The notes under the pieces were generated by a model, which worked only from the letters and a program-made list of their open reading frames with translations, was not told the origin of the DNA and searched no databases. 64,000 bases of DNA, taken from the NCBI GenBank assembly GCA_017303995.1, contig JAFLBE010000012.1:1-64000 (forward strand). The letters run 5' to 3'. The position numbers and the translations under genes are program-made. Positions 1 to 64,000 of this stretch are shown one piece after another. Numbering within the stretch: position 1 is the first letter of the stretch; each line of letters begins with the position of its first letter. The stretch comes from Bacteroidota bacterium. Its GTDB lineage: Bacteria; Bacteroidota; JABWAT01.

Positions 1-52
1 AAAGGGGCAGAAATGTTTGATTCAGTATATAGTTTTTCAACTAGAGTGTCCA
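1..52 (-). CDS. Possible 5' end of a gene running off the left edge
   Basis: An open frame begins with ATG at 52-50 and reads MDTLVEKLYTESNISAP before leaving the window. It is too short to identify, has no clear Shine-Dalgarno sequence, and could be chance. It is listed only because the first 180 bases hold nothing else resembling a gene. Confidence 0.2.
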
Positions 53-117
53 TAAACTGTTTTCTGCTTTTTCTTAATTTTCAATATTTTCAATGAACAT
101 GCAAATCTAATAGAGTG

Positions 118-150
118 ATCCCGATCCGAAGACTTTCGGGACGGGATCGT
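118..150. repeat. GATCCCG-type imperfect hairpin
   Basis: Imperfect inverted repeat (gatcccgatccgaagac... tttcgggacgggatc) in the gap before the DUF748 gene. It resembles the other GATCCCG/CGGGATC hairpins in this window (21881, 53239, 54156). It may be a remnant of a dispersed palindromic unit; it lacks a T-run and so is not a clear terminator. Confidence 0.4.
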
Positions 151-180
151 ATCGAAGCATTAGTGTTTTTATCAAAATTA

Positions 181-1257
181 TTATTTTGACTTAGCTGATA
201 CTTTTTTAAGTGATTTTATATTGATCTCATTATCAACAATTGGCATTAAAGCATGAACAAAGGCATTTCTCAGCAATTCCCAGACTGCATTGCCAGTGTT
301 AGTTCCCGGATTTTTAAAATTGCCTTCAATCCTGATCTTGGTTGCAAGCTGATCTTTCTTCTGATTCTCGAAAATTTCTGCAACAGTGCCCACAATGGCT
401 TCCCAGGTCAGATGAAAAAAAGTGTCTTTTTTATCTTCGGGACCAACAACATCCAAATCGGTAATTAATGGTTTTACATAACCTTTAAATTTGCCGTTTT
501 TTGCTGCCATTTCAGTGTACATGCCAAAGGTTCCTTTGTTCACATCAAAATTTCCATAGGCTTTTAAAAAGTTGTTTAACAACTTCAGTTCGGTACCTTT
601 GACCTCAGCATTCAAGTCAAACGCCGCCTGATTTGACATAGGGTTCATTTTCATGTTGAAAGTCAGGGTTCCTTTGTAAACAGAACCGGTTGCAGTAACG
701 GTTGCCGGCAGTTCAACTTTTTCATTGGTTACATTGGTAAGATTGAGAGCAAGCAGGTTTAGATTCTTTAAAACAAGGTCAAACCTGGGAGTTGTGGTAT
801 TATCGGCATAGTGGATGTCGCCATTGTTTATTTGAAACCGGTTTACCTTTAACGGCATGAAGTCATCAAACAAAACCTTGAAAAAACTGGAATCTTTTTG
901 GAGATCCTCAAGCTCAACTTTGTTTTTAGTAAAAATGAGGACGGGGGATTTTAAAACTATTTCGGCTACAATTGAACCTTTAAAGAGCGCACTCCATTCA
1001 ACCGACACATCAATTTTTTCTGAGTTGAAAAATTTGGTTTCCTTTTTTAAAACAGTATCAATTTTATCCATATGCATGGATTTGATAATGTAAGCACCCC
1101 GGTAGAGTGACAAATCGATGTCTTCAATGTGTCCGTAATACCCCTTCATTTCTCCAAGCGATTTATTTGCATAATGTAACAGAACGTAGGGGAGAATGAG
1201 TCTGATTACAACCAGGAGGACTACGATGCTGATGAGGACAATATATTTTTTCTTCAT
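181..1257 (-). CDS. DUF748 / AsmA-like envelope protein
   Basis: 358 residues with one N-terminal membrane anchor (about residues 5-28, after MKKK), then a long, mostly beta-strand periplasmic region. The pattern of short repeated strands and the LKNLNLLALNLTN segment fit DUF748, a relative of AsmA/TamB-type proteins that span or border the periplasm. AsmA-like proteins are linked to lipid transport and outer-membrane assembly; this gene's own role is not shown. It stands alone, with a repeat-containing gap to the M48 peptidase upstream. The family call is fairly sure and the function is inference. Confidence 0.7.
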   Translation of the reverse strand: MKKKYIVLISIVVLLVVIRLILPYVLLHYANKSLGEMKGYYGHIEDIDLSLYRGAYIIKSMHMDKIDTVLKKETKFFNSEKIDVSVEWSALFKGSIVAEIVLKSPVLIFTKNKVELEDLQKDSSFFKVLFDDFMPLKVNRFQINNGDIHYADNTTTPRFDLVLKNLNLLALNLTNVTNEKVELPATVTATGSVYKGTLTFNMKMNPMSNQAAFDLNAEVKGTELKLLNNFLKAYGNFDVNKGTFGMYTEMAAKNGKFKGYVKPLITDLDVVGPEDKKDTFFHLTWEAIVGTVAEIFENQKKDQLATKIRIEGNFKNPGTNTGNAVWELLRNAFVHALMPIVDNEINIKSLKKVSAKSK

Positions 1258-1416
1258 TTTCCGGCCTTTGATTCCTGTTCAGTTTTACCAATCCTGCTTT
1301 TGGAATAGGGTAATATGAACCCTCAAAGGTGCGGTTTCTTCATCAGATTTGTGTTACAGATTTTTCTGGAAATGTTGCATCATTCCCACTTTTTTGGATG
1401 GGATAGTTATGGTGGG

Positions 1417-1448
1417 ATAAAATTATAAAATTATAAAATTATAAAAAT
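1417..1448. repeat. Short tandem repeat, unit ATAAAATT
   Basis: Three perfect copies of the 8-mer ATAAAATT and a fourth degenerate copy, in the gap between the M48 peptidase stop and the DUF748 start. It may mark a slippage-prone AT-rich site upstream of the DUF748 gene. No function is visible. Confidence 0.8.
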
Positions 1449-1479
1449 ATACTAACCTAAATGCAAAATGGATTTTGGG

Positions 1480-3579
1480 TTAGTTTAAGGAATCATGTTG
1501 TGGATGCCATTTACTTAATTCCATAAGTTCTGCCTGATAAGAAAGAACTCTTTTTTTATGAAGAAAAAAGCCCCTTGAATTTAAATGCTGAAAAATATTC
1601 ATGACATAAAATAATAATTCCAGATTAGAATCAATATAAGATTCCTTCATGAAATAATTCAGGTCTTTTTCCAAATAAGTGTTTAGCTTTTGTTTTATTT
1701 CCGGATTGAATTCGACCTGAAATAATTCATCAGCCAGCATATTTTTAATTCTCTCTTTCAAGGTCTTTTCAAGGGGAAGCATATTTTTGAAATTCATTCT
1801 GATTGTTTCAAATGGGGTTGTAATATTTACAAATTGGAGTGACTCATTTAATTGTTTGAATAACTCAAAATTCTGATCATAAAGCTGGTCAAAATTGTAG
1901 AAATCAGAATAAAAATCTTCAATTTTGGATGGAAGGTCTAACCTGCTTTCAATTTGTTTGAAAGTCCAGTAAATAAGGGTATCGTTTTCATGCAACTGCT
2001 GGTTTAGCTCTTTACTCTGCTTTTCTAATTGAGCTAAAAGTTTTTTGCAGTCAGTTATTTTGTATCTGATTCCGTCGTAGTCAAAAGTTTTAATACCCGT
2101 GGTCCCGGTTAATAACTGGTTCATAATTGCTATATCATTTTGCAGTGAAAATACCGAATAGACCAATTCGACCTTCTTTTGTGAGTAAAGTTGTTCAGGG
2201 TCAGAAGTTACTAAATCAGGTGGTATATTTTTAATATCGATATTTAAAGGATTCCAGTTATCGTAATAATCATTGAATACGGGCTCAAATCTATTTTTCT
2301 CAAATTCTTCAATAAAATTGGTTTTAAAAAAATCAGCGCCGGGTAAATTTACTTCTCCATCGAATTTAATTGTTGCGAAAAGTTTTTCTGTTAATTTGGT
2401 TTGTATCTCAATGTGATTTGAAAATAGATTATTTGCACGGATAATTGAACCAGATTCAATTTTAATTCCAAGTCTCTCTAATCTTTGAATTCGTTCTTCC
2501 AGTGTCGGGTGTGAAGACCACTGATCTTTTATGACTAATTTTGATTTATTGTATTTGGTAAAATATTCAGCTGAAACCTGGGGCAAATTATTTATAACCG
2601 GAATTCGGTTTTCGACTGCAATATGTGTTAATACAAACTCCATATCTGAAAAAATGTTTTCAGTCTTTATATTATCCTTTATCCGTGAATCATAAAAGTT
2701 TAAAACCGATTGATAGGCGTGGTCGGACAAATTTAGCCTTAATAGTGAGTTTTTTAAAGGTTCTGAACCTGCAACGTGTGCAGCTATTTCATCAGCATGA
2801 AATTCCATTTCTCTTGAAAGCCCCAGATAGTTCAAATTTACAATTTCATAAAGTTTCCTGCTTAACCATTGAATCCCCACAATAACTTTATTTGCACCTT
2901 GAACAACGATTGAAAAAATCCAACTGAAGTCCGCCCATTCCTGTATTATTTTATCAAATGATTCATTTTCATAAATCATATCAAAAATCATTTTATTGAC
3001 ACCATAAACAAAACTTCCAAGTCTCATGGTACCTTGTGCAAAATGACCGAATTCATGGGAAAGAACAGCCTTTAGTTCCATTTCAGAAACTGAATTAACA
3101 AGCCCCATTCCAATCTGAAGGTTTTTTCCAACGGGATAAAATAAGCTCAATATATTTGAATCATAAAACACTGATGCATTTACGTCTGAGGAAAGATAAA
3201 CCTTTTTTGGAAATTCGGTTCCAACCTGATTAACAATTTCAGAAATTAGTTTAAAAAGGGCCGGTTCGTTCTTTTGTGTTACTTCAACCCAAAGGGATCT
3301 GTCTGATTTGCTGGTTTTAAATAAAAATTTAAAAAGAAATATCAGAATAATGAGGCCAAAACTTGAAATGCCAATTCCAAATACTATGAAAAACAGATTG
3401 TGAATATTGATTATACAATAAACTCCAAGCCAAATGCACAAAATAGTAATCAGACTAGTAACAATTACAATTGCCAGGTAGGCAATGAAAAAAATGAAAA
3501 GTGCAATAATTGCACGGGTTGTCTGGATTTTAAATTCTTTTGAAAGATTGATTTCATTTTTAACCATTTGGAACTTCAC
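1480..3579 (-). CDS. M48-family membrane zinc metallopeptidase
   Basis: 699 residues. Two or three hydrophobic segments (about residues 22-50 and 60-87) anchor the protein. The zinc-binding HEFGH motif lies at residues 175-179, and a downstream REMEFHADEIAAHVAG segment supplies the third-ligand glutamate and the conserved aspartate of the M48 (HtpX/Ste24-like) clan. The C-terminal 350 residues are helical and unrecognised, making the protein much longer than HtpX (about 290). M48 enzymes degrade misfolded membrane or envelope proteins. The second ATG at residue 5 is an alternative start. The peptidase call is sure; its substrate is unknown. Confidence 0.88.
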   Translation of the reverse strand: MKFQMVKNEINLSKEFKIQTTRAIIALFIFFIAYLAIVIVTSLITILCIWLGVYCIINIHNLFFIVFGIGISSFGLIILIFLFKFLFKTSKSDRSLWVEVTQKNEPALFKLISEIVNQVGTEFPKKVYLSSDVNASVFYDSNILSLFYPVGKNLQIGMGLVNSVSEMELKAVLSHEFGHFAQGTMRLGSFVYGVNKMIFDMIYENESFDKIIQEWADFSWIFSIVVQGANKVIVGIQWLSRKLYEIVNLNYLGLSREMEFHADEIAAHVAGSEPLKNSLLRLNLSDHAYQSVLNFYDSRIKDNIKTENIFSDMEFVLTHIAVENRIPVINNLPQVSAEYFTKYNKSKLVIKDQWSSHPTLEERIQRLERLGIKIESGSIIRANNLFSNHIEIQTKLTEKLFATIKFDGEVNLPGADFFKTNFIEEFEKNRFEPVFNDYYDNWNPLNIDIKNIPPDLVTSDPEQLYSQKKVELVYSVFSLQNDIAIMNQLLTGTTGIKTFDYDGIRYKITDCKKLLAQLEKQSKELNQQLHENDTLIYWTFKQIESRLDLPSKIEDFYSDFYNFDQLYDQNFELFKQLNESLQFVNITTPFETIRMNFKNMLPLEKTLKERIKNMLADELFQVEFNPEIKQKLNTYLEKDLNYFMKESYIDSNLELLFYVMNIFQHLNSRGFFLHKKRVLSYQAELMELSKWHPQHDSLN

Positions 3580-3698
3580 GTAATATTTGGTACGAAATAA
3601 AATAATAATAAGAAAATAGTCACTTCACTGCAATAAAATATTAGAAAAAACAAATAATGCTTAATTGAATTGCAACTTTTCTTCTGTTTATTAGATCT

Positions 3699-4304
3699 CT
3701 AAACCCTGTTCCGTTTCCTTAAATAATAATGCCAGAGATAGTAAGTTGCCAGTGAACGTAGTGGTTTCCAGTTTTCTGATAAGGTGAGAATTTCTTCTTT
3801 GGTTTGTGCCGGCGTTAGTGCCCTGATGGTATTGATAACGGCAATATCACCAGCCGGAAATATATCTTTTGCCTGAAGACAAAACAAGAGGTAAATATCA
3901 GTTGTCCAGTCACCGATACCTTTTATTCGGGTAAGTTCTTTTCTGATTTCAGCATCAGCCATATTTCCAAAGGAATCAAAGCTGAGATTTCCATACAAAA
4001 TAGCGTCAGAAAGTTCACGAAGATAGGTTGCCTTCTGTCTGCTGATCTGACAGGTTCGCATTTCTTCATCGGTTAACTTAAGAATTTCTGACGGAGTGAA
4101 TTCCTTCAGGAAGGAATTCAGTTTGAGGAAATGGGCATTGGCAGATGCCAGGCTGACCTGCTGTTCCAGTATGATTTTCGACAGGGAAATAAAACCAGGC
4201 GGTCGTGTCCAGTTTGGGGGTGAACCGTATTGGTCATAAATCCTGGAAAATAGTGGATCAAGTTCAAAAAGCCGGTCTGAATCCGATTGGTTAACAATTG
4301 ACAT
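3699..4304 (-). CDS. DNA-3-methyladenine glycosylase II-like (HhH-GPD)
   Basis: About 201 residues. A helix-hairpin-helix followed by a Gly/Pro-rich loop and catalytic aspartate (TRIKGIGDWTTDIYL then FPAGDIAV) is the HhH-GPD signature of AlkA-type glycosylases, which excise alkylated purines in base-excision repair. The last residues lack the four-cysteine iron-sulfur cluster of endonuclease III, favouring an AlkA-like enzyme. I chose ATG 4304, three bases after the kinase stop. A TTG at 4310 would overlap that stop. The tight spacing suggests co-transcription with the sensor kinase upstream. Confidence 0.85.
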   Translation of the reverse strand: MSIVNQSDSDRLFELDPLFSRIYDQYGSPPNWTRPPGFISLSKIILEQQVSLASANAHFLKLNSFLKEFTPSEILKLTDEEMRTCQISRQKATYLRELSDAILYGNLSFDSFGNMADAEIRKELTRIKGIGDWTTDIYLLFCLQAKDIFPAGDIAVINTIRALTPAQTKEEILTLSENWKPLRSLATYYLWHYYLRKRNRV

Positions 4305-4306
4305 GT

Positions 4307-6505
4307 TCAACGAATAGGAATCGTGAAATAAAATGAAGATCCATTATCAGGTTCACTTGTCACCCGGATTGTGCCGCCATGTTTTTCAACAAATTCCTTG
4401 CAAAGCAACAAACCGAGTCCGGTACTGGCTTCACCTTCTGTACCTTTTCGCCCGGTTTTTGCTGTTAAACTGAATAAATTATCAATCAAATCCTGACTCA
4501 TTCCGATACCGGAATCAGAAATACAGAATTCAATTTTTGTTTGCGGATGTTCGGTTGCTGTAACACTTACTTTTCCACCCGGAGGTGTAAATTTAATGGC
4601 ATTTGAAATCAGGTTTCTGAGGATAGTCATCAGACTGTTTTCGTCTGCATAAATGATAAGATTTTCAGGATGAGAAACAGTAATTCCTATTTTTTTTGCG
4701 GAAGCTGCTTCTTTTACTGATCCCAGACTTCTTTCAATAAGATGAGAGACCAGATGATTTTCAGGTGCGAAGGGAATAAGACCCTGCTGCATTCTTGCCC
4801 AATCAAGCAAATCTTCAAGCAATTTGTAAAGCGTTTCAGCAGAATGGTTGAGACTGACTGCATAATCCTGAATTTCTTCAGTTGTTAGGTGAGGAAGTTC
4901 TTTAGCCAGTAGATGAGTCAATCCTAAAAATCCGTTGAATGGATTCCGAAGGTCATGTGAAATGATTGAGAAAAACTTGTCTTTTTCGGCATTCAGTTTT
5001 TGAAGTTCTTCGTTTTTTAAACTGATTTCAGTTTCAGCTTTTTTCCGTTCAGTAATGTCTTCCTTTACAGCCAGAAAGTGTGAAATGGTTCCGTTTTCAT
5101 CTTTGACCGGTGAAATAATGGCCGATTCCCAGTAAAGCTCACCATTTTTTCTTCGGTTCTGAAAAACACCCTGCCAGTTTTTGCCAGAAAGAATAGTTTC
5201 CCAGAGTGATTTATAATCATCCTTAGATTTATTTCCCGATTTGAAAATCCTTGAGTTTTGTCCGATGGCCTCTTCAATTGAATAACCTGTTGTTTCAGTA
5301 AATTTTGGATTTGCAAATTCAATATTTCCATTCATATCGGTTATAACAGTTGTGACCGGACTTTGCTCGATTGCCAGGGATAGTGTTCTTAATTTATCAA
5401 GTGCCAACCGTTTTTCATTTTCGGCCTGTTCACGGTTTTGTATTTCTTTTTTCAGTTTTATAGAAGTGACGTAAAAAAACCAGGCAGCTGAACCCACAAC
5501 CAAAAGAATTCCAGAAAAAATAAGAATCAGGTTCCAGGGAATTTTGGATTCGGGGGTTTTATAATCAGCATACAGCAAACCATAAACAGAGAATTCTGGG
5601 TCAAGCATTTTTACTTTTTTGTAGGTTTCTGCAATTGAGGCAATTCTTCCCGGATTGGTATACCCAATTTCGACAACATTACTCATAATCAGGTTTTTGG
5701 TTCTTATTGCTTCGTAAAGAAGGTGTGCTTTGCTATGACGTTGACTGTATTTTTCATAAATGAGGTCAATTATTTCTTCGGGATGTTCCATTGCAAACGT
5801 CCAACCTTTGAGTGAAGCTTCCCGAAAGCGTGAAACAAGATCTGGGTTATTTCTCATCAGTGAATCGGTGGTGAAAAGTCCGTCACCATAAAAATCAATT
5901 CCACCCATTACAGGTGAAATAATGGTGTAAGGAATTTTAAGTTCAATTAAAGCAAAGGGTTCATCAGTTGAATAGGCTGAAATGGCATCAACCTCACCCC
6001 TGATCAGTTTATTCACGTCAAATTCGTGATTATCAAGAATACATTTTTCAAGCGGAACCCCTTCATCACTCATGTAAGCGATTATGTCTGCCGTGTTGGG
6101 TTCAAGCGCAATTCGTTTTCCGGGCAGATCCTGAATATGGTTTATTCCCGATTTTTGGGAAGCAAGAAGAATGAGAGGTGAGTGCTGAAAAATGGTGGCA
6201 AGTACAACCGGTTGATGACCTTTGGCCTTCATCATCAGAATATCAGATGTACAAACACCGAATTCAGCTTTTCCATTAAAAACGGCTTCATTTGAGTTTT
6301 GACCTTCAACTGCTTCTACTAATTTAACTTCGAGCCCGGCATCTTCATAAAAGCCTTTTTCAATGGCAGCATAATAACCGGCAAATTGAAACTGATGTTT
6401 CCATTTCAATTGAAGGGTAACTGGTGTAAGTTCCTGAGTTTTTCCAGTGGAAGGAATCAGTTGTAACAAAAGTAAAAAAAGAAGCAACCGCAGGAGTGAA
6501 ATCAT
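4307..6505 (-). CDS. Sensor histidine kinase with Thi5/NMT1-like periplasmic binding domain
   Basis: 732 residues. A signal peptide (to about residue 24) is followed by an NMT1/THI5-SsuA-type solute-binding domain of about 280 residues, beginning LKWKHQFQFAGYYAAIEKG. Then come a transmembrane helix near residue 325, a coiled linker, a PAS domain with PAC (IEQSPVTTVITDMNGNIEF to ITERKKAE), a HisKA box (FSIISHDLRNPFNGF) and a HATPase domain (NLISNAIKF, GIGMS, GLGLLL). Thi5-like domains bind pyrimidine (HMP) or small amine-like ligands, so the kinase may sense such a compound; this is inference. No response regulator is adjacent; the next gene encodes an AlkA-like glycosylase. Confidence 0.88.
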   Translation of the reverse strand: MISLLRLLLFLLLLQLIPSTGKTQELTPVTLQLKWKHQFQFAGYYAAIEKGFYEDAGLEVKLVEAVEGQNSNEAVFNGKAEFGVCTSDILMMKAKGHQPVVLATIFQHSPLILLASQKSGINHIQDLPGKRIALEPNTADIIAYMSDEGVPLEKCILDNHEFDVNKLIRGEVDAISAYSTDEPFALIELKIPYTIISPVMGGIDFYGDGLFTTDSLMRNNPDLVSRFREASLKGWTFAMEHPEEIIDLIYEKYSQRHSKAHLLYEAIRTKNLIMSNVVEIGYTNPGRIASIAETYKKVKMLDPEFSVYGLLYADYKTPESKIPWNLILIFSGILLVVGSAAWFFYVTSIKLKKEIQNREQAENEKRLALDKLRTLSLAIEQSPVTTVITDMNGNIEFANPKFTETTGYSIEEAIGQNSRIFKSGNKSKDDYKSLWETILSGKNWQGVFQNRRKNGELYWESAIISPVKDENGTISHFLAVKEDITERKKAETEISLKNEELQKLNAEKDKFFSIISHDLRNPFNGFLGLTHLLAKELPHLTTEEIQDYAVSLNHSAETLYKLLEDLLDWARMQQGLIPFAPENHLVSHLIERSLGSVKEAASAKKIGITVSHPENLIIYADENSLMTILRNLISNAIKFTPPGGKVSVTATEHPQTKIEFCISDSGIGMSQDLIDNLFSLTAKTGRKGTEGEASTGLGLLLCKEFVEKHGGTIRVTSEPDNGSSFYFTIPIR

Positions 6506-6600
6506 AATTTAATAGGTAAGTGGGTAAGTCAGATTGTTGGCAAAACCACCAATTGGATTTAATTTTTTTTGGGTAAACTTCCCATGTCTAAGCTGTTGCG

Positions 6601-6630
6601 CTGTCATTCCTGCGAAGGCAGGAATGACAG
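6601..6630. repeat. Perfect hairpin CTGTCATTCCTGC/GCAGGAATGACAG
   Basis: A 13-bp perfect inverted repeat around a GAAG loop, between the deaminase stop and the kinase start. It is a variant of the GTCATTCCCGC-GAAG-GCGGGAAT hairpin family seen at 11964, 12407, 15841 and 15892. It could stop transcription, but the lack of a T-run and the family resemblance favour a dispersed palindromic unit. Confidence 0.85.
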
Positions 6631-6644
6631 GTTGTGGTTTTCCA

Positions 6645-7088
6645 CTATTGACTATCCACTTCGCCGATATCCTCAAACCAGACATCCGGTCTTTTTGCTA
6701 TGAATTCATTCATCATATCAACACATTCCTGCAGATTAAGGTCGGTAACTTCAACCCCGTGCTGCTGCATAAATTCTTTAGCACCGGGGAAAGTTCTTGA
6801 TTCACCCACAACCACTTTAGGGATTTTAAACTGGACGATTGTTCCGGCACACATGTAACAGGGCATGAGCGTAGAATAAATAACAGTATCTCTAAAAGAG
6901 CCAATCCGACCTGCATTGTTCAGACAATCCATTTCACCATGAAGAATTGGGTTGTTTTCCTGAACCCGCTTATTATGTCCTTTTGCAATCAGTTTGCCTG
7001 ATTTAACCAAAGCTGAACCGATAGGAATTCCACCCTCGTTCAGACTTTTTCTCGCCTGATTGACTGCTTCCTGCATGAATTCATCCAT
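6645..7088 (-). CDS. Yeast-type cytosine deaminase (nucleoside/base deaminase family)
   Basis: 147 residues from ATG 7088, chosen because AGAGG lies 6 bases upstream and the family starts there; the longer frame back to 7178 adds an unconserved tail. The zinc site is complete: H50-x-E52 (LHGEMD) and C77/C80 (MPCYMCAG). The rest follows fungal cytosine deaminase closely, including the KIPKVVVGE strand and the C-terminal RPDVWFEDIGE that closes the pyrimidine pocket in the yeast enzyme. It probably hydrolyses cytosine to uracil for pyrimidine salvage. The cytidine/guanine deaminase relatives lack this C-terminus. It follows the glycosidase gene on the same strand. Confidence 0.85.
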   Translation of the reverse strand: MDEFMQEAVNQARKSLNEGGIPIGSALVKSGKLIAKGHNKRVQENNPILHGEMDCLNNAGRIGSFRDTVIYSTLMPCYMCAGTIVQFKIPKVVVGESRTFPGAKEFMQQHGVEVTDLNLQECVDMMNEFIAKRPDVWFEDIGEVDSQ

Positions 7089-7182
7089 AACATGCCTCTG
7101 TATAAAAAAGGTTTTTTTATTGTCCTTTGATAAGTTAACGTTATTCGATTCATGATTCAACCAAAAAGGAAAAAGCAAGTAC

Positions 7183-9006
7183 TTATATTTTTATCCTGCT
7201 TTCTTTGTCTGTGATAGCTAAGATTACTGTTTTTCCACCGGAACTAAGATTTAGGGTAAAAGGTTTTTCACAGGTCACCATCACTTCTGATTTTGAACCT
7301 GATTTTTCAAAAAGAAGAGACACGACCTGATCTTTCAATCGGATATTTTTTAAACCGTGCCGGTCTGATCTTTTAATCGTCCAGGTTATCGTGTTCTCCT
7401 TGCCTGAAATATCGAAACCCAGAACATTTTCAATCAGCAGGGAAATGGGAGCAAGGCCCGTCCATCCAACAAAATCCTGCCGGGAATAAAAGGTGTTGTC
7501 CCATCGGGTTGCAGGTTCATTCAATTCTGAAGAATAACATTCCCAAAGGGTTTTGTACTCATCAGCATAACGTTCATCAAATGCGATTTTCTCTGGATCG
7601 GGTTTGAAATTCTGGTAAATACCTGAAACGTTTTCGAGAAAATTCCGGGAGATGGAATCTGCAATATTGGATTCTGAAACCGATTCAAGTCCTTTGATCA
7701 CCATATAATTGGTCGGCGCCCAGACACTTCCAAGCCAGTAATGTCCTTTTGGGTCATATTCTGGCTGGTTGGCAGCAAGTGTCGGAACAAGGTTTGGCCG
7801 CCAGAATTCAGCCGGATTTTTCAGATGCGCAAGAAATGATGCTTTTCTTTCTGGCGGACAAACTCCGGCCAGCAAGGTCCAGAAAGCACCAATGTGCATA
7901 GTCGTACTTAATTTCCCTGATTCGGTGAGGTCATAGTAGAATCCGGATTTTTTATCCCAGAGATGGGCATTTATGGACTGATTGATTTCTGCTGCTTTTG
8001 CCTGGTAAGTTGCTTTGGTTTTGTCATCATTGATGACGGATGCCATTTTCGAAATACAGGTAGCAGCAAGAACCTGTTGTGCAGAATAATCGATCCATCC
8101 AGCTTTCCCGACGTTTTTTCTGGGCGTATTATCCATCCCGCTGCCCAATTCCGATGTGTAAAAAAGTCCTTTTCCTTTTTCGGTCCGGCAGTTTTTTTCC
8201 GTCCACTCAAAATAATGGGTCAAAACCGGTAAAACTCTTTTTAACCGTGAGGCATCACCGCTGATTTCGTAATACCGCCATTCCACCCAAGCGAAAAGAG
8301 GCGGATTCACCATCGGTTCATCTACAGAAGGTTCGTTGGCTAATTTGCCCGTCGTTTCCCAATAAACCCGTTGGATGTAACCATCCGGGCGTTGTTTGTT
8401 GTAGAAATTATCAAGCGACGCCATTACCGGAAAAGCATCCCGACCGTAAATCCCAAAACTGGTGATGAAGCAAATATCCCACTGGTAAATCAGCTCATTG
8501 AAACCTTCATCCATATAAGCAGGTTCAAATCCATTTTCCGGCGTTCCGTGCTGGATTTTATTCCACGCCAGTTCCCAAGCTTTGTAATAAAGGGCAACAT
8601 ATTCCGGATGAGAGTCAATAACCGGTTCGGGAAGAAGAGAAACCGGCAGTGGTTTCGAATACTTTTTTCTTTGCGGAACGGGTGGATTTCCAACTTTGAT
8701 GATCGAATTAAATCCGTCACCACCGTCATTTATTTTCCAGTCGTTTGCCGGATCGGCAATCCATTTTCCGTCAACAACCAGTTTGTATTGATAATAATTC
8801 GGAATCAGTTCAATGGTAATTGACCACAAACCATTTTCTTGTGGTTGAAAAGGGTGGGCTGACGCTGACCAATTGTTAAAACTTCCGGCAATGGAAACTG
8901 TTTTTGCTGATTTTGACTGGTAAGAAAAAGTTTGGGGTACTGTTTGAGCGGAAAGGGAAGACAGGGAAAACAAAATTCCAATTACAAGAAAAGAAAAGAT
9001 TTTCAC
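7183..9006 (-). CDS. Secreted MGH1-like/trehalase-family glycoside hydrolase with CBM48-like domain
   Basis: 607 residues from GTG 9006, preferred over the ATG at 9063 because GGAG precedes it by 6 bases and a clean signal peptide (ending LSLSAQ) follows directly. Residues about 25-105 form a CBM48/glycogen-binding E-set domain (SIAGSFNNWS, YYQYKLVVDGKW). The remainder is an (alpha/alpha)6 barrel of the GH63/GH37-like, MGH1-like type (QWDICFITSFGIYGRDAF, WVEWRYYEISGD, SELNEPATRWDNTFYSRQDF, GWTGLAPISL). Such enzymes cleave alpha-glucosides or mannosylglycerate. The substrate here is unknown, though the CBM suggests alpha-glucan. Export to the periplasm or beyond is likely. Confidence 0.82.
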   Translation of the reverse strand: MKIFSFLVIGILFSLSSLSAQTVPQTFSYQSKSAKTVSIAGSFNNWSASAHPFQPQENGLWSITIELIPNYYQYKLVVDGKWIADPANDWKINDGGDGFNSIIKVGNPPVPQRKKYSKPLPVSLLPEPVIDSHPEYVALYYKAWELAWNKIQHGTPENGFEPAYMDEGFNELIYQWDICFITSFGIYGRDAFPVMASLDNFYNKQRPDGYIQRVYWETTGKLANEPSVDEPMVNPPLFAWVEWRYYEISGDASRLKRVLPVLTHYFEWTEKNCRTEKGKGLFYTSELGSGMDNTPRKNVGKAGWIDYSAQQVLAATCISKMASVINDDKTKATYQAKAAEINQSINAHLWDKKSGFYYDLTESGKLSTTMHIGAFWTLLAGVCPPERKASFLAHLKNPAEFWRPNLVPTLAANQPEYDPKGHYWLGSVWAPTNYMVIKGLESVSESNIADSISRNFLENVSGIYQNFKPDPEKIAFDERYADEYKTLWECYSSELNEPATRWDNTFYSRQDFVGWTGLAPISLLIENVLGFDISGKENTITWTIKRSDRHGLKNIRLKDQVVSLLFEKSGSKSEVMVTCEKPFTLNLSSGGKTVILAITDKESRIKI

Positions 9007-9244
9007 GACAAACTCCGGATAGTTATTGGCAGACGGGAATCTTCTTCCGTCTACTCTATCCAAATGTCATAAAACCGGAGAAATATTAAAATTGGAATGC
9101 AGATGATTTTTAGTTAGGTGTGAAAAAGGGAAGAAACCGCGTTAAACGCAAAGACGCCAGTTAAATCTTTGGGTTCGCTAAACGGGGGGACTTTTTCAAG
9201 TATTTTGCAGAGACCAAACGTTTTTTAAAATTTACAAATTGTTC
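9007..9244. other. Intergenic DNA before repeat copy A
   Basis: No gene is visible. It holds the leader of the glycosidase gene and low-complexity A-rich sequence, then runs into the palindrome at 9246 and repeat copy A. Confidence 0.5.
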
Positions 9245-9245
9245 G

Positions 9246-9273
9246 GTAGAGCCACGATGCATCGTGGCTCTAC
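9246..9273. repeat. 28-bp perfect palindrome (GTAGAGCC...GGCTCTAC)
   Basis: A fully self-complementary 28-mer whose arms are GTAGAGCCACGATG and its complement. It marks the left edge of repeat copy A. A sister palindrome with the same GAGnC outline but a different core (GAGACGTTGCATGCAACGTCTC) lies at 21968-21989 inside repeat copy C. Confidence 0.9.
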
Positions 9274-9806
9274 TTAAATGGAATTTCTTCACTCCAGCGG
9301 GGTGATATGTTTGTAGCCCCGGTGAAACCCGGGGTGAACGATCCGAAAACAAATTCCGCATGGCCACAAATCTTTTTTATTTCTATGTCCTGTTTCCGTG
9401 AGGAAGGGGAAACACTGCATTTGTATCTGTTCCGCCCGGAAATAGATTCTTCCAGGATTTCAGATTTGCGGCCGGGCGGTTTGGGTTTTGGGATTGGATT
9501 TTCTACCAGGATGTCGCACCTCTGGAGCGAGGAAAATGCAAAAAGATTGTCATCCTTGCACAGATTCTGGCAGAAATGCAAATAAACAAAAAAAAGTCGG
9601 GAGTTTTGGTTTCCTTCCGCCGTCAACCGGTCGACGCAGCAACCTACTTCGTGCCCGGTTAAATCGAATCTGTGTTTGAAGGAGGCTACTGCCGACTGAG
9701 TTCAGATTCGATCAGGGCCGGAGTGCCAGTTGCAAGTCACAGAGCGGTTGGGCGATAAGGCATTTTGCCCCCTTTTGTGCCGTCAAAAGGGGGTCGTCGA
9801 AGACAA
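9274..9806 (+). repeat. Dispersed non-coding repeat, copy A
   Basis: About 530 bp with no credible gene. Read in reverse complement it aligns along nearly its whole length with 17370-18000 (copy B). Shared landmarks are CTCCAGnGG, the CCCGGGT/ACCGGGG hairpin, TTCCGCCC, GGCCGGGCGGTT, TTCTGGCAGAA, CCGCCGTCAACCGG and GGCATTTTGCCCCCTTTTGTGCCG. Positions 9651-9738 are identical, base for base, to the complement of 17465-17552 (88 bp), while the flanks have diverged clearly. That core contains a 10-bp stem (ATCGAATCTG/CAGATTCGAT) around a loop of about 30 nt. It lies 3' of the dehydrogenase gene at 9884. No transposase or open frame explains it. Confidence 0.85.
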
Positions 9807-9821
9807 AAGAAGGTAGGATGA

Positions 9822-9841
9822 ACCCCCGTCTACACGGGGGT
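9822..9841. repeat. Hairpin ACCCCCGT-CTAC-ACGGGGGT
   Basis: Perfect 8-bp stem with a 4-base loop, preceded by GGATGA and followed by TGAAAG. A near-identical unit lies at 32921-32940 and a weaker one at 18056-18069. It sits 3' of the dehydrogenase gene. Confidence 0.8.
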
Positions 9842-9883
9842 GAAAGGCCTTTTTGCGATTTAACTGAACTTACAATTTAACAT

Positions 9884-10846
9884 TCACAAAACCTTGATAA
9901 CCACATTTCCCGTCTTTTGTTTGGTCTCAACATAGCGGGTGGCTTCTTTGATTTCTTCAAGTGGATAAGTGCGGTCAATTACGGCTTTGTATTTACCTGA
10001 ACTCAGAAGTTCACCAAAAAAGACAATATCTTCTTTGGTGTCTTTCGGGATGGGAAACAAAACTTTTTTTCCGCCCAATAAAGGTGTGATCAAAGCGAGA
10101 AACGGATTCTGGCTCATATATCCAAGCTCAGAAGAAAAATAAATTCCGACCGGATTCAGACTGGCTCTGCATTTGAAAAATGAACTCATCCCAACTGAAT
10201 CCAGAATGACGTCATAGGTTTTTCCGTTTTGGGTGAAATCTTCTTTGGTGTAATCGATCACTTCATCAGCGCCCAATGATTTCATCAGACTGATGTTTTT
10301 GGTGGCACACACGGCGGTAACATGAGAACCATAATATTTTGCAAGTTGTAACCCGGCAGAACCAATTGATCCGGAAGCACCGTTGATCAGGATAGACGGA
10401 TTTTTACTGAAATCTATTTTTCTGATGTAGTTTAAGGCGAGGAATAATCCGTCACAAACGGCAGCAGCATCTTCGAATGACACGTTTGAGGGCTTGATAG
10501 CGATGGAGCCTTTTTCCGGGATGCAAATGTATTCAGCATGTGCCCCAAAATTGTACGCACTCAGACCAAAAACTTCATCACCCGGTTTAAAGGATTTGAC
10601 GTCTTTTCCAACAGATTCCACAACACCAGCAAGTTCACTTCCCAAAATGGTTTTCCTTGGTTTAAAAAGACCACCAACCAACCTGACGATGAAATATTCA
10701 GGTTGTCTGAACCCGCAATCGGTGCGGTTTACTGTAGTTGCATGTATTTTAATGAGGACTTCATTGTCTTTCGGGGTGGGTTTTTTGACGTCTTTGAGTT
10801 GAAGAATGTCGGGAGATCCGTATTCGGTGTAAACAATGGCTTTCAT
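9884..10846 (-). CDS. NAD(P)-dependent medium-chain alcohol dehydrogenase/quinone oxidoreductase
   Basis: 320 residues, the usual length of zinc-independent MDR enzymes. The N-terminal GroES-like fold is seen in VLIKIHATTVNRTDCGFR and LGSELAGVVESVGKDVKSFKPGDEVFGL. A Rossmann nucleotide-binding segment follows (ILINGASGSIGSAGLQLAKYYG, with VDEVIDYT-like strand GADEVIDYTKEDF). No structural zinc cysteines are visible, favouring a quinone-oxidoreductase or enoyl-reductase-like activity; the substrate is unknown. The truncated frame at 18111-18371 is a paralogue of its first 85 residues, and both copies have a related large repeat just 3' of them. Confidence 0.87.
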   Translation of the reverse strand: MKAIVYTEYGSPDILQLKDVKKPTPKDNEVLIKIHATTVNRTDCGFRQPEYFIVRLVGGLFKPRKTILGSELAGVVESVGKDVKSFKPGDEVFGLSAYNFGAHAEYICIPEKGSIAIKPSNVSFEDAAAVCDGLFLALNYIRKIDFSKNPSILINGASGSIGSAGLQLAKYYGSHVTAVCATKNISLMKSLGADEVIDYTKEDFTQNGKTYDVILDSVGMSSFFKCRASLNPVGIYFSSELGYMSQNPFLALITPLLGGKKVLFPIPKDTKEDIVFFGELLSSGKYKAVIDRTYPLEEIKEATRYVETKQKTGNVVIKVL

Positions 10847-10940
10847 CCTGATTTCCTTTTTGGGTTTTGGAAGACAAGTTATGCGTTAACCGGGAGAAAA
10901 GGTTTCGGGAAGGGAGTTTATTGTCTGAGTAAATTGGCAG

Positions 10941-11741
10941 TTATCCCACTTTCTCTTTTATTTTCATTCCGCATGAAGAACAGAAATTTGCATCCTCAGG
11001 ATTCTTGTAGCCACATTTCTGACATGACTTTTTTGGTTCATTTGATTTTGTCATTTCCAGAGTAATTATTCCAGTTGGAACAGCTAAAATGGCATAACCG
11101 ATGATCATTGCAATTGAGGCAAAGAATTTCCCCAGAACCGTTTGGGGGGTAATATCACCATAACCCACTGTTGTAATGGTAACAATGGCCCAGTAAATGC
11201 TCTGTGGAATACTTGAAAACCCATTTTCACCGCTTTCAACTACGTACATCAGCGTGCCCAGAATAACCGTGATGGTTACAACTGCAGAAAGGAAAATCCC
11301 GATTTTGTAGGCACTTCCCTTGAGTGCGTTAATCAGAAACTGTGCCTCTTTGGTAAACCGGATGAGTTTTAATATCCTGAAAACCCTGAGTAATCTGATA
11401 ATTCTGACAATAAGCAGATATTGATACCCATATAAAAACAAACTCAGATAGGTTGGCAAGATTGAGAGTAAATCAACAAAGCCCCAAAAACTGAAAATAT
11501 ACTTAAGTGGTTTAGGATTTACGAAAATCCGGAATCCATATTCGAGTGTAAATAAAAGGGTGAAAATCCATTCTAAAATGTAAAATTCAGTCTTAAACTG
11601 ATCATTAAAGGAGGGGATACTGTCAAGCATGACCACAACAATACTGATCAGAATGGTCCAGAGAAGAACAACATCAAATTGTTTACCGGGTTTGGTATCG
11701 TTCTCAAAAATTATTTTATATAAAGATAGTTTTGTGATCAT
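10941..11741 (-). CDS. Voltage-gated K+ channel with C-terminal zinc ribbon
   Basis: 266 residues with six membrane segments. An S4-like helix with regularly spaced arginines lies at about residues 112-130 (IVRIIRLLRVFRILKLIRF). A pore loop carries the potassium selectivity filter TVGYGD at residues 191-196, followed by an S6 helix. The cytoplasmic tail ends in a four-cysteine zinc ribbon (C240, C243, C254, C257; CQKCGYKNP...FCSSCG). The channel core is the KvAP/Kv-like ion-transporter family and gives selective K+ flux across the inner membrane. The zinc ribbon could be a regulatory or oligomerisation module. Channel identity is sure; gating is inferred. Confidence 0.9.
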   Translation of the reverse strand: MITKLSLYKIIFENDTKPGKQFDVVLLWTILISIVVVMLDSIPSFNDQFKTEFYILEWIFTLLFTLEYGFRIFVNPKPLKYIFSFWGFVDLLSILPTYLSLFLYGYQYLLIVRIIRLLRVFRILKLIRFTKEAQFLINALKGSAYKIGIFLSAVVTITVILGTLMYVVESGENGFSSIPQSIYWAIVTITTVGYGDITPQTVLGKFFASIAMIIGYAILAVPTGIITLEMTKSNEPKKSCQKCGYKNPEDANFCSSCGMKIKEKVG

Positions 11742-12090
11742 TTAATTCGGTGATATTTCAGCTTTTTCTTTTTGAATGTTTCGACGGATTTAATGTACCT
11801 CAAATTGAAATTGGTTTCAAGTTCAATGAGCTGACAAGTAAAAATGTTGAAAAAACACGATGGAATTTGGGGGGATTTTCAACACGGGAAAAATAAGTAA
11901 TGTCATTCCCGCGTTACATATCTGTCAACTGACTGAAAGGCGGGTCATGAAAAAAACAATGTCATTCCCGCGAAGGCGGGAATCCATCCATCCGATCCTT
12001 CCGAAATTTTACCTGAAATTTGAATTATTTAGACTGATTCCCAATTTTGACCCTAACCCGATAGCTTCAACATTGTATTTATAATTTTTT
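11742..12090. other. Intergenic region before the GIY-YIG gene
   Basis: No gene is visible over about 350 bases between two divergently oriented genes. It holds a half hairpin unit at 11899 (GTCATTCCCGCG without its second arm) and the complete unit at 11964-11983. Confidence 0.6.
11964..11983 (+). repeat. GTCATTCCCGC hairpin, left of GIY-YIG gene
   Basis: ATTCCCGC-GAAG-GCGGGAAT with the family flanks GTC before and CCATCC after. It is 107 bases upstream of the GIY-YIG start codon. The copy at 12407-12426 is the same unit in reverse orientation on the other side of the gene. Confidence 0.9.
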
Positions 12091-12378
12091 ATGAACAATT
12101 ACTACGTTTATATCATGGCAACCCAACCAAACGGAACCCTATATATTGGAATAACCAATAATTTGATACGTCGTGTTTATGACCATAAAAATGAAACACT
12201 TGATGGGTTTACCAAGAAATACAAGGTTCATCTTTTAGTTTGGTTTGATTCAACAAATTCTGTGGAATCTGCAATTATTAGGGAAAAGCAATTAAAAAAG
12301 TGGAACCGACAATGGAAAATCAATCTGATTGAATCATCCAATCCAGATTGGAAGGATTTGTCTAACGGTTGGTACTAA
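12091..12378 (+). CDS. GIY-YIG nuclease superfamily protein (UPF0213-like)
   Basis: 95 residues. The GIY-YIG core is present as YVYIMATQ...GTLYIGIT, with the conserved arginine in NNLIRRVYDHK and a downstream glutamate in ESAIIREKQLKKW. This is the compact, single-domain UPF0213/YhbQ type, an endonuclease fold without a DNA-binding extension. The start ATG has no strong ribosome site; codons look typical of the window. The gene is enclosed by two inverted GTCATTCCCGC hairpins at 11964 and 12407. Whether it acts on these hairpins is unknown. Confidence 0.88.
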   Translation: MNNYYVYIMATQPNGTLYIGITNNLIRRVYDHKNETLDGFTKKYKVHLLVWFDSTNSVESAIIREKQLKKWNRQWKINLIESSNPDWKDLSNGWY

Positions 12379-12406
12379 TTCGAATTTCAAAAGACAGGAG
12401 GGATGG

Positions 12407-12426
12407 ATTCCCGCCTTCGCGGGAAT
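12407..12426 (-). repeat. GTCATTCCCGC hairpin, right of GIY-YIG gene (inverted)
   Basis: ATTCCCGC-CTTC-GCGGGAAT flanked by GGATGG and GACA, the reverse complement of the unit at 11964 including its flanks. It begins 28 bases after the GIY-YIG stop codon. Confidence 0.9.
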
Positions 12427-12469
12427 GACAATTCTCACAAAATGCGAAAAAAGAATAAGATTCCAATCA

Positions 12470-13180
12470 TCATTCCATCGGTAATTCCATCAATAAAACT
12501 TCTGCCTCTGAATCTGCCTGAACGGTGATTTTATCGGTTTCCCAAAGGCCAAGTCCATCACGGGATGAGAGTTGGTGTCCGCTGATGTTCACATTTCCGG
12601 AAAGCACAAATGCATAAACGCCGTTTCCGGTTGCCTTCAGCGCATACTCCGCGGTGAAATTCTTTTCCAGTTTTCCCAGATGAAACCAGGCATTCTGATG
12701 AATCCAGACGCCGGCGTCATCTGCATTTGGAGATAAAATCTGCTGCAATTTATTTTGTCTGTCGGCCGGATTCAACGAAATCTGATCATACCGGGGTTTA
12801 ACGCCGCGTCTGTCAGGGAAAACCCATATTTGCAGGAATTTTACAGCCTTGTCGGTGTTTTTATTGTACTCACTGTGTCTGATTCCGGTTCCGGCACTCA
12901 TCACCTGAATATCACCATGGCGGATGACAGTTGTGTTACCCATGCTGTCTTTGTGTTCGAGGTCGCCTTCGAGCGGAATTGAAATGATTTCCATGTTGTC
13001 ATGCGGATGGGTTCCGAATCCCATTCCGGCAGCAACGGCGTCATCATTCAATACCCGTAAAACCCCAAAATGCATCCGGTCAGGATTGTAATAATTTGCA
13101 AAACTGAACGTGTGGTGACTGTTCAGCCAGCCGTGATCAGCATGACCACGGGTTTCAGCTTTGTGTAAAATCGTTTTCAT
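12470..13180 (-). CDS. Pirin-family bicupin (YhhW-like)
   Basis: 236 residues from ATG 13180, chosen because AGGA lies upstream and the conserved pirin N-terminus (AETRGHADHGWLNSHHTFSFANYYNP) follows. The metal-binding histidines of the first cupin are visible (GFGTHPHDNMEIISIPLEG, HGDIQVMSAGTGIRHSEYN). Pirins of this type bind iron and some show quercetin 2,3-dioxygenase activity; the in vivo role is usually linked to stress. It is last in a same-strand series of membrane protein, Crp-like regulator, YceI and pirin. Confidence 0.9.
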   Translation of the reverse strand: MKTILHKAETRGHADHGWLNSHHTFSFANYYNPDRMHFGVLRVLNDDAVAAGMGFGTHPHDNMEIISIPLEGDLEHKDSMGNTTVIRHGDIQVMSAGTGIRHSEYNKNTDKAVKFLQIWVFPDRRGVKPRYDQISLNPADRQNKLQQILSPNADDAGVWIHQNAWFHLGKLEKNFTAEYALKATGNGVYAFVLSGNVNISGHQLSSRDGLGLWETDKITVQADSEAEVLLMELPME

Positions 13181-13237
13181 GTTTTTTCCTGAAATTACAG
13201 GTGTTGTTTTAATGAACATTTTTAAGGGAATTGTCAA

Positions 13238-13254
13238 CCCGGATCAAGTCCGGG
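13238..13254. repeat. CCCGGA-TCAAG-TCCGGG hairpin
   Basis: 6-bp stem in the gap between the YceI and pirin genes, with TTGTCA before and CATGACATCC after, resembling the flanks of the GTCATTCCCGC units. Probably a variant of that hairpin family. Confidence 0.6.
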
Positions 13255-13277
13255 CATGACATCCAAAAAACAGTTTC

Positions 13278-13826
13278 TTATGCACTAACAGCAACTTGCT
13301 TGACGAACTGTACTTCTGCATTGATTCTAACTTCTTCGCTGACCAATACGCCACCTGATTCAAGGGCTGCATTCCAGTTGAGTCCCCAGTCTTTACGGTT
13401 CAATTTTCCGCTGACTGAAAATCCTGCTTTTTCATTTCCCCAGGGATCTTTCATCAATCCACCGAATTCAACATTCAACGTTACTTCTTTGGTGATGCCT
13501 TTCATGTTGAGATTTCCGGTTAATTTGAAATTCTCATCGTCCAGCCGTGAAAAGGCAGTTCCTTCGAAAACCAGTTCCGGGAAAACTTCCGTATCAAAAA
13601 AATCGGCACTGCGAAGATGCGCATCACGGTCGGTGCTGTTGGTGAATATGGAAGCAGCATCAAGGGTGAGATTGATTTTTGCTTTACTGAAATCATTTCC
13701 GGCGGCAACAATGGTTCCGTTGAATGACTTGAATTCACCTTTAACATTGGTGATCATCAGATGCTTAACTTTGAAGATGATTTCGCTGTGTGACGGGTCG
13801 ATAACCCAGGTTTGAAGATTTTCCAT
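13278..13826 (-). CDS. YceI-family lipid/isoprenoid-binding protein
   Basis: 182 residues with the YceI lipocalin-like barrel: W-VIDPSHSEIIFKVKHLMITNVKGEF at the start, RDAHLRSADFFDTEVFPELVFEG in the middle, and LNRKDWGLNW near the end. The family binds polyisoprenoid or amphiphilic ligands. No signal peptide is present, so this member is probably cytoplasmic. AAAGGA precedes the start. It lies 104 bases downstream of the Crp-like regulator and before pirin, suggesting a stress-related group under that regulator; the regulation is inference. Confidence 0.92.
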   Translation of the reverse strand: MENLQTWVIDPSHSEIIFKVKHLMITNVKGEFKSFNGTIVAAGNDFSKAKINLTLDAASIFTNSTDRDAHLRSADFFDTEVFPELVFEGTAFSRLDDENFKLTGNLNMKGITKEVTLNVEFGGLMKDPWGNEKAGFSVSGKLNRKDWGLNWNAALESGGVLVSEEVRINAEVQFVKQVAVSA

Positions 13827-13930
13827 TTTTATGGTCCTTTACTTTGTTTTGTTTTCTGTTTGTAACACTACAAAGTTCCGGATTATTTTCTGGCGACTCG
13901 TTCACATATGTTAATAAGTGAAAAGGTGTT

Positions 13931-14518
13931 TTATTTCCTTTCAGCCAGTTCTTTTCTGATGCGGCTGAGGGATTGCGGTTTGATACCCAGATAAGTAGCG
14001 ATGAGGTATTGTGGAATCCGTTGAACGAATTCAGGGTGAAGTTGTGAGAATTCAAGATACCGGTGTTCGGCATCGGTACTATTGGTTCGGGCAAGTCTGT
14101 ATTGCAGGGCAACAAAGGCATTTTGTATCAGGATTCTGAAAAAATGCTCAAACATGTGGCTCGACTGACAGATTTTCTCGAAGTTTTCTTTGTTCACCAC
14201 CAAAGCTTCGGTGGGTTCTAAAGTTTCAATGGAATACATGCCCGGCCGGTTTGAGAAAAAGCTGTACTGATCGGTTATCCAATAGCCTTCCAGAGCAAAC
14301 TGAATGGCATGTTTGTCTCCATGATCATTGACGATGTAGGAATAGGCTGATCCTTTTACCAGAAAATAGACATATTTGCAATGTTCACCTTCCTGAGAAA
14401 GAAGGGTCTTTCTATCAAAGGATTTCACAAACGAATGTCTGCAAAAAAGAGCAAATTCCTCATCCGTCAGCGTGTGACCAATGGCCCTGAGTATGTTTTT
14501 TGCGAGTAAATCCTGCAT
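13931..14518 (-). CDS. Crp/Fnr-type regulator with cyclic-nucleotide-binding domain
   Basis: 195 residues. Residues about 20-120 form a cNMP-binding beta-roll (LLSQEGEHCKYVYFLVKGSAYSY; VNDHGDKHAIQFALEGYWI). The C-terminus has a helix-turn-helix (RIPQYLIATYLGIKPQSLSRIRKEL). Bacteroidota carry many members of this group with a shortened HTH, regulating nearby genes. It starts 11 bases after the membrane-protein gene upstream, and YceI and pirin follow on the same strand, so it may control that set. Confidence 0.88.
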   Translation of the reverse strand: MQDLLAKNILRAIGHTLTDEEFALFCRHSFVKSFDRKTLLSQEGEHCKYVYFLVKGSAYSYIVNDHGDKHAIQFALEGYWITDQYSFFSNRPGMYSIETLEPTEALVVNKENFEKICQSSHMFEHFFRILIQNAFVALQYRLARTNSTDAEHRYLEFSQLHPEFVQRIPQYLIATYLGIKPQSLSRIRKELAERK

Positions 14519-14529
14519 GGAAACGGGTT

Positions 14530-14913
14530 TTAACTTAGTTTTTTAATGATAAATGCAGCAAAAAAGGCTTCAAATAAACTCAACGGAATTGCAACCGGCA
14601 AAATTCCAAGGGGTAACACGCCAAGATTTCCGATGACGAGCCACATTAATACAAAACCGATTCCCCAGGAAATCAGGAACGTTTCTGTAAGTGAGAATTT
14701 TGTGGCGAGAATAAAAATGACGATAGCAAAACATAAAGACCAAACACCCCACATTGCCCCATTTATGGGTTCGGATGGAAAGTTAAGACCAAGATTTGAG
14801 TAGTGGTCCGTCCAAAAAGATAAAAGGATAAACTGATTCCTTACAAATTCTGAAAGACTGATCCAGATTGTGGCTGCAAAAATGGGAAGAATGGTTTTTT
14901 TCAGGAAAAGCAT
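14530..14913 (-). CDS. Small four-helix membrane protein, unknown
   Basis: 127 residues with about four hydrophobic helices (residues 8-25, 56-72, 78-97, 101-124) and no recognised motif. The helices include WGVWSLCFAIVIFIL and GNLGVLPLGILPVAIPLSLF. It ends 11 bases before the Crp-like gene, so the two are probably co-transcribed. Function unknown. Confidence 0.7.
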   Translation of the reverse strand: MLFLKKTILPIFAATIWISLSEFVRNQFILLSFWTDHYSNLGLNFPSEPINGAMWGVWSLCFAIVIFILATKFSLTETFLISWGIGFVLMWLVIGNLGVLPLGILPVAIPLSLFEAFFAAFIIKKLS

Positions 14914-15065
14914 TGGAGTGTCCTTTCTTGGATTTTAGCTGGAAAATGGATAGCGGATTTGCCGTTTAATTTGGCTAAAGATAATTTTTATTTTTTCAAA
15001 TGGGAAACTGGGTCCGAACTGGATGGGTAAAAGGAAGGTTGAAATGAGGTGGGATTTGAGAGGAA

Positions 15066-15101
15066 TTACCGTCTTTCCTTCTTTAAACGGAAAGACGGTA
15101 A
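15066..15101. repeat. 13-bp perfect hairpin (TTACCGTCTTTCC/GGAAAGACGGTAA)
   Basis: Perfect 13-bp stem with a 10-nt loop, 16 bases downstream of the DUF4395 stop. No poly-U tract follows on either strand, so it is not a standard intrinsic terminator. I see no second copy in the window. Confidence 0.85.
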
Positions 15102-15116
15102 AGTCATAAAATAGGC

Positions 15117-15770
15117 TTACTTTGGTTGTTCCAGTCCAAACAAATCAAAAGGTTTGATACTTAGAATATCATTGAACAGATATACAAGTAAAACTGCAAA
15201 CCCGATAAAGGCAAGAACAATCAGGAATTGACCAAAATTGGATTTCTGAATCTCGTGTCTCGATTTGATATCACAAACTTCACCGGGGCAGTATTGTGCT
15301 TTGTCCTTGTAAATCATGGCATAAAATTTACATCCAAGACAAATCCCGAAAGCTGCTTCGAAAAACAGAAAAATCAGACAGATCATGCAGATAATTCCGG
15401 TGATTGGACTGAAGGAATTCACCACAACTAAAAGGATGAACATGGTAAGTGCCAGAATAACCCCGATGATCCAGGCAATCTTTTTTTGTTTGGCGCCGAC
15501 ATATTCAGGAGTCTGATTTCTGACAATCCACCGACCCATGATTAGAGTTGGAGCAAACTTCGGATTGATAAAAACCCGGATTGAAATATCCACCAGAAAA
15601 AGCATGGTTGCGTATTTCAGCATCAGGAAATCACCTTTGTAGATGACTTGCAGAATGGAAATAAACATCATTAAAAACAAAATCCCTGCTGCTGCCCGTA
15701 TTTCACGTTCGTTTAAAACCGGAATGGAATATCCTTCAACGATTTCACCGAAATTAACTATTTTACTCAT
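15117..15770 (-). CDS. DUF4395 membrane protein
   Basis: 217 residues from ATG 15770; the frame extends to 15842, but conservation begins near VNFGEIVEGYSIPVLNEREIRAAAG. Four or so transmembrane helices follow. A pair of cysteines (FGICLGCKFY) is typical of DUF4395, and a further pair occurs in QYCPGEVCDIKS. The paired cysteines suggest thiol or metal chemistry at the membrane, but no function is established. It is monocistronic, bounded by hairpins on both sides. Confidence 0.82.
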   Translation of the reverse strand: MSKIVNFGEIVEGYSIPVLNEREIRAAAGILFLMMFISILQVIYKGDFLMLKYATMLFLVDISIRVFINPKFAPTLIMGRWIVRNQTPEYVGAKQKKIAWIIGVILALTMFILLVVVNSFSPITGIICMICLIFLFFEAAFGICLGCKFYAMIYKDKAQYCPGEVCDIKSRHEIQKSNFGQFLIVLAFIGFAVLLVYLFNDILSIKPFDLFGLEQPK

Positions 15771-15835
15771 GGTTGCTGCTTTCTGTTGGTTTTTGATAAA
15801 AATAAATGTGTTTGATTTAAATGTGTGTTTAAGTG

Positions 15836-15915
15836 TTGTCATTCCCGCGAAGGCGGGAATCCATCCCCCGTGTTCGGGTAATTAATACTGGATTCCCGCC
15901 TTCGCGGGAATGACA
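15836..15915. repeat. Inverted pair of GTCATTCCCGC hairpins (REPIN-like)
   Basis: Two complete hairpin units (15841-15860 and 15892-15911) face each other across 31 bases: GTC-[hairpin]-CCATCC ... GGATTC-[hairpin]-GACATC. This head-to-head arrangement is like REP doublets (REPINs). It lies between the DUF418 and DUF4395 genes. Confidence 0.88.
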
Positions 15916-16038
15916 TCGGAAAAGCTAACTTCCGTAACGGACCCTGAGGCTCTCGAAGGGGCCGGAGAAACGCCATCACCCCAAACCCACCTTCTACGGC
16001 ATCCGTACGAAAAAGATCATGATCCCAAACTGATCCAT

Positions 16039-17211
16039 TTATTTTGCGCCGATCCACGTTCCCCGATGCCATAAAGTTTCGAGCGGACCCTGAGCGTGCC
16101 GGTTCATCCACCAGGTACTGAAAAGTCCCTGCACGAGGGCAAGAGCAAGTCCGATAAGGAGGCAATAAGTAGCTCCGGTGTACAGATACAAGGCGAACCC
16201 GAATCCGTAATAAAGGGTTGATCCGATCACCGATTGAATGACATAGTTGGATAAACTCATCCGGCCGATGGGGGAAAGCAAATGAAGTGCCCGGTGAAAA
16301 AAGGACGATTGAAACGCCAGTACAAACCCGGAAACCAGAATCATCATGAACGCCATATTTGACCAGGAAGAAACTATCGTGAGCAACGGTCTGCGTATAG
16401 CTTCACTATCAATCCAGAGCCCGAGTCCATTTTTAACAAGAAAAAGTGGAAGGAAAGCTAGGGTAGCGAAGAAAAACACCATCCGCCAGAACTTTTTGTT
16501 TCTGTCATTCAGAACAAAAAAGGACATCCGCCCGGCCAGCATGCCAAACATAAATAAAGAAAGCGTTTGGAAGACCCGGCCGTTTTCCCAGTTCCATAGA
16601 AAAACCGCTGGCTTTCCGTTGGTAAGATTTCCGGTAACAGTATCGAAAAAAGAAGTTCCGGTGATGTAGCTACCCATTTTGCCGAAGTATGACCAGGATA
16701 CCGGATCACCCAGGTGCACATCGGGATGCTGAATTGCCCTTGTCAGGTTGAACCATTCATAAGGCTGAAGCATGAGAAAAAGGGCAATTCCAAAGACGAG
16801 CCGGTTGCTGAGTTTGGAAACCGGAATCAGAAAAAAACCAATCAGCGCATAAATCGTGAGAATATCGCCCTGATAAAAGGCAGAATTGACCAATCCGAAT
16901 CCGAGTAAAAGCACGAGCCGCCAGGCAAAACGTCCCCGGAAGTCATGTCCTTTTTTCTCCTGATTGTCTGATTGGATGAAGAAGGTAAGTCCGAACAGCA
17001 GGGCAAAAATGGCATAAGATTTACCTGAAAACAGAAAGAATAAGGTTTCCCAGATGCCTTTATCTAAGGTGACCATCCAGGCAGGCAATCCAGCAGGGAA
17101 AAAGAAAAAATCGAAATGTTCGATGTTGTGCAGCAGCATGATGGAAACGATGGCAAATCCACGAAGGGCATCCACAACAGACAGACGGGAAAGGGAAGAA
17201 GGTGTGGTCAT
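16039..17211 (-). CDS. DUF418 (YeiB-like) membrane protein
   Basis: 390 residues. It begins with the family signature SVVDALRGFAIVSIMLLHNIEHF and ends in the DUF418 domain (HLLSPIGRMSLSNYVIQSVIGSTLYYG...GLALALVQGLFSTWWMNRHAQGPLETLWH). About ten hydrophobic helices make it an inner-membrane protein, related at the N-terminus to acyltransferase-3-type HGxxxxxD-less proteins. Family members are of unknown or transport/acyltransfer function. It has no close operon partner. Confidence 0.9.
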   Translation of the reverse strand: MTTPSSLSRLSVVDALRGFAIVSIMLLHNIEHFDFFFFPAGLPAWMVTLDKGIWETLFFLFSGKSYAIFALLFGLTFFIQSDNQEKKGHDFRGRFAWRLVLLLGFGLVNSAFYQGDILTIYALIGFFLIPVSKLSNRLVFGIALFLMLQPYEWFNLTRAIQHPDVHLGDPVSWSYFGKMGSYITGTSFFDTVTGNLTNGKPAVFLWNWENGRVFQTLSLFMFGMLAGRMSFFVLNDRNKKFWRMVFFFATLAFLPLFLVKNGLGLWIDSEAIRRPLLTIVSSWSNMAFMMILVSGFVLAFQSSFFHRALHLLSPIGRMSLSNYVIQSVIGSTLYYGFGFALYLYTGATYCLLIGLALALVQGLFSTWWMNRHAQGPLETLWHRGTWIGAK

Positions 17212-17315
17212 AAACTAGTTGGTTTGGAATGATGGATGTTAAGGATGGTCAGTTAAATGACAAGGTTAAAAGTAAGATGAAAAGGTGACGGATTCAATTT
17301 TTGGTTTTTTGCCTT

Positions 17316-17353
17316 GTCATTCCCGTCCTGCCATCGGGAGGGATCCATTCTGC
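17316..17353. repeat. Divergent GTCATTCCCG hairpin
   Basis: GTCATTCCCGTCCTGCCATCGGGAGGGATCCATT: family flanks with an imperfect CCCG/CGGG stem. It borders repeat copy B on the left. Confidence 0.55.
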
Positions 17354-17369
17354 CGTTTCCCATAACTTC

Positions 17370-18000
17370 CGTTGTCTTCGACGACCCCTCCCGAAAGTGT
17401 TCGGGATCTAAGACTTTCTCCGGCACAAAAGGGGGCAAAATGCCTTACCGCCCAACCGCTTTTAGACTTGCAACTGGCACTCCGGCCCTGATCGAATCTG
17501 AACTCAGTCGGCAGTAGCCTCCTTCAAACACAGATTCGATTTAACCGGGCACCAAGTAGGTTGCTGAGCCTGCCGAAGCATTGTTGCTGCGTCGACCGGT
17601 TGACGGCGGAAGGAAACCAAAACTCCCGACTTTTTTTGTTTATTTGCAATTCTGCCAGAATCAGGGCAGGTACGGCTGCGTAATTACATTTTTCCTCGCT
17701 CCAGAGGAGTGACCTCTTGGTAGAAAATACAATCCCAAAACCGAACCGCCCGGCCACATTACTTGAATCCAGGAAGGATCTTATTCAGGGCGGAACTTGA
17801 ACCAATGGTGTTTGGCTATTTTCCGCACGGAAACAGGGCACAGAAATAAGAGAGATTTGTGGCCGTGCGGATTATGTTTTTGGATCGTTTACCCCGGGTA
17901 CTTCGAGAATGCTTCGACATGCTCAGCAACCTCCTCAGTGACCGGGGCTTCAAACATATTACCAATTCTGCGTGAAGAGAAAGGAAAAAGCTTTGGAATG
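17370..18000 (-). repeat. Dispersed non-coding repeat, copy B
   Basis: Inverted relative of copy A (9274-9806), about 630 bp. The block 17465-17552 is an exact complement of 9651-9738. Copy B is longer because of at least two extra modules. One is about 23 nt at 17566-17588 containing GCCTGCCGAAGC and bounded by TTGCTG direct repeats; the other is about 42 nt near 17900-17945 containing GCTTCGACATGCTCAGCAACC, inside the CCCCGGGT/ACCGGGG hairpin. It lies 3' of the truncated dehydrogenase, mirroring copy A's place 3' of the intact one. No gene is visible. Confidence 0.85.
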
Positions 18001-18055
18001 TGATTGATTGGTTGGGTCTTAAAGTGGAATCCAAATTACACTGGTGGGATGGATA

Positions 18056-18069
18056 CCCGTCTTCACGGG
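18056..18069. repeat. CCCGT-CTTC-ACGGG hairpin
   Basis: 5-bp stem in the context GGATGGATACCCGTCTTCACGGGCATGACAA, a member of the ACCCCCGT/GGATGG...TGACA hairpin family, just beyond the truncated dehydrogenase. Confidence 0.7.
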
Positions 18070-18110
18070 CATGACAAAACAAAAATATCGTCTGAACAAC
18101 AATACAATCC

Positions 18111-18371
18111 CTATTCTTTTTTCCCAACACTTTCAATGATTCCTGAAATCTCCAACCCCAGGATCAAATTTTTTTTCGGTTTGAATAATCCAAACATAAT
18201 TCTGACCAAAAACGGATCAACTCTTCTGATACGGGTATCACCGATATGTGCCGTTGTCGCCATGATTTTAATTAAAACTTCATTGTCCTTCGGGATCGGC
18301 TTACCAATTTCCATTATCTGGAGGACTTCAGGTGGACCGTATTGCGTACAAATGATTGCTTTCACCGTCAT
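18111..18371 (-). pseudogene. Truncated MDR alcohol dehydrogenase (N-terminal 85 residues)
   Basis: 86 residues that match the start of the dehydrogenase at 9884-10846 (KPIPKDNEVLIKI, LVRIMFGLFKPKKNLILGLEISGIIESVGK). The frame then stops at the point where the family continues with KPGDEVFG; the Rossmann domain is missing. A hairpin and repeat copy B follow at once. The start ATG overlaps the TGA of the lipoprotein gene upstream (ATGA), so it was once, or still is, translationally coupled to that operon. Loss of the 3' part during repeat insertion or recombination is inferred. Confidence 0.82.
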
Positions 18372-18919
18372 TCCACTTTCATCACCTGAAGATCATCAAC
18401 CCGAAGTGTTCCCGGGCTGAGAATGCTGATTTCAAATCTTAGTCGGCTATAGTCAGCGGAAACGGGAACATCAAAAGTTAAAATCGTCCAGGTACTGTTG
18501 GTTTCGCTGGTTTCAATCAGCAGTTTCACTTCACCCGTTTCCCCGGTAACACCACCGGCAGAAATTCTGTAAAGGGTTCCTTCATTTTTTACCTGAATGG
18601 ACAGGCGATAAACTGAACCCGCCACGGCATCCATTTCTCTGGCCACACCCGGTGAAAACCGGCCACCCTGTGCAGAACATTCCCTGACGGTGAACCGAAG
18701 TGACTTTTTTCCCTCCCTGACGTCTTCAGAATCGGGCAGGATATCAAAATCACCGTTACCAATTGTTTTTTCAGTATAGACAAGCCAATTGACCGGTAAG
18801 CTGTTTACAACTGTCTCAAATCCGCCATTGAGTCCGGTTTTATCATCCATCACCGATTCACTCATTTGGCTGCATCCGGTTGAAAGCAACAAAAGAACAG
18901 GTAAAAAAGTGAGTTTCAT
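18368..18919 (-). CDS. Secreted lipoprotein with carbohydrate-binding-like fold
   Basis: 183 residues from ATG 18919 (GAAAGG 8 bases upstream); the longer frame to 18997 would overlap the VOC gene. A lipobox LSTGC follows a short hydrophobic stretch. The mature part begins GLNGGFETV and ends GTLRVDDLQVMKVE, the outline of CBM4/9- or discoidin-like beta-sandwiches that start with N-G-x-F-E and end with a D-D-V-x strand. Ligand unknown. It sits 10 bases after the VOC gene and overlaps the truncated dehydrogenase. Confidence 0.72.
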   Translation of the reverse strand: MKLTFLPVLLLLSTGCSQMSESVMDDKTGLNGGFETVVNSLPVNWLVYTEKTIGNGDFDILPDSEDVREGKKSLRFTVRECSAQGGRFSPGVAREMDAVAGSVYRLSIQVKNEGTLYRISAGGVTGETGEVKLLIETSETNSTWTILTFDVPVSADYSRLRFEISILSPGTLRVDDLQVMKVE

Positions 18920-18929
18920 ACGATGCCTT

Positions 18930-19337
18930 TCAGTCTGGTTTAATTTTATAGGTGACTTCAATCCGGTTTGAATCCGGATCAAGAGTTTCAAATTCAAAAT
19001 ATCCGTCGCCGGTCAGCCGGGGTCCGCTTAAAATCTGAAACCCGTGCGAGAGAAGCAATCCAGCTTTTTCTTCAACGTCACTAATAGATCCGGCACCGAA
19101 AGCAAGGTGAATAAGTCCCTGATGCTGCCGGATGCGGGTATCATTTTTATTTTCGGGGATGTCGTGCATCGCCATTAATTCAAGCCGTGCGCCCGATGAA
19201 AAGGAAAGGAAATAACTGGTAAAACCTGTTTCCGAATTTTTATACCGTTTTCCCGCAACACCCCCAAAGTAGGTGGCGTAATAGGTTTTCATTGTGGCGA
19301 GATGAGTGGTCCAGATCGCCACATGGTCTAATTTCAT
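18930..19337 (-). CDS. VOC-family (glyoxalase/bleomycin-resistance fold) protein
   Basis: 135 residues. Starts with MKLDHVAIWTTHLATMKTYYATYFGG and has the paired beta-alpha-beta modules of the vicinal-oxygen-chelate fold. Likely metal ligands are H5 and residues in LIHLAFGAGS and SNRIEVTYK (terminal Glu). It resembles lactoylglutathione-lyase-like members, but the substrate is unknown. The start overlaps the GNAT stop by four bases (ATGA), showing translational coupling. Confidence 0.85.
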   Translation of the reverse strand: MKLDHVAIWTTHLATMKTYYATYFGGVAGKRYKNSETGFTSYFLSFSSGARLELMAMHDIPENKNDTRIRQHQGLIHLAFGAGSISDVEEKAGLLLSHGFQILSGPRLTGDGYFEFETLDPDSNRIEVTYKIKPD

Positions 19338-19912
19338 TGGTCAAAACCTCCATCCGTTTTCCCTGTGGACTGATCGATGGAATAAATCATATCCAGATTG
19401 TTCCCGTTGTGACTAAACTGACCCAGGGTTTTGAAACCAAGGTTAATATAATAATTGACCGCTCTTGTGTTGTCGCTCTGAACGCCACCCCATAAAATGA
19501 TACGGCTGAATTTCATCTTCTTCAGATCGGAAAGGATAAACTGAAAAACCAGTTTACCGACACCCGATCCCTGCCAGTGATCAGCCAATGAAGGGGCAAA
19601 TGTGCAATCTGTTTGGTTATCCAATGTCAGCCGGTAACCTTCCAGGCGTTCACGATCATGGGCAAGAAAGCCTCTTTTGATGATAAAATAGCCGATAATA
19701 GAATGATTTTCGTTGTCGAGGGTGATGTAACCGATGTTTTTGTCTGACTCCCGGTAGAAGTCAAAAATGGATTGCTTGTCGAATTTGTGCGGACCAAATC
19801 GCTTTTTGGTTTCTGGGCTAAGGTGTGTTAAATAGGTGTAAAGATTCTCAATATCGAAAATAGTAAACCGGCGAACCTGAATGTTGATTTTACTGGTGGT
19901 TGTGGTAAGCAT
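19334..19912 (-). CDS. GNAT-family N-acetyltransferase
   Basis: 192 residues. The acetyl-CoA binding loop is visible around FAPSLADHWQGSGVGKLVFQFILSDLKK (Q-x-x-G-x-G), followed by the conserved LWGGVQSDNTRAVNYYINLGFKTLG, a classic GNAT motif A/B arrangement. Substrate unknown. It is in the WYL-regulator operon, overlapping the VOC gene downstream. Confidence 0.85.
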   Translation of the reverse strand: MLTTTTSKINIQVRRFTIFDIENLYTYLTHLSPETKKRFGPHKFDKQSIFDFYRESDKNIGYITLDNENHSIIGYFIIKRGFLAHDRERLEGYRLTLDNQTDCTFAPSLADHWQGSGVGKLVFQFILSDLKKMKFSRIILWGGVQSDNTRAVNYYINLGFKTLGQFSHNGNNLDMIYSIDQSTGKTDGGFDQ

Positions 19913-19992
19913 AAAAATAGTAGTATACTGGTGATTAGATTTTTTGTTAAGAGTTAAGCCCGGGTTTTTGTTTTATTGATGAACGGGGCCGG

Positions 19993-20427
19993 TTAATCCG
20001 GAATCAGAAAAATCAGAAGTGCAGCTATTACAATTCCGATGGCGTGTCCCGATCCGGTTATCGAACCAAATACAAGCGGGCGTTTCATTGTCGGGATGAC
20101 CGCATTGGTAAACGTTACAGCAGAGCCAAATCCGATACCGGCAAGCAGTCCCAGATAAAAGGCCTGACTCAGTGTTGTAACCTTTACCAGATCGAATAAA
20201 ATAAAAAGTGCAAATGAGGTAATCCAGCACGATAGGGACGGAACTACATAATAAATGGCAGTTTCTTTCCAGTGGACGGGCCGTGAGAACCCCATTGCAT
20301 TTTCCCATTTTTTACCAAAAGCAAATTGCCGGTGCCACATGCCGCAAAAAGCAGAATAGGCAAGAGCTGCAGCACCGATTGCCGGCAGATTGAGTTCTGA
20401 AAAAGTGATCATCAATGCGGGTGACAT
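19993..20427 (-). CDS. DUF1761 membrane protein
   Basis: 144 residues with four hydrophobic helices. The N-terminal LPAIGAAALAYSAFCGMWHRQFAFGKKW motif is characteristic of DUF1761, small inner-membrane proteins of unknown function. It follows the DUF6157 gene with a one-base gap, so they are surely co-transcribed. Confidence 0.85.
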   Translation of the reverse strand: MSPALMITFSELNLPAIGAAALAYSAFCGMWHRQFAFGKKWENAMGFSRPVHWKETAIYYVVPSLSCWITSFALFILFDLVKVTTLSQAFYLGLLAGIGFGSAVTFTNAVIPTMKRPLVFGSITGSGHAIGIVIAALLIFLIPD

Positions 20428-20428
20428 T

Positions 20429-20842
20429 TTACCTGGCAGACTTCATGGCTTTGACGGTGGTCAATGCCGGATCAGATGAAAGCCGGTGGTAAGCCTCAGT
20501 TTCACATCCGTAAAGTGCAATTTTACCATCCTGATCACTGTGGACTCCCCAGCCGTATCTTTTGGTAAGCGGCGATGCCCGGAAGCAGGGTTGTCCTTTA
20601 GAAAAGAATTGTTTTCTCGCTCCTTCATATTCATTTTCTGTCAGGTCATTTCTATCGGCATAAACCTGAAAAAAAACATCATCAGACGTGAACTTGTACG
20701 GATGACGTGAAATCATGTTAAACTGAAGATTGGCAACTGACAATTTATCTCCTTTTACGGGAGGGATTTCGCTGACTGAAACCGGCGAGTCATCTGCAAT
20801 TTCAATAAAGGTGTTCAAGTAATTTGTGGTGTGAAGTTTCAT
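20429..20842 (-). CDS. DUF6157-family protein
   Basis: 137 residues, soluble. It begins MKLHTTNYLNTFIEIADDSPVSVSEIPP and contains HPYKFTSDDVFF and RASPLTKRYGWGVHSDQDGKIALYG, the conserved blocks of DUF6157. Function unknown. A GGAGG-like site precedes the ATG. It is between the WYL regulator and DUF1761 genes. Confidence 0.82.
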   Translation of the reverse strand: MKLHTTNYLNTFIEIADDSPVSVSEIPPVKGDKLSVANLQFNMISRHPYKFTSDDVFFQVYADRNDLTENEYEGARKQFFSKGQPCFRASPLTKRYGWGVHSDQDGKIALYGCETEAYHRLSSDPALTTVKAMKSAR

Positions 20843-20872
20843 TTTTCCTCCTTTTTTTACAAAGATTGCCCG

Positions 20873-21607
20873 TCAGAGTGACAACGGTATGTCAGGGGTT
20901 CCAAATTTTTTTCTCTGCATGTCGACATATTCTTCAAGTGTGAGAGTATGGGGTTGAAACGTTTCGCCGGTTGGTTCAAATTTCAGAATCCGGTCGAGCC
21001 GGAAAAGCCTGAAATCCTGCCGTAATCTGCAGAAGGCGATTAAATTCCAACTTTCCTGAGTGTTGTTGTAAAGGGCAAAGGGTTCAATAACCCGGTTGGT
21101 AAGTTCATTTTTTGTTCCTGACTGATAAACCAGATTCACCAATTGATATTCGGTGATGGCGGTCTGGATAATTGAAAGGAAGTGACTGGTATCGGTGTAC
21201 TGAATCTGGGGTCTGACCAAAATCCTTTGAGAAAGCAGTTCGGTTTTTTCTTTCGAGGATGTTTTCAGAACGGATTTTATTTTGGTGATGGCGTCAGTGT
21301 AATCCTGAATCAGGGAGACATCCTTGTTCTTCAAAACCAATTTTTCAGCGGTAATCAGGGCGTTTGCTTCATTTTCCGTAAACATGACGGGCGGAATCCG
21401 GTAACCATCGGTCAGACAGTATCCTTTTCCTTCTTCAGAAAAAACAGGAACACCGGCCTGTTCAAGCGCCTTCATATCCCGGTAAATGGTTCGGGTGCTG
21501 ACATTGAATTTTTTGGCGAGACTGGTTGACGTCACCAGCCGTTTCGACTGAAGCTGGGTCAGAATGGCGATCAGACGGGATAGGCGCTTGGTATCGTTGT
21601 CAATCAT
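20873..21607 (-). CDS. WYL-domain transcriptional regulator (YafY/DeoR-like)
   Basis: 244 residues. An N-terminal HTH_11 winged helix (LSRLIAILTQLQSKRLVTSTSLAKKFNVSTRTIYRDMKAL) is followed by a WYL domain (residues about 140-225, YNNTQESWNLIAFCRLRQDFRLFRLDRI). WYL regulators respond to small or nucleic-acid ligands. It leads a same-strand operon of DUF6157, DUF1761, GNAT, VOC, lipoprotein and truncated dehydrogenase, which it may control. Confidence 0.92.
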   Translation of the reverse strand: MIDNDTKRLSRLIAILTQLQSKRLVTSTSLAKKFNVSTRTIYRDMKALEQAGVPVFSEEGKGYCLTDGYRIPPVMFTENEANALITAEKLVLKNKDVSLIQDYTDAITKIKSVLKTSSKEKTELLSQRILVRPQIQYTDTSHFLSIIQTAITEYQLVNLVYQSGTKNELTNRVIEPFALYNNTQESWNLIAFCRLRQDFRLFRLDRILKFEPTGETFQPHTLTLEEYVDMQRKKFGTPDIPLSL

Positions 21608-21880
21608 GGGTTAAGTTTTATGTTCAGGTTTTTTTTGTAAAAAGGGTAGCAGGACGACTGAAAGTTACGTCTCTTTTTTCAAAGATAAAGAGTGGTTGAT
21701 TTTTGTACCAGTGACGGGGGATTTTTAAGGCAGGAGGAAGGGGAAGTCTGGGTAACCCTGGTCATTGGACGTGTCGAACTGAGTGTCCCGCTCCGGGAAT
21801 CGGGGTCGGGATTTCGCAGATTCGGCTTTCGACGGATATCGAAGGACACCGTTTCGCCGAATTTTTTTTCCCTTCGGGGA

Positions 21881-21906
21881 CTGATCCCGAACGCTTTCGG
21901 GATCAG
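21881..21906. repeat. 11-bp perfect hairpin CTGATCCCGAA/TTCGGGATCAG
   Basis: Perfect 11-bp stem with a CGCT loop, in the same GATCCCGAA family as units near 53239 and 54156. It immediately precedes the copy C sequence GCAAAATGCCTTTCCGCC. Confidence 0.85.
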
Positions 21907-22360
21907 CAAAATGCCTTTCCGCCGCTTTCCATCTTTGGCTTATGACTACGTTTCATATCGGAACCCGGAGACGTTGCATGCAACGTCTCTACCCCAAAAA
22001 CGCTGGATTCTGACCGATATTGCACTTGTCATTGGCGCCGATGGAAAGAATGGCGGTAAAAGGCTTACCTCAACCACACATTATTGAAATTGTTTCCACC
22101 TTTCCTCGCTCCAGCGGGGCGACAAACATATCACCACACCATGGTCTAGGAAACGGCATTTCGCAACCCCATAGGGGTGACCTATTTGTAGAATATGTTA
22201 CCTCTAAAACCCATCCGCCCGACCACAATACTAGAATCAAGGCAGTATCTTATTCCGGGCGGAACTTGAACCAATGGTGTTTGCCTATTTTCGGTACCGA
22301 TTAAGGGAAATCCGAAATTAAGTAAACTTTTGGTCAGTGCGGTTTGTGTATTTTTAGCTC
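21900..22360 (-). repeat. Dispersed non-coding repeat, mosaic copy C
   Basis: Same orientation as copy B. The left end matches copy B's GCAAAATGCCTTnCCGCC. The right part (22100-22350) matches 17695-17870 (TTTCCTCGCTCCAG, CGGGCGGAACTTGAACCAATGGTGTTTG). The middle is different and shares a module with copy D: 22014-22057 equals 26877-26920 at 43 of 44 bases. A 68-bp stretch starting at 21943, absent from D, carries a 22-bp palindrome. The shared module can be read as ...DIALVIGADG.NGG..., but no full gene is evident. Confidence 0.8.
21968..21989. repeat. 22-bp perfect palindrome GAGACGTTGCATGCAACGTCTC
   Basis: Self-complementary 22-mer within an insertion in copy C that is flanked by TGAC at 21943-21946 and 22011-22014. 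Related in outline to the palindrome at 9246. Confidence 0.9.
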
Positions 22361-22687
22361 CCAAGCCGAATATTAATTATAGATTAGAATTTTGATATTG
22401 GATTTCAATCAAAACTGATACCCCTTGGGCTTTTATTTCCTTTGAACCTAAAAAAAGGCAATTAAAGCAGTATTCATCGGTTATTATTCCTTACCAAAAG
22501 CCCAATTGCATGTTACTTTTATTCCTGCGCTCATTTTTTGGGTAGACTTTATATGCTATATTTAACTCCAGTAAGACAGGAAAGAGGTTATAAACTCAGT
22601 TCCTGTAACTTCTTAATACTTTGGCATAATCTTTGTATAAGAACGAATTCTTTTAAAAATAAAACAACCACAAAAAACGGAGAAACC
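22361..22687. promoter_or_regulatory. Leader of the roadblock gene
   Basis: About 330 bases without a gene between mosaic repeat C and the roadblock start. It becomes AT-rich towards the gene, as expected of a promoter region (GGCATAATCTTTGTATAAG near 22621-22639 is a possible -7/-10 element). GGAG precedes the ATG by 6 bases. Confidence 0.45.
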
Positions 22688-23059
22688 ATGAACGTTCCAG
22701 AACTTGAAAAAATCCTCAGTGAAATAAAATCCAATATACCAGATGTTGAATCTGCCGCCATTATCTCTTCAGACGGGCTTGTACTCGTTTCAACTTTTAG
22801 TCAATCTGCTCAGTATGATGAATCCCGTGTTGGTGCAATGGTTTCCGCTTTGCTTTCACTTGGAAACCGGGCTTCGGTTGAATTGTCAAGAGGTAATCTC
22901 GAGCAGGTTCTGGTTCGAGGTGCAAAAGGCTATGTTGTAATTGAAAGTGCAAGTGAAGATGCTGTGTTGGCTGTTGCAACCAATTCAAATGCCAAACTTG
23001 GAATCATTTTTCATGAATTAAAAAGAATGAAAGATCGGATTGTGATAACTTTAGCCTGA
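22688..23059 (+). CDS. Roadblock/LC7-domain protein (MglB/CvnB-like)
   Basis: 123 residues from ATG 22688, chosen for the GGAG upstream and because the domain starts here; the longer frame from 22538 is unconserved. The whole protein is one roadblock/LC7 domain: an N-terminal helix, AAIISSDGLVLVS, a central helix with ALLSLGNRASVELSRG, and VLVRGAKGYVVIE then VLAVATNSNAKLGIIFHELK. Bacterial roadblock proteins dimerise and act as partners or GAPs of small GTPases (MglB-MglA; CvnB-CvnD). A GTPase is encoded at 23903. A strong hairpin terminator directly follows, so this gene may be made in excess of the rest. Confidence 0.92.
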   Translation: MNVPELEKILSEIKSNIPDVESAAIISSDGLVLVSTFSQSAQYDESRVGAMVSALLSLGNRASVELSRGNLEQVLVRGAKGYVVIESASEDAVLAVATNSNAKLGIIFHELKRMKDRIVITLA

Positions 23060-23067
23060 TTTTTATA

Positions 23068-23101
23068 TGCACAGGTGAACTTTTTTCACCTGTGCATTTT
23101 T
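23068..23101 (+). terminator. Intrinsic terminator after the roadblock gene
   Basis: Perfect 12-bp stem TGCACAGGTGAA/TTCACCTGTGCA with a five-base loop and a following T5. It is 8 bases after the roadblock stop and separates that gene from the GTPase genes. Confidence 0.9.
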
Positions 23102-23195
23102 ACTGATTTAACCGACCTGAATTAAAATCCAGTTTGATGTCAGAGATTTGTAACTGCATTTTAAGGCTGGACATTTTACATGCGGAGCCATTCAC

Positions 23196-23900
23196 TTGAG
23201 ATTTAATCGCATTTACCAATTTAACCGGATATCAGAAAACTTCTCTTCTGATAATTTTCTATCGGTTCATTTATATCCAACTTATTCTGGCAGATTTGAT
23301 GTTGTTTCTTTCTTCATTTCAAAGAATATGGCATTTTTTCAAACTGAAGAAACAAGCTTTCGGGTCGCATTCTACGAATATCTTTTAAGCAATTGCTCTA
23401 TTGGTATTTCTAAACAAAAGCAAGGATTTGATATCTCATATCAAACCGCCATGGATTTTGAGACACTGGTTTCAAATACTTGTCGCTCCTTTTCGGAAGC
23501 CGAACTTATAAATGTTTTTGGTGGCAAAAATGACTTTGTCATATTCCAGCCTGAAAACAGAAAACACCTTGGGTTCGGTAAATTCAGAACTCAAATTGAT
23601 GTCCTTATTTATTCTTATTGTTTCCGGACCAAAAAGAAAATAAGTGATATTGTGAAAAGTCTGCCAAATTTTGATCCTGTATCAATATACCGGTCTGCTC
23701 TTATTTTAAGTTTACTTGGGTTTTTGAAAATCGAAGAAATTAACCCAATAGAAATGAATGGGATTGAAAGACCTTTCAATGATATGCAAATTAAATCTCC
23801 TCAAAATATCACTGATTCAGTTTCTCCCCAGATTTTAAAACAAGAGAGTCTACAAACAAATGCTCTTAAACGTCTTTTCACCAAAATTATGAGTATCTGA
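23196..23900 (+). CDS. DUF4388-like/winged-helix protein of the GTPase cluster
   Basis: 234 residues from TTG 23196, supported by GGAG 8 bases upstream; no in-frame ATG is near. The first 120 residues are not recognised. Residues about 145-187 (TKKKISDIVKSLPNFDPVSIYRSALILSLLGFLKIEE) resemble the winged helix at the end of DUF4388/DUF742-type proteins that accompany bacterial roadblock-GTPase systems (CvnC in Streptomyces conservons). The stop is two bases before the GTPase start, implying coupling. Role proposed: adaptor or effector of the GTPase; this is inference. Confidence 0.6.
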   Translation: MRFNRIYQFNRISENFSSDNFLSVHLYPTYSGRFDVVSFFISKNMAFFQTEETSFRVAFYEYLLSNCSIGISKQKQGFDISYQTAMDFETLVSNTCRSFSEAELINVFGGKNDFVIFQPENRKHLGFGKFRTQIDVLIYSYCFRTKKKISDIVKSLPNFDPVSIYRSALILSLLGFLKIEEINPIEMNGIERPFNDMQIKSPQNITDSVSPQILKQESLQTNALKRLFTKIMSI

Positions 23901-23902
23901 CA

Positions 23903-24448
23903 TTGTCTACAGAAACCCCAACTCAATATCTGAAACTGGTTATCAGTGGCTCGGTTAATGCCGGGAAGACAACTTTTATCCGTACGATCAGCGAAATAGA
24001 ACCAATTACGACTGATGAATGGGCTTCAGAGGAATCAGTTAAGGAAAAAAAAAGTCTGACTACCGTTGCACTTGATTATGGTCGGCTCACTGTAGACGAA
24101 AGTCTGATTCTGAATATTTACGGAACACCAGGTCAAAAGCGATTTGACTTCATGTGGGAAATCCTTTCAGAAAAGGCTTTTGGTGCAATTTTCCTTGCTG
24201 ATAGTACCAGTCATGAGGATATCGAAAATACTAAAAAGATTATTGAATATTTTAATATCCACGTTAACCTTCCTTATATCATCTGTGTTACAAAACTGGA
24301 TTTAACTGAAACAATTGGTTTCGAAAAAGTAGTTTCTTTGTTTATAGACTTGAATACAACCATAATTCCAATAAACACAACAATAAGGGAAGATGTTAAA
24401 ACCGCACTGCTAACACTGTTAACCGAAGTCATCCAAAATCTTGAATAA
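23903..24448 (+). CDS. MglA/CvnD-like small GTPase
   Basis: 181 residues from TTG 23903, two bases after the previous stop. Nucleotide-binding motifs are complete: G1 GSVNAGKTT (16-24), a switch-I threonine near 53, G3 YGTPGQKRF (73-81, with TPGQ in place of DxxGQ as in this COG2229 group) and G4 TKLD (130-133). These GTPases pair with roadblock proteins to switch polarity or signalling. Here the likely partner is encoded at 22688. The altered G3, with threonine-proline for the usual aspartate, is normal in conservon GTPases as far as I know. Confidence 0.88.
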   Translation: MSTETPTQYLKLVISGSVNAGKTTFIRTISEIEPITTDEWASEESVKEKKSLTTVALDYGRLTVDESLILNIYGTPGQKRFDFMWEILSEKAFGAIFLADSTSHEDIENTKKIIEYFNIHVNLPYIICVTKLDLTETIGFEKVVSLFIDLNTTIIPINTTIREDVKTALLTLLTEVIQNLE

Positions 24449-24467
24449 AATAATTAAAGGAATTTCT

Positions 24468-24944
24468 ATGAACGTACCCAACCCAACCAACAAGGATTCA
24501 AATATGGCAATTTTTGATTTCACAGAAAATCTGCAGACCAGCATTGATGCTATGGACAGTGAACACCGGTTTTTGTTCGATGCCATTAACCACTCGTATG
24601 AGTTGATTAGAACAGATAAACATCAGGCCTATACCTATTTTGACACGGTCATTCTCAATTATGTGGAAAAGCATTTAACCCATGAAGAAAACATCATGCG
24701 GAAAAACAATTATCCTGATTTTGAACAGCATTTAAAAGCCCACACGCTTTTCAGAAAAGTTGTGATGGAATTGGTACCTGCAGTTCAGGCTGGTGACCCT
24801 AAAGCGTTTATGGAAGTTTATGCCATTTCAATGGGCTGGCTGATTGGGCATATTGAGAAAGTTGATAAAAAATATGGTAAATGGTATGCTGAGCAAAATC
24901 TTACTGCAAAAATCAATGCCGAAGAATCTGCCAGCTCCCTTTAA
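24468..24944 (+). CDS. Bacteriohemerythrin
   Basis: 158 residues from ATG 24468 (AAAGGA 6 bases upstream; an upstream start at 24441 would overlap the GTPase). All seven diiron ligands of hemerythrin are present in order: H33, H69, E73 (HLTHE), H88 and H92 (QHLKAH), H128 and D133 (WLIGHIEKVD). The domain fills the protein, so it is a single-domain O2-binding hemerythrin. It lies 19 bases after the GTPase gene, suggesting oxygen input to, or coupling with, the roadblock-GTPase module. Confidence 0.93.
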   Translation: MNVPNPTNKDSNMAIFDFTENLQTSIDAMDSEHRFLFDAINHSYELIRTDKHQAYTYFDTVILNYVEKHLTHEENIMRKNNYPDFEQHLKAHTLFRKVVMELVPAVQAGDPKAFMEVYAISMGWLIGHIEKVDKKYGKWYAEQNLTAKINAEESASSL

Positions 24945-25010
24945 TTCTTTGCTAACTATTTGGCAGAACAACTTTGTTCTGCCTTCTTTTCTGATCTACG
25001 GGATATTTGT

Positions 25011-25973
25011 ATGAATGTACTTTTGATTGACGATGACAAACAAATTCATCTACTGGTAAAAAAAATTCTGGCCCATCACGATATTAACCTGATTCATGCT
25101 TTTTTTATTCAGGAAGGAATTGATAAACTTAAGACAAATGAAATTAACCTGATTATTACTGACATTGTCATGGATGGAATTGACGGACTTTCATTTCTTT
25201 CATTGATAAAACGGGATCGTGATTTTAAATCCATTCCGGTTATTGTAATCACAAGCAACACAGATCCAGAAACAGAGAAAATTGCGGTAAGTCAGGGCGC
25301 AGTTGGTTTTTTAACGAAACCTGTTGAAGAATCAAAACTGACCAATTTAATCAGTACTATTTCGTATCTGGATCAGAATAAATCGGTGGAACCTATCTCT
25401 GATGATTATTTCATCAGAAAAATGCAAAAGGTAACCGGCGTTCTCACCAAAGATTCCATTGCTTTAAACTATGAAACCTCCATTCCAAATTATTTGGATG
25501 CTGTTGACCGTATATTTGATTTTTCTGCATTTGGTTTTTTTAAAAAAACAGCGCCATCCAAATTTGAATTGATCTCTGAAACCGGTTTCATTTCCTTTCT
25601 TGAAGACCTTCGTTTTGTTCCCGCAGACTTCACACCCAATCATTTAAAAATGATCAACAGAAGTGGTCCTGTTTTCAGCAATGATGTTCTGCGGCATCCG
25701 AATCCCATAATAAAAAGCTGGGCAAACCACTTTTCCCTGATCAGTGAAGTAATTCTGCCTTTTCACTATTATGAACTGGGAAACGGAAAAATCGGTTCTG
25801 GAACCAATAGAAAAACTGAAGGAATTGCCGGATTTTTCTGGGGATTCAGAGGAAGTATTCTTTCTTCAAAAGAATGCGAGGTACTGATCAGATTATCGAA
25901 TCTGGCAAATCCGATTTTATTTGATCTGCAGGAATATGGGAAGTCTTCAAGCCGGAAAACCCATGCAATTTAA
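25011..25973 (+). CDS. Response regulator with uncharacterised C-terminal sensor-like domain
   Basis: 320 residues from ATG 25011 (GGGAT upstream; a TTG at 24960 is less likely). A receiver domain occupies residues 1-120: D7-D9, phospho-acceptor D51 (IITDIVMDG), T81 and K103 (LTKPVE). The C-terminal 190 residues are unrecognised, perhaps GAF-like (FSAFGFFKKTAPSKFELISETGF). There is no DNA-binding, GGDEF or EAL motif. No histidine kinase is adjacent. It is embedded between two hemerythrin genes and is probably co-transcribed with them. Confidence 0.85.
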   Translation: MNVLLIDDDKQIHLLVKKILAHHDINLIHAFFIQEGIDKLKTNEINLIITDIVMDGIDGLSFLSLIKRDRDFKSIPVIVITSNTDPETEKIAVSQGAVGFLTKPVEESKLTNLISTISYLDQNKSVEPISDDYFIRKMQKVTGVLTKDSIALNYETSIPNYLDAVDRIFDFSAFGFFKKTAPSKFELISETGFISFLEDLRFVPADFTPNHLKMINRSGPVFSNDVLRHPNPIIKSWANHFSLISEVILPFHYYELGNGKIGSGTNRKTEGIAGFFWGFRGSILSSKECEVLIRLSNLANPILFDLQEYGKSSSRKTHAI

Positions 25974-26003
25974 CGATACTTTTTACACTTTCTGAACTTT
26001 TTT

Positions 26004-26798
26004 ATGATTTCACCTGATCTCTCGTTGGATTTTGAACAAACAAAGCTTGCCCATTTGTTGTGGCGGATAAACTTTGGCAATTTAATCAGGAAGCAACCGA
26101 TTCCGCAGTTTGAATCCTATCCTTTCGATCCAACCAATAGCCATCTTGAAAGCCTGATTACTCCCGGTTTGGAGGCAGATATCTCGGGTCTGTTGGAATT
26201 GGCAGAGGTAGTTAAATCTGATATCGCAACTATTCTTTTCCTATTGCCTGCAGAAAATGAAGAAAAAGTTTTTGAGCTTTTGCAAAAAGTATTCGCAACC
26301 GCTGATTCTATTTTATCCATTCTGGAACCCATTTATTTTCCTGAGAAAACACTTGAGCTTTCTGATTTAAAAGGAAGTACGATTCAATGGAATTCAAATT
26401 GGGAACTGGGAATTGGTGAACTGGATTCACAACACAAATCACTGGTGTCAATTATAAACGAGCTTCAATCAGCTATTCTGGCCGGGAGTGATTCCAAAAC
26501 TCTATGTCGTATTTTGTATAAGCTTGAGGACTATACGCGTCTTCATTTTACCACTGAAGAAATTTATATTAAATATTTTGGATATCCGGGCTTAAAAGGC
26601 CACCAAAAGCAACACAATATATTCATCGATTACCTTGTTCAGTTTCGCCTGAACCTTTCCTCCGGTTTTCAACAACCGCAGGACCTTTATACTTTTCTGC
26701 TGAAATGGCTAATTTTTCACATTTCCCGTTCTGACAAAGATTTTATGAAATTCCAACCTAAATCGGATGAAAAATCAGAAACAAACAGGAACACCTGA
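26004..26798 (+). CDS. Hemerythrin-domain protein with N-terminal extension
   Basis: 264 residues. The C-terminal half is a hemerythrin domain with a full ligand set: H144, H181, E185 (HFTTE), H200 and H204 (GHQKQH), H239 and D244 (FHISRSD). The N-terminal 125 residues are helical and unrecognised (LLELAEVVKSDIATILFLLP...). It starts 30 bases after the response regulator. It is last in the cluster, before repeat copy D. The extra domain may bind the response regulator or GTPase; this is inference. Confidence 0.9.
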   Translation: MISPDLSLDFEQTKLAHLLWRINFGNLIRKQPIPQFESYPFDPTNSHLESLITPGLEADISGLLELAEVVKSDIATILFLLPAENEEKVFELLQKVFATADSILSILEPIYFPEKTLELSDLKGSTIQWNSNWELGIGELDSQHKSLVSIINELQSAILAGSDSKTLCRILYKLEDYTRLHFTTEEIYIKYFGYPGLKGHQKQHNIFIDYLVQFRLNLSSGFQQPQDLYTFLLKWLIFHISRSDKDFMKFQPKSDEKSETNRNT

Positions 26799-26829
26799 AT
26801 TTCCCGCTGAAGTTTAAAACCCGCCACAA

Positions 26830-27330
26830 GTTGTAACCCCAACCCCGCACCGCTGGTTTCCATTTTTGGCTTCTTGCCGATATTGCACTTGTCATTGGCG
26901 CCGATGGAAATAATGGCGGTGAAATGTTGAATCTCTTTTTACACCACAACCGTTTAAATTTCGTTTTACATCCGCCGTCAGCCGGTTCCCGATTCTCGGG
27001 ACAACCATGGTTCGGCAGGCTCAACAAGTTACTCTGTGCCCGGTTGACGGCGGATCGGATACAAATATTCTGGAAGTTTTTGTTGATTATCTGTATTTCT
27101 GCCAGAATCCGGGCATGTGCGGTTGAGAAGGTTCATGCGTTCCGGAAAGTGACCGAAAAACCAGACTACCTTTAGTATTAAGAATAATCCTGATCCGGTC
27201 AGTTTCCGCGGTGAGCGGGATTTTTAAAACCGAAGGTTTCAAAGGCAAGGAACCTTTGTGTTCGGATCCTGGCGAGTTTTCCCCCCCCCCCTTTTTCTAG
27301 AAAAAGGGAGCCGTCGGAGACAAAGGAATT
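26830..27330 (+). repeat. Dispersed non-coding repeat, mosaic copy D
   Basis: Related to copies A-C but rearranged. 26877-26920 matches copy C at 43/44 bases in direct orientation. 26970-27055 is an inverted-repeat block (TCCGCCGTCAGCCGG...CCCGGTTGACGGCGGA) that joins the A orientation to the B orientation and contains GGTTCGGCAGGCTCAACAAG. TATTTCTGCCAGAATC then continues like B. The right end (AAAAGGGAGCCGTCGGAGACAAAGGAA) is like copy A. An 11-C run lies at 27281-27291. No gene is visible in the 660-base gap. Confidence 0.78.
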
Positions 27331-27457
27331 TGGTGTTTTAACCTTGTCATTTGTAGAAGACAATAGAAATTGAACAATTCCGCGTAATTAGAGGGAATAC
27401 CCAGTAAAAGATTCGTGGCCGAGCGATTAGGTATAGTGGTGTGAGGAAAAAGGCAAT

Positions 27458-27970
27458 TCATTTTTCCGGCAAATATTCTTTCGCCAATCGCTGCAACGAT
27501 CTTTTTACGCCGGGAGAGAGCGGATCAACAAATTTATCCTGAAGATAATAGGGAAGTTCATGAGCCAGTTCGGGATGCGGACCTGCAATGCGGAACATCC
27601 ATTTCATGGCAGTAACCCGGATGGATGGGTTTTTTCGGATGTCTTCCCAAAGCGTGACACACAAATCGAAAACTTCGCCTTCACCTTCCTCAGACAAACC
27701 GGAAATCCAAAGCAGTTTTAGCAGTTCCCGCTGATGTCCGTCTTTTTTCCCCGGGATTGCCTTCAGTATTCTTTCTGATGATCCGTCAGGGAAGGGAAAT
27801 CCTTCACTGAAATAACTCCATAACACCCAGGCGGATCGCCATGAAAACGGTTGGCGGTCCTCCAACGCCAGCGAAAGAGCTTCCGGGATTTCCTCCGGAT
27901 GAGTCCGGAGAAAATCGAGCATGGCCTCTTTGTTGAAGGTCAGTAAAATCTGTTCGAATACAGCAGACAT
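27458..27970 (-). CDS. HEAT-like helical protein, unknown
   Basis: 170 residues, all helical. It consists of short repeated helix pairs (EEIPEALSLALEDRQPFSWRSAWVLWSYF; SIRVTAMKWMFRIAGPHPELAHELPYYL; SPGVKRSLQRLAKEYL) like degenerate HEAT/ARM repeats, a scaffold fold for protein contacts. No catalytic motif. It starts 11 bases after the CPBP protease gene on the same strand, so they are likely one operon. Confidence 0.7.
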   Translation of the reverse strand: MSAVFEQILLTFNKEAMLDFLRTHPEEIPEALSLALEDRQPFSWRSAWVLWSYFSEGFPFPDGSSERILKAIPGKKDGHQRELLKLLWISGLSEEGEGEVFDLCVTLWEDIRKNPSIRVTAMKWMFRIAGPHPELAHELPYYLQDKFVDPLSPGVKRSLQRLAKEYLPEK

Positions 27971-27981
27971 GGCGTTTATTT

Positions 27982-28836
27982 CTATAAGTTACCTTGGTTG
28001 ACCAGCTTGTCTTCTGGAAGTGTCTTCGAAAAGAACATGTCCTTTTCCTTAATCAGCACGATAATTGTCACGATCAAAAGCAGAACGGTCTGAATGACTT
28101 TGCTGTCGGGGTGAGTTGCAAAAATCTCATTCGATACATTTGCAGTCAGGTGAAAGGCGACAGTAATCAGGATGTTCCGGTTGGTTTTGTAATACAACCA
28201 GTTCATCAGAATGACGAAAACGAACAGACTGAACACAAAATTGAGGGCGTAAATCCATCCATCCGCAACCATATTGCTGTGATAATATCCGTTGATCATC
28301 GAAAGGGGAAGATGCCAGAACACCCAGTAAAAGGCAAAAATCATGGAGGTTGTAAAGAGGTTAAACGACCGGCGCAGCGTATCCGTCCCATAAGAGTGCC
28401 AGGCGAGTTCTTCAACGACGGGAGCAAAAAGAAGAATAAACCACGGTGAAAATTGCATGGACGTGAAGGAAGGTTGCCCGGTAATCACAAACTGACTGAG
28501 ACTGTGTCCGAAAAAGACCGAAATCAACTGAGCCAGAACCATCGAAGAAAAGATCAGCAATAACGTAATCAGAAGATAAATAACCGGGAAACTGGTCATG
28601 TTCAGAAACCGGGATTTGAAATCATCAAGAATCACACGGTTGGATAGAAATAACCCAAGTGCGATAAAAAACGGAGCCACGAGTCCCGCCATTCCCAAAA
28701 CCGATTGTAAAAGAAGTAGAGAAGGCGTTTGTTCAGGCAGGTGACTCAGGTAAGCCACATAACTCCAGATCATCCAGGGGATAAACAGGGAAAGGGAATA
28801 GAAAAGAACAGGCCGGTTATATTTTTGGATGATCAT
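27982..28836 (-). CDS. CPBP-family intramembrane metalloprotease
   Basis: 284 residues with about eight hydrophobic helices. The family motifs are visible: EELAWHSYGTDTLRR (EExxxR-like, here E-E-x-x-W), FAFYWVFWHLPLSM (the FxxxH motif) and VAFHLTANVSNE (HxxxN). CPBP (Abi) proteases act within the membrane, for instance in peptide maturation or self-immunity. The first motif lacks the usual arginine spacing. Substrate unknown. Confidence 0.85.
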   Translation of the reverse strand: MIIQKYNRPVLFYSLSLFIPWMIWSYVAYLSHLPEQTPSLLLLQSVLGMAGLVAPFFIALGLFLSNRVILDDFKSRFLNMTSFPVIYLLITLLLIFSSMVLAQLISVFFGHSLSQFVITGQPSFTSMQFSPWFILLFAPVVEELAWHSYGTDTLRRSFNLFTTSMIFAFYWVFWHLPLSMINGYYHSNMVADGWIYALNFVFSLFVFVILMNWLYYKTNRNILITVAFHLTANVSNEIFATHPDSKVIQTVLLLIVTIIVLIKEKDMFFSKTLPEDKLVNQGNL

Positions 28837-28960
28837 ATTTCACCTTTGGAATTGTGTTTGAAAAGGTGGGTTCTACGGAACTCGTCAAAAGTGTGTTTCG
28901 GATAAAATTGTCATTTTATGTTTGAGACTATTTGGATCAAACTGATGTCATGGGGTTGTT

Positions 28961-29004
28961 ATCCCGGACTTAGCCTGCCCCGAACGCTTTCGGGGATCCG
29001 GGAT
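28961..29004. repeat. Nested hairpin ATCCCGGA...CCCCGAA/TTCGGGG...TCCGGGAT
   Basis: An outer 8-bp stem (ATCCCGGA/TCCGGGAT) encloses CTTAGCCTG and an inner 7-bp stem (CCCCGAA/TTCGGGG). A nearly identical copy is at 41571-41614. It lies between the RsgA stop and the CPBP gene start. Confidence 0.9.
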
Positions 29005-29031
29005 CCATTGTTTTATGTCCCCAAATTTACC

Positions 29032-30099
29032 TTACTGTTTCCTTTTAAAATCCTGCTGGTAAAATTTCTTGATGACTTTGCCCATGATTTTATCTTTCTT
29101 CTTTTTCTCTGTGGCGGAAGTTTCGAAATGGGCTTTTTCCCGCTCCAGCTTCAGATAGTTTTTGTAGGACGATTCATCAATTTCACCCTTTTCAATGGCT
29201 TCAAGAACGGCACAACCCACCTCGCTGATGTGGCGGCAGTCCTTGAATTTACAGTGTTCAGACAGGGAAAGAATCCGGTCGAAGGTTTGTTCCAGTCCGC
29301 CGGTAGAATCGGCAATACCGACTTCCCGCATTCCCGGATTATCAATGAGCAGTCCGCCATTTTCCAACAGGATCAATTCCCGGTGACTGGTGATGTGCCG
29401 GCCTTTTTGAGTACTCTGGCTGATGGCATCCGTCCGCATCACTGATTTCCCTGACAGATTATTGAGCAGGGACGATTTCCCGACACCCGAAGAACCCAGC
29501 ATACAATAAGTTTTTCTCGGTTGAAGGGTTGCAATGATGGCCTCAAATCCGTCACGGGTTTCGTTACTGATGGCAAAAATGGGGACGTCGGAAATTCGGA
29601 TTTTGATTTGATCGACAATTTCAGAAACTTTTTCAGGTTCAATTAAATCTGTTTTGGTGAGGATGATAATGGGTGCAACCTTTGAGGAATGACAAAGGGT
29701 GAGGTATCGTTCCAGCCGGTTGATGTTGAAATCACGGTCAGCCGCCTGAACCAGAAAAGCGAAATCAATATTGGTGGCAATTATCTGAATTTCACCAAAC
29801 TGTCCGACTGCCTGACGTTTTATCAGAGAATACCGGGGAAAGATTTTGTGGATGATTCCGAAATCGGTGTCATAAACAGAAAGGGCAACCCAATCGCCCA
29901 CCGCCGGGAAATCTTCACGGCCGGAAGCTGTGAAACGCATGTTGCCGGTGATCTCAGCCTCAACTTCAGCGTCCGCTGTTCTCACAATATACCGTTCTTT
30001 GTGTTCGGCGATAATCCGCCCGGGTTCAAATCCGGTCAGATTATTTTCAGTCCTGAATTTTTCAAATTTGGGGTTGTACCCGAGGTCTTCCAGTTTCAT
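29032..30099 (-). CDS. rsgA: Ribosome small-subunit-dependent GTPase A
   Basis: 355 residues. An N-terminal OB fold (to about residue 100) precedes a circularly permuted GTPase: G4 TKTDL comes before G1 GSSGVGKSSLLN, then G2/switch TQKGRHITSHREL and G3 DNPGMREVG. The C-terminal zinc site is C-x-x-x-x-C-x-H...C (CKFKDCRHISEVGCAV). RsgA assists late maturation of the 30S subunit. Motifs, order and length all agree with the family. Confidence 0.97.
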   Translation of the reverse strand: MKLEDLGYNPKFEKFRTENNLTGFEPGRIIAEHKERYIVRTADAEVEAEITGNMRFTASGREDFPAVGDWVALSVYDTDFGIIHKIFPRYSLIKRQAVGQFGEIQIIATNIDFAFLVQAADRDFNINRLERYLTLCHSSKVAPIIILTKTDLIEPEKVSEIVDQIKIRISDVPIFAISNETRDGFEAIIATLQPRKTYCMLGSSGVGKSSLLNNLSGKSVMRTDAISQSTQKGRHITSHRELILLENGGLLIDNPGMREVGIADSTGGLEQTFDRILSLSEHCKFKDCRHISEVGCAVLEAIEKGEIDESSYKNYLKLEREKAHFETSATEKKKKDKIMGKVIKKFYQQDFKRKQ

Positions 30100-30439
30100 G
30101 GTTCTGTGGGGTTAAGTTGATTTTATTGGATTGGGTTCAATGTAAAACCGGATTTGGTAAAATTCATTTTCATGCCGGATAATTTTATCGTGAAAACGGG
30201 ATTGCCATGAAAAATCTGCATTAATTTTTCGGGCGGAGAGGGTGACTGCCCGTTTGTATTGATTTATAATAACGCCCAATTAACCCGGTTTCCATTGAGA
30301 GACGACCCCAAGACCAATGGTCGCGGGTTAAAACGATTCGGGAGTCTCTGTATTTGAAATTTGATTTTGATTTGGATTAAAATTACCGGAGACGCTCAGG
30401 TTGGGCATCTTAACCATCGGACAAATATTTAATATGCAA
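30100..30439. other. Gap with a CGGGTTAAAA-type motif
   Basis: 340 bases with no gene. Around 30301-30332 the sequence GACCCCAAGACCAATGGTCGCGGGTTAAAA resembles a block at 45255-45291 (ACCCCGAAGCCCAAGGC, then CGCGGGTTAAAA), each with a small inner stem. It may be another dispersed hairpin type. Confidence 0.5.
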
Positions 30440-31495
30440 TTAATGCTCTCTCAAGGACTTTATTGTCGTAAAGAATTCAGGTTCATATTCCTCTGCAATA
30501 CTTTTTGTCATGTCGAGATAGATCTGGATACCAACATTTTCTTTATTAATGATGTGGATCATATAAAAAACGTGGTCGAGGCCCTTTGTCGTATAGCTAC
30601 ATTTTAGAAAAAAGGCATTTTTATAAGATAGTGGATAGTCTTCATTTTCATGAATTAAAACTTTTTCGATTTTCAAACCCAGTTTTCTAAACGACATTCT
30701 TTTTTCGATTGAAAAAAGAGTGACATCCTGTTCATACTTTGATGCATCTTCACAATAAAGCATAATTGCAGGAACGATATTATTTCCACTCTTATCCGTT
30801 ATGGGTGCTCTTTTAAAAATATACTGGGTAAATCCGTTTGTATCTTTTTCCGCCAGGTACCAATGAGAATTTGGAAGCTTTAAAAACAAATTTGCTTCAT
30901 CAATGGCGTAATCGGTTTTGAAATCTGTTGAATCTGATAAAATTCCAAACTCATCATAAAACTTCCAAACTCCATTTCTGTCGCCATTTTTAAAATATCC
31001 TTCAGATTGCTTTAATCCGTTCTCACCATAAAAGGTTGTGAAGCCGGACTGAATTCCTTCTGAAAAGGAAGATTTCAAAACCAACATTCCGTTTTTATTA
31101 TATTCTGAGTATTCTCCGTTCAGTTTGCCGGAAGTATAATTTTCAATAGCTTCAATTTTACCAGTGTCAAAATACCAGAAATGTTTTCCGGTTTCAAGGT
31201 TTTCAGTATAGATGGCGGTGTGTCTTAGTTTTCCGTTTGAATGATACCACTTAAATTCCCCGGTTTTTATTTCTGGATTCAGTGATACATAATTTCCTGT
31301 CATCTGAATCTGATTTTCAGAAAGAAAATAATCAGTACGGTTAAACAATTCGTTTATTTTTTGTTCAACCCGGTAATATTTTGCTTCAGATTTTTCTGAA
31401 CGATTCCAATTTGAATCGAAATAGGTTGTATCCTGGGCGATAACACTGACTGAAATAAATAACAAGCTTATCGGGAATAAAAATATTTTTTTCAT
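30440..31495 (-). CDS. Secreted MORN-repeat (YwqK-like) protein
   Basis: 351 residues. A signal peptide ends near SVSVIAQ. Residues about 75-200 contain repeated MORN-variant units (GEFKWYHSNGKLRHTAIYTENLETG, GKHFWYFDTGKIEAIENYTSG, GEYSEYNKNGMLVLKSSFSEG, GVWKFYDEFG). The C-terminal half is unrecognised. In Bacteroidota such proteins are usually periplasmic or surface-exposed with no known enzymatic role. The start ATG is followed by a typical lysine-rich n-region. Confidence 0.85.
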   Translation of the reverse strand: MKKIFLFPISLLFISVSVIAQDTTYFDSNWNRSEKSEAKYYRVEQKINELFNRTDYFLSENQIQMTGNYVSLNPEIKTGEFKWYHSNGKLRHTAIYTENLETGKHFWYFDTGKIEAIENYTSGKLNGEYSEYNKNGMLVLKSSFSEGIQSGFTTFYGENGLKQSEGYFKNGDRNGVWKFYDEFGILSDSTDFKTDYAIDEANLFLKLPNSHWYLAEKDTNGFTQYIFKRAPITDKSGNNIVPAIMLYCEDASKYEQDVTLFSIEKRMSFRKLGLKIEKVLIHENEDYPLSYKNAFFLKCSYTTKGLDHVFYMIHIINKENVGIQIYLDMTKSIAEEYEPEFFTTIKSLREH

Positions 31496-31676
31496 CGGAG
31501 TTTAAAAGTTGGTTTATGTTTGTACTTCGGGCTATCTGGGATGCAAATATCTGTAATTATTTTTGAAAAATCACGTTTTGTTAATGTTTCATCTTCTGCA
31601 CAAGGATTTGCAGATGCGAAAGACGCAAGAAAAATGCAAACCACCCCGTCCCGATCCCGATTTTCGGGACGGGACA

Positions 31677-31697
31677 CCCCTCCTTAAAAAGGAGGGG
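31677..31697. repeat. CCCCTCCTT/AAGGAGGGG hairpin
   Basis: Perfect 9-bp stem with an AAA loop, next to a GTCCCGA/TCGGGAC inverted repeat (31648-31670). Both lie between the VOC stop and the MORN-protein start. Confidence 0.85.
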
Positions 31698-31757
31698 AAT
31701 TTAAAATTCAATTTCATTCAAAATTTAAAATTTTCCATTCAAAATTCGGCCAGCCGT

Positions 31758-32150
31758 TTATTCCATTCCGCCTGGCTGAATGATGCTGTTCCGGTTTCCT
31801 TCCGTATCCAGAAATGAGACGTAAAGTCCGAAGCCGGGAATATCCATGGGTTCGCCAAGAACCTTTCCACCGTGAGATTTAATTTTTGATAATACTTTAT
31901 TTATATCATCCACACCGATTACGACAGAAGGATATTGTGCCGGCCAGTCTGGTTTAACAGGATAAAGTCCACCATTGATGGCGCCGGCCGGAAGTCCGGG
32001 TTTGGCATCGGATTCTGTGGTCGTGACAAGAATGTAATGTCCGCTTTCTTCCCCTAGATCCTGTGTTTTCCATCCGAACACATCGTGATAAAAACCGGCA
32101 ATTCTTTTACCGTCGGCGTAAGGCAGTTCAAAATGGACAACGGGATACAT
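31758..32150 (-). CDS. VOC-family protein (glyoxalase-like)
   Basis: 130 residues from ATG 32150, chosen for AGGAG 7 bases upstream; the longer frame to 32216 overlaps the PIN toxin gene. It has MYPVVHFELPYADGKRIAGFYHDVFGWKTQDLG at the start and GLYVSFLDTEGNRNSIIQ near the end, the PhnB/COG3324 type of the vicinal-oxygen-chelate fold. Substrate unknown. It follows the toxin gene closely, but the products are unlikely to be related. Confidence 0.85.
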   Translation of the reverse strand: MYPVVHFELPYADGKRIAGFYHDVFGWKTQDLGEESGHYILVTTTESDAKPGLPAGAINGGLYPVKPDWPAQYPSVVIGVDDINKVLSKIKSHGGKVLGEPMDIPGFGLYVSFLDTEGNRNSIIQPGGME

Positions 32151-32190
32151 AAGCGCTCCTGAATTGATCTGGTTGGTTTTGAGTTTCGGT

Positions 32191-32583
32191 CTATTTTTCA
32201 AGAAGCCTGAATTCAATATTCTGTTTCATTAACTGAAAATGAGAATCAAGTGTAAAAAGGGATAATCCGTTTTGAATGACATTTTGCAATATAATCAGGT
32301 CCGGAATGCCGATTTTGTTTATTCCCGATTTCAGATTCATGAACTGAAGGTCAATAATATCCGGCCAAACAATAGTTAATGGAATTACTTTGACAGATTT
32401 CAGTGCCTGAATAACCTCACTTTGACCTTTTTGACTGAGAACCGGAATCAGTTCAGCAAGAATAAGTTCATTGGTACAAATCTGGTTTGTGTCAATCAGC
32501 CCTTCGAAACGATCAGCATCAATCTCTCCGCTTCCACGGAAATAATCGATCCAGACTGATGAATCAACAAGTATCAGACTCAT
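32191..32583 (-). CDS. vapC: PIN-domain ribonuclease toxin VapC
   Basis: 130 residues. PIN-domain acidic residues are present: D7 in LVDSSVWIDYF, E in NELILAEL, D in GIPDLIILQN and D in LFTLDSHF. These coordinate Mg2+ for RNA cleavage. The gene overlaps the antitoxin's stop by four bases (ATGA), the normal VapBC arrangement. Target RNA unknown. Confidence 0.93.
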   Translation of the reverse strand: MSLILVDSSVWIDYFRGSGEIDADRFEGLIDTNQICTNELILAELIPVLSQKGQSEVIQALKSVKVIPLTIVWPDIIDLQFMNLKSGINKIGIPDLIILQNVIQNGLSLFTLDSHFQLMKQNIEFRLLEK

Positions 32584-32771
32584 CGTTTTCTCAGTTGATC
32601 AAGATCGATGCTCAGATCTATTTTTCCCCGGAAATTTTTCAGGGATTTGACTTTTTCTTTCTGGATCAGGTTAATCAGAGCTTCTTTAATCACCTCTGTT
32701 TTGGTTGAAATATGGGTAAGCTCCATGGCTTCCGCCAAAAGGTTTTCCGGAATATCGAGTGTTGTTCTCAT
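32580..32771 (-). CDS. vapB: VapB-type antitoxin
   Basis: 63 residues from ATG 32771 (AAGGAG 8 bases upstream; the frame back to 32849 crosses the presumed operator). It begins MRTTLDIPENLLAEAMELTHISTKTEVIKEALINLI, a ribbon-helix-helix of the VapB (DUF2191) type, with a toxin-binding tail. It overlaps vapC. It probably represses its own operon through the ATGCAT sites just upstream. Confidence 0.92.
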   Translation of the reverse strand: MRTTLDIPENLLAEAMELTHISTKTEVIKEALINLIQKEKVKSLKNFRGKIDLSIDLDQLRKR

Positions 32772-32784
32772 CTTTAACTCCTTA

Positions 32785-32836
32785 ATGCATAAACATGAAA
32801 ATAAAGATATGCATAAAAATATGAAAGTATATGCAT
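32785..32836. promoter_or_regulatory. Putative VapB operator: three ATGCAT sites
   Basis: ATGCAT occurs at 32785, 32809 and 32831, spacings of 24 and 22 bp (about two helical turns), within AT-rich DNA just upstream of the vapB start. Ribbon-helix-helix antitoxins commonly bind repeated short palindromes in this place. Confidence 0.55.
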
Positions 32837-32920
32837 TGAAATTAATCATTTAATAAAATATCTGTCTTCCGATAAGTGATGTAGGTTTCCATTTCGTTCT
32901 AAGAAAACCCGGTGGGATGG

Positions 32921-32940
32921 ACCCCCGTCTGCACGGGGGT
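32921..32940. repeat. Hairpin ACCCCCGT-CTGC-ACGGGGGT
   Basis: Perfect 8-bp stem preceded by GGATGG and followed by GACAGCC; sister of the unit at 9822. It lies between the polymerase stop and the vapB start. Confidence 0.85.
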
Positions 32941-33044
32941 GACAGCCAAAAGTATTTTCGTCCCTTTTATTTTTTTGCTCCGCAGAACCTCGTTTCAAAA
33001 TTTATCCTTCCGGTCACTTGTCACCGGTCCCTCGTCCCTGGATT

Positions 33045-36000
33045 TCATCCGTCCAGAAATTCTACTTTTTCCACCTGAAGCGTGATGGCTGAAAAGTCTT
33101 CCATGATGAGTCCGTAGAGTTTGTACGGTTTAACCGTGCTGAGCATCGTGCAGAATTTCGCATACGCTTCGGGGAAGAAAACCGTTTCGTAAATGGCGGT
33201 CGTATCCTCAAAACTCACAAATTGCATCGGTTCATCATTTTTGGTGTAAACCACTTTTCTCGTAATCATCCAGCCGATGGTTCTGACTCTTTTTCCCACA
33301 AATAAATGGAGTTTGCTGCCCGGAATGTGATTCAGCCGGTCGGTAATTCTCTTAAACAAAAACAGCGGGTGAACCGAAAGCACAAAATCCAGCGTCAGCA
33401 TTTCATCTTCGATCACTTTTTCGTACGGATAGTCAGGAACCGGCGGCGGCGGCAAAGCCGGCGTTTCAAACAGATCAAAACAATCACCCACCTGAACGGA
33501 TGACCGGGAATAGTGAAGTTCGGCCTCCCACATGAGCTCCGGACGGGTTTTGCCCTGATTGATGGAATCGAGAGAGCCCGACTTGATCAGAATCTGAAGG
33601 TCACTGAGTTGCGGACTGGTCCGGTTAATGAGATCGGACATTGACGTGAATTTTCCCCGTTTCTGCCGGTCACCCAGAACCCGAACGATGTAGTCTTTTG
33701 TGAGATTTTTGATCTGCATGAATCCGACCCGCAGATACGGGAAATCCCGGCTGACAAGCTGCGGTGAAGCCTGTTTCGGACGTTCGGGCTTTTTAACTTC
33801 GTAGCTGATCCGGTTTTCGTTCAGCAGGGAATCGAGTCCGGCTGTTTTTCCGTTTTCAGGATGAAAGGTGCCAGGAGAAAAGGTGTAGCCGTTGTATTCG
33901 TACATGCTGTCGTTGATGTCGGGCAGGAGAATGGAAATACCCATCCGCCGGGCTTCTGAAATGTACCCGAACGGCGAGTAAAATCCGCCCTGATTCGAGA
34001 TCACCGCTGCAATAAATTCCGCTGGAAAATGGGCTTTCATGTAGGCCGAATGGAAGGAAACCACCACGTACGATGCGCTGTGCGGTTTATTGAACGAATA
34101 TCCGGCGAAACTGTGAATCATGTCCCAGATTTCATCGGTTTTTGCCTGCGTCAGTCCTTTGCTCCGGCATCCGTCCATGAAAAGCTGTTTGTAGCGGATT
34201 TTCATTTCGTTGTCGTTCTTCCGGCTGAGAGACTTCAGCAGTTTGGTGGCGTCGTACTCATCCATATCCGCCAGCGTCATTCCTGCCTTGATCACATCTT
34301 CCTGATAACACATAATGCCGTAGGTTTCGCTGAGCTGATCGGCCAGAAGCGGATGAATCGGTTCCCAGTCGCCGCCTTTTACCCGGCGCACGTACTCGGT
34401 GATGAACTTGTTGGCCGCCGGCCGGATGATGGAACTGTGGATGGTGAGATGGTCGAAATCGCCCAGCCGTGTCTTTTCCTGAAGCTGGCGCATGGCGGGA
34501 GATTCCACATAAAAAACGCCCATGGATTTCCCGTTTCCGAGCATGTCAAGCGTTTTTTGATCGGTGAACACATCGAACGTTTCGAAATCGACAAGATGTC
34601 CGTAATGCTGGTAAACCGACCGTTTGATGTCACGGATAACGGCCAGTGACCGGTTGCCGAGAATGTCAATTTTGATGAGTCCGGAATCTTCGGTCTGATC
34701 TTTTTCCCACTGAACAACGGGAATGCCCTTCGGTGCCGGTTCGAGCGGAGCATGCGTGCGGATGGGTGCTTCAGTAATGACAAATCCGCCGGCGTGCACC
34801 GAAATGTACCGTGGAAACCCGAGAATATCCGACGAAATCTGCAGGACCGACTTCCACTGGTTCGAAAGTCCTTTTGCCTGGGGTGAGGTCATAAACGTTT
34901 CAACTCCGTGCGAGCCGTAATACTGCGAAAACATGGGGATCCGGTGAAAAAATGCCTGAATTTCCATTTCGGGGATGCCGAAAACCTTTGCCACTTCCCT
35001 GATGGCCATCCGGTCTTTGTAAAGCACGTGATTGCAGACCATGGCACAGTAGTCGGTTCCGTACGTCTGGAACAGCGTGTCGATGATGTCGTCCCGTTCA
35101 TCCCAGCAGAAATCCACGTCAATGTCGGGCGGATCGTCACGGCGCATGTTGAGAAACCGTTCGAAGAAAAGATTATGTCGGATGGGTTCCACATCGGTGA
35201 TGTTTAAACAATAGGCGATGATGCTGGCGGCGGCAGATCCACGGCCGCAGTGCGACGACGATTGCTTCACAATAAAACTGACGGTGAGAAAATATTCCGA
35301 AAAACTTTTGGCTTCGATGATGGTCAGTTCTTTTTCGATCCGGCTGACGATGGCTTCATTAAGCCGGCCGTACCGTTTCACGGCACCTTCATAAGTCAGT
35401 TTTCTGAGATGATCGAAGGGGGAACTGCCGGCAGGTCCGAGATACCTGGGCTTGAACAACTGGTTCGGGGGATACGACCAAGTTAAGTCACGGGCAACTG
35501 CGGTGAGATTTTCAACCGCTTCGGGGAGAATCTCGAACCGCCGGATCAGTTCGTCAGGGGGAAGCAAATACGTTTCTTCGCTGATGAGGTCAGTGGGACT
35601 CAGCTGCGACAGGGTTTTATTATCCCGGATGGCTTTCAGCACCTGATGACGCAGAAAGTTGTCTTTTTTGACCATGTAAACCGGGTGAGCAGCAATGGGG
35701 CGGACTCCGCTCTTTTTCGCACGGCGGAGTTTGATCAGGGGAATGTGGAACGAATCAATCTGCAGGTAGACGTCATGGATTCCGCCTTCCACTTTCAGGA
35801 ATTCTGCCAGTTCTACCGACGGCGTCATGAAAATAAGTCCGCCCGCATGAAGGGGAAGCAGCAGCCTGAGATTGGCTTTTTTATCCTCCTGAAGCCGGGA
35901 AACGAGCTGAGTGAGATTAGCAAATCCCTCGGCATTTTTCACGTAAGCCGAAATTTCCTGAACGGAATCTTTCAGATGGGCGCCGGTGATGGCCCGGAGT

Positions 36001-36170
36001 CCGAACGTTCTGGCCGTCTCGTAATAGAGAAACAGGATATACAAATTATTGATATCCGTGAGGGCAATGGTGTCATAACCCAGATCACGGACCCGGCGGC
36101 AGAGTCCTTCAATATCAGAAGCACCCCATCCGAAAGAAAAATTGGAATGTAAGTTTAATAGTGGAAACAT
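33045..36170 (-). CDS. DNA polymerase III alpha subunit, error-prone DnaE2/ImuC-like
   Basis: 1,041 residues, the length of DnaE2/ImuC rather than replicative DnaE. Domains in order: PHP (residues 1-about 230, degenerate: LHSNFSFGWG), polymerase core with GRGSAAAS (309-316) and the catalytic PDIDVDF (348-354), then palm/fingers (SFNKPHSASYVVVSFHSAY), tandem HhH and a C-terminal OB fold. The loss of PHP metal ligands suggests no proofreading exonuclease. A CTGT-N8-ACAG sequence ends three bases before the start codon, so SOS induction is likely. No imuA/imuB-like gene is adjacent. No Shine-Dalgarno sequence is visible; the message may be leaderless. Confidence 0.88.
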   Translation of the reverse strand: MFPLLNLHSNFSFGWGASDIEGLCRRVRDLGYDTIALTDINNLYILFLYYETARTFGLRAITGAHLKDSVQEISAYVKNAEGFANLTQLVSRLQEDKKANLRLLLPLHAGGLIFMTPSVELAEFLKVEGGIHDVYLQIDSFHIPLIKLRRAKKSGVRPIAAHPVYMVKKDNFLRHQVLKAIRDNKTLSQLSPTDLISEETYLLPPDELIRRFEILPEAVENLTAVARDLTWSYPPNQLFKPRYLGPAGSSPFDHLRKLTYEGAVKRYGRLNEAIVSRIEKELTIIEAKSFSEYFLTVSFIVKQSSSHCGRGSAAASIIAYCLNITDVEPIRHNLFFERFLNMRRDDPPDIDVDFCWDERDDIIDTLFQTYGTDYCAMVCNHVLYKDRMAIREVAKVFGIPEMEIQAFFHRIPMFSQYYGSHGVETFMTSPQAKGLSNQWKSVLQISSDILGFPRYISVHAGGFVITEAPIRTHAPLEPAPKGIPVVQWEKDQTEDSGLIKIDILGNRSLAVIRDIKRSVYQHYGHLVDFETFDVFTDQKTLDMLGNGKSMGVFYVESPAMRQLQEKTRLGDFDHLTIHSSIIRPAANKFITEYVRRVKGGDWEPIHPLLADQLSETYGIMCYQEDVIKAGMTLADMDEYDATKLLKSLSRKNDNEMKIRYKQLFMDGCRSKGLTQAKTDEIWDMIHSFAGYSFNKPHSASYVVVSFHSAYMKAHFPAEFIAAVISNQGGFYSPFGYISEARRMGISILLPDINDSMYEYNGYTFSPGTFHPENGKTAGLDSLLNENRISYEVKKPERPKQASPQLVSRDFPYLRVGFMQIKNLTKDYIVRVLGDRQKRGKFTSMSDLINRTSPQLSDLQILIKSGSLDSINQGKTRPELMWEAELHYSRSSVQVGDCFDLFETPALPPPPVPDYPYEKVIEDEMLTLDFVLSVHPLFLFKRITDRLNHIPGSKLHLFVGKRVRTIGWMITRKVVYTKNDEPMQFVSFEDTTAIYETVFFPEAYAKFCTMLSTVKPYKLYGLIMEDFSAITLQVEKVEFLDG

Positions 36171-36172
36171 AA

Positions 36173-36188
36173 CTGTACAAATATACAG
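36173..36188. promoter_or_regulatory. LexA/SOS box (CTGT-N8-ACAG)
   Basis: CTGTACAAATATACAG matches the classical LexA operator exactly in its outer bases and is a near-perfect inverted repeat (ACTGTA/TACAGT). It lies just upstream of the polymerase start codon, where a repressor would block initiation. Confidence 0.75.
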
Positions 36189-36501
36189 TAATATTTGGAT
36201 AGGAACAAGAGAGAACGGGTGGCGGTTTTACGCTGTACTGCCTGCCCCGAAAGCTTTCGGGGTTTTACGGGGTACGGGGTGAAGCGGGTTTCTCATTTAA
36301 TTTTGATTTAGTTATCTTTAGAAAACCTTCCAAAACTGATTTTCATGCTGTGAACAGGTGGTTGGCGTTATGGTTATTTACACATGGTTAACTTTGTTAA
36401 TCTTTTTGCATCCCATTATTCAATCCAAAACGGTTTAAAATTTTTGAAAATCAAAGCATTTTTGCGGTAAAAAGTGGTATAAAATTGAGAGGAAAAGAAA
36501 A
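36189..36501. other. Divergent intergenic region
   Basis: About 310 bases between the polymerase and the FISUMP gene. It contains an 18-bp palindrome CCCCGAAAGCTTTCGGGG at 36245-36262 and AT-rich sequence towards the FISUMP start. AGAGGAAAAGAAAA precedes that ATG. Confidence 0.6.
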
Positions 36502-37203
36502 ATGTTCAGTTATCTTAAGTTCCCTTTAACAGCTATTTTAATGTTTCAGATGTTTTCCGGTTGTAACGAAGACAGTGTAAACTCAGTAGATAACGACAGT
36601 ACAAAACCAATCGGAAACGGTACCCTGAGTTACAACGGATTCACGTATAAAACGGTCGTTATCGGTACTCAGGAATGGACTGTAGAGAACCTGAGGACTA
36701 AGAAATATAATGATGGAACCGAAATAACCAATATAACCGATAACAATGCCTGGATGACAGCAAACAGTGGTGCCCGTTGTGCTAATGACAATAATGAAGG
36801 TACCGTTGCCACCTATGGCTATTTGTACAACTGGTATGCGGTAAACACCGGAAAACTTGCTCCGGCTGGCTGGCGGGTGGCAACAGATGCTGACTGGACT
36901 AAATTGATCAATTTTGTTGGTGGGGGTTCAACCGCAGGAACCAAACTAAAAGCAAAATCAGGCTGGTTCAATAACAAAAATGGGACAGATGAGTATGGCT
37001 TCAATGCTCTTCCGGGTGGGGGGCGTTCGGGTGACAGTGGTTTATTCAGCAGTCTTGAAAGCTCTGGTGGCTGGTGGAGTTCCTCAAGCTACGGTGCGAC
37101 TCTCGCCTGGAACCGGAACATTTACTATTATGATAACGGCGTGTACCGGAGTAGCTATTATCAAAGAGGTGGTTTTTCAGTTCGTTTAGTTCGGGATAAA
37201 TGA
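36502..37203 (+). CDS. FISUMP-domain lipoprotein
   Basis: 233 residues. The lipobox FSGC follows a hydrophobic signal. Residues about 45-232 form a Fibrobacter succinogenes major paralogous domain: TVVIGTQEWTVENLRT, GYLYNWYAVNTGKLAPAGWRVATDADW, GTKLKAKSGW, GTDEYGFNALPGGGR, GGWWSSSSY and GGFSVRLVRDK. FISUMP is related to a C-type-lectin-like/sulfatase-modifying fold; the function is unknown and probably at the cell surface. The protein at 46199-47179 is a paralogue. A terminator follows. Confidence 0.92.
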   Translation: MFSYLKFPLTAILMFQMFSGCNEDSVNSVDNDSTKPIGNGTLSYNGFTYKTVVIGTQEWTVENLRTKKYNDGTEITNITDNNAWMTANSGARCANDNNEGTVATYGYLYNWYAVNTGKLAPAGWRVATDADWTKLINFVGGGSTAGTKLKAKSGWFNNKNGTDEYGFNALPGGGRSGDSGLFSSLESSGGWWSSSSYGATLAWNRNIYYYDNGVYRSSYYQRGGFSVRLVRDK

Positions 37204-37236
37204 CAAAACCTGATTTTTAATTTGAAATGAATTTGG

Positions 37237-37256
37237 GGGGCTGTTGCCCCTTTTTT
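37237..37256 (+). terminator. Intrinsic terminator of the FISUMP gene
   Basis: GGGGC-TGTT-GCCCC stem followed by T6, 33 bases after the stop codon. Confidence 0.85.
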
Positions 37257-37263
37257 ATTGTAA

Positions 37264-37497
37264 GCCCAATTCATTCACTCCCTTGAGTTTGATACAAAAT
37301 TTGATGAGGGTGAAGACATCGCCGGGCATCTCGATTTATCACAGGCAGCCCGGTTGCAACAGGGACAAAAACGGGTCAATGTTGATTTTCCTATCTGGAT
37401 GGTTCAGAAATTGGATCAGGAAGCCAAAAAACTCGGCGTCACCCGTCAATCCATTATCAAAGTCAGGATTGCAGATAAGCTGAAGGAAGTGAAGTAA
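37264..37497 (+). pseudogene. Remnant of a BrnA/CopG-type antitoxin
   Basis: An open frame without a start codon reads EFDTKFDEGEDIAGHLDLS, continues through QGQKRVNVDFPIWMVQKLD, and ends QSIIKVRIADKLKEVK before TAA at 37495. This is the BrnA antitoxin pattern (acidic FDxGEDI-LDLS linker, then a ribbon-helix-helix). No ATG, GTG or TTG lies in frame between the upstream stop (37261) and the conserved part, and no BrnT toxin gene is nearby. It is probably a 5'-truncated orphan, though an ATT start cannot be excluded. Confidence 0.72.
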
Positions 37498-37543
37498 TTT
37501 TTGAACTGTTAAAAGGAAGATTTATCCGGGAGCTATTTTTCTA

Positions 37544-38317
37544 TTAAATAAGTCCGGTTCCGAGAAGAAGGGAGATGAAGATAAGTAAAACCGCTACAAT
37601 CCATTTTACTGAATCAAGTGTGATTTTTTTGATGGCTTTTGAACCTATCCAGGCGCCAAGGAAAGCAGAAAGAATTCCGGTAAGTAAAATGCCGATGTGG
37701 TCGGTGAAGAGAGTTGAAGAGAACTGGTTAAAGTAAAATCCGAGCCGGGTTACATCCACAATGCAGGCAATCAGAACACCTGTCCCAATAAAGGCTTCTT
37801 TTGACAAACCGGCGCGTACAAGAAAAACACTGCGAAATGCACCCTGATGACCAGAAAGTCCGCCAAAAAAGCCAGAGAGAAATCCGCCAACCGGTAGAAA
37901 TTTTGAACTGACGGTTAAGTTTGCAAGCAAAGGGATTATTTCCCAAAGTGCAAAAAAGAACATCAGGATTGCCATGGTGAAACTCAACCCGGTTACTTCA
38001 AAAATGGTTGAACCGAGTGACCATGAAAATAAAGTGGATTGTTCGACCAGAAAACTGAGCAGCCAGGCTCCGAGTGCAGAAGAAATAAGGGCGGGAATTC
38101 CAAACTTGAGAGTTACCGTTTTATCGGCATATTTTCCCATCAGCCCAAGTTTAAACAGATTATTCAGGAAATGAACAATTGCCGTCATTGCAACGGCAAC
38201 CGGTGCGGGAAAAAACAAAATAAAAGCCGGAAGCAGCAATGTACCCAGTCCAAAACCAGAGTACAACGTCAAAAGAGATGAAATCAGTGCAACCAACCCG
38301 ACAATGACAAATTCCAT
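37544..38317 (-). CDS. TSUP (TauE/SafE) family permease
   Basis: 257 residues with eight or so transmembrane helices. The repeat-half motifs of TSUP are present: FGLGTLLLPAFILFFPAPVAVAMTAIVHFLNN and GFLSGFFGGLSGHQGAFRSVFLVRAGLSKEAFIGTGVLIAC. The family exports or imports sulfite, sulfonates and related organosulfur anions; substrate unknown here. It begins one base after the HldD stop, so they are co-transcribed. Confidence 0.9.
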   Translation of the reverse strand: MEFVIVGLVALISSLLTLYSGFGLGTLLLPAFILFFPAPVAVAMTAIVHFLNNLFKLGLMGKYADKTVTLKFGIPALISSALGAWLLSFLVEQSTLFSWSLGSTIFEVTGLSFTMAILMFFFALWEIIPLLANLTVSSKFLPVGGFLSGFFGGLSGHQGAFRSVFLVRAGLSKEAFIGTGVLIACIVDVTRLGFYFNQFSSTLFTDHIGILLTGILSAFLGAWIGSKAIKKITLDSVKWIVAVLLIFISLLLGTGLI

Positions 38318-38318
38318 T

Positions 38319-39290
38319 TTACAGGTACGGGTCAGGCTGACTTAAATATCCACTCACGTAATCATGAACGGCGGCTTCAAGAGAACGAAACTGAACGGGG
38401 CAACCGGCATCTCTGAGTTTGGTGATGTCAGAAAGCGTATAATACTGGTAAGCTTTTTTCAAACCGGCGGGCATATCAACAAACTCAATTTTTGGCGGAA
38501 GTGACATCGCCGAAAAAACTGCATTGACCAGATCTTTCCAGGAGCGGGCGACACCGGTACCAAGATTATAAATGCCGTTTACATTTTTATTTTCATAAAG
38601 CCACCACAACACATCAACGCAGTCTTTTACATAGACAAAATCACGCAGTTGTTCACCATCTTTATAATGCGGGTGATAAGACTTGAACAACTTCACCATT
38701 CCGGTCTCGGTGATCTGGTTAAAAGATTTATAGACAACGCTCGACATATCCCCTTTGTGATACTCATTCGGACCAAAAACATTGAAAAATTTAATTCCAA
38801 CCATTTTGTCGAGAATATGCTGGCGATGGGCATGCAGGTCATAAATCTGTTTGGAATAACCGTACATATTCAGAGGAACAAGTTTCAGCATCGATTCATC
38901 GTCATCTTTAAATCCGAGTGAACCGTTTCCGTAGGTGGCGGCACTGCTGGCATAAATAAACCGGGCATTGTTGGCTAACGCCCAGTCACCCACAATTTTT
39001 GTGTACCTGAAATTATTTGCCATGAGGAAGTCGGCATTCTTCTCGGTTGTGGCTGAACAGGCACCCATGTGGAAAATTCCCTCAACCTTTGCACCCAAAT
39101 TATCGTCCTGAATTAATTTCAGAAAGTCATTCCGGTGAAGGTAGTCAGCATATTTTCTTCTGACCAAATTCTTCCATTTATTGCCATCACCCAGATTGTC
39201 AACAATCAGAATATCAGTGATCCCCATCTGGTTTAATTTCCAGACCATTACATTCCCGATAAAGCCGGCGCCACCAGTTACAATAAACAA
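38319..39290 (-). CDS. hldD: ADP-L-glycero-D-manno-heptose 6-epimerase
   Basis: 323 residues from TTG 39290, chosen because GGAAGGAG lies 8 bases upstream and the Rossmann motif VTGGAGFIGNVM follows; the ATG at 39314 would precede the ribosome site. Extended SDR features: ASSAATYG, the catalytic Y-x-x-x-K (YGYSKQIYD) and FFNVFGPNEYHKGDMSSVVYK. It epimerises ADP-D-beta-D-heptose to the L form for LPS core synthesis. This indicates a Gram-negative envelope. Confidence 0.95.
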   Translation of the reverse strand: MFIVTGGAGFIGNVMVWKLNQMGITDILIVDNLGDGNKWKNLVRRKYADYLHRNDFLKLIQDDNLGAKVEGIFHMGACSATTEKNADFLMANNFRYTKIVGDWALANNARFIYASSAATYGNGSLGFKDDDESMLKLVPLNMYGYSKQIYDLHAHRQHILDKMVGIKFFNVFGPNEYHKGDMSSVVYKSFNQITETGMVKLFKSYHPHYKDGEQLRDFVYVKDCVDVLWWLYENKNVNGIYNLGTGVARSWKDLVNAVFSAMSLPPKIEFVDMPAGLKKAYQYYTLSDITKLRDAGCPVQFRSLEAAVHDYVSGYLSQPDPYL

Positions 39291-39469
39291 AATAAATGCT
39301 CCTTCCAGATGCAAATTTGATTTGGTTTAAAGATAGGGAACTGAAACTTAATTTAAAAAAAGTGAACCTTACTGAAGCGTTCGATTTTATTTTGGCCAGA
39401 AATATTTTCTAATCTGTGCAGGAAAAATCACAATATTCAGAAAATTATATTCCGGATATTTTTATCTGC

Positions 39470-39499
39470 TTGCCTTTGTTGTGGAAATGCCTAAATTTG
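39470..39499 (+). promoter_or_regulatory. Bacteroidota-type promoter candidate for fabH
   Basis: TTG at 39470-39472, a 19-base spacer, then TAAATTTG at 39492-39499, 27 bases before the ATG. It fits the TTG...TAnnTTTG layout. Confidence 0.45.
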
Positions 39500-39526
39500 T
39501 GAATTCGCAATCAACAGGAACCCGAC

Positions 39527-40528
39527 ATGCTAAATGCCAAAATCGCCGGACTGGGACATTACGTTCCAAAGCAGGTGGTAACCAATGCCGATCTGGAAAA
39601 AATTATTGATACAACAGATGCCTGGATCGTAGAAAGAACCGGGATAAAGGAACGGCGGTGGGCAGATGTCCCCGAAGAATCGACGAGTTTTATGGGCGCT
39701 CAGGCTGCAAAAGCTGCCCTGGCTCAGGCTGGCCTTCAGGAATCTGATGTCGACTGTGTTATTTTTGCAACCCTTTCAAGTGACTACTTTTTCCCCGGGT
39801 CAGCTTGTGTTGTTCAGAACTTTATGGAATTTTCCGGAAATATTCCTGCGTATGATATCAGAATTCAATGTTCGGGTTTTGTATATGGGTTGCAGATGGC
39901 AGATTCATTTATCAAATCAGGATTATACAAATGTATTTTGCTGATTGGTGCTGAAATTCAGTCAACTTCCCTGAATAAAACCACTGCCGGGCGTGATACA
40001 GCCGTTATTTTTGGTGATGGTGCCGGTGCAGCTGTTTTAATTCCTTCCGAAAATGAAAAAGAAGGAATTCTTGCCACATCAGTTCATGCGGAAGGTAAAT
40101 ATGCCAAAGAACTCTGGTGCGAAGGCCCAACCCCATTGGATAAAGTTCGAATGACGCTTGAAAGTATTGAGTCAGGGAAACACTTTCCTTACATGAACGG
40201 CCGTTATGTATTCAAACATGCCGTGACACGATTTCCTGAAGTTTTAAAGGAGTCGCTTGAAAAAGCCGGGAAAACGGTTGACGATCTTGATTGGTTTATT
40301 CCGCATCAGGCCAATCTTCGCATCACCGAAGCGGTTGGCAATCAGCTGGGAATTTCACCGGCTAAAGTTATTTCCAACATTCATAAATATGGAAATACGA
40401 CTGCTGCCTCCATTCCGATTGCCTGGTCAGAAGCCGTTCTGGACGGAAGAATCAAAAGGGGCGATCTTGTAGGAATTGCTGCTTTTGGGGCAGGATTTAC
40501 CTGGGGCAGTGTCATCGTCAGATATTGA
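39527..40528 (+). CDS. fabH: 3-oxoacyl-ACP synthase III (KAS III)
   Basis: 333 residues. The catalytic triad is visible: Cys in RIQCSGFVYGLQMA, His in WFIPHQANLRITEA and Asn in HKYGNTTAASIPIAW. FGDGAGAAVL and the C-terminal GDLVGIAAFGAGFTWGSVIVRY complete the family pattern. KAS III condenses acyl-CoA with malonyl-ACP to start fatty-acid synthesis. The active-site context IQCSG differs from the usual NAACSG, so a specialised acyl primer or a polyketide-type role is possible. Confidence 0.92.
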   Translation: MLNAKIAGLGHYVPKQVVTNADLEKIIDTTDAWIVERTGIKERRWADVPEESTSFMGAQAAKAALAQAGLQESDVDCVIFATLSSDYFFPGSACVVQNFMEFSGNIPAYDIRIQCSGFVYGLQMADSFIKSGLYKCILLIGAEIQSTSLNKTTAGRDTAVIFGDGAGAAVLIPSENEKEGILATSVHAEGKYAKELWCEGPTPLDKVRMTLESIESGKHFPYMNGRYVFKHAVTRFPEVLKESLEKAGKTVDDLDWFIPHQANLRITEAVGNQLGISPAKVISNIHKYGNTTAASIPIAWSEAVLDGRIKRGDLVGIAAFGAGFTWGSVIVRY

Positions 40529-40565
40529 GAAAATTTGTCAGAACAATAATAACAGAGGAGGATCT

Positions 40566-41477
40566 ATGCGATTAGTTACCCGGTCAGATTTCGACGGGCT
40601 GGTTTGTGCAGTGTTACTGAAAGATGTAGAGCAAATTGACGAAGTTATTTTTGCACATCCGAAGGATATGCAGGATGGCAAAATTGAAATTACCGATCAG
40701 GATATTATTACCAACCTTCCTTACAATCCCAAATGTGCCATGTGGTTTGATCACCATGCCAGTGAAGGTGAACGGTTGGATCTGGATGCAAACTTCCGCG
40801 GTCTTTTTGAAGTTGCACCAAGTGCTGCAAGAGTTGTTTATAAATATTACAACTCTCCCAAGTTCAAAAAATATGATGAACTCATGGTTGAAGTTGATAA
40901 ATCGGATGCAGCTCAGCTTTCGAAGGAAGATGTGTTAAATCCAACCGGCTGGATTCTGCTTTCTTATGTCATGGATCCTAGAACCGGTCTGGGAAAATTC
41001 AGAGATTATGAAATCTCAAACATGCAGCTCATGCATAATCTGGTTGATTGGATCCGTACCAAAACCGTTGATGAAATAATGGCTCAGGCTGATGTTAAAG
41101 CCCGGATTGACCGTTATTTTGCTCACGAAAAAGAATTTGAAGAATCCATGAAAAAGCATTCTGTCATTGAAGGAAATGTTATTGTGACCGACCTTCGTGA
41201 TGTGGATGATGCAGCTACCGGAAACCGGTTTAAAATTTATGCGATGTATCCGAATGCCAACATTCAGGTTCGCATCAGTTATGGCCGTGATAAAAATACA
41301 GTTGTTTGCGCCCTTGGTCATTCCATTTTTAACCGCACCAGCAATACGAACATTGGTTCGTTGATGGCTAAATTTGGTGGTGGCGGACATCGTGGCGCAG
41401 GAACCTGCCAGCTAACCGGATCAAATGTTGCCGGTCAAATCAGGGAAATTATTGATTCCTGTAAAAAGGATGGATGA
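40566..41477 (+). CDS. DHH-family phosphoesterase
   Basis: 303 residues from ATG 40566 with a strong AGAGGAGG site 5 bases upstream. The N-terminal TRSDFDGLVCAVLL carries the first DHH-family Asp pair; WFDHHASEG is the DHH motif; the C-terminal DHHA1 domain ends in FGGGGHRGAGTCQL. Related enzymes are exopolyphosphatases and nanoRNases/c-di-nucleotide phosphodiesterases (NrnA). Which substrate applies here is unclear. It follows fabH by 37 bases and ends at a terminator. Confidence 0.9.
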   Translation: MRLVTRSDFDGLVCAVLLKDVEQIDEVIFAHPKDMQDGKIEITDQDIITNLPYNPKCAMWFDHHASEGERLDLDANFRGLFEVAPSAARVVYKYYNSPKFKKYDELMVEVDKSDAAQLSKEDVLNPTGWILLSYVMDPRTGLGKFRDYEISNMQLMHNLVDWIRTKTVDEIMAQADVKARIDRYFAHEKEFEESMKKHSVIEGNVIVTDLRDVDDAATGNRFKIYAMYPNANIQVRISYGRDKNTVVCALGHSIFNRTSNTNIGSLMAKFGGGGHRGAGTCQLTGSNVAGQIREIIDSCKKDG

Positions 41478-41501
41478 TCTTTCGATTATTGTATTACTGA
41501 G

Positions 41502-41529
41502 AAAACCCGCTTAAAAGGCGGGTTTTTTA
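41502..41529 (+). terminator. Intrinsic terminator of the DHH gene
   Basis: 9-bp stem AAAACCCGC/GCGGGTTTT followed by a T-run, 24 bases after the stop. Confidence 0.9.
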
Positions 41530-41570
41530 TTGTTTGGAGTGAGTTCCAACCCATTGGGTTTTCCGCTGTC

Positions 41571-41614
41571 ATCCCGGACTTAGCCTGCCCCGAAAGCGTT
41601 CGGGGATCCGGGAT
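41571..41614. repeat. Nested hairpin, sister of 28961-29004
   Basis: ATCCCGGACTTAGCCTG then CCCCGAA...TTCGGGG and TCCGGGAT, matching the copy at 28961 in all but a few inner-loop bases. Both carry the flanking CCA. It lies in the 310-base gap between the DHH and CBS genes, which otherwise holds only a terminator. Confidence 0.9.
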
Positions 41615-41786
41615 CCAGCATTATACCTTTTAGGCTTTCCTTTTTTGTTTGCAACAGAAATTGACTAAAATCATTTTTCCGAATTATTCCCATAACATTA
41701 AATTTTTATCCGGAAAAACCCGATCTCTTGCCAATTCAATTCTGAGTGATTACTTTGAAGACGAATGAAAATAGCTGGAGGGATTA

Positions 41787-42320
41787 ATGGCTGAGTATCT
41801 CGAGGAAGAAATGCAACACTATCTTGAACCCATTGCAAAAAAACTGTCTGATGTTTCTTTTGCAGACATTTTATCCAGACCAATCAAAGATCTGAAACTG
41901 ATTCCGGCAACGCTTGTGAATGAAGATTCACCCTTGTCTGAAACCATTGGGATCATGCAAAACAAACAGTTCGGTGCTCTGCTTGTTACGCATAACGATC
42001 AGTTGGCGGGTATTTTCACTGAACGTGATATTCTGAACCGGCTTATTGGTGCAACACTTGAACTGGATAGTACGCCAGTATCAGCTTATATGACCAAAAA
42101 CCCTGAATCCTTAATGGATACTGACCCGGTTGTCTATGCCATGAATAAAATGGTTGTGGGCGGATTTCGTCACATTCCAATCACAGACAAAAACGGAAAA
42201 CCCGTTTCTGTTCTGTCAATCAGGGATTGTATTGCGTTCATCTGCAGTTTTTGCGATGAAGAAGTATTTAATCTCCCGATTAATCCGCAACGTGACGGAC
42301 AGGCAAGAGAAGGCGCTTAA
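41787..42320 (+). CDS. Tandem CBS-domain protein
   Basis: 177 residues with GGAGGGATTA before the ATG. After a 40-residue helical lead come two CBS motifs: VNEDSPLSETIGIMQNKQFGALLVTHNDQLAGIFTERDIL and YMTKNPESLMDTDPVVYAMNKMVVGGFRHIPITDKNGKPVSVLSIRD. The pair forms a Bateman module that binds adenine nucleotides and senses energy or second messengers. No catalytic domain is attached. The tail (FICSFCDEEVFNLP) has two cysteines. Confidence 0.92.
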   Translation: MAEYLEEEMQHYLEPIAKKLSDVSFADILSRPIKDLKLIPATLVNEDSPLSETIGIMQNKQFGALLVTHNDQLAGIFTERDILNRLIGATLELDSTPVSAYMTKNPESLMDTDPVVYAMNKMVVGGFRHIPITDKNGKPVSVLSIRDCIAFICSFCDEEVFNLPINPQRDGQAREGA

Positions 42321-42323
42321 ACT

Positions 42324-43094
42324 TTATTTTTTGAGCGCTTTTAATCTGAATTCCGATTTTTCGTCTTCAGTTGCTGCATTATTCCATTGATATAACGCAC
42401 TTTCCCAATCACCATAAAGTGAATTTGGAAGCATGATAAACCGGCTTCCGAATTCACTTTTTAGTTTTTCAACAGCTTGGTCACGGTCAGAAACAGACTT
42501 TCCGTCAAAAATATCTGAAAAATCAGCCAGGTTATCGCCGATCAAAAGGGTAATTGAATAGTTCTCACCAATCTTTTTCCGTCTTGGTTCCTTAGACGAT
42601 TCCTTTTCTCTGAAAACCATTTGGGATTCCAGAACTTGTGGAAAACCAACGGAAGTCAAATTTTTCATGGTTGCCGGGATGTCTGCAATTTTCCGGTTTG
42701 AGACATAGAAAATGGTAACATGCTTTTCATCAGCATAGTTTAAAAACTCAACTGCCCCCGGAATGGGAATTGCAATTGCTTCCTCAACCCACTCTTTCCA
42801 GCCTTTCGGGTAACTTTCTCCACTCAGGATTTGTCTGGCCTGGTAGGGCGAATTGTCGAGCAGGGTTTCGTCAATATCCACAATAATTGCGAATGGTTTT
42901 GTGACTGGCTGGGTAATAAGGGCAAAATCAAGACTAACCTTTGCAAAATTGTAAGCCTGAATCTGAAGGGCTTTCACTTCTGCAGCAGTTTGAAAATAAT
43001 TGACCGCCTGAACCGAATAGGCTTTACTTGAGGTCTGTGAAAATGCTGAACCGGTTAAGACTAAAAAGCTAAAAATGAGAAGTAAATTTTTCAT
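42324..43094 (-). CDS. HAD-superfamily acid phosphatase, e(P4)-like (class C)
   Basis: 256 residues with a signal peptide ending near SAFSQ. The HAD motif I is VDIDETLLDNS (nucleophile D and acid D), motif II is FYVSNRK, and motif IV is LLIGDNLADFSDIFDGK. Spacing and the YQARQILSGESYPKGWKEWVEEA block match the lipoprotein e(P4)/OmpP4 family, which removes phosphate from nucleotides outside the cytoplasm. No lipobox cysteine is seen, so it is probably soluble periplasmic. It converges on the CBS gene three bases away. Confidence 0.92.
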   Translation of the reverse strand: MKNLLLIFSFLVLTGSAFSQTSSKAYSVQAVNYFQTAAEVKALQIQAYNFAKVSLDFALITQPVTKPFAIIVDIDETLLDNSPYQARQILSGESYPKGWKEWVEEAIAIPIPGAVEFLNYADEKHVTIFYVSNRKIADIPATMKNLTSVGFPQVLESQMVFREKESSKEPRRKKIGENYSITLLIGDNLADFSDIFDGKSVSDRDQAVEKLKSEFGSRFIMLPNSLYGDWESALYQWNNAATEDEKSEFRLKALKK

Positions 43095-43289
43095 AACGGA
43101 AAAGGTAAAATTTGGAAGTTGAAAATGGTCGATGATGAAAACTGAATCTGTAAAGGCTAATTAATTTAAGGGTTTACCTGATTAAAAACAAAACGAATTG
43201 CCAGGCCTGTGTTTGTATCACCCGGAATTTACCCAGGCACCTTACCGGTGGTTGATTGGTTTTATATCAGGTTACAAACGACCTCCCTC

Positions 43290-43319
43290 TTGAAAATGAC
43301 CAAACTTTACCTATTTTTG
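43290..43319 (+). promoter_or_regulatory. Bacteroidota-type promoter candidate
   Basis: TTG at 43290-43292, a 19-base spacer, then TATTTTTG at 43312-43319, 30 bases before the ATG at 43350. It has the same spacing as the fabH candidate. Confidence 0.45.
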
Positions 43320-43349
43320 AGTAAGCAAAACAGAAGGAGCTGAGCACAT

Positions 43350-43526
43350 ATGACATCAGATAATAAGGCAATTACCAAAAAACGGAAAATCAGAACCGCC
43401 ATTTTTATTGTGTTAACAACGCTATTTACGGTTTATATTTTTCTGTTTCCTCAACTTTGGATTTTTGCCACCATCATGGCTCTTTTGTGTGCAGTTGCCC
43501 TGATCATAAATCTCCGTCTGAAATAA
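43350..43526 (+). CDS. Small two-helix membrane protein
   Basis: 58 residues. A basic lead (MTSDNKAITKKRKIRT) is followed by two hydrophobic helices (AIFIVLTTLFTVYIFLFP and LWIFATIMALLCAVALIINL) and a positive end (RLK). AAGGAG precedes the ATG by 10-11 bases and a promoter candidate lies upstream, so it looks like a real gene, missed because of its size. Family unknown. The YtfJ-like gene starts 40 bases later and is probably co-transcribed. Confidence 0.7.
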   Translation: MTSDNKAITKKRKIRTAIFIVLTTLFTVYIFLFPQLWIFATIMALLCAVALIINLRLK

Positions 43527-43565
43527 CCTTCTTTTCATTTTTACAACAACCAATAAGGAAAAACG

Positions 43566-44087
43566 ATGAAATCACTGCTGATATGTTTATCACTTTTTAG
43601 TCTTCCGTTAATGGCGTCTGCGCAGGTGGCGAACGGTGTGATGCTTCCAAAGGCTGATCTGAGCGGTAATAATGGCGGACGTTTAAACGGCCAATCGTGG
43701 AGCAGTACAGAAATTACGGGTAAAGTCTATACCATGATGTATGTTGATCCTGATGAAAAGGGAATCAACGAACATGTTGAGCAAGCTTTGAAAGCCGAGA
43801 ATTTCCCGAGGGATAAATATGGCTCAATCGCAATGATCAATATGGATGCCAGCTGGAAACCCAATGCGGTCATTAAAATGGTTATTGATGGAAAGCAAAA
43901 AGACTTTCCGCATACAATTTATGTGATGGATAAGGACAAAATTCTGGTCAAAAAATGGGGATTGGCAGACGATAACTACCATGTGATCACCTTTGATAAA
44001 ACCGGAAAAGTGATTTTCCAAAAGGCTGGAAAATTGTCTGATGCAGATGTGAAAAAATTGATTGAAGTGATTAAAGCCAATTTGTAA
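43566..44087 (+). CDS. YtfJ-like periplasmic thioredoxin-fold protein
   Basis: 173 residues. A signal peptide ends at LMASAQ. The mature part has YTMMYVDPDEKGINEHVEQALKAENFP and KDFPHTIYVMDKDKILVKKWGLADDNYHVITFDKTGKVIF, the pattern of the YtfJ family, a thioredoxin-like fold without the CxxC site. A periplasmic location is likely; the role is unknown. AGGAAAAACG precedes the ATG. Confidence 0.75.
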   Translation: MKSLLICLSLFSLPLMASAQVANGVMLPKADLSGNNGGRLNGQSWSSTEITGKVYTMMYVDPDEKGINEHVEQALKAENFPRDKYGSIAMINMDASWKPNAVIKMVIDGKQKDFPHTIYVMDKDKILVKKWGLADDNYHVITFDKTGKVIFQKAGKLSDADVKKLIEVIKANL

Positions 44088-44098
44088 GAATCGGCAGT

Positions 44099-44434
44099 TC
44101 AACTTGAAAATTTAAGTCCGACAATTCCGGCAACAATCAAAAGCATGCAAACCATTCTGATGGCTGTTGCCGGTTCCTTAAATAAAATCATCCCCAGAAT
44201 TGCAGTCCCGACTGCACCAATTCCCGTCCAAATTGCATAAGCCGTCCCAACCGGCATTTTTTCAACTGCCTTCGCTAGAAAAACAAAACTCAGAATCATA
44301 GCAATAACTGTGAAAATGGTGGGTTTTAATTTGGTCAGACCTTCAGAATATTTGAGTCCGATTGCCCAGGAAATTTCAAGAATTCCTGCAATGATGAGAA
44401 AAAGCCAGCCGGATGAAAGCAAATGGAACCTCAA
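44099..44434 (-). CDS. Small multidrug resistance (SMR/SugE-like) transporter
   Basis: 111 residues with four transmembrane helices. The N-terminal GWLFLIIAGILEISWAIGLKYSEGLTKLKP has the conserved SMR glutamate (E in LEISWA) and the SugE-like WAIGLKYSEG. Later AVEKMPVGTAYAIWTGIGAVGTAILGM is the signature Y-A-x-W-T-G. It exports quaternary ammonium or guanidinium cations. No ATG is available: the frame opens with TTG (44434-44432), which belongs to the tandem (TCAATGG)n repeat. The repeat thus forms its 5' end and leader. Confidence 0.9.
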   Translation of the reverse strand: MRFHLLSSGWLFLIIAGILEISWAIGLKYSEGLTKLKPTIFTVIAMILSFVFLAKAVEKMPVGTAYAIWTGIGAVGTAILGMILFKEPATAIRMVCMLLIVAGIVGLKFSS

Positions 44435-44498
44435 TGGTCAATGGTCAATGGTCAATGGTCAATGGTCAATGGTCAATGGTCAATGGTCAATGGTCAAT
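44431..44498. repeat. Heptanucleotide tandem repeat (TCAATGG)9
   Basis: Nine perfect head-to-tail copies of TCAATGG and a partial tenth. The first copies overlap the presumed TTG start of the SMR gene. Read on the minus strand each unit is CCATTGA. Changes in copy number would alter the leader length and, if translation starts inside, the frame. Confidence 0.97.
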
Positions 44499-44626
44499 TT
44501 ATATTAGTCTTTTAAAATAGGTCGTTCAATTCAAAATTTAAAATTAATCATTCAAAATTCTCAAACCTTCCGGTTCGGTAATAAACCTGAAAATAACTAA
44601 ATTGAAGATTATTTTACTGGATCACC

Positions 44627-45139
<513 letters not shown>

Positions 45140-45300
45140 AAAATTTTAGCTTTGTAAGGTAAGTTCTTCAATTCAAAATTTAAAACTCATTTTGTATTAA
45201 AAGCCTGAAAGGCTGACAGGATTGTAGAGAAACCATAACCCACAAAACAATAAAAACCCCGAAGCCCAAGGCTTCGCCGCGGGTTAAAAGGGTGGCATGA

Positions 45301-45567
45301 TTATAGACTTTGGTTTTGTTGTTGCAGTTCATTCCGGGTTTTTTCTGCCATTTCTATAAAATCCTGAAAACCTGAAGAAAAAAGTTCGTGCCATTGAAAA
45401 TTCGAATACCAGGTCCGGTGAGATGCCGGAATATTTGGATTCAGGCAAAAGAAATCCTTTGAATCAAAAATGACGTTATTGATTTCGAGTTGATTATACC
45501 GTTCCGGATTGGCATAAACCCTTTTTAAAACAGCAAGATGATGTTCTATTTCAGAATTATCTTTCAT
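45301..45567 (-). CDS. Small soluble protein, unknown
   Basis: 88 residues from ATG 45567 (AGGAAGG 10 bases upstream); a TTG frame extends to 45618. The sequence MKDNSEIEHHLAVLKRVYANPERYNQLEINNVIFDSK, then TWYSNFQWHELFSSGFQDFIEMAEKTRNEL has no recognised domain or signal. It may be a real hypothetical gene given its codon pattern and ribosome site. Confidence 0.55.
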   Translation of the reverse strand: MKDNSEIEHHLAVLKRVYANPERYNQLEINNVIFDSKDFFCLNPNIPASHRTWYSNFQWHELFSSGFQDFIEMAEKTRNELQQQNQSL

Positions 45568-45640
45568 TCTATAAAAACCTTCCTGTTTTGACTTGTACCC
45601 ATTTTTCTCTACTTTCAACTCAATTTAACCAAATTACCTG

Positions 45641-46102
45641 ATGATCAGAGCTTTTCTTCTTTTTGTTCTTATTTCTGGCCTTACAGTAAGTTCCTATGGA
45701 CAGCGCACAACAGGTGTAGGTGCCCGTTGGGGAACTGTAAACGGATTTACTGTTAAACACTGGACAAACAATATCAATTCCATCGATGGCACCTTATCCT
45801 ACACGATAAAGGAATTTGCTTTTGTTGATCTCAACTATTCCTGGCATTTCAGCGGACTTATTGATAAGTACACCATTTTCTTCTATTGGTCACATGGGGC
45901 ATTTGTCGGAAAATCTTCAGGAAAAGGTAAATCCCTTTCAGAGAAGTTTCCATCCTGGTACACCGGTGCCTCAATTCGTGGTGGCGTATCTGTTCCCATC
46001 GGAAATATTGATATTGCAGTAGAATCAGGCGGGCGTTCAACAGTTCTCCCCAAGGTTTTTGGTGAACTGTTTACCGAAGGAATAATCAGATATTGGTTTT
46101 GA
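45641..46102 (+). CDS. Secreted beta-rich (outer-membrane-barrel-like) small protein
   Basis: 153 residues with a signal peptide ending near SSYGQ. The mature part alternates aromatic and glycine-rich strands (GVGARWGTVNGFTVKHW, FVDLNYSWHFSGLIDKYTIFFYWSHGAFVG, GASIRGGVSVPIGNIDIAVESGG) and ends in aromatic YWF. This resembles small outer-membrane beta-barrels of Bacteroidota. No family is recognised. Confidence 0.68.
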   Translation: MIRAFLLFVLISGLTVSSYGQRTTGVGARWGTVNGFTVKHWTNNINSIDGTLSYTIKEFAFVDLNYSWHFSGLIDKYTIFFYWSHGAFVGKSSGKGKSLSEKFPSWYTGASIRGGVSVPIGNIDIAVESGGRSTVLPKVFGELFTEGIIRYWF

Positions 46103-46198
46103 ATCTGGCAATTGCAATCAACCTGATCAATTTTGCCAACATTTTTGCATGGTTCCGTATTTTAAGGTCCTGACCTAAATAAATTAGCTATTAAACAG

Positions 46199-47179
46199 TC
46201 ACTTATCTCTAACAAGGCGGACAGAAAAACCATACCCTTTATTGTAGCCGTATCTTATCACCTCGGCACTATTGTGGTACATCGCATGGCTCCAGGCGTA
46301 ATCGGTATCCTTTTCAGTAGAACTCCAGCAAATACCGAAATTGCCAAGATCGCTGAAATGACCAGCGAAGTTACGATACCCACCAGGAAGTGCGCTGAAC
46401 CCATAGTCATCTGTACCATTCCCGCTAGAATTCCAACCCGATTTTGCCTTTAATTTCGTTCCGGCATTTGAACCAATAAAATTGGATAACTTTGTCCAGT
46501 CTTCGTCTGTTGGCACACGCCAACCGCCGGTTGCAGGGGCAAGTTTTCCTGTAAATACTGCGAACCAATTGTAAAGGTAGCCGTGAGATGATGCAATAGT
46601 TTCATCATTGTTATAAGCACAATAGGCACTTGTTTTCAAATTTGTCCATGTTGCAGCTTCGGTAACTTTGGATATAGCTGTTCCATCATTAAATACTGTT
46701 GTCCTTAAATTCTCAACGGTCCATTCCTGAGTTCCAATGGTAACAATGTTGTAGGTGTAACCATTATAAGTAAGCGTTCCACCGGTACCTTCTGTTGTGG
46801 TAAAACTATATTGACTTCCGTATGAAGTTCCAACCCGATTCGTAGCATAAGCCCGAACATAATACTTCGTACCCGCAGTTAATCCAGTAATCGTACTTGT
46901 AAAAATGCCTGTACCCTCACCGTCGGTTGTTTTATTACCACTCACAACCGGGTTTTCAGTTGTACTCCAGCAAACCCCACGACTTGTTACAGGTTCCCCT
47001 CCGTCATTAGTAATATTGCCACCAGATTTTGCAGTTGTGGACGTGATAGTTGTTACTTCCGTTGTGGTTAGAACTGGTAAATTTTTCGATGTATCTTCAG
47101 GCCCGGTTGACGGATCATCTTTTTTACAGCTACCGAATAAAATAATTGTGGCCAATAAAATGGTAATGATTTGCTTCAT
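46199..47179 (-). CDS. FISUMP lipoprotein with fibronectin-like domain
   Basis: 326 residues with lipobox FGSCKK. Residues about 37-130 form a fibronectin type III-like segment common in this group (TTEVTTITSTTAKSGGNITNDGGEPVTSRGVCWS to GLTAGTKYYVRAYATN). The C-terminal half is a FISUMP domain (IVTIGTQEWTVENLRT, GYLYNWFAVFTGKLAPATGGWRVPTDEDW, GFSALPGGYR, GYGFSVRLVRDK). It is a paralogue of 36502-37203. The role is probably surface display; function unknown. Confidence 0.92.
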   Translation of the reverse strand: MKQIITILLATIILFGSCKKDDPSTGPEDTSKNLPVLTTTEVTTITSTTAKSGGNITNDGGEPVTSRGVCWSTTENPVVSGNKTTDGEGTGIFTSTITGLTAGTKYYVRAYATNRVGTSYGSQYSFTTTEGTGGTLTYNGYTYNIVTIGTQEWTVENLRTTVFNDGTAISKVTEAATWTNLKTSAYCAYNNDETIASSHGYLYNWFAVFTGKLAPATGGWRVPTDEDWTKLSNFIGSNAGTKLKAKSGWNSSGNGTDDYGFSALPGGYRNFAGHFSDLGNFGICWSSTEKDTDYAWSHAMYHNSAEVIRYGYNKGYGFSVRLVRDK

Positions 47180-47405
47180 TGTTGTCCTTTTATTTGTTGC
47201 CTTTTATATTAAGTTCTAAAGAAAAATATCAAAATGATTTCTAACATAACGAATCCATCATTAGATTTCAAAGCCTGTTATCGTTCTTATCAATATTTTG
47301 TTTACATTAGAGAAAAATTGTTCTGTTTTTAGCTGACCATCTGAAAAATTAGAGAACACGCCTTTTTTGTTTTATAAAAACCATTGAAGACCAAACGGAG
47401 AACCC

Positions 47406-48548
47406 ATGTTTGAGATGACCGAATCAATGAAGTTGGTACAACAAACCCTTTCCGATTTTGCTGTACGCCGAATCAAACCCGAATTTATGATTTGGGATGA
47501 AGCACAAACCTTTCCGACACACATTTTTCATGAATTGGGTGAACTTGGTTTTGCAGGGATCATTTTTCCTGAGAAATTTGGTGGCGCCGGAATGGGATAT
47601 ATGGAGTATGTAACTGCTATTGCAGAATTGTCTAAGATTGATGGCTCTGTCGGGATTTCAATTGCGGCACATAATTCACTTTGTGCAAATCATATTTACC
47701 TCAATTCTACCGAAGAACAAAAGCAAAAATGGCTGATCCCGCTTGCTCAGGGGAAAAAAATCGGGGCTTGGGGTTTAACTGAACCTCACTCGGGTTCAGA
47801 TGCGGGTGGGTTGAAAACAACCGCCATTATTGACGGTGATAATTATATCGTCAACGGTTCAAAGCAATTTATTACCCATTCTCACTCTGCTGATATTTTT
47901 GTTGTCCTGGTAAATACAAATCCGTCAAAGGGAACAAAAGGCGTAACTGCACTGGTTCTCGAAAAAGGCATGGCTGGTTTTACACACGGGAAAAAGGAAA
48001 ATAAACTTGGATTACGTGCGTCAGAAACCGGTGAACTGATTTTTAACAATGTAAAAGTTCCGGTTGCCAATCGGTTGGGTGATGAAGGAGAGGGTTTTGC
48101 TCAGGCCATGAAAGTTTTGGATGGTGGCCGGATTTCAATTGCTGCTTTGGCCCTCGGGATGGCGGAAGGTGCCTATGAAGCCTGTCTGAAATATGTTCAT
48201 GAACGGAAAGCTTTCGGGAAACCAATCAAGGATTTTCAGGCCATTCAATTTAAGCTTGCTGATATGAAAACGGAAATTGAAGCAGCACGACTGATGACTT
48301 ACCAGGCTGCTTCGATGAAGGACCAGGGAAAATCGACTACTCTGGAATCTGCTATGTGCAAACTTTATGCTTCAGAGGTTTCGGTTAGAGTGGCCAATGA
48401 AGCGGTTCAGATTTTTGGCGGATATGGATATGTGAAAGACTTTCCGGTAGAAAAATTTTACAGAGACGTAAAACTTTGTACAATTGGCGAGGGAACAAGT
48501 GAAATTCAACGGATCGTTATCGCCAGGAAAGTTCTGGATTCCAAATAG
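47406..48548 (+). CDS. Acyl-CoA dehydrogenase
   Basis: 380 residues, the standard length. Signature 1 is GAWGLTEPHSGSDAGGLKTTA; the FAD/substrate region has QFITHSHSADIF; the C-terminus has QIFGGYGYVKDFPVEKFYRDVKLCTIGEGTSEIQRIVIAR, in which the catalytic Glu is in the GEGTSE segment. It catalyses alpha,beta-dehydrogenation of acyl-CoA in beta-oxidation, passing electrons to ETF. Short/medium-chain type is likely. GGAG precedes the ATG. Confidence 0.96.
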   Translation: MFEMTESMKLVQQTLSDFAVRRIKPEFMIWDEAQTFPTHIFHELGELGFAGIIFPEKFGGAGMGYMEYVTAIAELSKIDGSVGISIAAHNSLCANHIYLNSTEEQKQKWLIPLAQGKKIGAWGLTEPHSGSDAGGLKTTAIIDGDNYIVNGSKQFITHSHSADIFVVLVNTNPSKGTKGVTALVLEKGMAGFTHGKKENKLGLRASETGELIFNNVKVPVANRLGDEGEGFAQAMKVLDGGRISIAALALGMAEGAYEACLKYVHERKAFGKPIKDFQAIQFKLADMKTEIEAARLMTYQAASMKDQGKSTTLESAMCKLYASEVSVRVANEAVQIFGGYGYVKDFPVEKFYRDVKLCTIGEGTSEIQRIVIARKVLDSK

Positions 48549-48556
48549 AGATTCGG

Positions 48557-51500
48557 TCATTCAACAACGGGCAATTCTATCCAGAAGGTACTGCCTTCAT
48601 TTAGTTTGCTCGTCACCCCAACTTTTCCACCGTGTAATTCTACCAGTTGCTTTACAATGGATAAACCCAAACCGGTAGAAGTTTCTCCGCCGGTTGGTTT
48701 TGCCGTTAACCGCTGAAATTTCCCAAAAATCTTTTTCAAATCCTCTTCAGAAAGACCAGGACCATGATCGGTTACTTTTACCAAAACGGAGTTCTCACTT
48801 TTTTCGGTTGAAACAATGATTTCTGATCCGTGCTCAGAATATTTAATTGCATTCCCGATCAGATTTTCAATAGATTCACCGAGCCGGCCTTTGTCACCAG
48901 AAATGAATTTATTTCCGTTCAGACTTAATTTGATTTTCTGATTTTTGCTTTCTGCAGAAGGAATCAAATCCTGAGTGATTGATTCCACCAGCTGATTCAA
49001 CCCTATTTTTTCATATTTCAACTCGATTTTACCAGCATCAATTGTTGCAGAAACCAATAATTCATTGACCTGATGCAGCATTCGCTGGGCCGCCTGACTG
49101 ATCTGGGCGGTTCGTTTGGCAATGAGTTCATTTCCGGGATTTTGCAACGTCAGCATTTCGGCATAACCCGTAATTGCCTGAAGCGGATTTTTAAGATCAT
49201 GTGCAGCGATGTTCAGCAATTCGGTTTTAAGTTCGTTGGCTTCTCTGAGCTGTTCATTTTTTGTTGAAAGCTCCTGATTGATCCATTTTACTTCCAGTTC
49301 CTGGCGGTATAAACTGATCAGGTTTTTTACCCGGGCCATGAGTTCTTTTGCATAAAACGGTTTATACATGTAGTCATTGGCGCCAGATTCAAGTCCTTCA
49401 ACCTTCATGTCACCGGTTGCTTTAGCGGTGAGCAGAATGACAGGAATATTACTTGTTGACGGATCAGTTTTTAAAATCCGGCAAAAGTCATATCCATTCA
49501 TTACCGGCATCATAACGTCACTGATCACCAGATCAGGCTGATGTTCTCTAACCGATTCAAGGCCTTCTTCACCATTTCCTGCTTCCCTGATCAGATACTG
49601 ATCTTTCAGAATATCTTTGATATAATTGCGGATGTCACGGTTATCATCAACAACAAGAATCATTTCCTGCCGGCGATGAGCAGGTTCCTGGTTTTGTGTC
49701 TGATTGGGATGATTGTTAAGGTCATCCTGTTCAAGATCTGAAATCTCAAGTTTTAGATTCTCCTCCGTCATCAGGTCGGAGATATGCGGGGCATCTTCGA
49801 TGATATATTCAGGCGGAAGGTGATCTTTGCCGGTTTTGAATCTGACAATGAACGTTGAGCCAATCCCCGGTTTACTTATTACAGAAATAGTTCCGCCATG
49901 CAGATCAACAAAATCACGTACCAGGGCCAGACCAATTCCTGTACCAGTCATTCCTGAAACTGAAACATTTGAGGTTTGCCTGAACCTTTCAAAAATGTGG
50001 GGAATATCCTGCTCAGGAATTCCAACACCCGTATCGGATATTGAAACTTCAACCCAGCCCGGGGCTTCATTCACGGGTGATTTTTGAAGATCCACTGTGA
50101 TGGTACCCTCTTCGTTTGTAAACTTGAAGGCATTTGACAACAGATTATAGAATATTTTATCAACCTTATCACGGTCAAAAAAGAGAAGTGCATTTTCAGC
50201 AGAACTATTGAAAATCAGGTGGATTTTTCGTCTTTCTGCATAGGCAGAAAAAGCAGCCGAAAGATCCTTCAGGAAAGAAACCAGGTTTCCTTCTGATGCT
50301 TTCAAAGTCATTTTCCCGCTTTCCATTTTTGAAATATCAAGAAGCTGATTAATCAGCCGTAGCAGCCGTCTTGAATTTCTGAGCATCATTTCAAGCTGAC
50401 TCATCAGACCAGGTGGAATGGGGCCATAACCGCCATTCAGCGCATGTTCAAGCGGACCAATCGTAAGGGTAAGCGGAGTTCTGAATTCGTGGGAGACATT
50501 TGAAAAGAATTGGGATTTGGCCTGATCCATTTCCACAATTTTTTGCTTTTGTTCTTCAATTACTTTTGCGGCACGTTCTGCTTCATGCCAGGCAATCTCG
50601 ACTTCTGCAAGAGCCGTTTCTGCACGGTCTTTTTGTTCTTCTATGTCCTGAGTCCGCTCTTTAATAACCGCCCGCAATCTTCGTTCTGATTCTTTTAGTT
50701 TTCTAACCCGGCGTTTGTAGTAATACAGAGCTGATCCAGAAATCAGGAGGGCCAGAAACAGATAAAACCAGATGGTTTCCCAAAAGTGAGGCTTTAGAGT
50801 GAAAGTTAGTGAGGCTCCTGTTTCGTTCCAGATACCTTCAGGGTTTGATGCCAGCACCTGAAACGTGTAGGTTCCTGGTGGAAGATTGGTGTAAAATGCA
50901 GTTCGTCTGGTTTCTGTAAACGTCCATTCAGCATCAAAGCCAATCAATTTGTACTTATATCTGACTTTTAGGGGAGCCTGAAAATTAAATCCGATAAAAT
51001 GAAATTCCAGTTTATCATTTCCGGGTTCAAGAGTAATTTCGTTCTGGCCAGAATAAACTGTTTTACCCGCAATCATATTTTCAATCAGCACTGTCGGAAT
51101 TCTGGCTGGAGCACCAAGATCATTCGGATCTGCAATGACAACTCCCTCAGCTGTTGGAATCCAGATCTGACCATTTTTCATTTTCCAGCCGGCAGGTTGG
51201 GAACCCCCATTGCACTGAATGGTTTTCATCCCGTCGGTTTTGTCAAATTTTCTGATTTTAAAGGATGCAACGTAACCGTCAGCAAAATTGTTGAGTTCAC
51301 TTCTTGAAACCTGATAGGGTCCTTTATTGCAGGTCAGCCACAGATTTCCCTTATCATCTTCAAGAATCTGAAGAATCAGGTCATCAAGAAGACCGTCAGC
51401 GGAAGTAAATTGTGTAACTTTTTTTCCTTTTACTCTGAACAGTCCATTGTTTGTCCCAATCCAGAGAAGCCCGTCTGCATCTTCATGAAAAGCAAATACA

Positions 51501-53035
51501 ATGGCTGTCGTATCAAATCCCGGTAATGTGTTGGCGAGCAGTGAATCATTTTTAAATTCATGTAAGCCATTCCCATTTGTACCAACCCAGAACCGGTTGT
51601 TTCGGTCAATAAACATAGATCTGATATTATTGCTCGATAAAGCTGAAGAGTTGCTGAAGTCCTTAATTTTTCCATTTACTAACTGGTTAAGTCCGCCGCC
51701 TGCGGTTCCAAAATAAAGTGCCCCGGTTTGATCTTCGCAAACTGAAAGAACTACATTTCCGGAAAGCCCGTTTTTAGAATTGATAATTTCAGATTTACCA
51801 TTTACAGGCAGATGTGAAACCCCATTGCCGGTTCCGAGCCAAATACCGGATTTTGAGTCCTCAAAAATGGAAAAGATACGGTCATCGGGAAGGCCATTTC
51901 CTGAATTGTAAAGGGTAAGATTTCCATTCTTAAGTTTTGCTGCTCCACCACCATCTGTACCGATCCAGATATCACCCGATTTTGTCTGATAAATCGATCG
52001 GATAAAATCGTTTGGGAGCCCATTTGCTTTAGTAAAGGAAGCAAACCTGCGGTTACTCAGGCGGTTTAGTCCGTTTGTTGTTCCAATCCAGAGGCTTCCT
52101 TCCTTGTCTTCAAAAGTGCACCAAACATTGGTGTGTGAAAGTCCGTCTATGTTTGACAAAACGTCCATTTTTCCATTAACATACCGATGTAGGCCGCCAG
52201 ATGTTGAGAGCCAAATAGCTTCTCTGGAATCTTCATAAAGTTCGGTAATTGCGGGGTTCTTTAATCCTTCGTTTTTTCCAAGATGGTTAATCACTCCGTC
52301 TTTAATTATCAATGCGCCCTGATTGGTTCCAAGCCAGACTGAACCGTCAGAAGCGGAAAGAAAACAATAAATATAAAGACCATCTGTTTCTTTTTTATAA
52401 GGATTTGAAATCACTTTGTCGTTCTGAATCAGGTTTAGTCCGTTTGAAGTTCCGACCCAGATGATTCCAGATTTATCTTCATAAAGTGAATAAATCAAAT
52501 CACTTTGAAGTCCGTCTTTGATGCTGATTGTTTTAAATGATTTGTTTTCTAAAATACCAATTCCGCCGCCAAGTGTTCCTGCCCAAATCCGGTTTTTACT
52601 ATCCTTTAGAATGGTTCTAACAAAATCAACGGGAAGTCCGTCCTGGTGAGAAAACTGACTTGCAGTACCATTTTTCAGGTTGTACAATCCTGCACCGTTT
52701 GAACCCAGCCAGAGACTGCTGTCAGAATCGACCAGGAGGTAATTAAACGAATTGGTTTTAAAAATGGGGTGTGATTTTTTATCGTAGGTTACAAATTCAA
52801 TTCCGTTGAACCTGACCAAACCTTCGTGGGTAGCCATCCATAAATAACCATCGGGAGATTGAACGATATTTTTTACTGTGTTTTGCGGAAGTCCGTTCTC
52901 AACTTTCCAGATATCAATAATAAATTCAGACAGTGGTTTTTCAGGATCAAGACCAGGTTTTAAGGAAGATTGTGCAGAAAGGCTCAGACTCGAAAAAAGG
53001 AGGGTGAAATAAAAGAGATTTTTGAGGATAAACAC
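48557..53035 (-). CDS. Hybrid sensor kinase with Reg_prop propeller and two kinase modules
   Basis: 1,492 residues from GTG 53035 (GGAG 8 bases upstream; the frame extends to 53095). A signal peptide (ending LSLSAQ) precedes about 14 Reg_prop beta-propeller repeats (IWIGTxxGLxRL type) and a Y_Y_Y domain (YKLIGFDAEWTFTETRRTAFYTNLPPGTYTFQVLASNPEG). After a transmembrane helix and coiled coil come HisKA (SNVSHEFRTPLTLTIG), HATPase, receiver (LVVDDN, phospho-acceptor in LVISDVMMPVMNGYD), then a second HisKA (NIAAHDLKNPLQAITGYAEML) and HATPase (GIGLSIV-like GLGLSIV). There is no AraC-type DNA-binding domain, unlike classical HTCS proteins, so output must go elsewhere. The ligand is probably extracellular and unknown. 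Confidence 0.93.
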   Translation of the reverse strand: MFILKNLFYFTLLFSSLSLSAQSSLKPGLDPEKPLSEFIIDIWKVENGLPQNTVKNIVQSPDGYLWMATHEGLVRFNGIEFVTYDKKSHPIFKTNSFNYLLVDSDSSLWLGSNGAGLYNLKNGTASQFSHQDGLPVDFVRTILKDSKNRIWAGTLGGGIGILENKSFKTISIKDGLQSDLIYSLYEDKSGIIWVGTSNGLNLIQNDKVISNPYKKETDGLYIYCFLSASDGSVWLGTNQGALIIKDGVINHLGKNEGLKNPAITELYEDSREAIWLSTSGGLHRYVNGKMDVLSNIDGLSHTNVWCTFEDKEGSLWIGTTNGLNRLSNRRFASFTKANGLPNDFIRSIYQTKSGDIWIGTDGGGAAKLKNGNLTLYNSGNGLPDDRIFSIFEDSKSGIWLGTGNGVSHLPVNGKSEIINSKNGLSGNVVLSVCEDQTGALYFGTAGGGLNQLVNGKIKDFSNSSALSSNNIRSMFIDRNNRFWVGTNGNGLHEFKNDSLLANTLPGFDTTAIVFAFHEDADGLLWIGTNNGLFRVKGKKVTQFTSADGLLDDLILQILEDDKGNLWLTCNKGPYQVSRSELNNFADGYVASFKIRKFDKTDGMKTIQCNGGSQPAGWKMKNGQIWIPTAEGVVIADPNDLGAPARIPTVLIENMIAGKTVYSGQNEITLEPGNDKLEFHFIGFNFQAPLKVRYKYKLIGFDAEWTFTETRRTAFYTNLPPGTYTFQVLASNPEGIWNETGASLTFTLKPHFWETIWFYLFLALLISGSALYYYKRRVRKLKESERRLRAVIKERTQDIEEQKDRAETALAEVEIAWHEAERAAKVIEEQKQKIVEMDQAKSQFFSNVSHEFRTPLTLTIGPLEHALNGGYGPIPPGLMSQLEMMLRNSRRLLRLINQLLDISKMESGKMTLKASEGNLVSFLKDLSAAFSAYAERRKIHLIFNSSAENALLFFDRDKVDKIFYNLLSNAFKFTNEEGTITVDLQKSPVNEAPGWVEVSISDTGVGIPEQDIPHIFERFRQTSNVSVSGMTGTGIGLALVRDFVDLHGGTISVISKPGIGSTFIVRFKTGKDHLPPEYIIEDAPHISDLMTEENLKLEISDLEQDDLNNHPNQTQNQEPAHRRQEMILVVDDNRDIRNYIKDILKDQYLIREAGNGEEGLESVREHQPDLVISDVMMPVMNGYDFCRILKTDPSTSNIPVILLTAKATGDMKVEGLESGANDYMYKPFYAKELMARVKNLISLYRQELEVKWINQELSTKNEQLREANELKTELLNIAAHDLKNPLQAITGYAEMLTLQNPGNELIAKRTAQISQAAQRMLHQVNELLVSATIDAGKIELKYEKIGLNQLVESITQDLIPSAESKNQKIKLSLNGNKFISGDKGRLGESIENLIGNAIKYSEHGSEIIVSTEKSENSVLVKVTDHGPGLSEEDLKKIFGKFQRLTAKPTGGETSTGLGLSIVKQLVELHGGKVGVTSKLNEGSTFWIELPVVE

Positions 53036-53478
53036 GCAAATTCTCCGGTCTGTCAGGGTAAGCCTAAGATAGGGGAATAAAGTGCTTAAAAGCAAGCGGG
53101 GTAGGGCAGGAAGGCGTAAGGCTAGGAAGCTGTTAGCTATTAGCTATTTGGTAAATAAAATTCAGGTTTATTTAAAATAGTCAAGTTGCGAAAAGGAAAT
53201 TTGGATTGAAAGTCACCCTTTGAAGACGAAGATCCCGTCCCGAAAGCGTTCGGGATCGGGAGGGGAAATCCGTTGTAAGACTGATGGGGGATGTTGCTGT
53301 CTACAAAACCATTCCGGTCACCTCGATACGCCCGTCTAAAACCGGGAACTCGGTGTACGGCAGTTGTAAATCCTGATTTCTTCCAGGAGGGGTTACAAAA
53401 TTAAAACCAGCAATTTCATTAACCATTTACAATTAACCATTCGCTTTTATCAATTACCTTCCTGCCAAAGGCAGACAT
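53036..53478. other. Repeat-rich intergenic region
   Basis: About 440 bases with no gene. It holds a TTAGCTA direct repeat near 53130-53147 and a CCCGAA/TTCGGG hairpin at 53239-53254 in the GATCCCG family. Simple A/T sequence follows. Confidence 0.5.
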
Positions 53479-54024
53479 CTATTTTCTTTCGTTGATGACT
53501 TTTCCGTGGCTGAGAACAGCTGCTGTTTGTTGATTTTTCAGGCTGTACGTGATCGATTCAACCAAAGGTTCATTCACAAGACTGTCAGACATCCATTCAA
53601 TCAGGAAATTTGCACCGGTTCCGCTTTGATCACGATAGGGAATATAATAATCAACTGTTTCGAGCGGACTGATTTCAATGTGCTGATCCTTTAAAAAATC
53701 ATGTACCAACTGACCTTTTGAATTAAAATACTGAACTCTGGTAATGGTGAGTGAACGTCTGAAATCTGTATTATGGAAAGCCAGGAAGGCGCTCATATCA
53801 AATTTTGAGGAATCTTTGAAATCAGGAAAACTGGAGTAAACCGGCAGATATAAAATTTGTCCTCTGACTTGTTTACCCGGTTCGTCTTTCAGATGGTATC
53901 CTCCGGGATCAAAGGATGACAGATTGCTATTGGAAAAAGGATCAGCGACTTTTTTTTCAGAGCAGGATTCAAGGGTTACAAATCCAAATATCAGGATAAA
54001 ACAAAGTTGAAGGGTGGATCTCAT
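53479..54024 (-). CDS. DUF3124 lipoprotein
   Basis: 181 residues with a lipobox LESC. The conserved blocks of DUF3124 follow: RGQILYLPVYSSF, LAFHNTDFRRSLTITRVQYFNSKGQLVHDF, ISPLETVDYYIPYRDQSGTGANFLIEW and EPLVESITYSL. It is an outer- or inner-membrane-anchored periplasmic protein of unknown function. No obvious operon partner. Confidence 0.9.
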   Translation of the reverse strand: MRSTLQLCFILIFGFVTLESCSEKKVADPFSNSNLSSFDPGGYHLKDEPGKQVRGQILYLPVYSSFPDFKDSSKFDMSAFLAFHNTDFRRSLTITRVQYFNSKGQLVHDFLKDQHIEISPLETVDYYIPYRDQSGTGANFLIEWMSDSLVNEPLVESITYSLKNQQTAAVLSHGKVINERK

Positions 54025-54155
54025 TTTTGACTCCGTTCTATGACCACTGAAAATGGCTGGTTTACGCTTTTGAGAAAGATAAAAAAAATTACTGAAACAT
54101 GTTGATGCTCAGATCAGAAAACAGAAAACAGAAGTCGAGCGAAGCGAAGATCCCG

Positions 54156-54170
54156 TCCCGCTTTGCGGGA
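54156..54170. repeat. TCCCGC-TTT-GCGGGA hairpin
   Basis: 6-bp stem within GATCCCGTCCCGCTTTGCGGGATCGGGGACGG between the MATE stop and the DUF3124 start; GATCCCG family. Confidence 0.75.
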
Positions 54171-54207
54171 TCGGGGACGGAAGACGGGATGACACCTCTA
54201 TTTCATT

Positions 54208-55605
54208 TTAAACTTTTACTTCTTTCCATTTTCCCTTTTTAAAATAATACCACGCCAAAAGGGCAATGAGAGTTTCAGCAACAGGAATTGCAATGAATGC
54301 ACCGGTGGAATTCAGGTTTAATCCGGTTGAAAGTGCATAGGCCAATGGTATCTGAAAAAGCCAGAAACAGAAAAAATTTATTAGTGTTGGTGTTTTTGTA
54401 TCGCCTGCACCATTCAATGCCTGAACCATTACCATCCCAATCCCATAAAAAATAAATCCGGTCCCGATTATCTGCATAGAAAGTACGCCATAGGCAGCAA
54501 CAGCTTCATCTTTTGTGAAAAAATGTATGATGGGGTGGGCTCCAAAAAGGAAAAGGAGCATCACAAAACCCATAAAAATGGCATTGTACTTGGCGGTGAT
54601 CATAACACTTTGCTGCGCCCGGTCAATTTGACCTGCACCCAGATTTTGTCCGACAAGAGTTGCTGCAGCGTTACTCAATCCCCATGCAGGAAGAATAAAA
54701 AAGACAAAATTCCGGATGGCGAGCTGGAAACCGGCGGAGGCATCGGTTCCTCCAGTTTCTGCAACCAGCCGGGTAAGAACAATCCAGCTTCCGCTGGCAA
54801 TAATGAACTGAAAAGTTGCCGGCCAGCCAATTGAAATAATTGATTTTATCTGTACGTGGTCGTAGAAAAAGTGGTGTTTCTGAAACCGTAAAACGCCATC
54901 ACCTTTAAACAGATGATAAATCTGGTAAGCAACCCCTGTACTCCTTCCGATTACGGTTGCAATTGCAGCACCTTTCAAACCCCAGAAATGAATAAAAACC
55001 GGACATAAAATGATATTGATCAGGCTGGCAATCCATAAACTTTTCATAGCCATGGCAGCATCACCGGCACCACGAAAAATTCCATTGATGAGAAAAAGCA
55101 GGATAATGACCACACTTCCGCCCAGCATAATCCGGGTGAAAATTGTCCCTTCGGCAACGACTTCAGGGCTTGCACCCATCAATTCAAGTAAATCACTGGC
55201 AAAAACAGCGCCCGTCACACTTACGATAACGGTGACAATCAGGGCAATAATCAACGCTTGTGCACCGGCATGGGCTGCCGCTTCGGGGTTTTTCTCACCA
55301 ATTCTTCGGGCCACAATAGCAGTAGCAGCTGTACTTAATCCAATCGCCACAGAATAAACAATGGTGATGACCGATTCGGTTAATCCAACGGTCGCAATCG
55401 CATTTGCACCCAATTTGCTAACAAAAAAAATATCAACAATTGCAAAAACACTCTCAAGACTTAACTCCAGAATCATGGGGATTGATAGCAGGACAACAGC
55501 TTTGGGTATGCTTCCCTGGGTAAAATCCTGATGTTCACTTCTCAGTGACTGCCTGAAAAGTGAAAACGCATTTTTAAAAGAATCACGAATCTGGAGTATT
55601 GTCAT
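54208..55605 (-). CDS. MATE-family efflux transporter
   Basis: 465 residues with twelve transmembrane helices in two MatE halves (IPMILELSLESVFAIVDIFFVSKLGANAIATVGLTESVI; IGWPATFQFIIASGSWIVLTRLVAETGG). Conserved ends of helices, such as NGIFRGAGDAAMAMKS and ALNGAGDTKTPTLINFF, are typical NorM-like. It exports organic cations in exchange for Na+ or H+. DoxX lies upstream on the same strand 42 bases away; co-transcription is possible. Confidence 0.95.
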   Translation of the reverse strand: MTILQIRDSFKNAFSLFRQSLRSEHQDFTQGSIPKAVVLLSIPMILELSLESVFAIVDIFFVSKLGANAIATVGLTESVITIVYSVAIGLSTAATAIVARRIGEKNPEAAAHAGAQALIIALIVTVIVSVTGAVFASDLLELMGASPEVVAEGTIFTRIMLGGSVVIILLFLINGIFRGAGDAAMAMKSLWIASLINIILCPVFIHFWGLKGAAIATVIGRSTGVAYQIYHLFKGDGVLRFQKHHFFYDHVQIKSIISIGWPATFQFIIASGSWIVLTRLVAETGGTDASAGFQLAIRNFVFFILPAWGLSNAAATLVGQNLGAGQIDRAQQSVMITAKYNAIFMGFVMLLFLFGAHPIIHFFTKDEAVAAYGVLSMQIIGTGFIFYGIGMVMVQALNGAGDTKTPTLINFFCFWLFQIPLAYALSTGLNLNSTGAFIAIPVAETLIALLAWYYFKKGKWKEVKV

Positions 55606-55647
55606 TTTTTATCTAAAACAAAGCAGGTTATTTAATTTTTCATAAAC

Positions 55648-56028
55648 TCAAATGACACTGATTTCTTTTGATCTTTTCTGATTTAAAAAGTAGGAAGTGA
55701 AAAGGAAAGTAAAAGGTAAAATCATAAATAAAATACCAATTTGAGTTGGGTCCACACTCAATGCTGAATAAGTTGCTCCTGCAAGATCAAAAAACAGTCC
55801 GGCATAAGCCCACTCTCTGATTTTTGGAAATCCAGGTACCAAAATGGCAATCACACCCAACAATTTGGCAACACCAATAAATGGAATAATGTAGGCCGGA
55901 TACCCAAGATCACCAGCAATCATTTTAACGGCTTCAGGGTCATTCAGGATATCAGGAATTGCTGACATTGCCATAAAGGCCGCAAAAATACCGGTAACAA
56001 TCCAATAAGCAATATTGATCTTCTTCAT
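55648..56028 (-). CDS. DoxX-family membrane protein
   Basis: 126 residues with four transmembrane helices. The pattern AYWIVTGIFAAFMAMSAIPDILNDPEAVKMIAGDLGYPAYIIPFIGVAKLLGVIAILVPGFPKIREWAYAGLFFDLAGATYSALS is the DoxX/DoxD-like fold. Members are implicated in quinone or thiol redox at the membrane; the role here is unknown. Confidence 0.9.
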   Translation of the reverse strand: MKKINIAYWIVTGIFAAFMAMSAIPDILNDPEAVKMIAGDLGYPAYIIPFIGVAKLLGVIAILVPGFPKIREWAYAGLFFDLAGATYSALSVDPTQIGILFMILPFTFLFTSYFLNQKRSKEISVI

Positions 56029-56332
56029 CGTTCTAACCTTTTCTGATTGGGTTAATTTTAAAAGTACATTTTATTGTTTAGATATCGTCAAGATAAGGCC
56101 GGGATTTTATTTATCCAAAAAGTGGCTTTTAGTAGTTTAAAAAATGGAGCTTCTGTCACAATTAACTGCCTCTGACCGTTCTCTTAGATCGTTTAAATTA
56201 TTTTTCACAACCCAAACCAAGTTTCTTTCATAAGACTCTTTTATCTTTACAGGTTCTTTACCGGAACAGAATAAACCAATGAACTGTTTACTTCAACAAA
56301 ACCGGTCTTTAATTTACTTAATGAATGAACTT
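56029..56332. other. Divergent promoter region of DoxX and RND genes
   Basis: About 300 AT-rich bases between divergent genes. No hairpin or clear promoter consensus was recognised; a TTATCTTTA element near 56250 is only partial. Confidence 0.4.
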
Positions 56333-57370
56333 ATGAAATATCTGCTTTTACTATTACCTATTCTTTTTCTTTCCTGTTCGGAAACCAAAACCGAAAAAAT
56401 GGCCGGATCTGCACCTAAAATCCCGGTTGAAGTTTTAGTTCTTGAGCCATCCACATTGACCGATTCCTATAAAACGTCGGGAGTTTTGCAAGCTAATGAA
56501 GAAGTCGATCTTCACCCTGAAACATCGGGGAGAATTGTGTCGATTTCCTTTTCTGAAGGACAGACTGTAAAATCGGGTGATCTTCTTGTTAAACTGAATG
56601 ATGCCGATTTGCAGGCTCAGCTTGCTAAAAATAAGATTCAGGAAAAACTCGCCCGCGAAGATGCAGCCAGAAAAAAGGAATTATTGGGCAAAACCATGAT
56701 TTCCCAGGAAGAATACGACAAATCAGCTTCTGCTTTTGAATCGTTGAATGCTGATCTGAATTTACTCAAGGCTCAAATTGCCAAAACTGAAATCCGTGCA
56801 CCATTCAGCGGGAAAATTGGCGTTCGAATGGTAAGTCCCGGTTCGTTTCTTTCAACGGCTTCAATCGTTGCTACTTTGGTCGATGTCGATCCGCTGAAAG
56901 TCGAATTTGCTGTGCCTGAACGGCTGTCTTCTGTGGTGAAGTCAGGAACACCGGTTTCGCTGACTCTGAATTCAACAGGTGAACAAGTAACTGCCAAAGT
57001 TTTTGCAACCGATTCGAGGGTTGATCCGGTTAACCGAAGTCTGACAGTAAAAGCGTTAATTACCGGTGCCGGTTCAAGCTGGATTCCGGGCAGTCTGGTT
57101 TCAGTTTCAATCGGACTCTCACGTCTTTCTGATGCACTCCTTGTTCCCTCCAACGCCATTGTACCAGATCTCACCGGTCAGTTGATTTACACCGTTAAAA
57201 ACGGAAAAGTAAAACCTGTCCCGGTTCAAACCGGTGTGCGAACAGAAACTCAGGTCCAGATTACATCTGGACTTTCGGTGGGTGATTCTGTTATTATTTC
57301 CGGACTCATGCAAATCAGAAATGGATCGTCAGTTGTTGCACGACCATCCAAACCGGCAGACGGAAAGTAA
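56333..57370 (+). CDS. RND efflux periplasmic adaptor (MFP) lipoprotein
   Basis: About 345 residues from ATG 56333; ATGs at 56279 and 56321 are alternatives and none has a good ribosome site. A lipobox LSCS follows MKYLLLLLPILF. The biotinyl-lipoyl halves (SGVLQANEEVDLHPETSGRIVSISFSEGQTVKSGDLLVKLN and AKTEIRAPFSGKIGVRMVSPG) flank an alpha-helical hairpin, and a beta-barrel and membrane-proximal domain follow. It links the RND pump to an outer-membrane channel. The permease starts 7 bases downstream. No TolC-like gene is adjacent. Confidence 0.94.
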   Translation: MKYLLLLLPILFLSCSETKTEKMAGSAPKIPVEVLVLEPSTLTDSYKTSGVLQANEEVDLHPETSGRIVSISFSEGQTVKSGDLLVKLNDADLQAQLAKNKIQEKLAREDAARKKELLGKTMISQEEYDKSASAFESLNADLNLLKAQIAKTEIRAPFSGKIGVRMVSPGSFLSTASIVATLVDVDPLKVEFAVPERLSSVVKSGTPVSLTLNSTGEQVTAKVFATDSRVDPVNRSLTVKALITGAGSSWIPGSLVSVSIGLSRLSDALLVPSNAIVPDLTGQLIYTVKNGKVKPVPVQTGVRTETQVQITSGLSVGDSVIISGLMQIRNGSSVVARPSKPADGK

Positions 57371-57376
57371 ATCACC

Positions 57377-60300
57377 ATGGCAAATCTTTCCTCTGTTTTT
57401 ATTGACCGTCCGGTTCTGGCAACCGTTTTATCAATTACCATTGTACTTTTTGGAATTATCGGATATTTATTTCTGGGAGTCAGGGAATATCCGAGTGTAG
57501 ATCCGCCGGTAATTTCAGTTTCAACAACTTACCCGGGCGCCAATGCTGACGTAATCGAATCCCAGATTACAGAACCCCTTGAAGAATCCATCAACGGGAT
57601 TCAGGGCATCAGAACGCTCACTTCCTCAAGCCGTGACGGAGCAAGTAACATTACCGTTGAGTTTGAAGTTGGTGCCAACATGGAAGCTGCAGCCAACGAC
57701 GTCCGCGACCGGGTTTCCCGTTCAATCCGTTCTTTGCCACCCGATGTGAACCCGCCATCCGTCACAAAATCAGATGCGGATGCCAATCCCATTTACACAT
57801 TAACCGTTCAAAGTACGACCAAGTCTCTGCTTGAACTTTCTGATATCGGGAACAATATTTTCAAGGAAAGATTACAAACGATTCCGGGCGTGAGTGAAGT
57901 TCGCATCTGGGGCGAAAAACGATATGCCATCAAACTGAATCTTGATCCTGAAAAACTTGCCGGGTACGGACTTACCCCGGCAGACGTAAGAACGGCTCTG
58001 AATAATGAAAATATTGAGCTTCCATCCGGCCGGATTGAAGGATATAAATCGGAACTTTCCATCCGCACGTTTGGCAGACTGTCAACAGAAGATGAGTTTA
58101 ACGATCTGATTATTAAGGAAATCAATGGCAGTCTGATCAGACTCAGAGATGTGGGAACTGCTTTGCTGGTTCCAGAAAATGAACGGGGAATTCTTCGTGG
58201 TAAAGGCGTCATCCCGATGATTGGGGTTGCAATTACACCTCAGCCAGGCGCCAATCATATTTCCATTGTGGACGAAGTTTACAAACGGGTTGAACGGATC
58301 AAAAAAGATTTGCCGGATGATATTCGAATTGGTGTTGCCCTCGATTCTACCGTTCCCATCAGAAAAGGAATCACTGAAGTCGGTGAAACAATACTCATTG
58401 CCTTCACACTTGTTATTCTTATCATTTTCATTTTCCTCCGTCACTGGCGTACGACACTCATCCCCGTGTTTGCAATTCCGATTTCCCTCATCGGTGCTTT
58501 CTTTATCATGTATCTTGCCGGATTTTCCATCAATATTCTGACTCTGCTTGCCATCGTTTTGGGAACGGGTTTGGTGGTAGATGATGCCATTGTGGTTCTT
58601 GAAAATATTTACAGCAAGATTGAAGGTGGAATGGATCCGGTTGAAGCCGGACATAAAGGAACGTCAGAGATTTTCTTTGCGATTATTTCAACAACCATAA
58701 CTCTTGCTGCCGTTTTTCTCCCAATCATTTTTCTTCAGGGTTTGACCGGACAACTTTTCAGGGAATTTGGAATTGTAATGGCCGGATCGGTGATTATTTC
58801 CGCCTTTGTTTCGTTAACGTTGACGCCAATGATGAGTACCAAATGGCTTCGTCATCACGATCATGAAAATAAAGCATTTGAATGGTCGGAGAAAAAATTT
58901 ATCAGTTTGGCAAATGGTTACACGAGGTACCTGACCGGATTTATGAAACGGAAGTGGATGGCACCGGCGCTCATGCTTTTTTCGGTTGGGCTCATCGTTG
59001 GATTGTGGTCGTTTGTACCAGCCGAACTTGCTCCGCTTGAGGATAAAAGCCGCCTTCAGATCAGTGCAACTGCTCCTGAAGGAACGTCTTATGAATTGAT
59101 GGATGAGTACATGAAACAGCTCATCAGCAAAGTGGATACCTTACCTGAAACCGAAGCGTATTTTGGTATTACCGCCCCGGGATTTGGTTCTTCAGGTTCA
59201 GTAAACTCTGGTTTTATCAGACTTACTCTGGTAGAACCTGAAAAAAGAACCAGAACCCAGCAACAGATTGCAGACGATTTGGGGAAATCGCTTAGAAAAG
59301 ATGTTTTTGCCAGAACCATTGTCACTCAGGAGCAAACGATTTCAACAGGTGGGGGCCGTGGTGGCGGACTTGCGGTTCAGTTTGTAATTCAGGCACAAAA
59401 CATGGATGAACTCCGTGAAGTGATTCCTGACTTTATGGCAAAAGTTCAGCGGGACACAACTTTTCAAATTTCAGACCTGAATTTAAAATTCAACAAGCCT
59501 GAAATGGTAATTGAAATTGACCGTGACCGGGCCCGGACGATGGGTGTGAATGTTAAGGATATTGCTGAATCTATTCAGCTTCTTTTCAGTGGGCAGCGGT
59601 TTGGCTATTTTATTCTCAATGGAAAACAATACCAGGTGATTGGTCAGGCATCAAGGCAATTTCGTGATGATCCGGCTGATCTGAAATCAGTTTCGGTCAG
59701 AAATTCAAAAGGGCAATTGATACCGATGGATAATCTGGTGACGGTTTCTTACCGAAGCAATCCACCACAACTTTTCAGGTTTAACCGATACGTTTCTGCT
59801 ACTGTATCTGCTTCACCAGCCGAGGGTGTTTCATTGGGTGCAGCCATCGAAAAAATGGAAACCATTGCAGATTCAACTTTGGATGACCGGTTTTCGACGA
59901 GTTTATCTGGAGTTTCCCGTGACTTTATGGAAAGTACGAACACACTTCTTTTTGCATTCTTACTGGCGTTGATACTGATTTATCTGGTTCTTTCAGCCCA
60001 GTTCGAAAGTTTCAAAGATCCGCTGATTATTATGTTAACTGTTCCTCTGGCAATAGCAGGGGCAATCTTATCTCTTTTCATCACTGACCAGTCTTTAAAT
60101 ATTTTCAGTCAGATCGGGATGATTATGCTGATTGGGATTGTAACGAAAAACGGAATATTAATTGTGGAATTTGCCAATCAGAAACTGGCTCTTGGTTACA
60201 ATCGGTTTGAAGCTGCAGTTGAAGCGGCTGCTCAGCGTTTCCGCCCGATTCTGATGACAAGTCTGGCGACGATTTTAGGGGCAGTTCCGATTGCATTTGC

Positions 60301-60427
60301 CTTGGGTGCTGGTTCTCAAAGCCGGGTTGCCATGGGAATTGTGATCATTGGCGGATTGATGTATGCACTTGTTCTAACCTTATTCATTATTCCGGCTTTG
60401 TTTGCTTTCCGGAAAAACGGGAAATAA
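57377..60427 (+). CDS. RND multidrug efflux permease (AcrB-like)
   Basis: 1,016 residues with twelve transmembrane helices and two large periplasmic loops. It begins FIDRPVLATVLSITIVLFGIIGYLFLGVREYP. Proton-relay aspartates lie in TM4 (LLAIVLGTGLVVDDAIVVLENIY, adjacent DD), and the second half has IGMIMLIGIVTKNGILIVEFANQ. This is the HAE1 drug-exporter type. It uses proton motive force with the adaptor encoded just upstream. Substrate range unknown. Confidence 0.97.
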   Translation: MANLSSVFIDRPVLATVLSITIVLFGIIGYLFLGVREYPSVDPPVISVSTTYPGANADVIESQITEPLEESINGIQGIRTLTSSSRDGASNITVEFEVGANMEAAANDVRDRVSRSIRSLPPDVNPPSVTKSDADANPIYTLTVQSTTKSLLELSDIGNNIFKERLQTIPGVSEVRIWGEKRYAIKLNLDPEKLAGYGLTPADVRTALNNENIELPSGRIEGYKSELSIRTFGRLSTEDEFNDLIIKEINGSLIRLRDVGTALLVPENERGILRGKGVIPMIGVAITPQPGANHISIVDEVYKRVERIKKDLPDDIRIGVALDSTVPIRKGITEVGETILIAFTLVILIIFIFLRHWRTTLIPVFAIPISLIGAFFIMYLAGFSINILTLLAIVLGTGLVVDDAIVVLENIYSKIEGGMDPVEAGHKGTSEIFFAIISTTITLAAVFLPIIFLQGLTGQLFREFGIVMAGSVIISAFVSLTLTPMMSTKWLRHHDHENKAFEWSEKKFISLANGYTRYLTGFMKRKWMAPALMLFSVGLIVGLWSFVPAELAPLEDKSRLQISATAPEGTSYELMDEYMKQLISKVDTLPETEAYFGITAPGFGSSGSVNSGFIRLTLVEPEKRTRTQQQIADDLGKSLRKDVFARTIVTQEQTISTGGGRGGGLAVQFVIQAQNMDELREVIPDFMAKVQRDTTFQISDLNLKFNKPEMVIEIDRDRARTMGVNVKDIAESIQLLFSGQRFGYFILNGKQYQVIGQASRQFRDDPADLKSVSVRNSKGQLIPMDNLVTVSYRSNPPQLFRFNRYVSATVSASPAEGVSLGAAIEKMETIADSTLDDRFSTSLSGVSRDFMESTNTLLFAFLLALILIYLVLSAQFESFKDPLIIMLTVPLAIAGAILSLFITDQSLNIFSQIGMIMLIGIVTKNGILIVEFANQKLALGYNRFEAAVEAAAQRFRPILMTSLATILGAVPIAFALGAGSQSRVAMGIVIIGGLMYALVLTLFIIPALFAFRKNGK

Positions 60428-60508
60428 AATTTTCGCCAGAATGCAAAGTTCGCAGAGTAAATTTTGAAATATTTGGGAAATTATTGGGACTTTTCGTGAA
60501 CCTAAATT

Positions 60509-60943
60509 TTACTTGCAGACATCTGATCCGTTGTCAAAAATGATCAGCCATTTACCATCAGCTTGAAGTTGCCACGTCGAATTAAATCTGGCGATAATCT
60601 TTCCGGTCGGATCCAAAACCGGACCTTCGGTTGTTCCGAGATTTCCACCACCAATTTCGGATTGTTCTGGGTTCCAGGAAAAAGGGGCTGCCTCTTCCTT
60701 GAAAAATGACTTCCAGTGATTTAATATTTCGTCTTTTCCACGGAGAGGTTTTCCACCATTCAGAAAGACTGCATCTTCTGCAATAAATGAACCAAACTCA
60801 TCAAAATTCCGGTCTGCCATGGTTTTTGCAAACGCTTTTTCAGTATTGGAAAGAGCAGTTTTATTAAAAAATTCCATTTTGGTTTCTGATTCAGAACATC
60901 CAACAAGAAAGATTAGCGAAAGAAACCACAAACGTTTCAACAT
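60509..60943 (-). CDS. SnoaL/DUF4440-like (NTF2-fold) lipoprotein
   Basis: 144 residues from ATG 60943 (GGGG upstream). A lipobox VGCS follows FLSLIFL. The mature part TEKAFAKTMADRNFDEFGSFIAEDAVFLNGGKPLRGKDEILNHWKSFF, with FNSTWQLQADGKWLIIFDNGSDVC, is the DUF4440/SnoaL-like cone fold. Such proteins are either small-molecule-binding or enzymes; role unknown. It starts 22 bases after the glycine-zipper protein and is probably in its operon. Confidence 0.87.
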   Translation of the reverse strand: MLKRLWFLSLIFLVGCSESETKMEFFNKTALSNTEKAFAKTMADRNFDEFGSFIAEDAVFLNGGKPLRGKDEILNHWKSFFKEEAAPFSWNPEQSEIGGGNLGTTEGPVLDPTGKIIARFNSTWQLQADGKWLIIFDNGSDVCK

Positions 60944-60965
60944 AGTGAACCCCAGAACAATTTTT

Positions 60966-61532
60966 TTACTTATTCTTTCCAACAAGACCCGAAAGAATTT
61001 GAATTTTCTTTTCAGTACTCATTCCTGACAAATTGGTTAGGGTAATTGTCGGAGTTTCAGAATTCAGAACAATTTTGCTCCCAAACCAATAGCCTAGCCC
61101 TGCACCAACGGCAGTTCCGCTCAGGGTGAGGAGAACCCCTTTTCCGCCAAAATCATCTCCAGCAATAGCAGAACCTGCTCCAGCTCCAATAATTCCGCCA
61201 ATAAGCAACCCGCCCTCACGTTTCATATCTTTTAACTCTTCAATTTCCTTTTGGCTTTTGGTTTGCCCAGATTGAGCCAAACTCAGAATGTCAGAAACAG
61301 GAAGGGTAAGCCGTCCGTTATTTTCATCCAACTTTAAGGAATCCCCTGCAATCCAGCTTGTTTCCAATGAATTAAGAACAACCGAAGGTCTTCCCTGACT
61401 TTTAACCGTCCAGTATTTTCGTTCAAAAACGGGTTTAGAAAGGTAGTGTGTGTTGTCCGATAATTTCATGGTTCCGCAACCGGAAACGATAAAGACAAAG
61501 GAAAAGAGGGTAAAAAGGTAATTTGATTTCAT
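60966..61532 (-). CDS. Lipoprotein with glycine-zipper segment
   Basis: 188 residues. The lipobox VSGCG follows MKSNYLFTLFSFVFI. Residues about 105-150 contain a glycine-zipper helix pair (GGLLIGGIIGAGAGSAIAGDDFGGKGVLLTLSGTAVGAGLGYWFGSK), as in small outer-membrane or pore-associated proteins. The N-terminal half (VKSQGRPSVVLNSLETSWIAGDSLKLDE) is unrecognised. Function unknown. Confidence 0.8.
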   Translation of the reverse strand: MKSNYLFTLFSFVFIVSGCGTMKLSDNTHYLSKPVFERKYWTVKSQGRPSVVLNSLETSWIAGDSLKLDENNGRLTLPVSDILSLAQSGQTKSQKEIEELKDMKREGGLLIGGIIGAGAGSAIAGDDFGGKGVLLTLSGTAVGAGLGYWFGSKIVLNSETPTITLTNLSGMSTEKKIQILSGLVGKNK

Positions 61533-61616
61533 GGTAGCTAGGGTTTTTGTTTTTGGAAGTGATTGGTTTTAAATGAAAAAATAAAAATAAAAGATAAAAG
61601 CCGAAGATTCTATCCT

Positions 61617-63638
61617 TTAACGGCCTGGTGTCATTTTTTTTGCCAGAGTCAGGATGACTGAACCCATGGCAGGTTCAAGTTCTGCAACCGGTTTTGTACG
61701 AAGTTTTACTTCCGCTTCAATTTTCTGTAACTCTTGTTTGGTTAGCGTTTTTCCGGATTTATATTTTTCCAAAAGTGATTTAAATAGTCGGCCAAGTTCT
61801 GAAACCTGATTGGAAACAGGCAGCAGTTCTTTGATGGCAATGTTGTTTTCTGCCATACGGGTTAATTTCTTTTTGCTGGAAATCCAGATTTCTGCCAGTT
61901 CAAACAGCTTTTTATCTGGATTCCGGTTACCAGATTTTATCATCGAATTTACCAAAAGGGAAGCAGAAATCACATCTGGCGCATCGGAAAGAGCAATATC
62001 AACCCCACGGGAAAATGGTGAAAAGGTCGTGTAACCTGGTTTGATACTGTGGCGTTTGTATCCTTCCTGAGGTTCAACTGCATTCAGGAAGTTTCTTAAA
62101 TCCGAAATAGTGTCACTACCGGCCAACCGGCGCATCATCACATCCCTGTTGGTCACCAGATTCAAACCGATTTCTTCCAAACGAAGACTGATTTCAGGCA
62201 ACCGGCGATACATGTCATCAACATTGATGACCGAACCCGACGACCAGAGTCTTTCAGCAATGGCAGCTGTTCTTGGCCAGATTCGCATATCCAGAGTTTC
62301 TTCATCTACCAGTTCTGCCCATTGCGTTGCTTCCCCACCCAGAATCCGGCTCTTCTCGTCATCTGTGAGTTTGGTTCCAGTTGGAATTGGATCGTTCTGA
62401 TAATGTTCTGCTGCTGAATGAAAAAGATCAATGTAAAATCCGTTTGAAAGCACAGATTGAAATCCTGCCTTTGCCGCATCATCCATGTAATCACGGCCAC
62501 GCCAGGAATGAATAACGATGTTTTTCGGAAGGGTTGGCTGATATATTTCATCCCAGCCCATCATCTTTTTTCCATTTTTAGTCAGGATATCCAAAATTTT
62601 CAAATTGAAATAAGCCTGAAGATCGTGGTTGGTTTTGAGATTGTTTTCAGATTTGAATTTTTGGATTTCCTGGTTTGCATCCCATTGTTCACCGTTATTT
62701 TCATCACCGCCAATGTGCATATACTCATCGGGGAAGAGGGCACACATTTCTGCGAAAAACTGATCAAGGAAGGTATAGGTTTCAGGCTTTGCCGGATTCA
62801 TTGTAGATCCGAAAATGCCAAATCGTTTTTCCGGTTTGATGAATCCGGGTGCGGAAGCCAGTTCGGGATAGCCGGTCATCCAGGAGGTAGTGTGCCCGGG
62901 AATATCGAATTCGGGCATGACTCTGATGCCACGATCGGCTGCATAAGCAATGATATCCCTGATCTGATCCTGAGTGAAATAATTTCCGTTTGAGCCCAGC
63001 TCGTGAAGTTTTGGGAAAGTTTTACTTTCGATACTGAATCCCTGATCCTCACTTAAATGAAGATGAAGAACGTTGAGTTTCACCAAAGCCATGGCATCCA
63101 ATTGGCGTTTAACCGTTTCGACTTTGAAAAAATGCCGGCAAACGTCGAGCATGAGTCCGCGCCAGGGAAAACGGGGTTGGTCTTTTATCTGAACCGACCG
63201 GAAGAAAAATCCGGATCCATCACGTTCAATTAACTGGTAAAGTGTTTCCAATCCGTGCAAAGCCCCAAGATCAGTCGGAGCAGAAAGTGAAATTGCTGAA
63301 GGAGAAATCGAAAGTGCATAACTTTCATCCTCACCAAGCCGAACCAATCCTGGACGGTCAACTGAAAGGGTGAAAGTTGTATTTTCGTTTGATTTTATAA
63401 CCGTATCCGGATCGAAAGTCAAAGTTGTCTTTTTGCTAAGTCGTTTCAGAAACCGATGAATTGCCTTAGTTAACCGCGGATCAGGATTTCCGGAAACAGA
63501 AACCGAGAAAGTTGAATTGAGGTTGAATTTCCCCGTTTGAGGTGTAACCGAAGCCGGAACCGGCATCAGAGTGTTGATCTGAGAAAATGCGGATGTAGAA
63601 ATCAGGATCGAAATCAGGAGAGTAGGTATAGTTTTCAT
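61617..63638 (-). CDS. Secreted beta-N-acetylhexosaminidase (GH20)
   Basis: 673 residues from ATG 63638, chosen for the signal peptide (ending STSAFSQ) that follows; the frame extends to 63725. An N-terminal GH20b domain is followed by a TIM barrel with the WRGLMLDVCRHFFKVETVKRQLDAMALVKLNVLHLHLSEDQGFSIE entry. The catalytic Asp-Glu pair is in YMHIGGDENNGEQWD, and GWDEIYQPTLPKNIVIHSWRG follows. It removes terminal GlcNAc/GalNAc from glycans or chitin oligomers in the periplasm or outside. The last 130 residues are helical. Confidence 0.95.
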   Translation of the reverse strand: MKTIPTLLISILISTSAFSQINTLMPVPASVTPQTGKFNLNSTFSVSVSGNPDPRLTKAIHRFLKRLSKKTTLTFDPDTVIKSNENTTFTLSVDRPGLVRLGEDESYALSISPSAISLSAPTDLGALHGLETLYQLIERDGSGFFFRSVQIKDQPRFPWRGLMLDVCRHFFKVETVKRQLDAMALVKLNVLHLHLSEDQGFSIESKTFPKLHELGSNGNYFTQDQIRDIIAYAADRGIRVMPEFDIPGHTTSWMTGYPELASAPGFIKPEKRFGIFGSTMNPAKPETYTFLDQFFAEMCALFPDEYMHIGGDENNGEQWDANQEIQKFKSENNLKTNHDLQAYFNLKILDILTKNGKKMMGWDEIYQPTLPKNIVIHSWRGRDYMDDAAKAGFQSVLSNGFYIDLFHSAAEHYQNDPIPTGTKLTDDEKSRILGGEATQWAELVDEETLDMRIWPRTAAIAERLWSSGSVINVDDMYRRLPEISLRLEEIGLNLVTNRDVMMRRLAGSDTISDLRNFLNAVEPQEGYKRHSIKPGYTTFSPFSRGVDIALSDAPDVISASLLVNSMIKSGNRNPDKKLFELAEIWISSKKKLTRMAENNIAIKELLPVSNQVSELGRLFKSLLEKYKSGKTLTKQELQKIEAEVKLRTKPVAELEPAMGSVILTLAKKMTPGR

Positions 63639-63853
63639 TGAAGTTTTTGGCAGATTTGATTGAAAAAGAAGTGCCAAGATAGGAAATATGGAGGAAAGTA
63701 CACAGTGATTCGACAGGCTCAGCAACCATAGGTAGCAGGTCGAGCAAAGCGAAGATCCCGAACGTTATAAACCCGGCGTTTAACGGGCTTTCGGAACAGT
63801 AGTGGCAAAAAATCTAGTGCCCATTGGGTTTAATTGTATTTTTTGTAAAAGGG
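63639..63853. other. Intergenic region at the right edge
   Basis: About 215 bases with no gene. Contains a GATTCGACAGGCTCAGCAACC motif near 63708, the same short module as inside repeat copies B and D, and GATCCCG at about 63754. Confidence 0.6.
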
Positions 63854-64000
63854 TTAAGGAAATTCCTTGTAAATATCTTTCCGGTGAATGACCCTGGCAA
63901 ATGTAACTTTTTCACCATCGATAAAAATTCCAATCCGGTAGTTTCCAATCCGGATTCGGTAAGCATCCTGAAAACCTTTTAGTTTTTTTAGATTTCTGAT
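63854..64000 (-). CDS. RelE/ParE-type toxin, C-terminal part (edge)
   Basis: 49 codons run in from the right edge and end with TAA at 63856-63854. The peptide IRNLKKLKGFQDAYRIRIGNYRIGIFIDGEKVTFARVIHRKDIYKEFP shows the C-terminal half of the RelE/ParE fold: conserved L-K-G...Y-R-I-R-I-G-x-Y-R-I strand and the A/R-V-x-H-R-K-D-x-Y ending. An antitoxin gene should lie beyond the edge. The N-terminus is missing. Confidence 0.85.
   Translation of the reverse strand: MRNLKKLKGFQDAYRIRIGNYRIGIFIDGEKVTFARVIHRKDIYKEFP

Follow-up and report, generated by a model that had tools for sequence, protein, structure and literature searches.

A predicted LexA operator directly before a dnaE2 polymerase gene in an uncultured family of GTDB Bacteroidota

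A conserved operator sequence at the start of dnaE2

A CTGT-N8-ACAG palindrome located immediately before a gene for an error-prone-type DNA polymerase III alpha subunit, DnaE2, is very probably a LexA operator that represses this gene until DNA is damaged. Together with an inactive Y-family protein (iPolY) and RecA, the polymerase would then form a translesion complex without ImuA in this uncultured family of GTDB Bacteroidota. Such an E. coli-type damage switch on a probably error-prone polymerase is a fresh, good example of a known arrangement, not a novel one. The window, i.e. the whole 64-kb stretch of DNA that was analysed, contains a single perfect copy of the pattern (Table 1). Read along the gene, the sequence is CTGTATATTTGTACAG-TT-ATG, with two bases (36171-36172) between the box and the start codon (36170-36168). 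The original prediction of a perfect CTGT-N8-ACAG before a DnaE2-like gene was confirmed by the sequence, as was its adjacency to the ATG; the three bases given as their distance are the offset.

Dinucleotide shuffles of the window contained 0.41 perfect boxes on average and at least one in 35 of 100 shuffles. The bare presence of a box in the window is thus not significant, and its weight comes from position, conservation and genome context. From the genomic frequency of 35 per 4.31 Mb, the chance of a perfect box in a given 50-bp stretch is ~4 × 10−4. We compared four genomes of the family: the one containing the window (own genome, G000), two congeners (G001 and G002) and a member of another genus (G003). 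The box and its position before dnaE2 are kept in all four with 0–1 mismatch, the sequence being perfect in G000 and G003 (CTGTAATTTTTTACAG) and having one mismatch in G001 and G002 (CTGTATATTTGTGCAG). G000 and G002 have DnaE2 proteins with 99% identity but different DNA upstream; the box, the start and a few flanking bases are retained.

Table 1. Positions of features in the dnaE2 operator region of the window.
Feature	Position	Strand	Remarks
LexA operator (SOS box), predicted	36173..36188	.	CTGTACAAATATACAG on the plus strand, CTGTATATTTGTACAG in gene orientation
dnaE2 start codon ATG	36168..36170	-	invariant M1 in 4/4 orthologues; predicted leader of a few bases
dnaE2, error-prone-type DNA polymerase III alpha, 1,041 aa	33045..36170	-	PHP, palm, fingers, HhH, weak OB match
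Putative −10 element TATATT	36180..36185	-	inside the operator; TTG-N20-TATATT in G000, G001 and G002
Putative −35 core TTG	36206..36208	-	20 bases before TATATT, as in both congeners

A divergent gene (36502-37203, Fib_succ_major lipoprotein) forms the other side of the dnaE2 intergenic region. By bordering the same region it could be thought to be the regulated gene instead of dnaE2; however, it starts 313 bases from the box, and in all four genomes the box stays at dnaE2 while the sequence before the box changes, which leaves this assignment with a negligible probability. Short stretches, e.g. CCCGAAAGCTTTCGGG and runs like gtgacccgtaatttgtgaccc, recur in the intergenic sequence (36240-36290) and in the upstream regions of loci L003, L056, L117 and L138 (before dnaE2, iPolY and recG), and look like dispersed repeats.

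LexA and the genes sharing its predicted operator

The genome encodes one LexA of canonical architecture (wHTH PF01726 and S24 peptidase), which scored 216.5 bits against TIGR00498 (cut-off 110.95). lexA, which is directly followed by dinB, has a perfect box 39 bases ahead of it, and recA has one at a distance of ~85 bases upstream. Within the family, the box is perfect before recA in all four genomes, before lexA in three (one mismatch in G003) and directly before the start of iPolY also in three (one mismatch in the own genome). The search for lexA with its own operator and for CTGT-N8-ACAG before recA and lexA, both suggested together with the original prediction, was hence positive. That the LexA of this genome recognises a different motif, raised there as a possible objection, is not what the sequence evidence indicates, as the same box precedes lexA-dinB and recA.

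Genome-wide, 35 perfect boxes were counted in 4.31 Mb compared with 20 matches of a reversed control pattern; the three congeneric or confamilial genomes contain 42, 45 and 52 boxes compared with 25, 22 and 23. Since boxes exceed the control only about twofold, most of the 35 are due to chance, and as many of them sit inside genes the working regulon seems to be small. It seems to comprise lexA-dinB, recA, dnaE2 and iPolY, plus recG in two genomes. As a conserved target recG was rejected: its box is perfect in G000 and G002, but G001 and G003 have no match there even with one mismatch allowed, and we do not count it among the core. In G003, a perfect box (locus L143, 778-793) was also seen one base before the ATG of a gene of 269 aa, labelled a DnaQ-like exonuclease from reading its sequence.

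The shuffle counts and the many intragenic boxes would both agree with a palindrome that arose by chance, or that binds another regulator, in front of a constitutively expressed dnaE2. Such a coincidence is highly improbable given that the box keeps its position in four of four genomes and that lexA, recA and iPolY of the family carry the same motif. A LexA operator is therefore the preferred reading of the site. It shares with the SOS operator of E. coli, CTGT-N8-ACAG (PMC8565304), identical half-sites and spacing, an A+T-rich spacer and, as a prediction here, the autoregulation of lexA. Unlike E. coli, the host belongs to a different phylum, and its LexA is 41% identical to the E. coli protein, with SLTAVKD instead of SPNAAEE in the region of the recognition helix.

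A putative core promoter beneath the operator

The hexamer TATATT lies within the operator and is preceded by TTG in the own genome and both congeners (Table 1). Upstream of genes in the own genome, 20 is the commonest of the TTG-TAnnnT spacings from 10 to 30. TTG-N20-TAnnnT occurred in 11 cases in 81 upstream regions, with a null mean of 3.3 and a maximum of 9 in 300 shuffles; this set, cleared of duplicates and dnaE2, drew 53 regions from the window and 28 from box-centred loci and is not a random sample. At iPolY, inspection by eye showed that the gap separating TTGAC or TTGAT from a TA-rich −10 is taken up by the box, with a TTG-to-−10 spacing of N20 in three genomes and N19 in G003. Transcription of both dnaE2 and iPolY is predicted to start within a few bases of the ATG. 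Because the box overlies the putative −10, bound LexA would be expected to prevent initiation, and a message with almost no leader is predicted. The original prediction had proposed a block of initiation or a leaderless message from the close spacing alone, which fits the position of the −10 of TTG-N20-TATATT in the box; from this arrangement we infer that core-promoter occlusion with a nearly leaderless dnaE2 message is likely.

The operator might instead be a mere roadblock, or act on translation, with the promoter far upstream. This would account for G003, in which the box is present and a TTG-N20 partner of dnaE2 was not found, and for a stricter scan with the E. coli sigma-70 consensus, which found no promoter before dnaE2. 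On the other hand, TTG-N20-TATATT sets the −10 in the box in three genomes of the genus, and TTG, box and TA-rich −10 of iPolY show by eye a like geometry. A roadblock or translational effect is therefore rather unlikely, and we favour occlusion of the core promoter. This operator-in-promoter layout predicts a tightly shut polymerase gene.

TAnnTTTG is the −7 element of Bacteroidota. As a general promoter it was found at 3 of 54 window genes (2.3 expected) and in 10 cases (3.4 expected) in a larger collection of 91 upstream regions that includes some duplicates, and it was not relied on.

DnaE2 is probably an error-prone polymerase

The open reading frame (36170..33045, minus strand) encodes the DNA polymerase III alpha of 1,041 residues that had been predicted. 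The open frame of 1,060 codons makes a longer start possible; M1 is invariant in the four orthologues, and the protein matches the PHP domain from residue 5 onwards. One of nine PHP metal ligands is kept (NHWIHESPY; N6, H8, W15, I40, H65, E72, S118, P163, Y165), compared with the intact HHDHEHCDH of DnaE1 from G001 and G003 in the same alignment, which bears out the degenerate PHP site noted before. All four polymerase catalytic aspartates are present (D349, D351, D353, D502).

The DnaE tree was calculated from 50 rows by a quick method and is unrooted; it included eight Bacteroidota loci and three others, and one partial row (L048) was dropped. In this tree, the four DnaE2 proteins of the family join rows from Acidobacteria and Desulfobacterota (SH-aLRT 100), apart from DnaE1, from ImuA/ImuB-linked rows and from the main Bacteroidota short-DnaE rows. 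With its degenerate PHP site, intact aspartates and separation from DnaE1, the protein is as expected for the DnaE2-like, error-prone type, and we assign it, from its sequence, as a DnaE2 that is probably error-prone.

If the enzyme were a second replicative or a phage-like polymerase with no role in translesion synthesis, its induction would not be mutagenic. In favour of this, the strongest NCBIfam match is a DnaE1 model, the error-prone model PRK05672 reaches 509.9 bits, below its cut-off of 939, and among 13 models matched the superfamily model alone passes its cut-off. The NCBIfam subfamily cut-off, however, is a naming threshold and not a defining trait of DnaE2. A separate DnaE1 with intact PHP is present in G001 and G003, and pieces of DnaE1 were found on contigs C15 and C108 of the own genome. 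Together with the tree, the destroyed PHP site and the association with a dead Y-family protein, this makes a replicative or phage-like function improbable, and a translesion DnaE2 remains the better interpretation. dnaE2 is immediately followed, on its own strand, by a VapB/VapC-type toxin–antitoxin pair (32191-32849).

An unlinked, inactive Y-family protein as probable partner, and no ImuA

The own genome contains two Y-family genes, on contigs C117 and C64 only. One is dinB beside lexA; the other encodes iPolY (385 aa, C64; PF00817, 1.7e-22) and is unlinked to dnaE2. Its catalytic residues are replaced in all four orthologues, in the own protein DLD by KIK and DE by SS. The tail may carry a RecA-NT motif: the register is right and the match is modest (14.55, compared with at most 11.99 for 30 column shuffles; HHalign gave a probability of 6.8%). 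By length and alignment there is no ImuB-C domain, iPolY ending ~10 residues after the RecA-NT-like motif. The ImuA profile NF033429 matched only RecA, below cut-off, in all four family genomes. Absence of adjacent imuA and imuB genes, as originally stated, thus holds locally, but the polymerase does not stand alone: its probable partner, the inactive Y-family protein, is encoded on another contig behind a box of its own. That DnaE2 probably has an unlinked, probably co-regulated inactive partner is the main correction to the earlier reading, which the checks that sequence can answer otherwise supported; induction and mutagenesis are predictions.

The distance between iPolY and dnaE2 is 1.6 kb in G002, 2.4 kb in G003 and ~25 kb in G001. 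In more distant relatives, an iPolY homologue is found before dnaE, within ~1.3 kb, at 7 of 11 loci from Acidobacteria, Deltaproteobacteria and Fischerbacteria; one further locus has a cut piece, and some of the contigs end there. lexA lies within a few kb at 6 of the same 11 loci (once as a partial frame and once on the other side of dnaE), and the order on a Desulfosarcina plasmid is lexA, a DUF72 gene, the iPolY homologue and dnaE. At loci L093, L040, L041, L044-L046, L049 and L051, lexA, an inactive Y-family gene and dnaE2 form a compact cassette, in some cases together with a DUF72 gene. These cassettes occur in Acidobacteria, in deltaproteobacterial MAGs and on the Desulfosarcina plasmid, which is mobilizable and whose Y-family gene is annotated only as hypothetical.

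DnaE2B-iPolY-RecA has been proposed as a putative mutasome type (Timinskas et al. 2026, PMC12926913), and its composition was described earlier (PMC6511836). The system studied here resembles it in a DnaE2 with degenerate PHP, an inactive Y-family protein, possibly with a RecA-NT-like tail, and a genome without ImuA; its composition matches, and its tentative placement in the DnaE2B group is based on this resemblance. In the own genome, unlike that type, the genes are unlinked, each with its own LexA box; according to the published description, adjacency of the partner and dnaE2 is common and not required (PMC12926913). Operators are not a subject of the available text of that paper, which has no occurrence of the word LexA. 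The ImuA-ImuB-DnaE2 mutasome of Caulobacter, Pseudomonas and Mycobacterium (PMC6511836) likewise combines a LexA-regulated DnaE2 with a dead Y-family protein, and a split cassette exists in mycobacteria (PMC6511836). The present system differs from it in lacking ImuA and the ImuB C-terminal domain and in belonging to another branch of the tree.

In undamaged cells, the single canonical LexA would occupy CTGT-N8-ACAG over the −10 region of dnaE2 and block its transcription. Self-cleavage of LexA upon activation of RecA is established for the LexA family. DNA damage should activate RecA and lead to LexA self-cleavage, which would empty the operator and allow synthesis of the nearly leaderless dnaE2 message. 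As the switch lies across the predicted start site of dnaE2, the enzyme is probably made only on DNA damage. Induction of dnaE2 should be accompanied by that of recA, lexA-dinB and the unlinked gene of the dead iPolY, all of which have the same operator. The three proteins DnaE2, iPolY and RecA probably make up a translesion complex of the DnaE2B-iPolY-RecA type, which does without ImuA.

LexA motifs in other families of the phylum

Among 26 lexA genes from other families of the phylum, 14 are preceded by AGTG-N10-CACT and one by CTGT-N8-ACAG, which shows that the E. coli operator is not generally common to the neighbours. The single case (CTGTATATTATTACAG; locus L083 of genome G092, family f28) is one of two lexA genes read from its family, and the recognition helix of the encoded LexA is a different one. 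At the loci of families f7 and f32 (L066-L080), AGTG-N10-CACT before lexA is exact at 14 of 15 loci and present in two copies at 10, and we consider it a candidate LexA motif of these families; a search of the open-access literature found no description of it as such. The same literature yielded nothing on the LexA motif of the source lineage.

For Balneolaeota, the LexA motif TTACACATATTTTWTACATA has been described (PMC7739468), and the upstream region of one lexA gene (L085) resembles this repeat. Bacteroidetes are reported to lack LexA and to use other repressors and motifs; GGA-N5-TCC and CTAA-N5-TTAG are the sites of S24 repressors without homology to LexA (PMC8565304). These neighbouring lineages, too, possess SOS regulons with translesion polymerases, yet their motifs differ (PMC7739468, PMC8565304). 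The lineage studied here, which GTDB places in its wider Bacteroidota, has a canonical LexA and, by sequence, an operator of the E. coli type before the genes of a probable ImuA-less mutasome.

The LexA tree (40 rows, long branches) gives this LexA no firm place and shows neither transfer nor convergence. Acquisition of the operator with a transferred cassette was rejected: at the 9 places read in Acidobacteria and Desulfobacterota relatives, neither lexA nor the Y-family gene is preceded by CTGT-N8-ACAG within one mismatch. As a tentative proposal, possible though not what we would bet on, LexA of GTDB Bacteroidota may have arrived independently at CTGT-N8-ACAG (in this family and f28, with relatives using AGTG-N10-CACT or the Balneolaeota repeat). 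It would drive an ImuA-less mutasome with dispersed parts, the operator being fused to each core promoter so that regulation survives rearrangement. The family offers a compact test case for the movement and re-evolution of operators and mutagenesis cassettes.

In families f7 and f32, DnaE2 is split into two open reading frames, an N-half of ~540-580 aa and a C-half of ~560-570 aa, for example at 2214-3923 and 6050-7744 of L153 (G123); further loci are L154, L155 and L156-L165. No intein-sized extra stretch was present in the halves read, and no description of a split DnaE2 was found in the open-access literature. In G123 and G030 the two halves share a locus but are encoded on opposite strands; they are in tandem in G069 and elsewhere on different contigs or far apart. 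A search of 12 genomes found the C-half in 10, G061 having it as two pieces on two contigs. In L153 and L155 the N-half adjoins a Y-family gene. Upstream of the C-half, nine regions were read; AGTG-N10-CACT is perfect in L162 and L163 and has one mismatch in L158 and L161.
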